From a virus, in IMG/VR virus record IMGVR_UViG_3300037343_000205, positions 1 through 24,565 of that record: a DNA stretch of 24,565 nucleotides, one strand, 5' to 3'. Shown piece by piece: positions 1 to 24,565 of the stretch. A program made the translations under genes and the position numbers. Every line of letters starts with the position of its first letter. Position 1 is the first letter of the stretch. The notes below the pieces were generated by a model, which had not been told where the DNA came from, did no database searches, and worked only from the letters and a program-made list of their open reading frames with translations.

Positions 1-876
1 AGTCAATGCACCGTCATACAATGGCACAATGGCAAGCTGTCCCTGCTCGTATGCTAATCGGTTTAAAATATGGTTGATTATCCTTGCACGTCTTTTGCTA
101 TTAATGCGTGCCGTGTAGATTTCTCGCAGGTTCTCAAGCGCTTGGTCTTCTGTTATTTCTCCCGTCTCAATTTTAGTATTAAGATCCAGGTTTCTGGTTT
201 CATACTGGCCGCATAAGTTGTATGTGTAAGTCGTCTTTGATTCTGGCTTCATTTTGTTTTTAACAATATCGATTACGTTTAAGGTATGCGCGGCATCGTT
301 GATCGCCCTCTGCTGGTCTCGTAGGTCTTTTGATAAGGTCTTGATCCTGTTTGAGATGGTGCGCGTGTTGTTCTTGTGATCCGCATGACCGATCACGCCT
401 TTCGCCCTCCATACCCAATATCCAACGGCCTCGGCTGTGCTGTGCGCGTTATCAATTGCACGCTCGATCTGTTTCTCTGTTTTCTTTGCTTTGCGTTCTG
501 AATGATGGCCGCTTAAGATTGGTTGATTGTTGCCGATCCTATGCATCAAGTCGTTAGCCGCTAACTGATAACCATGGCATTGATCCGATCTCTTTTGAGC
601 CAAGAGAAGCAACCGATCCGCTTTCGCTTCAGCGCGTTCGACCATTGTTAAACCCTCAGGCAGTATATCGCCAGCAAGAGCAAGACAAAAATCTTCGTTA
701 TCAAGTGACCAGTAAGCAACGAACAGCTTTTGAACCGGCGCCCACTTCCAGCCGCTTGACTTCATCGCGGCCCAATCTTCAGAGTCAATGCGGACCTCAG
801 TGTAAATCCTTAGCTTATTGTCTTCAGGTGAATAAGTCGCGCTGAAGTCGTCGGGGTTGTACTTTGATATGTCCAT
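1..876 (-). CDS. DUF3560-domain protein, 3' end outside the window
   Basis: The reading frame is open from an ATG at 876 to the left edge (292 codons, no stop), so the C-terminus is missing. Residues 1-75 form a small domain with several tryptophans (GWKWAP at about 42-47). From about residue 79 the sequence matches the DUF3560 pattern: ERAEAKADRLL, then a Q-P-I-L-S-G-H-H-S-E block at about 118-127, then a long charged helical stretch with KTEKQIERAIDNA. DUF3560 proteins are common on phages and plasmids; to my knowledge their biochemical role is not settled. The start is supported by AAGGT about 7 bases upstream and by a leader repeated before the neighbouring gene. It is the last visible gene of a leftward run. 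The family call is fairly secure; the function is unknown. Confidence 0.82.
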   Translation of the reverse strand, partial: MDISKYNPDDFSATYSPEDNKLRIYTEVRIDSEDWAAMKSSGWKWAPVQKLFVAYWSLDNEDFCLALAGDILPEGLTMVERAEAKADRLLLLAQKRSDQCHGYQLAANDLMHRIGNNQPILSGHHSERKAKKTEKQIERAIDNAHSTAEAVGYWVWRAKGVIGHADHKNNTRTISNRIKTLSKDLRDQQRAINDAAHTLNVIDIVKNKMKPESKTTYTYNLCGQYETRNLDLNTKIETGEITEDQALENLREIYTARINSKRRARIINHILNRLAYEQGQLAIVPLYDGALT

Positions 877-956
877 GTAATTACCTTACTTAGTTGTTTT
901 CGGATGATTCCGACACTAGACCCTTAATAAAAGGCCTAGTGGCAGATCATTTATAT
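877..956 (-). promoter_or_regulatory. Two-hairpin mRNA leader, copy A
   Basis: The gap between two leftward genes carries a leader nearly repeated at 1140-1215. Read on the minus strand, 941-914 forms a 12-pair stem with a 4-base loop. Its two non-Watson-Crick pairs (935/920 and 932/923) are G-U in minus-strand RNA but A-C mismatches on the other strand, so the fold suits leftward RNA. A second small hairpin, CGGA-AUCA-UCCG (912-901), follows, then AACAACUAAGUAAGGU with the ribosome site. A role in translation control or mRNA processing is inferred. Confidence 0.6.
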
Positions 957-1139
957 TTAGCTTTCTTTTAGCGCATTTAACGCCAGTTTGATTTGTTCGC
1001 GCAGTTCACTCTCGGATAAATTCCAGTTGCGCATGTCCAAAGTATCAACAGGCTCTTTCAAAGCAAGTTCGAGATCTTCAATCGTGTTTATTTCAAAGCA
1101 TGCCTCGGCGAATGTGTTTTCTTGAATTTCAATAGTCAT
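957..1139 (-). CDS. Small acidic protein of unknown function (60 aa)
   Basis: I do not recognise this protein. It has 14 Asp/Glu against 5 Lys/Arg (net about -9 in 60 residues), one Cys and no membrane segment. The C-terminal third (SESELREQIKLALNALKES) looks helical. It starts with ATG at 1139, with AAGGT upstream inside a leader that is repeated before the next gene. It begins MTIE, like the 77-residue protein encoded at 1538-1771, though the rest does not match obviously. Small acidic phage early proteins are sometimes DNA mimics that block host nucleases or other host proteins; that is only a possibility here. The shared leader and ribosome site make a real gene likely. Confidence 0.7.
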   Translation of the reverse strand: MTIEIQENTFAEACFEINTIEDLELALKEPVDTLDMRNWNLSESELREQIKLALNALKES

Positions 1140-1215
1140 AAATAATTACCTTACTTAGTTGTTGCGGATGATTCCGACAGTAGCCACTTAAATCAAATGG
1201 CTAGTAGCAGATCAT
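1140..1215 (-). promoter_or_regulatory. Two-hairpin mRNA leader, copy B
   Basis: This is the second copy of the leader at 877-956. The minus-strand stem 1203-1195/1189-1181 has 9 pairs and a 5-base loop. Compared with copy A, two pairs have changed on both sides (G-U to C-G, and C-G to A-U), and the inner U-G pair is kept. The CGGA-AUCA-UCCG hairpin and the AACAACUAAGUAAGGUAAUU tract are identical. Compensatory change between copies argues that the RNA fold is selected. Confidence 0.6.
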
Positions 1216-1310
1216 TGACCTAATAAAAACACTGTTATAAATAGAACACCAATGACATTAAACGCTACCACAAGGCCGATCAATAGTACTTTGATTAATC
1301 GCTGCATCAT
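1212..1310 (-). CDS. Single-pass membrane peptide (32 aa)
   Basis: This short gene starts at ATG 1310, overlapping the stop of the upstream 67-residue gene in an ATGA, with a second ATG directly after. GGAG lies about 9 bases upstream. The product begins MMQRLIKV and continues as an almost unbroken hydrophobic stretch (LLIGLVVAFNVIGVLFITVF) ending in LLGQ. It should be one membrane helix with a short positively charged N-terminus on the inside. The stop overlaps the start of leader copy B. The function is unknown; host-membrane toxins, inhibitors and small lysis helpers can all look like this. The overlap and ribosome site support a real gene, but nothing else confirms it. Confidence 0.55.
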   Translation of the reverse strand: MMQRLIKVLLIGLVVAFNVIGVLFITVFLLGQ

Positions 1311-1510
1311 GCTGCTGTACTCCAATCGTTGATATTAAAATCAGTGTCATAATGATACGCATCAAGAAAAGCGCTCACATCATCAATGGTATACGCTTCA
1401 ATCTCGCAATATGTCTGTGCTTGATCAATAACACATTCAACTGGATAACCTGCAATGCGTAAATAATTGTCATAGTGCTGGTCTAACTGCTGGATCTCTT
1501 GTTCTCTCAT
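1307..1510 (-). CDS. Small very acidic protein of unknown function (67 aa)
   Basis: I do not recognise this protein. It has 14 Asp/Glu, no Lys and 2 Arg (net about -12), and is unusually rich in Tyr (YDNYL, QTYCEIEAYT, DAYHYDTD), with two Cys. It starts with ATG at 1510; a clear AAGGA lies about 9 bases upstream. Its stop overlaps the start of the membrane peptide at 1310, so the two are probably translated together. It sits 27 bases after the 77-residue gene. Charge and size recall DNA-mimic anti-restriction proteins such as T7 Ocr, but there is no sequence match I can point to, and such proteins are usually longer. Confidence 0.68.
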   Translation of the reverse strand: MREQEIQQLDQHYDNYLRIAGYPVECVIDQAQTYCEIEAYTIDDVSAFLDAYHYDTDFNINDWSTAA

Positions 1511-1537
1511 GGTCTTAATTTCCTTAAAACGTTGTTG

Positions 1538-1771
1538 TTAGTATGTCTTTACGACTTTAAAAGCTAGGTCTAGATCACAATCAAACCAGTTATCTGCCAT
1601 CATGTCACCATCAATACGAGCGAACATGACGTATTCTGCAAGCTCGTCGGGTAATGAGTCATCGTTGCAAGTCATATCAAACGATTCACAGATGTTGTCA
1701 ATCATACTGTATTTAATTACTGCATTGTATTGTGTGCCATTATATTGAATTTCTACGTCTTCGATAGTCAT
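1538..1771 (-). CDS. Small acidic protein of unknown function (77 aa)
   Basis: This is the first gene of the leftward run. The product has 17 Asp/Glu against 4 Lys/Arg (net about -13), three Cys and a start MTIEDVEIQYNGTQYNAVIKY that looks like a beta hairpin, followed by acidic clusters (CNDDSLPDELAEY, NWFDCDLDL). I do not recognise a family. The ATG at 1771 is preceded by AGAGAG and by AACAACUAA, the same word that precedes the ribosome sites in the two hairpin leaders, although the hairpins are absent here. Its promoter is either near 1862-1900 or the leftward module at 2264-2290. Confidence 0.68.
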   Translation of the reverse strand: MTIEDVEIQYNGTQYNAVIKYSMIDNICESFDMTCNDDSLPDELAEYVMFARIDGDMMADNWFDCDLDLAFKVVKTY

Positions 1772-1861
1772 TTGTTTAAACTCTCTATTTAGTTGTTAAG
1801 TCGTCATGTATTTAATCAAGTCAGTGCTTTTCGCTGATGCTCTTGATCGCTTAATTCTTAA

Positions 1862-1879
1862 CTTAACAAAGATGTTAAG
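1862..1879. promoter_or_regulatory. Inverted repeat, possible operator
   Basis: CTTAAC-AAAGAT-GTTAAG has perfect 6-base arms and a 6-base centre. It lies 91 bases upstream of the first leftward gene, next to TTGATT on the minus strand. The symmetry suits a dimeric repressor site, but no regulator gene is visible in the window. Confidence 0.3.
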
Positions 1880-2079
1880 ATAAATCAAGTAAATCGGCAC
1901 ACCTATTTGTAATTAAGGGGATGAGTCAAGGCTGAGTCAAGAATTAGCAGGGCTACAGGGTGCGCGGTTGCTGGGTTTCTTTGTTCCGTTGGCTCAGTGC
2001 AGCACAGGTCAGGAGGGTGAGACAGTTTCCTTGATCTTAGTAATGGCGTGGCTTGTGGCTCTGTTACTTAACATTATTG

Positions 2080-2162
2080 TATATATATATATATATATAT
2101 AGTGTATGTATTATGTATATATGGTGGCTGTGGTGGCTGTGGCTGTGGCTGTGTGTGTGTGG
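2080..2162. repeat. TA and GGCTGT microsatellite
   Basis: Eleven TA units (2080-2101) are followed by a short AT-rich link and then imperfect GGTGGCTGT/GGCTGT units ending in (GT)n to 2162. The TA run should melt easily. A 19-codon hydrophobic reading frame from ATG 2043 runs into the TA tract and stops at 2100-2102, but it has no ribosome site. Confidence 0.8.
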
Positions 2163-2263
2163 TCACCAAAGCTGGAACATGGTGAGTCAGTGAGTTAAAT
2201 GCCTGTAGACCACGTCAGGCAAGGGCTAGAGCGGTTCAGGGGGGGTAAGTCGGTAATCTTGGA

Positions 2264-2290
2264 TTTGTACAATAAACGTACATTAGTCAA
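2264..2290 (-). promoter_or_regulatory. Leftward promoter-like module
   Basis: On the minus strand, TTGACT (2290-2285) is followed after 15 bases by TACAAA (2269-2264). The GTAC-N7-GTAC box at 2267-2281 overlaps the spacer and -10. It mirrors the rightward module at 2309-2335. The 15-base spacing is short for a sigma-70 promoter, so an activator or phage factor may be involved. It would read toward the small leftward genes. Confidence 0.4.
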
Positions 2291-2332
2291 CCTTTTTGCT
2301 AATTTGCATTGACAACAGTACAAAATACGTAC
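2267..2332. repeat. Paired GTAC-N7-GTAC boxes (possible operators)
   Basis: GTACAATAAACGTAC (2267-2281) and GTACAAAATACGTAC (2318-2332) match at 13 of 15 positions in the same orientation, 51 bases apart (about five helical turns). Each overlaps the -10 of one of two back-to-back promoter-like modules. A shared regulator could bind both and switch the two directions. Confidence 0.45.
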
Positions 2333-2335
2333 AAT
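2309..2335 (+). promoter_or_regulatory. Rightward promoter-like module
   Basis: TTGACA (2309-2314) and TACAAT (2330-2335) are near-consensus hexamers separated by 15 bases, with the box at 2318-2332 between and over them. It points toward the virion genes, the first of which starts about 560 bases away. Confidence 0.42.
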
Positions 2336-2561
2336 TTACTTCTTCAAGGGGTATTTTGCGGCTAATAATAACTTGAACAAGTCACTACCTAATCAACTGA
2401 TGACTATAAAGTCACTCGGACACTAAGTGTCTTCCCTTGACCAGCAGCGCAGAAATTAGGCCAATCTTGACCGTCAAGTCATGAAGCAACGCCAACACAT
2501 AGTTACCTGTCAACTTGCTTTGAGGTGTGCCGAGTGAGTCAGCGTGCAAAGGATCGTAGTT

Positions 2562-2729
2562 ATGGCAAGGCTTAGAACATCGGCACAGGGTCTACAGGGG
2601 CGAGTCAGTAGCAAGATCATCGTTATTTTGCTGCTTCCTTACTTCGATCCTTCGCTACTACATAAAAACACGGTAGCAAATCACGTCAAGAAAAAAGATT
2701 TCCAGTACCTTTTTGCTTTTCCGTTTTAG
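2562..2729 (+). CDS. Possible small protein (55 aa), doubtful
   Basis: ATG 2562 is preceded by AAAGGA with an 8-base gap, a good ribosome site. The product starts MARLRTSAQGLQGRV, has a short hydrophobic core (IIVILLLPYF), then a basic part (HVKKKDF) and ends FAFPF. The frame also runs upstream to a GTG at 2544. I do not recognise it, it lies in an otherwise non-coding region and overlaps the GTCA word cluster, so it may be a chance frame. Confidence 0.22.
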   Translation: MARLRTSAQGLQGRVSSKIIVILLLPYFDPSLLHKNTVANHVKKKDFQYLFAFPF

Positions 2730-2837
2730 GATCTCGGTTTCTGAGAGCTGCGATCGCCAGGCGGGGGTTTAGTCTATATTATATATACATACAGTAAGCT
2801 TACACACAGAACCAAAAAAATAAAAAACCCAAGGTAC

Positions 2838-2866
2838 TTGACTGCTATTACGAAAGCTATTAAATT
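2838..2866 (+). promoter_or_regulatory. Likely promoter of the virion operon
   Basis: TTGACT (2838-2843), a 17-base spacer and TAAATT (2861-2866) end about 28 bases before the first virion gene. The heptamer GCTATTA repeats directly at 2844 and 2856 with a 12-base period, which could be a regulator site. An A-rich stretch (2814-2827) lies just upstream. Confidence 0.45.
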
Positions 2867-2894
2867 ACATCTATTTAATTAAGCGGTGACACGT

Positions 2895-3707
2895 ATGATT
2901 TCAGACTTCATGGCGAAGAAACGAATTGACTGGATAATTGACCCAAGGGTTGCTGATATCGATGGAACTTGGATGCCGGGTAGCAAAGATGTAACGCGAG
3001 TATGGGATGTGTGTTCTGCGAGAGAAAGAGAGGCGATAGTTGCATTTATCTCATGTGATACTTACGGCGAGGTGATACAACGGATAACAAGTATGTCACT
3101 TCAAGCATGTGTTACGCTGTTACAGACAAACAAAAAAGTAGTGTTAGCGGTGGTTGCAGGTCGCTTGTGTAATTTGCCATCGGATACTGCGCGTTATATG
3201 TATTTGGACACGTTGATGTCAACGGTGCATCAGAGGGAAATTCATCGAAACGAAATCAGTTCAATTATTAAAACGGACAAAGACCATTTAATTGAGTTAT
3301 CGCAGAAGCTTAAAATTGATGGTGATGGGAAGCGAGATATTTTAAAGCAATTGGTAGCTTATGGCATGCAGACTAAATTACATGAGGAGGCAGAGCTTGA
3401 TCATGCGACTGGTTTGGTCAGTAGGCCAGCGGTGTATACATTAGCGGATCCGAGAATGGCGTTGTTGTCTGTTCAAGAGTTGAATAAGATGGACCATGAG
3501 TACAGTGAGGATGAGTCAAGTACATCGAGTACTGAGTCTCAAGCTGAGAGAATTAGACGTTTAAGACAAACGGCGCCAAAAGAAATTCTAAAGACATTGA
3601 ATGACACAGCGAACCGAGAGGCGAAGAAATTGAATGGGATTGCCAAGCAGATATCTAAGCGACAAATGAGTGATCTAGAAAAACTTGAAAACGGTGATTC
3701 TGAATGA
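2895..3707 (+). CDS. Putative terminase small subunit
   Basis: This gene directly precedes and overlaps the large terminase by four bases (ATGA), the usual place for the small subunit, which recognises the phage DNA and hands it to the packaging motor. The 270-residue product has no motif I recognise firmly. The middle is helical (about 80-180), residues 205-225 are Ser/Glu-rich (SEDESSTSSTESQAERIRR) and the C-terminus is highly charged. Many small subunits are shorter. A GTG at 2886 would add three residues, but I chose ATG 2895 because GGTGA sits just before it, as in several other genes here (8472, 11433). The name rests on position; a different DNA-binding protein is possible. Confidence 0.55.
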   Translation: MISDFMAKKRIDWIIDPRVADIDGTWMPGSKDVTRVWDVCSAREREAIVAFISCDTYGEVIQRITSMSLQACVTLLQTNKKVVLAVVAGRLCNLPSDTARYMYLDTLMSTVHQREIHRNEISSIIKTDKDHLIELSQKLKIDGDGKRDILKQLVAYGMQTKLHEEAELDHATGLVSRPAVYTLADPRMALLSVQELNKMDHEYSEDESSTSSTESQAERIRRLRQTAPKEILKTLNDTANREAKKLNGIAKQISKRQMSDLEKLENGDSE

Positions 3708-5278
3708 ATGCGTCTGAGAAATTACAACTAGAAAGAAATAAAGCCCAGGCTGAGATAGATCAATTTGTGTATTTATGCATGCACGACTTTGAGTTTTTTG
3801 CTAAAACATGCTTAAAAATTAAGACTAAAACGGACGGCATACAGAATTTAAAGTTCAATAAAGCGCAGCATTACCTGCAGAGTGTCGTCGATGACATGAC
3901 AAAAGAGCATGGGAAAGTCCGAGTAATTATTGTCAAAGGTCGTCAGCAAGGGCTTTCGACATGGGTGCAGGCCAGAGGGTATTGGAAAACAAGTCAAAAC
4001 GAGGGTGTTAAGGCGTTTATTTTGACGCATGAGAACCAGGCAACGAAGAATTTGTTTGAGATGACCAAGCGATATCACGACAATGCCCCGGTGGATGTCA
4101 AACCGTTAGTCAAAAAATCGAACAGGGAAGAGTTAGAATTCCATGAGATTGATTCTCAGTACTCAGTTGGTACGGCAAAGACAGGTGATACAGGACGTTC
4201 TCAGACAATACAGTTTTTTCACGGCAGCGAAGTTGCTTATTGGCGAGCAGCAGAAGATATTTCATCCGGTGCGATGGAGGGCATACCAGAAGCCCCTGGT
4301 ACAGAAGTCTACTTAGAAAGCACAGCGGCGGGGTTTGGTGGTTATTTTCATTCGATGTGGCAAAATGCAATTTATCCAGGTGAGGAGATACACAGCAAAT
4401 GGAATGGGTACATCCGGGTGTTTGTACCTTGGACCTGGCAGGATGAATATCGAGAGCCGCTTCGGGATGCAATTGAATATACTCGCGAAGAAGTTGAGTT
4501 AAAGCGTCTGCATAAACTTGATGATGAGCAGATCCAGTTTCGTCGTATGAAAATTGCAAAAATGAAAAACGATGTTTCTCGGTTCCAGCGAGATTATCCG
4601 CTTACACCTGAGGATGCATTTAACTCATCTCTGATCAATGTGCTGATCCAACCAAACAAAGTGATGAAGGCTAGGGCCAAAGGCAGATCGAAATATTATC
4701 AACCAGTGGGCGTGATGGTATTGGGTATCGACGTAGCAAGGGAAGGCGATGATTCGACTGCGCTAGTGCTAAGGCAAGGCCGGATCATGCACTGGTATAA
4801 ACGTTTCAATAAGTTAGATAACATGGAAGTTGCGGGGATCTGTATTAACATCATTAGGCAATATCGCGTTGACTTTGGCTGCATTGACTCAACAGGAGGT
4901 TACGGCGCAGGGGTTTACGATCGCATGGTAGAACTAGGTTATGGCAGTAAAATAACTGCAGTGAACTTTGGTAGTAAAGCATTCGATGATGAACACTATA
5001 AAAACCGTAGAGCCGAGATGTGGGTTGGTATTCGAGAGTGGTTGGACGAGGGCGCACAGATGCCTGACCGAGACGAGATACAACTCGATTTATGTGCGGT
5101 AACCTACAAACACGACAGCACCGGAGAGCGCCTTCAGCTTGAGTCTAAAGCCGATATGAAAAAGCGCGGCATTAAGTCTCCTGACATCGGTGATGCATTA
5201 GCTTTGACATTTGCGAGACCTAGAGTAAACTTAAGCGGAAAAGGTGAGTCATTTGATCCAGAAGAATATTTCAATTAA
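3704..5278 (+). CDS. terL: Terminase large subunit
   Basis: This is the ATP-driven DNA packaging motor with a C-terminal nuclease (524 aa, normal length). The Walker A variant KGRQQGLST lies at 78-86. A Walker B-like stretch IQFFHGSEVAYW (169-180) ends with the likely catalytic Glu176, and the coupling motif LESTAAG lies at 204-210. The RNase H-like nuclease domain follows: GIDVAREGDDSTAL at 341-354 (Asp343), CIDSTGGYGAGVYD at 393-406 (Asp395) and SPDIGDALALTF at 492-503 (Asp494/Asp497). All expected acidic residues are present. The protein docks on the portal encoded at 5933. The start is fixed by the ATGA overlap with the upstream gene and GGTGA before it. Confidence 0.95.
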   Translation: MNASEKLQLERNKAQAEIDQFVYLCMHDFEFFAKTCLKIKTKTDGIQNLKFNKAQHYLQSVVDDMTKEHGKVRVIIVKGRQQGLSTWVQARGYWKTSQNEGVKAFILTHENQATKNLFEMTKRYHDNAPVDVKPLVKKSNREELEFHEIDSQYSVGTAKTGDTGRSQTIQFFHGSEVAYWRAAEDISSGAMEGIPEAPGTEVYLESTAAGFGGYFHSMWQNAIYPGEEIHSKWNGYIRVFVPWTWQDEYREPLRDAIEYTREEVELKRLHKLDDEQIQFRRMKIAKMKNDVSRFQRDYPLTPEDAFNSSLINVLIQPNKVMKARAKGRSKYYQPVGVMVLGIDVAREGDDSTALVLRQGRIMHWYKRFNKLDNMEVAGICINIIRQYRVDFGCIDSTGGYGAGVYDRMVELGYGSKITAVNFGSKAFDDEHYKNRRAEMWVGIREWLDEGAQMPDRDEIQLDLCAVTYKHDSTGERLQLESKADMKKRGIKSPDIGDALALTFARPRVNLSGKGESFDPEEYFN

Positions 5279-5289
5279 GGTATTTTGAT

Positions 5290-5481
5290 ATGTCTAGTAA
5301 CACCATAGTAAAATCTCCTATCGTAACCTTTCGAAAAATAAATGCGTCTGCGTTAGTGCAACAACTTGAGGGCCCTGAACCTAAATACCCAGTGTATACG
5401 TTTGGATCTACTCGCAAATTTGAGCGTCCGGAACACCCAGGTAATGAATACCGCTGGCTAGACGACCAAGAGGATTTTTAA
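5290..5481 (+). CDS. Hypothetical protein (63 aa)
   Basis: This is a small soluble protein of unknown function between the terminase and portal genes. It starts with ATG 5290, with AAGGT about 9 bases upstream. The first half is mixed hydrophobic (NTIVKSPIVTFRKINASALVQQL); the second is rich in Pro, Tyr and charged residues (EGPEPKYPVY, FERPEHPGNEYRWLDDQEDF). It ends two bases before the next gene, so the two are probably coupled. I do not recognise a family. Confidence 0.65.
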   Translation: MSSNTIVKSPIVTFRKINASALVQQLEGPEPKYPVYTFGSTRKFERPEHPGNEYRWLDDQEDF

Positions 5482-5483
5482 TA

Positions 5484-5936
5484 GTGAGTATTATCTTACC
5501 CAATAACTATGTGCTGACAAAACAAAAAGCTCAAAACAAACTGACTGCCGATAGAGAAGAAGATGCAAAAGCTCAGCACAAACTTGAATTAGAAATAGTT
5601 CAAGATCCAGAGGAGGCTATCTTTAGAGTCAAAGACTTTGAAATTGCTAAGATGGTAGGAGCCGCATTATGTCATAAATATCCGAATCATGGATGGCAGA
5701 TTGAAGCAGATAGTCGCAACGGCATAGCTAAAATATTTATGTCTCAAATGAGCAGTTCTCAGGGCTATATTTACAAGCTAAAAGATATTTCACTTGGTAC
5801 TTTTGACCGTGAGATGATGCGAGTAGGGGGTGAAATGCTTGAACGTTTTAGCATATCACGGGGTAGATTTAATGAGGATAGCATTAAAAACGTAATGCGC
5901 GATCCTCGCGGCAACGCAATAGCGGATTTATCATGA
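5484..5936 (+). CDS. Hypothetical protein (150 aa)
   Basis: The gene starts with GTG 5484; AGAGGA lies about 9 bases upstream and no ATG is placed better. It overlaps the portal gene by four bases (ATGA). The N-terminus (about 12-45) is a charged, likely helical segment. The middle FEIAKMVGAALCHKYPNHGW is followed by a short beta-like stretch and a basic C-terminus. I do not recognise a family. Its tight coupling between terminase and portal suggests a role in packaging or in the portal vertex; this is inference from position only. Confidence 0.68.
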   Translation: MSIILPNNYVLTKQKAQNKLTADREEDAKAQHKLELEIVQDPEEAIFRVKDFEIAKMVGAALCHKYPNHGWQIEADSRNGIAKIFMSQMSSSQGYIYKLKDISLGTFDREMMRVGGEMLERFSISRGRFNEDSIKNVMRDPRGNAIADLS

Positions 5937-8101
5937 GCAGAACTGATACGCAAGACACTGATGAAGTATTGACGCAAGGTTATACGAAAGAAGATAAACC
6001 TGATACGAAATCAGAAAGAGAAGCTTACTTTATTGAATTAGCACGAAGCAACTTTAACACTGCTAAAACGTACATGGATACAGCTCTTTCAACGCAGTGG
6101 GAGCAAAATGCTGATCACTTTAACAATAAGCATGGAAGAAGAAGTCGATACAACTCAAAACAGCATAAAGGCAGCAGCCGTATATTTAGGCCATTAAGTA
6201 GAGCATCTGAGCGGTCCTCATCGGCAACAGCAGCAGCAGCACTCTTTAGTAACTTAGATGTGCTTGACTTACAACCAGAAAATAAAAACGATCCCGCTCA
6301 AGTATTTTCAGCCAGAGTAATGAAAAATATTGTTGCTTATTATCTTGATAGAAAAATCCCATGGTATTTAACTGTTATGGGCGCTTGGCAAGACACTCGT
6401 GTATATGGACCTTGCTGCAGCTTTACAGATTGGCGTTTTAAATCAAAAGAAGTTACAACCGAAGTACCAGTTTTAAATATATATGGCAAACCCAAAGAAG
6501 ATGGAAGTACACAAAAAATAACTGAAACCGTTGTAGTAAAAGATGAGCCATATATTGATTTGATCCCAGTTGAGAATTTACTCTTAGATCCCGCTTGTGA
6601 CTGGAGGGACCCAATTAATTCCAGTCCGTATGTCATTTACTTGAAAGCAATGGCGATCACCGATGCTACGCACATGATGGCAAGCGGAGAATGGAATACT
6701 TACTCAGAAACGGAATTACTCGCTGCCACTGATCATACGTACAACACTGTGACATCAGCTCGTGACGGCGATAACCGACCGGATGCTCGTGACAGCCAAA
6801 CAAAAACAGAGTTTAAAACTGTTTGGATACATTACAACTTTGTAAGAATGGATGGTGAGGAATATTTCTACTTAACAGCAGGAACCCAATTACTTCTTAC
6901 AGACATTAAAAAACTAGAAGAAGACTACCCAACTGGTATGCGGCCCCTTACATACGGTTTCAGTGTCATAGAAGCACATAAATTTGCGCCTAATTCACCA
7001 ACTGAAATTATCAGTGGGCTGCAAGTAGGAGTCAATGATATTGCAAATCTGCGTATCGATAATATTCGATTAGCTCTAAACAAACGATATGTAATTCGGC
7101 GTGGAGCTACCGTTGACCTTGAAGCATTAATGCGTTCTGTACCAGGTGGCGGTATCGTTACAGATGACGTAGATAAAGATATCAAAGTGCTTGACACACG
7201 AGATGTAACAGGATCTAGCTACAAGGAACAAGAAAGACTCGAAACTGAAAGTAATGATATTTCAGGAACGTTTATGGGCAGTTCAATTCAAAACAACCGA
7301 AACTTAAATCAAACTGTAGGCGGCATGGAAATGCTTGCAGATGGACAAAGTGCATTAAGTGACATGGATATCCGAACGTTTGCCGAGTCATGGGTAAAAC
7401 CACAACTTGAATTACTTATTTTAAATATTCAAGCTTTTACACCTGACGAAGTTATTCAAACCATTGCATTAGAAGGTGCTGAAAAAGATCTTCAGTACTT
7501 ACAACGTTTTGAACCTGATTTAAAAAATGACCCAGAAGCTGATGTAAAAAGACGAAAGCTAAAAAACGATATAATGGCTAAAACGTTAAAAGAAAAAATG
7601 ACAGTAAGAGTCAATGTTGGATTAGGTGCTACGAGTCCACAACGTAAAGTATCTACATTACTTTCAGCTGTAACAGCTGCAATGCAGTTACCTGGACAGG
7701 GCGCTCGTATTAACGAAGAAGAAGTTACCAAAGAAATATTTACTGCAAGTGGATTAGCGGATGGAGCTCGTTTCATATTGCCGAAGGAAGATGAGCCACA
7801 ACTGACGCAAGAAGATCTGCAAGCAGCTCAAGAGCAAGGCATGCAAGAAGGCCAAGACCAGATTAAATTACGTGAGATTGAAGCTAATTTAACTTTAGGT
7901 GAAGGCAAACTAGAGCTACAGCGTGAGTTAGGATATGCAGAGCTTGCACAAAAGGAAAATATAACGTTAAAAGAATTAGAAACTAGACTTGAAATTACAT
8001 ATCGCAAAGATCAAACACATAGAGACATATCAGCTTTACGTGAAAGATTAAAATCTCAAGAGTTAGAATTTAAACGAGTGACAGGCAAACCAGGAATATA
8101 G
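5933..8101 (+). CDS. Portal protein
   Basis: This forms the ring at the capsid vertex through which DNA is packed and ejected, binding terminase and then the tail adaptor. Its 722 residues are close to the large podovirus portals (P22 type, about 725). Typical portal stretches are visible: KIPWYLTVMGAWQDTRVYG (141-159), an IPVENLLLDPACDWRDP segment near 215-232, and a helical segment with QVGVNDIANLRIDNIRLALN followed by the GGGIV turn near 400. The last 100 residues (EDLQAAQEQGMQEG onward) are a long charged helix, as in portals with a C-terminal barrel or coiled coil. It starts in the ATGA overlap with the upstream gene. Confidence 0.9.
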   Translation: MSRTDTQDTDEVLTQGYTKEDKPDTKSEREAYFIELARSNFNTAKTYMDTALSTQWEQNADHFNNKHGRRSRYNSKQHKGSSRIFRPLSRASERSSSATAAAALFSNLDVLDLQPENKNDPAQVFSARVMKNIVAYYLDRKIPWYLTVMGAWQDTRVYGPCCSFTDWRFKSKEVTTEVPVLNIYGKPKEDGSTQKITETVVVKDEPYIDLIPVENLLLDPACDWRDPINSSPYVIYLKAMAITDATHMMASGEWNTYSETELLAATDHTYNTVTSARDGDNRPDARDSQTKTEFKTVWIHYNFVRMDGEEYFYLTAGTQLLLTDIKKLEEDYPTGMRPLTYGFSVIEAHKFAPNSPTEIISGLQVGVNDIANLRIDNIRLALNKRYVIRRGATVDLEALMRSVPGGGIVTDDVDKDIKVLDTRDVTGSSYKEQERLETESNDISGTFMGSSIQNNRNLNQTVGGMEMLADGQSALSDMDIRTFAESWVKPQLELLILNIQAFTPDEVIQTIALEGAEKDLQYLQRFEPDLKNDPEADVKRRKLKNDIMAKTLKEKMTVRVNVGLGATSPQRKVSTLLSAVTAAMQLPGQGARINEEEVTKEIFTASGLADGARFILPKEDEPQLTQEDLQAAQEQGMQEGQDQIKLREIEANLTLGEGKLELQRELGYAELAQKENITLKELETRLEITYRKDQTHRDISALRERLKSQELEFKRVTGKPGI

Positions 8102-8110
8102 GTGATGGCA

Positions 8111-8455
8111 ATGGATGAAGAGATATTCGAAGATAGCGAATACACCTCAGAAGAACAACGAACACTAGAAGCAGATGTTGAAAAAGTACTGATTGAGTGG
8201 CGAGCCAAAGTAACAGACGCGGATAACGCAAGACAATGGTTAAATACGAATCTAGGCAAGCGAGTCTTGGTAGCACTTAAAACAAATCAGATGGCAGCGA
8301 TGAAAAAATGCATAACTGCTACTGATGCCAATTTAATTAAAGAAGCACAGTTTGACTATAAAGTTTACTGTCAAGTTGAAACGATTATTGGAAGTGTGAT
8401 CATGGAAGGTCAGCAAGCACTATCAGAATTAGAATCAAGAAAGTATTTCGATTAA
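8111..8455 (+). CDS. Hypothetical protein between portal and scaffold (114 aa)
   Basis: This is a small acidic, mainly helical protein (MDEEIFEDSEYTSEEQRTLEADVEKVL, later ARQWLNTNLGKRVLVALKTNQ). I chose ATG 8111 because AGGTGA lies five bases before it; in-frame GTG 8102 and ATG 8105 sit too close to that site. The site overlaps the stop of the portal gene. I do not recognise a family. Its place between portal and scaffold genes suggests a head-assembly helper. Confidence 0.65.
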   Translation: MDEEIFEDSEYTSEEQRTLEADVEKVLIEWRAKVTDADNARQWLNTNLGKRVLVALKTNQMAAMKKCITATDANLIKEAQFDYKVYCQVETIIGSVIMEGQQALSELESRKYFD

Positions 8456-8471
8456 CTCATATAGGTGACAT

Positions 8472-9518
8472 ATGAAAACCAAAGCTAAAGCTAAAGATAT
8501 AAATTCAGAACTTCCAACAGAAGTAATTGATGATGAAGTAACAGAAGTAATCGCAGATAAAGTTGCTGATGGTGATGAAGACCTTGGCGGTAGTGACGAA
8601 CCGATTGTAAGAGTTCCTAGTCCTCGTGAAGAGATGATGAAGGAAATACTTGAGTCTCGCGGAAAAGACCGACCCATTGCGGATGATGACGGTGAAAGCG
8701 GTACGTTTGATATCAACCAAGAAAAAGTTGACACACATGAAAAAATAAACAATACTTCAATTGTCTCTCAAGGTGGCGAATCTTTTTTAAAGCTGAAAGT
8801 TGATGGTGTTGAAAAACAAATACCTATTGACGAAGCGATAAAAATACTTCAAAAATCAGACAGTGCGGATGCTAAATTAAAACAAGCTGCATTGATACTG
8901 AAACAAGCCGAAGAGAAGCGGCAGTCCCAAACATTTACCCCTCCAGATAATGTCAAAGGAACTGCTGTAGAAAGTAGGGAGTCATTGAAGAATGCCCTTA
9001 CAAAGCTATATGATGGCGATATTGATGAAGCTACGGAAGCTCTTAGTTCATTATTCTCCGGTAGAAGTGGAAGCGTATCAAACGAAGAACTCAGCAATCT
9101 TTTTGATTCTAAAATGCATCAAAGAGACGACGATAAGAATCTTCAAACTGCATATAAAGGTTTTCAGAAAAACGAAAACTTTAACCATATATTGCAGGAT
9201 CCTACACTGACATCGAAGTTAGATATCATCACGGCTGAGCTACAGCAAGATCCTGAGTTTTTAGCTACAAGCCCCAGTTACGAAGACTACTTCACAGAAG
9301 CAGGTAATAGGGTAAACGAGTGGCTAGGAACGTTGACGAATCAACCTAATAAGCAAAAGCCCACAGAAAACCAAGACTCAGTTAACTCGTTAAAAAAGCG
9401 AAAAGGCGAAGGTCTACAAAGCATGACTGTTCGCAGAGGCGCACCTACTCCAGAAAAACCTCGTACTCGTGGTGATATCTTAGGGGAAATGGCATCTCGC
9501 AGAGGTCAGAGAATTTAA
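8472..9518 (+). CDS. Scaffolding protein (putative)
   Basis: Position directly before the major capsid gene and composition both fit a scaffold, which guides coat assembly and then leaves the head. It has 348 residues: a very acidic N-terminus (about 15-60, DDEVTEVIADKVADGDEDLGG), a central helical part (KQIPIDEAIKILQKSDSADAKLKQAALILKQAEEK) and a basic C-terminus (KKRKGEGLQ, RRGAPTPEKPRTRG, SRRGQRI). In P22-type scaffolds a basic C-terminal end binds the coat; the same arrangement is seen here. There is no protease motif. AGGTGA lies just before the ATG. Confidence 0.8.
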   Translation: MKTKAKAKDINSELPTEVIDDEVTEVIADKVADGDEDLGGSDEPIVRVPSPREEMMKEILESRGKDRPIADDDGESGTFDINQEKVDTHEKINNTSIVSQGGESFLKLKVDGVEKQIPIDEAIKILQKSDSADAKLKQAALILKQAEEKRQSQTFTPPDNVKGTAVESRESLKNALTKLYDGDIDEATEALSSLFSGRSGSVSNEELSNLFDSKMHQRDDDKNLQTAYKGFQKNENFNHILQDPTLTSKLDIITAELQQDPEFLATSPSYEDYFTEAGNRVNEWLGTLTNQPNKQKPTENQDSVNSLKKRKGEGLQSMTVRRGAPTPEKPRTRGDILGEMASRRGQRI

Positions 9519-9535
9519 AAATCTAGGAGTTATTT

Positions 9536-10489
9536 ATGGCAGGTCAAGTATGGGGTACTGATGCAGACGGTGGTTACATGTATTCAGATGAGTTATCTGA
9601 TTTCTTACGCACCGAATTGCAACCATTAAGCCGCTTTCGCCAATTTTGTGATATCAAAGAGGGCAAGGGCACAGGCAAGGGCGAAAAATTCAACTGGAAC
9701 ATCTACAGCGATGTTGAGACAGACGGTGATGCACTTGATGAGTCACATGCAATGCCCGAAACAAAGTTCTCAATTACGCAAGGCACGTTAACAGTGACGG
9801 AATACGGAAACTCTGTACCGTACACTAAGAAACTTGATGATTTATCTCGTCATCCAGTGCGTGAAGTAATCAATAAAGTGCTTAAACACGACGCTCGAAA
9901 AACGTTAGATCGGGCAGCTTATGCTCAATTTGCGTCATCGCGAGTTACCTTGGCGCCAACTGGCGGTACATCTACAACATCTGTAGCATCTCAAGCAGGC
10001 GCAGTAGGTGCAGAGTCTTTAATCACAAATAACGCAGCTATGTCCATTGATCATGTTAAGGCTATTGCGGATTTGATGAAGGAACGAGAGATCACTCCTT
10101 ACATGGGTGACGATTACTTCTCATTAGCAAGACCAACCACTTTACGTCCATTTAAAAATGAACTCGAGCAAATTCATCAGTACGTTGAATCAGGCATGCA
10201 GCTTATTTTCAATGGTGAGACAGGTCGCTATGAAGGCATTCGTTTTGTAGAGCAAACAAATGTCGCGAGCAAAGGTTGGACAAACGCAAAATCAGATGAA
10301 GCATTCTTTTTTGGTGCTGATACAGTTGCGGAAGCAATCGTAGAGCCCGAGCAAGTTCGTGGTAAGATACCCACTGATTTTGGTCGTAGTCGTGGTCTTG
10401 CATGGTATTACTTAGGTGGTTTTGGGATTTCTCATAACTCTGCCGGTGGTGCTCAGAACCGTATTTTAAAATGGTCTTCAGCTGCTTAA
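9536..10489 (+). CDS. Major capsid protein, N4 gp56-like
   Basis: This should be the HK97-fold coat protein (317 aa). The sequence has the layout of the N4 gp56/P22-like coat group: a glycine-rich GKGTGKGEKFNWNIY segment (about 44-58), TQGTLTVTEYGNSVPYTKKLDDLSRHP (about 81-107), then a long helix VREVINKVLKHDARKTLDRAAYAQF, and a C-terminal GRSRGLAWYYLGGFGISHN. It has no large N-terminal delta domain, consistent with a separate scaffold upstream. AGGAG lies about 7 bases before the ATG, a strong site for a highly made protein. A perfect hairpin spans its stop codon. Confidence 0.88.
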   Translation: MAGQVWGTDADGGYMYSDELSDFLRTELQPLSRFRQFCDIKEGKGTGKGEKFNWNIYSDVETDGDALDESHAMPETKFSITQGTLTVTEYGNSVPYTKKLDDLSRHPVREVINKVLKHDARKTLDRAAYAQFASSRVTLAPTGGTSTTSVASQAGAVGAESLITNNAAMSIDHVKAIADLMKEREITPYMGDDYFSLARPTTLRPFKNELEQIHQYVESGMQLIFNGETGRYEGIRFVEQTNVASKGWTNAKSDEAFFFGADTVAEAIVEPEQVRGKIPTDFGRSRGLAWYYLGGFGISHNSAGGAQNRILKWSSAA

Positions 10490-10498
10490 TTAGCAGCT
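10480..10498 (+). other. Hairpin across the capsid stop codon
   Basis: AGCTGCT-TAATT-AGCAGCT gives a perfect 7-base stem; the loop contains the TAA stop. No T-run follows, so it is not a standard terminator. It could protect the 3' end of capsid mRNA or be an RNase III processing site. Confidence 0.55.
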
Positions 10499-10524
10499 AG
10501 AAAACCTCTTAACAGGAGAACGTT

Positions 10525-10743
10525 ATGAAAGATCATAGTCCCAATGAAGGTGAGAACAACATGCACTTTTCAGGTAACTCTGAAGGTGGACGTAGCTCAT
10601 CTATAGTCGATAAAGCGGGTGTCGAAGATGGTTTATCATCTATGGAAGCATGCGCAGACTGTAAAAATATGGGTGATGTCACTCACAACCAACGCCCAAT
10701 GGCTGATTCAATGAGCTCTGGCTCGTTCAAGATTGGAACTTAG
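10525..10743 (+). CDS. Hypothetical protein with a Cys pair (72 aa)
   Basis: This is a small, polar, probably disordered protein rich in Ser, Gly and Met (HFSGNSEGGRSSSI, MADSMSSGSFKIGT) with one CxxC motif (ACADCKNMGD). ACAGGAGAACGTT precedes ATG 10525, a strong ribosome site. It lies between the capsid and decoration-like genes, with nine bases to the next start. I do not recognise a family; it might be a minor head protein. A single CxxC is not enough to call a zinc site. Confidence 0.62.
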   Translation: MKDHSPNEGENNMHFSGNSEGGRSSSIVDKAGVEDGLSSMEACADCKNMGDVTHNQRPMADSMSSGSFKIGT

Positions 10744-10752
10744 GAGTAATTT

Positions 10753-11121
10753 ATGGCTACATATGATAATCCGGTTCGAATGACGTATTCAATACTTGCA
10801 GCGGCGATTGACACTTCAGGTACATTGTTATTGATGTCGGGACCTAAAGGAATGAAAGGTAGAGTTGAGTCAATTACATTTGTTGCGACTGTCGCAACTA
10901 CTGTAGCGGTTACTGTTCTATCAGTTGGTTCAGTTGGTGATACCGACAAGTACGCGATAAATACGGTTCCAATTGCTGCTATTGCAGCTGTGTCGAATAC
11001 AACTACTATTCTAAACTCAGATACAAACCTAATCCCAGCGGATGAAGCCGTAGTACTTGCTTCAGATGGTGGGTCCACTGCAGGCGATGGCAACGTTTAT
11101 GTTGTAATTGCTTGGTTCTAG
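10753..11121 (+). CDS. Putative head decoration protein (122 aa)
   Basis: This protein is almost wholly beta-prone, rich in Val, Ala, Thr and Ser with few charges (VESITFVATVATTVAVTVLSVGSVGD, then TVPIAAIAAVSNTTTILNSDTN, ending GNVYVVIAWF). Proteins of this size and character encoded just after a coat gene are often decoration or head-fibre proteins on the capsid surface. GGAG precedes ATG 10753. A terminator follows closely, so the capsid-decoration message probably ends here in part. The role is inferred from position and composition; I see no diagnostic motif. Confidence 0.55.
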   Translation: MATYDNPVRMTYSILAAAIDTSGTLLLMSGPKGMKGRVESITFVATVATTVAVTVLSVGSVGDTDKYAINTVPIAAIAAVSNTTTILNSDTNLIPADEAVVLASDGGSTAGDGNVYVVIAWF

Positions 11122-11138
11122 TTTGTCACCGGGAGGAC

Positions 11139-11164
11139 GGGGCTTTGGCCCCTGAATCTTTTTT
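11139..11164 (+). terminator. Rho-independent terminator after the head genes
   Basis: GGGGC-TTTG-GCCCC (11139-11152) is followed after six bases by TTTTTT (11159-11164). The stem is short but all G-C. The gap before the T-run suggests partial read-through into the tail genes, which have no clear promoter of their own here. Confidence 0.65.
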
Positions 11165-11177
11165 CTAGGAAATACTT

Positions 11178-11423
11178 ATGTACTGTACATGGAAAAGAGT
11201 AAATCAAGGATCGTTGGATTCTCCTGAATCACTTTTAAATCAAGGTGATTACCCTGTTTTAGTAGACGAAGTAAAGCCTAAAGACTGCGGTGATATGGGC
11301 TTTTGGGCGATGGAAGACGAATTAACAGTGGCTAATAAAGACACGAGTGGTAGTATTACAGAAGGCGTTTCTATGGAGCGTTCAATGTATTTTAGTAATA
11401 TTAGAAAAACATCAAGTTATTAA
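11178..11423 (+). CDS. Hypothetical protein (81 aa)
   Basis: This small soluble protein is the first gene after the terminator. CTAGGAAATACTT precedes ATG 11178. It has two Cys (MYCTWKR and KDCGDMGF) and a mixed, mildly acidic sequence with NQGDYPVLVDEVKPKD in the middle. I do not recognise a family. Its location suggests a minor head or head-tail joining protein, without direct support. Confidence 0.62.
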   Translation: MYCTWKRVNQGSLDSPESLLNQGDYPVLVDEVKPKDCGDMGFWAMEDELTVANKDTSGSITEGVSMERSMYFSNIRKTSSY

Positions 11424-11432
11424 GGTGACAAC

Positions 11433-11765
11433 ATGAAATTTGATCCCACAAAATCCCATATGACGATACATGGACAAGATCCTTCTTTTCCAGGTGCTCG
11501 CTACCAGCAAGGCTCTTTTGTATATGATACGCACCATAGAGTTATTAGTGGTGTAGATCCAAATGCAGACAAGACGCCAGCTCAAGTTGCAAAGCAAGAA
11601 GTAATAGAGAAACTAGCTAAAGAGTTGCAAGTTCTTACGGACAAGCTTAAAGAAGCGCAATCTAAATATGATTCAGATCAGACAACGCAAACAAAAGCTT
11701 CTCTGACCAAAGCAACGAATAAGTATGAAGCTGCCAGAGAAGAACTTTCTGAAATAGCGAGTTAA
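11433..11765 (+). CDS. Hypothetical coiled-coil protein (110 aa)
   Basis: AAGGTGACAAC precedes ATG 11433. Residues 1-45 are Gly/Pro/His-containing and probably extended (DPTKSHMTIHGQDPSF). From about residue 50 to the end it is a charged helix with regular leucines (VIEKLAKELQVLTDKLKEAQ, then NKYEAAREELSEIAS), a likely coiled coil. It ends five bases before the tail adaptor gene. No family is recognised. Confidence 0.65.
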   Translation: MKFDPTKSHMTIHGQDPSFPGARYQQGSFVYDTHHRVISGVDPNADKTPAQVAKQEVIEKLAKELQVLTDKLKEAQSKYDSDQTTQTKASLTKATNKYEAAREELSEIAS

Positions 11766-11770
11766 TTGAA

Positions 11771-12445
11771 ATGTATTCAACTTTCTTAGAACTCTGTCAA
11801 GCTCTAATGTATGAAGCCGGTATCTCAGGCACAATAACGTCTGTAAAAAATCAGACAGGCGAGCGTAACAGAGTTGTAGGATGGGTGCGTAGGTCATGCA
11901 TGCTAGTAGAAGGTACATTTACTAACTGGAATTTTCTACATGAGTTCCATCAGTTTAATACTGTATCACAGATTTCAGACTACCCACCTCCATCGAATCA
12001 CAATGTATGGGATACTGATACTGCTAGTCTTCCAAATGACCAATCGGAATTACTATTTACTCCATGGGTTAGAAAAAAGAAAGAGTTCCAAGAAGAATCG
12101 TTTGGATCTCCTTTTGGATTTACAGTACTGCCATCGCATATAATAAGACTTTATGATACCCCAAATACAGTCGTTCCTATTTCGATTGAATATTATCGAG
12201 CTCCTACTATAATGGTAAATAACGATGACACGCCTGCAATACCTTTGCAGTACCGTGACATAATAATTTACAAAGCGTTAGGGCTCTATGCAAAATTTGA
12301 AAATGCAGACGAATTATTACTATCGTCCAGAGAAGATTACAGCATGCGTTGGGATCAATTACGAGCACGAGAATTACCCGGTCAGCAAGGTATGCAAGCT
12401 CAAAGCACAGGAATGGATATTCAAGTTATTGCTGGCAATTATTAA
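11771..12445 (+). CDS. Putative tail adaptor (head-tail connector)
   Basis: Adaptor proteins of podoviruses (gp4 of P22, gp11 of T7) sit as a ring under the portal and attach the tail. This 224-residue protein is in the right place and size. The N-terminal helical part has the usual layout: a start YSTFLELCQALMYEAGI, then RNRVVGWVRRSCMLVEGTFTNWNFLHEF (about 37-64), resembling the 'helix plus W-x-F' segment of this group, and a helix near the end (RDIIIYKALGLYAKFENADELL). The ribosome site before ATG 11771 is weak (only GAG), so translation may be coupled to the upstream gene. The exact family is uncertain. Confidence 0.68.
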   Translation: MYSTFLELCQALMYEAGISGTITSVKNQTGERNRVVGWVRRSCMLVEGTFTNWNFLHEFHQFNTVSQISDYPPPSNHNVWDTDTASLPNDQSELLFTPWVRKKKEFQEESFGSPFGFTVLPSHIIRLYDTPNTVVPISIEYYRAPTIMVNNDDTPAIPLQYRDIIIYKALGLYAKFENADELLLSSREDYSMRWDQLRARELPGQQGMQAQSTGMDIQVIAGNY

Positions 12446-12461
12446 GGTGAAGGTGTGACGT

Positions 12462-14501
12462 ATGCGAAGCCCCATTCAGGGATCTGTAATTCTAGGAGGC
12501 GGTCTAGACTTAATAACGCCTCCACTTGAGGTTCCTCCTGGTCGAGTCCTTCAAATAAAAAACTTTGAGTGCGATTTAAACAACGGATATAGAGTCTCAA
12601 AAGGATTCGAACGTTTTGACGGACGTAACTCGCCAACAGCAAGTAGCTTTCAAACGTTAGCAGTGGCTTCCACAACCGGATGGCAACAAAACGAAACTGT
12701 AACAGGAACTACGTCCGGAGCCACATCTAAAATTTTTAAAGTCGGGGCTACCAGCCTTTATACAGCCGAGATAACAGGTGTTTATCAAGCAGCTGAAACT
12801 ATCACAGGGTCAGTATCAGGAGCGTCAACTACAATAACTCAATCTGCAACAAATATATTACTTGATGATAATGAAGTATTTAATGAAATACGATATTTAA
12901 AAGAAATTTATCTTCGAGATAAAATTCAGAAGATGCCTGGACAGGGACCCGCGAGAGGTGCTTACCGTCATTTAGACATTGCATTAGGAGTTAGAGATTT
13001 TAACGATACTGAAGCGCGTATGTATAAGTCAACTGCAACAGGTTGGCAGCAAATAGTTGCATCTTATGTTGTGTTTTTTGACGCTGTTACTGATATTGCT
13101 TTACTTGTGCATGGTGCAACAGTTAGTGATGGCACAAACACTGCAACACTGATAGCTCATTCAGTTAAAAACATAGGTGCATCAACTGGGTACGTAGTAC
13201 TAACAGGAGCCGCAACAGGATTTGCTAACAATGATAGCTTATCGGTTGGTGGTTCAGTTGCTGTTACTCTTTCAACAGATGCCGAGCTTGTAACATTAGA
13301 GCCTGGTGGTCGTTTTGAATGGTACTCATACAATTTTACTGGTGGAGCTCAGCGTTACAGAGTGTACTGCTGTGATGGCGTAAACCCTGCATTTGAATAT
13401 GATCCTACCACAAACACAATAGCGCCTATTTACACTGATATTGAAAACATTGCAACAGATACACCTAAATTTTTAGCAACCTATCGAAATCATTTATTCT
13501 TAGGTTTTGCAGATGGGAAAATGAGAAATTCAGAACCAGGTAATCCTTTTCTGTACGATGCAGCGGCAGGAACAATTGATTTTTCAATCGGAGCGCCGAT
13601 CAGCGGGTTTGATAGTACTGCAAAAGCGTTGCTGATAGCGACTACTAGAGATACGTTTGCACTGACAGGACAAGTAGCGGAGAATTTTACACTTGATTTA
13701 GCTGCTGATCGTGTAGGTGCTAAACCCTTTACGATGGCACATATCAGTACAACATATATGCTGGATGATCGTGGAGTAGTTGCTTTGAACCGAGCTCAAG
13801 AGTTTGGTAACTTCCAAGACTCTACAATTTCAAGATTAATACAACCGCTTTTAAATGATCTAAAGAATACAATTGTTGCAAGTATCACAGTACTTTCGAC
13901 AAATACATATAAGATGTACACAGAAGACGGCAAAGGGGTCACAGTTACGTTTCAGGAAGGCCAAGCTATTGGGTTTGGATTTTTTGATCTAGGCATTGGC
14001 ATTTATGCAACAAGCACTGCAGAAGACGATCTAGGACAGGAGCGTATCTTAGCATCATCTACTGATGGGCATGTGTACGAACTTGAACGTGGAAGATCGT
14101 TTGATGGAGCATCCAAAAGTTCTTGGCTTCGAACCGTATATCATTTCTTAGAGTCACCTGCGTATCGCAAGAAGTTCTACCGGGCGTTTATAGGGGCTGT
14201 CATAAGCGGCACGGCAACGTTAAAGATAGGAGCTGACTTCTCACTAGGCACAGATGATGCAAACTCATTAGGCACGATAACAGAGACTGTGAAGGGACAA
14301 GATGGTTCGTGGGACGTAGGCCAATACGATACAGCTGTATTTGACGGTAAGGTAGTATCAGATGTATATTTGGATTTAGATGGCACTGGGGAGTCAATTA
14401 GTTTAATATTTAACCACGATTCGCCAAGTGATGATATATTTACGCTTAAAGATATTCTTTACTCTTACAAAATGCGAAGACCTCAGAGGGCTAGACGATA
14501 A
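12462..14501 (+). CDS. Putative tail nozzle / tubular tail protein
   Basis: This 679-residue beta-rich protein is encoded between the adaptor and the fibre, the place of podovirus nozzle or 'tubular protein B/gp10-like' proteins. The N-terminus IQGSVILGGGLDLITPPLEV, then PGRVLQIKNFECDLNNGYRV and GFERFDG, is typical of these proteins, as is the later pattern FLATYRNHLFLGFADGKMRNSEPG. Residues of about 60-130 and 190-275 are Thr/Gly/Ala-rich inserted segments (for example GWQQNETVTGTTSGATSK) that look like small beta domains on the outside. AAGGTGAAGGTG lies before ATG 12462. It ends in a one-base overlap (TAATG) with the fibre gene. Confidence 0.68.
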   Translation: MRSPIQGSVILGGGLDLITPPLEVPPGRVLQIKNFECDLNNGYRVSKGFERFDGRNSPTASSFQTLAVASTTGWQQNETVTGTTSGATSKIFKVGATSLYTAEITGVYQAAETITGSVSGASTTITQSATNILLDDNEVFNEIRYLKEIYLRDKIQKMPGQGPARGAYRHLDIALGVRDFNDTEARMYKSTATGWQQIVASYVVFFDAVTDIALLVHGATVSDGTNTATLIAHSVKNIGASTGYVVLTGAATGFANNDSLSVGGSVAVTLSTDAELVTLEPGGRFEWYSYNFTGGAQRYRVYCCDGVNPAFEYDPTTNTIAPIYTDIENIATDTPKFLATYRNHLFLGFADGKMRNSEPGNPFLYDAAAGTIDFSIGAPISGFDSTAKALLIATTRDTFALTGQVAENFTLDLAADRVGAKPFTMAHISTTYMLDDRGVVALNRAQEFGNFQDSTISRLIQPLLNDLKNTIVASITVLSTNTYKMYTEDGKGVTVTFQEGQAIGFGFFDLGIGIYATSTAEDDLGQERILASSTDGHVYELERGRSFDGASKSSWLRTVYHFLESPAYRKKFYRAFIGAVISGTATLKIGADFSLGTDDANSLGTITETVKGQDGSWDVGQYDTAVFDGKVVSDVYLDLDGTGESISLIFNHDSPSDDIFTLKDILYSYKMRRPQRARR

Positions 14502-17500
14502 TGGCAAATGATTACTACGACGCTCCAGATGCAAAGCAACCATTAGAGATCATAAGATCTTCTGAATACAATACAAATAATTTAGCAACCGAAGCAGCGT
14601 TTGATAAACTCCCGACTGAAGAGCAGATAAACAGATCTCAATATGGAGAAGACGTTAGCACAGTTGCAACACTATACAAAGTAACTGTTCCAGTACTTAA
14701 CTTAGGGTACTACACTGGCCTTGAAATTGTATTTGAAGCTAAGTTCACCAATATAGGCGCCGCAAGTATTCAAATTAATACAGATGTGATTGAAGATCTT
14801 GTTGATGTACTAGGAGATCCTTTATCTGCAGGTGATATTGTAATCGGCCAAATAGTTACTGTAGTATATACCTCCAACTCAGTTTTCCAAGTTCAGTTTA
14901 GGGCTGACGCTCGTGTACTTGCCGAACAAGCAGCTGCGTCAGCTCTAGCAGCTTCCGTATCCGAGACAAATGCTGCAAATAGCGAAAGCGCAGCGTCTAC
15001 TTCAGAAGGCAACGCAGCAACCAGCGAGACGAATGCAGCCAATAGCGCAAGTGGTGCGTCAACAAGTGAAAGTAACGCGTCAACAAGTGAAAGTAACGCG
15101 TCTACGAGCGAGACGAATTCATCAAATAGCGCAAGTGGTGCTTCAACAAGTGCAAGTAATGCTTCAACAAGTGCAAGTAATGCTTCAACAAGTGCGAGTA
15201 ACGCTTCAACAAGTGCAAGTAACGCGTCTATAAGCGAGAACAATGCAGGTACAAGCGAGAACAATGCAGGGAATAGTGCCACAAGTGCTGCCAATTCTTT
15301 TGACTCATTTGATGACCGTTATCTAGGCGCTAAAACGAGTGATCCAACAGTAGACAATGACGGTGATGCGATTATAACAGGCGCTTTATATTTCAATAGC
15401 AACACTGATAACATGCGCGTTTACACGGGTTCAGCGTGGGCTAATATTGCAGATTTAACAGGCTCTGTTGATATTAACGGTGGAACCATTGACGGTACAG
15501 CAATTGGTGAAACGGCAAAAAGCACAGGTAAGTTTACTACTTTAGAAGCTGATAATATTTCTACATTTGGTGCCTCTTTGATAGATGACGCAGATGCCGC
15601 AACAGCACGTTCTACATTAGGGTTAGGCACTGCGGCTACCACTGCCGCTTCAGCTTACTTTGCCGCATCATCAGTATCTACATTTGGTGCATCGTTGGTA
15701 GATGACGCAAGTGCATCAGCGGCACGTTCTACATTAGGGCTAGGCTCGGCAGCTACTACCGCCGCTTCAGCTTATTTTGCCGCTTCATCAGTATCTACAT
15801 ATGGTGCATCGTTGGTAGATGACGCAGATGCCGCAGCAGCGCGTTCTACATTAGGGCTAGGCACTGCGGCTACTAAAAACACCGGTGATTTAGGGACAAT
15901 CGGTATTGAAAATGGCAGTGCCGCCGCGCCCTCGCTAAACAATACTGGTAATACAAACACGGGGCTGTTTTTTCCTGCGGCTGATAGTATTGGATTTGCT
16001 ACTGGTGGCGCAGAAAGGTTACGCATAAATTCAGCTGGTGACTTGCAATTTAACCGTAGCGGCACAGCACTTTTAACCGTCACAAGCGAAGCGAGTATTG
16101 GTCAAATTGAAATGCTTGATGCCACAACTGGCTTTTTCTTTTCTAGGGCTGGCACAAACGTATTAGGCTTTGCGCCCAATGAGGGCGCGGTATTTAGGCC
16201 TGCAGACGATAACGTTTTGGATTTAGGCAAAGCCGATAGACGATTCAAAGATTTATTTTTAAGTAACGATGCAACTATTGCTGGTGTCGTTAAATTAGGT
16301 AACGGTAGCGCTGGCGCTCCTTCATTAACTAATATCGGCGATGATAACACAGGGTTATTTTTTCCTGCTGATAATGAAATTGGATTTGCTACTGGTGGTG
16401 CTGAAAGAATGCGGATTGATTCTAATGGTAACGTCGGAATAGGCACTAACAACCCAAGTGCTAAGCTAGAAGTAAGCAGCGATGTGCTTGTAAATGGATT
16501 AACCCTTGGACTTGGTGCTAGCAGTGTTTCCACAAACACTGCACTCGGCGATTCCGTACTTAGCGAAAACACAACTGGCGCCCTAAACAGCGCGATTGGC
16601 TTTAACGCCCTTTTACTCAATACAACTGGCGGAGACAACACTGCTGTCGGGGTTCGCGCTCTAAGGGAAAACACAATTGGCGCCCTAAACAGCGCGTTTG
16701 GTACGAACGCCCTTTTATTCAACACAACTGGTAATAATAACACCGCAAGCGGGTTTCGCGCTCTTACAAGTAATACCACTGGCAGCAACAACACGGCGCT
16801 TGGTAAAAACTCAGGGCAATTAATAACCACAGGCTCTAAGAATACGATACTAGGTAGCTTTAACGGCAATCAAAACGGGCTAGACATAAGATCCGCCGAT
16901 AACTATATAGTTCTCGCAGACGGCGACGGCGTTCCTAGAATAGTGGTTGATTCTAGCGGTAATCTCGGAATAGGCATAACAAACCCAAGTGAAAAATTAC
17001 ACGTTGCGGGCGCGGTAAGCATTACTGACGGTAGTGCAGGCTCGCCTGCATTGACTAATAACGACGACACAAACACGGGTATGTTTTTCCCTGTTGCTGA
17101 CGAAATTGGCTTTAGTACTGGCGGCAGCGAAAGGGTCCGTATTGACGACGGTGGCAATCTTATTGTAGGTAAGACTAGTAATGACGCTAGCGCCGTAGGA
17201 ACTTATATAAGAAGTTCTGGTGATATATATGGCACCACAAACAACTTTCAAGTTGCTAGTTTTCGTAGGAACGGCACTTCAGGGGCAATTATTGCCTTTC
17301 AGTCAGGCGTTACTAGCACAGGCAGTATATCAGTCAGCGGCTCTACTACTACTTATAACTCAACTTCTGACTATCGTTTAAAAAACGACATTAAGCCTAT
17401 TGAAACTGCGGTGGAAAAAGTCATGGCGCTTAACCCTTGTAATTTTGCTTGGAATTTAGACGACACCCGAAGCAACGGATTTATAGCGCATGAGGTTCAA

Positions 17501-17638
17501 CTAATTGAACCAAACGCAGTAACAGGAGAAAAGGACGGTGACGACATTCAAGCCATGGACGCTTCAAAGTTAATACCTATACTTACAGCGGCATTACAAG
17601 ATGCGCTGAAACGAATTGCTGTGCTTGAGGGCAAGTAA
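14501..17638 (+). CDS. Tail fibre/spike with S74 self-cleaving chaperone
   Basis: This is the probable receptor-binding fibre (1045 aa), starting at the TAATG overlap. Parts in order: N-terminal anchor 1-140; a Ser/Ala/Asn repeat rod 141-266; a linker with DDRYLGAKTSDPTV and NTDNMRVYTGSAWANI (270-316); three 39-residue repeats (354-459); three copies of a GSA-x-PSL...NTGLFFP...IGFATGG-ER block (about 470, 600 and 842); a run of NTTG-xx-NTA-x-G units at about 678-786, like YadA-type trimeric beta-roll heads; and a C-terminal Peptidase_S74 chaperone. SDYRLKNDIKP at 956 carries the Ser956/Lys961 pair expected for autocleavage, releasing the last 90 residues after trimer folding. The mosaic of repeats suggests assembly by recombination. 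Confidence 0.9.
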   Translation: MANDYYDAPDAKQPLEIIRSSEYNTNNLATEAAFDKLPTEEQINRSQYGEDVSTVATLYKVTVPVLNLGYYTGLEIVFEAKFTNIGAASIQINTDVIEDLVDVLGDPLSAGDIVIGQIVTVVYTSNSVFQVQFRADARVLAEQAAASALAASVSETNAANSESAASTSEGNAATSETNAANSASGASTSESNASTSESNASTSETNSSNSASGASTSASNASTSASNASTSASNASTSASNASISENNAGTSENNAGNSATSAANSFDSFDDRYLGAKTSDPTVDNDGDAIITGALYFNSNTDNMRVYTGSAWANIADLTGSVDINGGTIDGTAIGETAKSTGKFTTLEADNISTFGASLIDDADAATARSTLGLGTAATTAASAYFAASSVSTFGASLVDDASASAARSTLGLGSAATTAASAYFAASSVSTYGASLVDDADAAAARSTLGLGTAATKNTGDLGTIGIENGSAAAPSLNNTGNTNTGLFFPAADSIGFATGGAERLRINSAGDLQFNRSGTALLTVTSEASIGQIEMLDATTGFFFSRAGTNVLGFAPNEGAVFRPADDNVLDLGKADRRFKDLFLSNDATIAGVVKLGNGSAGAPSLTNIGDDNTGLFFPADNEIGFATGGAERMRIDSNGNVGIGTNNPSAKLEVSSDVLVNGLTLGLGASSVSTNTALGDSVLSENTTGALNSAIGFNALLLNTTGGDNTAVGVRALRENTIGALNSAFGTNALLFNTTGNNNTASGFRALTSNTTGSNNTALGKNSGQLITTGSKNTILGSFNGNQNGLDIRSADNYIVLADGDGVPRIVVDSSGNLGIGITNPSEKLHVAGAVSITDGSAGSPALTNNDDTNTGMFFPVADEIGFSTGGSERVRIDDGGNLIVGKTSNDASAVGTYIRSSGDIYGTTNNFQVASFRRNGTSGAIIAFQSGVTSTGSISVSGSTTTYNSTSDYRLKNDIKPIETAVEKVMALNPCNFAWNLDDTRSNGFIAHEVQLIEPNAVTGEKDGDDIQAMDASKLIPILTAALQDALKRIAVLEGK
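15056..15229 (+). repeat. 21-bp tandem repeats in the fibre rod
   Basis: About eight imperfect units encode the seven-residue word ASTSxSN (residues 186-243). The best conserved units are TCAACAAGTGCAAGTAATGC-like. Seven-residue spacing suits a trimeric coiled or extended rod. Unit number could change by recombination without breaking the frame. Confidence 0.8.
15560..15877 (+). repeat. Three 117-bp repeats in the fibre
   Basis: Units begin at 15560, 15677 and 15794 (the third is shorter), each encoding STFGASLxDDA...ARSTLGLG-x-AAT (39 residues). High DNA similarity between units points to recent duplication. The 'ARSTLGLGTAAT' pattern is common in phage fibre shafts. Confidence 0.85.
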
Positions 17639-17950
17639 ATGAGACTTAATCAAGACAACAGAAAGGTAGATTTCATGGAAGTGCTAAAGAGCTATTTGTT
17701 TCCAGCAATAATAGCCGCAGTGTCATCGTACATGGCAGTAGTCGTAACTTTAAGCACAATAAAAGCGGATGTAAAGTACATCAAGCGCGATATGGATAAA
17801 CAATCAGAATGGTTTTCTCAAGTAACTGCAAATCAGATAACCTTGACGTCTATCACTGCTGACATGGCAAATAATGATAGATGGTACGTTGCTCAAGAAA
17901 TTGAAATAGATCGACTTAAAGAACGAGTAAGAATACTGGAGCAATTATGA
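17639..17950 (+). CDS. Membrane-anchored coiled-coil protein (103 aa)
   Basis: There is one membrane helix near the N-terminus (about 18-38, LFPAIIAAVSSYMAVVVTL), then a charged helical tail ending EIEIDRLKERVRILEQL, a likely coiled coil. The start ATG 17639 follows the fibre stop directly, with GAGGG 7 bases before it; ATG 17675 also has a good site (AAAGGT) and would give 91 residues. It overlaps the next gene by four bases. First in the lysis cassette, it could be a spanin-like or holin-accessory protein, but the family is not identified. Confidence 0.66.
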   Translation: MRLNQDNRKVDFMEVLKSYLFPAIIAAVSSYMAVVVTLSTIKADVKYIKRDMDKQSEWFSQVTANQITLTSITADMANNDRWYVAQEIEIDRLKERVRILEQL

Positions 17951-18594
17951 TTCAATTTATTATTAGAGTGGCGCTAATGCTAATTATGGCGCCTTTGTTA
18001 ATCCCTGTTACTCTTTACGCACGTTTAAAGAACCTTGAAAGGCTGCCCTGGGGTTTTGAGTATATCAGCGGCAATCGTGAAGACAACTGGGATGGCAAAG
18101 GTGGTGCTAAAGTTAAACGCAAACTGTGGCTGTTTGATGGTACAGTCGATATTGAGAACGGAACACATGGTTGGTGGCAACAATATTTATATGGTAAAGG
18201 CGTAGTATGGGACTCATTAGGTTTTTTACGTCGGTGGTGGTATTCATATAAGTGGTGTGCCATTCGAAACCCGGCTTGGAACGTTCGATACATACCATGG
18301 CTAAGTACTTCATGTAATAAACCAGATGTGCGAATGTTTCAAAATGCAGGTAATTGCGAAGCGGTGGATAAAACCTCGGACGTCAATTTAAGATACGACT
18401 TTACATTTACGAACGCTGACGGCAATTTTACCGGGCATTACCGGCACACTAAAATATTCGGCAAGTATTATTTATCTAGGCGGTGGGGTTGGAAAGTATA
18501 TCCGAGCTTGTTTAAACTTTCTAAAACACCACTGTTTAAGCAACGTAGCGTTTCAGTTATCAACTTTGAAATAGTAAACATCGAGAAGCAATAA
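17947..18594 (+). CDS. DUF7338-like membrane-anchored phage protein
   Basis: The protein has 215 residues with one N-terminal membrane segment (MIQFIIRVALMLIMAPLLIPV) and then a soluble Trp/Tyr/Arg-rich domain. The stretches RRWWYSYKWCAIRNPAWNVRY (about 95-115) and HTKIFGKYYLSRRWGWKVYP (about 167-186) recall a phage family I know as DUF7338, found near lysis genes; function unknown. Its four Cys are at about 105, 127 and later. It overlaps the neighbours on both sides (ATGA with the upstream gene, one base with the muramidase), so it belongs to the lysis operon. The family name is from memory of motifs and should be treated as tentative. Confidence 0.62.
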   Translation: MIQFIIRVALMLIMAPLLIPVTLYARLKNLERLPWGFEYISGNREDNWDGKGGAKVKRKLWLFDGTVDIENGTHGWWQQYLYGKGVVWDSLGFLRRWWYSYKWCAIRNPAWNVRYIPWLSTSCNKPDVRMFQNAGNCEAVDKTSDVNLRYDFTFTNADGNFTGHYRHTKIFGKYYLSRRWGWKVYPSLFKLSKTPLFKQRSVSVINFEIVNIEKQ

Positions 18595-19124
18595 TGAAAC
18601 AGCGCATCATCGACAGAATACTTAGCGTAGAGGGAGGGTACGTTGACGACCCTAGTGATTCAGGGGGTGAAACTAACTTCGGCATTACAGTGGTAGTTGC
18701 TCGTGCTTACGGATACGAGGGGGCGATGGTTGACCTACCACGATATATGGCTTTTGAAATTCTTGCCCGGCGCTACTGGGACGCGGTGAAAGGCGACCAG
18801 TTATTTAAACTGTCCGAAACACTCGCCGAGGAGGTTGTTGATACTGGCGTCAATATGGGCGTCAAGCGAGCTGGTTTATTTCTACAACGTTCGCTTAACG
18901 TGCTGAACGATAGAGCTAGATTGTACAAGGACCTTAAAGTTGATGGTATCCTTGGACCTGCCACTATAAGCGCGTTAACTCAGTACCTTTTATTACGTGA
19001 CGAAAAAGCACTGGTTAAAATGCTTAATTGTTTACAGGGCTCGTTTTACGTAGAGTTGGCAGAACGCCGCGAAAAAGACGAACGATTTGTTTACGGATGG
19101 TTTAAAAATAGGGTTGAAATATGA
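18594..19124 (+). CDS. Endolysin, GH108 N-acetylmuramidase
   Basis: This enzyme cuts the glycan chains of the host cell wall at the end of infection. The 176 residues match glycoside hydrolase family 108: EGGYVDDPSDSGGETNFGIT at 13-32 carries the catalytic Glu13 and the conserved D-x-GG-x-T-x-x-GIT signature. The C-terminal half (about 95-176, DLKVDGILGPATISAL, later ERFVYGWFKNRV) matches the peptidoglycan-binding domain usually joined to GH108. There is no signal peptide, so it needs a holin; two candidates follow. It overlaps its neighbours by one and four bases. Confidence 0.93.
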   Translation: MKQRIIDRILSVEGGYVDDPSDSGGETNFGITVVVARAYGYEGAMVDLPRYMAFEILARRYWDAVKGDQLFKLSETLAEEVVDTGVNMGVKRAGLFLQRSLNVLNDRARLYKDLKVDGILGPATISALTQYLLLRDEKALVKMLNCLQGSFYVELAERREKDERFVYGWFKNRVEI

Positions 19125-19312
19125 AATATTTAGTGTTGTTTGGATGCTGTTATCTGCTCGCCACTGCAGCCTACTCTATTGTTTTTATATTTGCCTGGCT
19201 AGGTGAAGTAACGAGCGTTTTTCGTTGGGTGTTAGAAAGACACGAGGGCCTATGGATTAATGTAGTTGTAGCAGCGGTGATGGCCTATTTGATTAAACAG
19301 GAAATATCATGA
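19121..19312 (+). CDS. Two-helix membrane protein, holin-like (63 aa)
   Basis: There are two predicted membrane helices, about 3-26 (YLVLFGCCYLLATAAYSIVF) and 44-60 (LWINVVVAAVMAYLI), joined by a short loop with FRWVLERHEG. It overlaps the endolysin and the next gene by four bases each (ATGA). Two-helix size and place between endolysin and a 3TM holin suggest a holin, antiholin or holin partner; which of these cannot be told. Confidence 0.68.
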   Translation: MKYLVLFGCCYLLATAAYSIVFIFAWLGEVTSVFRWVLERHEGLWINVVVAAVMAYLIKQEIS

Positions 19313-19803
19313 ATTGGTCAGACATTGCAGGATTAATAGGCAAAGCCGCGCCCTATGTTGGCACTGCTTTGGGTGGTCCAGGCGGCGGGGCTTTAGGCTC
19401 TATGGTAGCAAAGGTTTTAGGGGTTGAAGAAACACCTGATGCGGTAGCGGATGCGATTAAAAATAATCCTGATGCGTTGCTTACACTTAAAAAATTCGAG
19501 TTTGAAAATGAGCAACAGATCCGCGATATGGCGTTTAAAACTTTAGATAGTGAATTAAAGGACAAGCAAAACGCTAGGCAAGCACACAAGCACAACCCTA
19601 TGCCTATGATTATCTGCATATCATTAACGCTAATGGTTGGCGCGGGTGCGTATGGACTGTTTCAATTACAGATACCACCGGAAAATCAAAATATAGCTAA
19701 CTTACTTTTCGGTACATTATTAGCTAAATGGGGTGATTCAATAGCTTATTGGGTTGGGACTACCCGCGCAAGCGCAGACAAAACCAACATGATAAAAAAA
19801 TAA
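19309..19803 (+). CDS. 3TM-family holin (putative)
   Basis: The 164-residue protein resembles the holin_3TMs group (GTA-type holin). The N-terminus (about 5-38) is Gly/Ala-rich and hydrophobic, KAAPYVGTALGGPGGGALGS, followed by the family-like VLGVEETPDAVADAIKNNPDA and a charged helix ending KDKQNARQAHKHN. A membrane helix follows (about 97-118, MPMIICISLTLMVGAGAYGLF) and a last hydrophobic segment with LLFGTLLAKWGDSIAYWVGTT. It should form membrane lesions that let the muramidase reach the wall. It is last in the lysis cassette; a promoter-like site lies just downstream. Confidence 0.78.
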   Translation: MNWSDIAGLIGKAAPYVGTALGGPGGGALGSMVAKVLGVEETPDAVADAIKNNPDALLTLKKFEFENEQQIRDMAFKTLDSELKDKQNARQAHKHNPMPMIICISLTLMVGAGAYGLFQLQIPPENQNIANLLFGTLLAKWGDSIAYWVGTTRASADKTNMIKK

Positions 19804-19842
19804 AAATAAGCGTCACTAAATTGATACGCTACAGAGAATGAA

Positions 19843-19883
19843 TTGTTTTAATTTCGGTCTAGTAGTATTATAAAGTATATAAT
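19843..19883 (+). promoter_or_regulatory. Promoter before the virion-internal module
   Basis: TTGTTT (19843-19848), exactly 17 bases, then TATTAT (19866-19871). A second -10-like TATAAT lies at 19878-19883 with no good -35. The 109-base gap at 19804-19912 is the largest between rightward genes, so separate control of the genes that follow is likely. Confidence 0.5.
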
Positions 19884-19912
19884 GCACAAAACTTCAAATA
19901 GTTAGGATTGAC

Positions 19913-22027
19913 ATGGTTGATAATACAGGTTTAATTTCCAGACAACGTGTAAAGTTGCCTTTTGATGAAAATACAAAGACGCAAACACCGCCTCCTATAG
20001 CTGCGCCTGGTATGTCATTGAATAACACGTCCAAACAACGTGTAAGGTTGCCTTTTGAAGAGAATACGAAGACGCAAACACCGCCTCCTATGGTTGCGCG
20101 TAGTTCAGTATCAGACGGCACGTCCAAACCATCTGCGGATGTTATGCCTAGAGACTATCAGTACCGAAACGATCCAGATGGGAATCCTAATTATGACTCA
20201 CGTAGCAACGGATTAGTAACTCAAGCAACTGCGGGTCAACGCGACATTGGGTATGATCAAGATCCCAGCGTTACTGCGCCAACAAACACGTTTCAAACTA
20301 ACATGAACACAACAGTTGCGGATCCTCAAGGAGTAACAGCAGCCCCTGAAACTACAGTTGATTCGGTAACAAATAACGTTCAAGTAGATCAAAACGGCAC
20401 CGTTACTGACATCGCAAGAGCAGAATATTTAAAAGCTAATCCAATAGTCGCTCAGCAAAGCGGTTTTAAAATAAACATGGATGGCACTGTATCTAGGTTA
20501 GACGATGTAGCGTCTCGGACAGGCACTGACATCACAGCAACAGAAAATCAATTCCAGCAAGCAGATCTAACTCAAACAGGAGAAGGTCAAACTTACACAG
20601 GATCCACATTCTCAGGAAGAGAGTCAGGTGAAATTGTTGATGAAACTTCATCTAATTTAAATCGTCTACTGGAAGAAGATAGCGACTATATGCAGCTTGC
20701 TCGTGCTCAAGGTTCTCGCCAGGCAGAAGCTAGAGGATTGGGAGGATCTTCACTGCGAGGGCGTGCAGCACAGGGAGCGGCGATAGCATCGGCTATGCCA
20801 ATAGTACAGCAAGGAACAGATGTAGCTAATCAGCAGTTTATATCGGCACAGAACAACACTGCCCAGTCGAAAATCGTGGCGCAGAACAACACTGCCCAGT
20901 CAAATATTGCAGCATCAAATCGTGAGCTTCAAGAGTTATTAGCTCAACAAGACATAGCAGCTCGTATGGGCGACAACGAAGCAGCAAGAGACTTACAAGC
21001 TCAGATTCAAAATGAGTCAAATCGCATCGAAGAATGGAAGACACAGATCCAAACTAATTCGGCTCAAAACATGCAGCTTCAACAATTAAAACTTACTGAG
21101 CTACTTGAACAGCAAAGTTTAGCGCAGCGAGAGGGTAATGAGGTAGCTAATCGTGAACTTCAAGCGCAAATTGAAAATGAACGCAATAAACTTGACGCAT
21201 TTACTGTTGAAGCTGGGGTCAACTCCAATCAAGAAATGCAAACACAGCGATTAAAACTGGATGAGCTTTTAAAGCAACAGCAAATGGCAGTAGCTACGGG
21301 CAATGCAGATGCAGATAGAGAACTGACAGCTCAGATTAAAAATGCAGAAATGATTTATTCTGCGTGGGAAACCACAACAAGAGTGGAATCAAATGAGTTA
21401 TTGCAGACAGAGCAAATGAAGCTAAGTGAATTACTTACTAAGTATCAAACAAATGCCGAACAAGGTAATAATGAAGCTAATCGTGAATTGCAAGCAGAGA
21501 TTGAAACACAGCGTAATAACATTGAAACATGGAAAACAACTACAAATCTTGAATCGAATGAATACATGCAATTCCAGCAGTTTGAACAGTCAGATGAACA
21601 AGCTGCATTAGATAGGGAACTGCAGACGAACATGCAAGGAATCGATATTGATTACCGTAAGTGGTTAGAGCAAACAACTTTTGAACACCAAGGCATACTA
21701 CAAGGAAACCAACAAGCATCAACGGCCTATAATACTTACACAGAAGCGGCAACGAATATATTAAATAATCCTGAGACATCATCTGCTCAGAAGAGTTCTT
21801 CTGTTCGATCTTTACAGACGGGACTTACAGACCAGTTAGAACTTATATCACTAACAGCAGGAATTGATTTAAGTGAGTTTTTAAGTACCGCAGGATCCGT
21901 AGGGAATTTTGAGCAAAGAGATTTTGACGGTCCATTTGCAGGCGGTGGTGCAGGCGGTGGTGCAGGCGGTGGTGCAGGCGGTGGTGCAGGCGGTCGCGCT
22001 CGCGGTAGACAAGGTTATTACGGATAA
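19913..22027 (+). CDS. Putative internal virion/ejection protein with 55-aa repeats
   Basis: The 704-residue Gln/Asn/Ala-rich protein carries at its N-terminus a duplicated QRV-K/R-LPF-D/E-ENTKTQTPPP element (31-residue offset). A middle segment, AEARGLGGSSLRGRAAQG then AAIASAMPIV (about 270-297), resembles a conserved patch in podovirus virion proteins. An 11-residue tandem repeat AQNNTAQSxI (about 312-333) and then four full 55-residue repeats plus a partial fifth begin at residue 337, each with a GN-x-x-A-x-REL-x-AQI core. It ends with AGGG repeats and a GRARGRQGYYG tail. TAGGA precedes ATG 19913. It lies outside the lysis cassette, under its own promoter. An ejection or tail-fitting role is inferred; no enzyme motif is seen. 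Confidence 0.6.
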   Translation: MVDNTGLISRQRVKLPFDENTKTQTPPPIAAPGMSLNNTSKQRVRLPFEENTKTQTPPPMVARSSVSDGTSKPSADVMPRDYQYRNDPDGNPNYDSRSNGLVTQATAGQRDIGYDQDPSVTAPTNTFQTNMNTTVADPQGVTAAPETTVDSVTNNVQVDQNGTVTDIARAEYLKANPIVAQQSGFKINMDGTVSRLDDVASRTGTDITATENQFQQADLTQTGEGQTYTGSTFSGRESGEIVDETSSNLNRLLEEDSDYMQLARAQGSRQAEARGLGGSSLRGRAAQGAAIASAMPIVQQGTDVANQQFISAQNNTAQSKIVAQNNTAQSNIAASNRELQELLAQQDIAARMGDNEAARDLQAQIQNESNRIEEWKTQIQTNSAQNMQLQQLKLTELLEQQSLAQREGNEVANRELQAQIENERNKLDAFTVEAGVNSNQEMQTQRLKLDELLKQQQMAVATGNADADRELTAQIKNAEMIYSAWETTTRVESNELLQTEQMKLSELLTKYQTNAEQGNNEANRELQAEIETQRNNIETWKTTTNLESNEYMQFQQFEQSDEQAALDRELQTNMQGIDIDYRKWLEQTTFEHQGILQGNQQASTAYNTYTEAATNILNNPETSSAQKSSSVRSLQTGLTDQLELISLTAGIDLSEFLSTAGSVGNFEQRDFDGPFAGGGAGGGAGGGAGGGAGGRARGRQGYYG
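19942..20099 (+). repeat. Duplicated proline-motif segment
   Basis: Two 65-base copies (19942-20006 and 20035-20099) are close to 90% identical by eye, at a 93-base offset. Each encodes QRV-K/R-LPF-D/E-ENTKTQTPPP. Most differences are silent or conservative. Confidence 0.85.
20846..20911 (+). repeat. 33-bp tandem repeat
   Basis: Two units (20846-20878, 20879-20911) each encode an 11-residue word beginning AQNNTAQS. Eleven residues is the hendecad period of slightly right-handed coiled coils. Confidence 0.75.
20921..21640 (+). repeat. 165-bp (55-aa) repeats
   Basis: Units begin exactly every 165 bases at 20921, 21086, 21251 and 21416, with a degenerate fifth from 21581. Each opens with a (L/M)KL-x-ELL-like helix and holds GN-x-x-A-x-RELxAQI. 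The DNA has diverged more than the protein pattern, so the repeat is old and probably maintained. Confidence 0.82.
21938..21994 (+). repeat. 12-bp tandem repeat (GCAGGCGGTGGT)
   Basis: There are four perfect units and a partial fifth, each encoding AGGG near the C-terminus of the 704-residue protein. Perfect identity indicates recent expansion. Gain or loss of a unit would keep the reading frame. Confidence 0.9.
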
Positions 22028-22035
22028 AAAATACA

Positions 22036-22482
22036 GTGACGGTTACAAAAGCGTGTTTTTCAGATTTACAGCAAATGGCGGTACTTGGCAGTCACGTAAC
22101 GAAGACAGTCATGCCTTTTTTGCCAAATGATAAAGATCGAGTATACTCACTAATGAGAGGGTATATTTCGGATAGAAATGCGATGTTATTGGTTTCAAAA
22201 AACAACGATGTTATTCAAGGTGGTGCATTAGCAATAACAGCTAACAATCCATACGCAAAGAAAATGAATACTCAGCTCATTGGACTCTACACTACGATAG
22301 CAGGCGATGGGATTGAAATGTTTTCTCGTATCAATAACTGGTTTGAAAGTCGCGCCAACAGTTTAATATTATGTTATGCAGCACCGGCAGATACACGCCT
22401 AGATAAGTTACTGCATTTAAAATTCAATCTACAGCGTCAAGGCACGATGCTAGTCAGGAGCAAATACAATGGGATTTCTTAG
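22036..22482 (+). CDS. GNAT-like protein in the virion module (148 aa)
   Basis: GTG 22036 gives 148 residues and follows the preceding stop by eight bases; the ribosome site is weak (GGAT about 11 bases away). The layout resembles a GNAT acyltransferase fold: a first helix pair, then AMLLVSKNNDVIQGGALAIT (strands 2-3, about 56-75), QLIGLYTTIAGDGIEMFSRI (about 86-105) at the acetyl-CoA site, and a closing LLHLKFNLQRQGTMLVRS. The usual R/Q-x-x-G-x-G/A loop is degenerate (IAGDGIEMF), so activity is doubtful. GNAT-like proteins are often seen among podovirus structural genes. It overlaps the next gene by 14 bases. Confidence 0.5.
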   Translation: MTVTKACFSDLQQMAVLGSHVTKTVMPFLPNDKDRVYSLMRGYISDRNAMLLVSKNNDVIQGGALAITANNPYAKKMNTQLIGLYTTIAGDGIEMFSRINNWFESRANSLILCYAAPADTRLDKLLHLKFNLQRQGTMLVRSKYNGIS

Positions 22483-23173
22483 TAGTATTGTAAAAGGCGT
22501 CAAAGGCATTTTTAAAGGAATTAAAAAAGTAGTTAGTTCTGCTTGGAAAGGAATTAAAAAATTTGCTAAAAGTAAGGTTGGTAAACTTGTTATAGGAGCG
22601 GCTTTAATTTATTTTGGAGCAGGCGCTCTTGCTGGTTCAGGAGGAGCGGCAACATCAGCAACCGGAACTGCTTTGACATCATCTACTACAGCAGCAGCAG
22701 CCGGAACTGGTGCAGCAGCCGGAACTGGCACAGGATTAGGAACTGCTTTAGCTGGTGTTGTCCCAGCCGCACCCGCGTTGCCAGGTACACTTGCAGGTGC
22801 GAGTACTGCAGGAGGTGTAACTGGCGCTGGTGCGACTGCCCAGTCTGTTGCGGGTGCGACTGCCTTGAATACAGCAGGAGCTGGTACAGCCGCCACCCCT
22901 GGATTGATGTCCCAAGTTGGTTCTGCGGCAAAAAGCGTAGGAAGTGCAATGGCGGCTAATCCCGAACTAACAATTGCAGGAGGTGCAGCACTCTCGTCAA
23001 TGTTCCAGCCGACTGCAGCAGAAGACTATGAAGCCATGATGAAAGCAAAGCAAGACGGCAGTAACATCGCTGGTGTTAACTACGATGGATCTGGAAGTCA
23101 AATCGACATTGGTTTAGTAAGACGAGCTCAGCGCGACGATCTGCGTAAACCGACATACAATAATAGAGGATAA
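22469..23173 (+). CDS. Cationic amphipathic, Ala/Gly-rich virion protein (putative)
   Basis: In this 234-residue protein, residues 5-38 form a strongly cationic amphipathic helix with KG/KK spaced among hydrophobics (IVKGVKGIFKGIKKVVSSAW), followed by a hydrophobic segment (LVIGAALIYFGAGALAG, about 40-56). A long low-complexity Ala/Gly/Thr region runs from about 57 to 185, and the C-terminus is mixed and polar. AGGAG lies 8 bases before ATG 22469. The combination suits a membrane-active protein released from the virion during DNA ejection, inferred from composition and neighbours. No family motif is visible. A role in lysis is less likely, as it is away from the lysis cassette. Confidence 0.55.
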   Translation: MGFLSSIVKGVKGIFKGIKKVVSSAWKGIKKFAKSKVGKLVIGAALIYFGAGALAGSGGAATSATGTALTSSTTAAAAGTGAAAGTGTGLGTALAGVVPAAPALPGTLAGASTAGGVTGAGATAQSVAGATALNTAGAGTAATPGLMSQVGSAAKSVGSAMAANPELTIAGGAALSSMFQPTAAEDYEAMMKAKQDGSNIAGVNYDGSGSQIDIGLVRRAQRDDLRKPTYNNRG

Positions 23174-23177
23174 GATC

Positions 23178-23693
23178 ATGCCTGAAGGTTTAATGAGTAG
23201 AGCTAAAAATGCTCAGCAACCGACTTCAATGCCCGAAACCACTGAACAGGAAAGTGGTGAAGGTGAAGCGGTATCGCCTGAAGATCAGCAGGCCTATGAT
23301 GACGCTATGCAAATGGTAGGTCAACTAATCTATAAAAACGAGCAGATTAGTGACAAGCTTGTTGCGATGGTGAAGCAAGAAGATCCTGCCACCGGCATTG
23401 CAGATGCGTCAGCTTTTGTTCTTAGTAAAATTGAAGAGACATTCCAAGGTGAGTATCCTGAGGACCTAATCGTTCAGACTGCAGATGAGATATCTGACTT
23501 AATAATGGAACTTGTTGAGGCTTCTGGCACTGTTTCGGAGGTAACCGAGGACATTGCAGTTAAAGCTAAAGGATTGCTGACACAACAGCTCATTGAAGCT
23601 TATGGTATAGATCCTCAAGACTTTGAAAATGCCACGCAAGATGTGTCGGAAGAAGATCTTGAAGAATATAGTAAAATGTTTGGAGCAGTCTAA
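23178..23693 (+). CDS. Acidic helical protein of unknown function (171 aa)
   Basis: This strongly acidic, mostly helical protein has Glu/Asp clusters throughout (TEQESGEGEAVSPEDQQAYDD, TQDVSEEDLEEY) and a disordered-looking first 35 residues. AGAGGATAAGATC precedes ATG 23178. It overlaps the next gene by one base (TAATG). I do not recognise a family. As a partner to the cationic protein just upstream it could act as a chaperone or assembly factor; this is only inferred from the opposite charges and adjacency. Confidence 0.62.
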   Translation: MPEGLMSRAKNAQQPTSMPETTEQESGEGEAVSPEDQQAYDDAMQMVGQLIYKNEQISDKLVAMVKQEDPATGIADASAFVLSKIEETFQGEYPEDLIVQTADEISDLIMELVEASGTVSEVTEDIAVKAKGLLTQQLIEAYGIDPQDFENATQDVSEEDLEEYSKMFGAV

Positions 23694-24553
23694 TGAGTGG
23701 TTTACTTAGTCGTATAGCAGTGGGATTAGGCGAAGGCGCTCAGGTCTATGGCAAACTAACATTAGAAAAGCAACGCGAAGAAAGGCTTGCAGCACTACAA
23801 GAAAAAATGCAAAAAGACACTCAAGAATTTCAAACCAGTGAGAATAAGAGCAATCAAAGCTTTACGTCTGCTGAAAACGTTAATCAGCGAGACTTTCAAG
23901 CAGAACAAAATAACCTTGATCGTACTCTACGACTTGATTCAGCTAAGTCTAAAGCTGCGAGTCAAAATAAAGATACTGTCAAAGATATTCAATATGCAGA
24001 TGATTTCAGCGGTAATATGACCATTACAAAAACAAGTGGCAAGCAGACTCGATACGATGCCGATTCTGATACCTACTACGAACTTGGAAAAGGTAAACCT
24101 GAAATCACAGAGAGCATGCGCGATCAAGCGATGAAGTGGGGTCGAGATTTTGCGGAACAGCAAGCAAAAACTTTTGGCAAAGACAAAACCGATTTTCCAG
24201 TTGTACAAAGTGAGGATCGAGCAGGAGTTCTAGCAGGTCAACTTTTTTTAAATGCGATGACTTCTGGACCTGAAGCAGCAGAAAAATTCAAAACTGAAGC
24301 AGCTAAACAAGGATTTAGTTTCATTGAAAAACAAGCAGTAGACACACCTGAAATCGTTGACAGTGTAAAAAGTGGAAAGCTTTCTACAAGTAAAAATGAA
24401 TCATCAACATCTAAAGCTGGCGCTCAACTACAAGTTGCTTTCGATCGATATCCTAATACCGACCAAAAAGAACTTGCACAAGCAATGATTGACAGTAGAA
24501 GTGTACCGGAGTCTGTAAAGAAGCAGGCAAGAGCATTTCTAAAAGCCAATTGA
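23693..24553 (+). CDS. Coiled-coil virion-module protein (286 aa)
   Basis: It starts in the TAATG overlap. After a short hydrophobic start (GLLSRIAVGLGEGAQVYG), residues 22-90 are a charged, Gln/Asn-rich helix (EKQREERLAALQEKMQKDTQ). A small globular part follows with TYYELGKGKPEITESMRDQ, and the C-terminus (about 245-286) is helical with FDRYPNTDQKELAQAMIDS. The gene ends 12 bases before the window edge, so the next gene is not visible. It is probably another internal virion or ejection protein; no family is recognised and no lytic-transglycosylase or protease motif is seen. Confidence 0.6.
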   Translation: MSGLLSRIAVGLGEGAQVYGKLTLEKQREERLAALQEKMQKDTQEFQTSENKSNQSFTSAENVNQRDFQAEQNNLDRTLRLDSAKSKAASQNKDTVKDIQYADDFSGNMTITKTSGKQTRYDADSDTYYELGKGKPEITESMRDQAMKWGRDFAEQQAKTFGKDKTDFPVVQSEDRAGVLAGQLFLNAMTSGPEAAEKFKTEAAKQGFSFIEKQAVDTPEIVDSVKSGKLSTSKNESSTSKAGAQLQVAFDRYPNTDQKELAQAMIDSRSVPESVKKQARAFLKAN

Positions 24554-24565
24554 CAATAGTTAAGC

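Follow-up and report, generated by a model that had tools for sequence, protein, structure and literature searches.

Paired 11-base direct repeats at the single divergent junction of a metagenomic phage as candidate origin iterons

The promoter-like element at 2264..2335 is best explained, with a probability of about 0.5, as two pairs of 11-base direct repeats that form part of an iteron-type replication origin filling the phage's single divergent intergenic region. The window, which is the whole stretch of DNA analysed, is an entire virus record from IMG/VR (24,565 bases). The repeat itself, its conservation in one relative, the adjacent AT run, the flip in GC skew and, in distant relatives, a comparable layout built on other repeats are all seen directly. 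On this interpretation, what drew attention as an unusual promoter becomes a probable phage origin that carries candidate recognition units, and the phage group concerned is represented here chiefly by metagenomic sequences. The element also provides a clear test case in which origin repeats diverge and the layout is kept.

Repeated boxes between the two gene arms

The nearest relative of the window is IMGVR_UViG_3300031269_000018 (G001; 54,952 bases), with a terminase 98% identical to that of the window and a DNA identity of ~92-94% across shared blocks. A DNA-level search of the phage collection returned no close relatives of the window, and none of the 12 candidate stretches from a terminase search of the genome contig collection were confirmed. 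The Vibrio phage relatives H1 and H4 have a different organisation and neither was usable for comparison. The large reading frames that occupy ~7.2 to 29.6 kb of G001 point leftward, and their products include a family A DNA polymerase, a primase-helicase, methylases, a SNF2-type helicase and a DUF3560 protein. Large reading frames in the opposite direction occupy 30.7 kb to the end as well as 1-7177, and among them are genes for the terminase, portal, capsid and tail, named from the window's own proteins. The reading-frame layout of both genomes leaves one divergent intergenic region (window 1772..2885, ~1.1 kb), with a replication arm leading off to its left and a structural arm to its right, and the promoter-like modules and their boxes sit inside it. 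Two features of the flanking genes are recorded here as observations. Between the terminase and portal genes, G001 has an extra gene of 1,079 residues (33235-36474; 13235-16474 in locus L015) that is missing in the window (5279-5308) and that, by eye, appears to carry PKD-type repeats. The first left-arm protein of the window (1541-1771, minus strand; 77 residues) has no family match, appears very acidic by eye, and could be a DNA mimic.

The sequence-only reading had described two hexamer pairs with 15-base spacers, each overlapped by a 15-base box, and all of these are present. The leftward module consists of TTGACT (2290-2285, minus strand), 15 bases and TACAAA (2269-2264), and the rightward module of TTGACA (2309-2314, plus strand), 15 bases and TACAAT (2330-2335). 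The boxes at 2267-2281 and 2318-2332 are identical at 13/15 positions and start 51 bases apart. Their proposed placement on the same face of the helix holds only approximately, as 51 bp corresponds to 4.86 turns at 10.5 bp per turn, or ~50° off. A direct 15-mer pair with at least 13/15 identity within 120 bp, in which each copy has self-complementary 4-base arms, appeared in none of 1,000 dinucleotide shuffles of 1772-2885, so that the box repeat exceeds chance; without the arm condition, such pairs occur in 8.7% of shuffles. Same-arm palindrome pairs number two in the region against a mean of 0.078, a count reached by 0.6% of 500 shuffles. The second pair, TGAC-N6-GTCA at 2401-2414 and 2468-2481 (67 bases apart), is also found in G001. 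Across the window, GTAC is not enriched (78 copies vs. 93.5 expected), and GTACN7GTAC occurs eight times with up to one mismatch (three exact) vs. 5.97 expected. An Rfam search of 1700-2950 gave no match up to E 1, and a literature search found no paper on the GTAC-N7-GTAC motif.

Only three of the 72 positions in 2264..2335 differ in G001 (2298, 2315 and 2333). The TTGAC hexamers are both kept there, as is each of the 30 box positions, and the change at 2333 converts TACAAT to TACGAT. With so few changes in 72 bases, the sparing of the boxes is not significant by itself. The surrounding block that holds both the AT run and the boxes (1852-2344) is conserved in G001 with 20/493 positions differing, while 57 of the next 267 bases differ. 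When the box 23-mer and the box-pair pattern were searched in the viral contig collection, G001 was the sole carrier. The prediction that relatives would share the boxes is thus borne out in G001, where both are unchanged, but not further, as the GTAC repeat was found in no lineage beyond G001.

The boxes are better read as 2+2 copies of a direct repeat, GTACAAWWWAC, than as a palindrome. All four units lie on the plus strand. Unit 1 (GTACAATAAAC, 2267..2277) and unit 3 (GTACAAAATAC, 2318..2328) fit the consensus, unit 2 (GTACATTAGTC, 2278..2288) is degenerate, and unit 4 (GTACAATTTAC, 2329..2339) is a third perfect copy. In G001 the first three are unchanged and unit 4 reads GTACGATTTAC. On both strands of the 24,565-base window, GTACAAWWWAC occurs only at 2267, 2318 and 2329, all on one strand and within 2267-2339. 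The bases that follow each GTAC in the four units are AATAAAC, ATTAGTC, AAAATAC and AATTTAC, so that all four units share A at base 5 and C at base 11, and three of the four agree at bases 6 and 10. The dyad symmetry of the box stops at GTAC, which is self-complementary alone, while direct-repeat identity reaches further. Since GTAC is self-complementary, two copies 11 bases apart resemble a palindrome, and the agreement at bases 5 and 11 favors the direct repeat. Dyad symmetry of the whole 72-base element was also rejected, as 17/36 positions match and the best centre of 300/300 shuffles does as well. Lastly, the “-10” TACAAT of the rightward module is the start of unit 4, and the TTGACA/TACAAT match can come from the repeat array.

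Promoter-like sites and transcriptional explanations

Promoter likeness was scored in the window, G001, G003, G005 and G006, using a weight matrix built on general sigma-70 frequencies and 15-19-base spacers. The rightward module (TTGACA/TACAAT) carries 11/12 consensus bases and the leftward module (TTGACT/TACAAA) is weaker at 9/12. Both have a 15-base spacer, compared to 16-18 for sigma-70, and a scan limited to 16-18 listed neither. The rightward module has the highest score in the region (11.28), but 32% of 150 shuffles contain a site that scores as high, and in G001, where its -10 is TACGAT, the score drops to 9.05, a value that 87% of shuffles attain. The leftward module scores 5.69 and ranks 36th within the region. 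A sigma-70 promoter pair was therefore rejected, as neither module exceeds chance. TTGAC/GTCAA is present in 10 copies in the region vs. 3.5 expected, and CTTGAC in seven vs. 0.5. As TTGAC recurs throughout, neither “-35” hexamer has to be read as a true -35. Of the switch between leftward and rightward transcription that had been proposed, one part survives: a control or start site is reasonable here, as a genuine and conserved repeat marks the sole divergent junction. As sigma-70 promoters, neither module beats chance.

Promoter-like sites with 17-base spacers adjoin the genes at the region edges in the window and most relatives. The leftward candidate (1912..1940, minus strand; TTGACT-17-CTTAAT, with TCTAAT in G001) is weak in the window, where 99% of shuffles reach its score, and better in G001 (19%). 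It is overlapped by a tandem 11-base repeat, GAGTCAAGGCT / GAGTCAAGAAT, at 1923..1944 on the plus strand. The rightward candidate (2838..2866, plus strand; TTGACT-17-TAAATT) lies 20 bases upstream of where the right-arm genes begin. A site in the equivalent place is found in G001, G003 and G006, where it ranks first on the plus strand; in the window it ranks second, and G005 has none there. The best minus-strand site lies at most 300 bases from the left end in G001, G003, G005 (16-base spacer) and G006, and the site so placed in the window ranks third. The left site of G003 (TTGACA-17-TATATT, reached by 1% of shuffles) is the sole edge site that is strong by itself.

The main rival to origin iterons, which we rank second after them and regard as possible but unlikely, is that the boxes are the operator pair of a phage transcription regulator over divergent promoters, where a bound dimeric repressor or activator would set early leftward vs. 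later rightward transcription. Divergent promoter/operator switches are known from lambda and tet. The Pc/Pr promoters of pLS20 with Rco offer a precedent for divergent promoters with paired operators and looping, and share with the window the paired boxes at a divergent transcription junction (PMC4207663). The real box repeat, the TTGAC hexamers at mirrored positions and the 11/12 consensus bases of the rightward module argue for operators. Against operators, the modules here do not exceed shuffles in promoter likeness, their spacers are 15 bases and the -10 is altered in the relative, and promoter candidates with normal spacers are found next to the genes.

A candidate binder for an operator pair is a small ribbon-helix-helix (RHH)-like protein encoded directly upstream of the primase in G001 (L015 2366-2578, minus strand), G003 (P0001) and G007 (P0002). 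This counts in favor of operators, but G008 has a different protein in this place, leaving 3/4 relatives with the RHH-like one, and among the G001 proteins scanned there was no regulator with a confident family match. A Pfam search did not recognise the protein. Its AlphaFold model (pLDDT 75.9) contains two helices as expected, with no strand assigned in the monomer. The best Foldseek match is the RHH domain of F-plasmid TraM (E 1.9), and VIA-align against this domain gave Z 5.4 over 51 residues, both weak. Among solved sequences, its profile had 10 matches up to E 5, seven of them bromodomains, and no DNA-binding relative was recognised. The RHH-like protein could bind the boxes under either the iteron or the operator reading. 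TraM tetramers bind GANTC motifs (PMC8136818), and TraM-like GANTC sites were rejected as targets of the protein since they are not enriched in the region (5 vs. 3.5 expected, P 0.28). The DUF3560 protein was set aside as an initiator, with an unusable model (pLDDT 42) and no solved relative, and a PF06970 (RepA_N) search matched 0/4 relatives and none of the control genomes either.

Many plasmid initiators repress their own or nearby transcription by binding origin repeats, and the boxes could likewise be both iterons and operators. The tandem GAGTCAAG repeat (1923-1944) overlapping the leftward promoter candidate (1940-1912) and the CTTGAC/GTCAAG copies scattered over the region fit such a mixed region, yet the GTAC units lie clear of the promoter candidates next to the genes, and we consider it improbable. 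Least probable is a chance repeat without function, retained because the two known genomes are closely related: only one relative, at ~92% DNA identity, carries the boxes and their 30 unchanged positions are not significant alone, but the shuffles never produced such a pair, and three perfect 11-base units fall within 73 bases with none elsewhere in the window.

Origin features of the junction

Several features of the junction are consistent with an iteron-type origin. A 22-base AT run at 2080..2101 lies in the window's most AT-rich 60 bases (52/60, starting at 2062-2064) and is a candidate DNA-unwinding element. Around it are eight GTGG tetramers (2047..2163, plus strand), the window's densest plus-strand 120 bases for this motif. 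The G001 replicase/primase-helicase matches the helicase region of 6k9c/6k9e (E 1.8e-16), listed only as “Primase”, which we take to be the NrS-1 enzyme. GTGG is an efficient recognition site of the NrS-1 primase-polymerase (PMC8718748), and by analogy only, the GTGG cluster may be tied to NrS-1-like priming. The likeness to the NrS-1 system (PMC8718748) consists of the helicase match and the clustering of GTGG beside the AT run; the differences are that the NrS-1 site TTTGGTTA is absent from the junction and that G001 has a family A DNA polymerase in addition.

The minimum of GC skew is at 1867 in the window and at 29555 in G001, where the cumulative skew turns at 29555, the divergent junction, and again at 7404, where the arms converge. 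In G008 the skew also turns near the ends, which fall in the junction, and G007 has no clean reversal over its minus-strand arm. As skew and gene direction flip together, skew alone is no proof of an origin.

In an iteron origin, a phage initiator would bind units about one helical turn apart and melt the AT run at 2080-2101, and the NrS-1-like primase-helicase of the phage would then load, with two forks starting. The “-35” and “-10” hexamers would be parts of repeated motifs, and the two arms would be transcribed mainly from promoters at the region edges. Similar features are described for iteron-type origins of plasmids, of the PLE satellite of Vibrio phage ICP1 and for RepA_N iterons: direct repeats with a semi-palindromic look around an A-rich centre, at a non-coding site between divergent operons with an AT-rich stretch nearby (PMC7145576). 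There, the PLE origin repeats between divergent operons act as iterons, and by BLASTP the sequence of PLE RepA does not evidently resemble those of the staphylococcal RepA proteins (PMC7145576). The window differs from these origins in having four units only, in two separated pairs. The small number of units, one of them degenerate, and the 51 bases between the pairs, compared to the dense arrays of the relative L046 described below, count against an iteron origin.

Junctions of distant relatives

Junctions were compared in G003 (L017), G005 (L008), G006 (L021) and L046, and in part in G002 (L018) and G008. Capsid relatives gave 30 loci, of which 29 (L042-L070) were inspected and L007 was left out. 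On our reading, L046 alone among the 29 adds a divergent region upstream of the terminase; of the others, L042 and L044 correspond to G001 and G002, and L048 and L050 are the G006/G007 phage already in the comparison.

The clearest relative with a similar layout and different repeats is L046, with 11-base iterons (GGGGCTTGCAC) to the left and inverted copies to the right of a 26-base AT run at 2016, along with an extra 12-base repeat, GGGGATCAGAGA. Viewed as a whole, the inverted 11-base iteron arrays around the AT run (1910-2310) make this a very origin-like junction. G003 has 11-base GGTTCAAGGTC repeats with inverted copies, and GGTTCAAGGTC and GCCAACAG repeats surround its AT run. In G006, TGTCTAA repeats lie 11 bases apart with inverted copies across an AT stretch, and G005 contains palindromic repeats of the TGTATAGGTGT type. 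The repeat-distance check gave no 11-base signal in G005. AT runs of at least 14 bases occur mid-junction in the window, G001, G003 and G005, with none that long in G006. The most enriched 7-mer of the G006 junction is ATATATA, which ranks first or second in G003, G005 and G006 and has zero copies elsewhere in each. Summed over five regions, the commonest repeat lag is 11 (15), but lags of 10 (14), 8 (13) and 16 (13) are close, and a repeat spacing of about one helical turn is therefore suggestive rather than proven.

A broader and rather doubtful proposal is that in this tailed-phage lineage, with its NrS-1-like primase-helicase, replication starts at one fixed arm junction where the origin architecture, an AT run flanked by iterons about one turn apart and often in inverted arrays, is kept and the iteron sequence is wholly replaced. 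This would imply a fast-changing initiator-iteron pair and a possible incompatibility or exclusion code between related phages.

Separate from the boxes, a terminase-proximal block of ~130 bases before the right-arm genes (window 2703-2830, plus strand) is kept across distant relatives and is identical in the window and G001. Its counterparts are at ~1088-1250 in L008, 4520-4380 in L017 and 13774-13600 in L018 (both minus strand), ~4955-5110 in L021 and, by eye only, ~3165-3290 in L046. A search of Rfam returned no match to the block. Its motifs are GTACC or GACTCC, a T run, GATCG/GATTC, GGGG..TTTAG or CTTGG, and TATATATA, and it may be a packaging site or a leader. At the start of the left arm, L008 also has a 13-base inverted repeat without mismatches, CTATGTCCGATAC/GTATCGGACATAG, along with palindromic boxes of the CCTATACA type, three in number (948-979 and 326-406).
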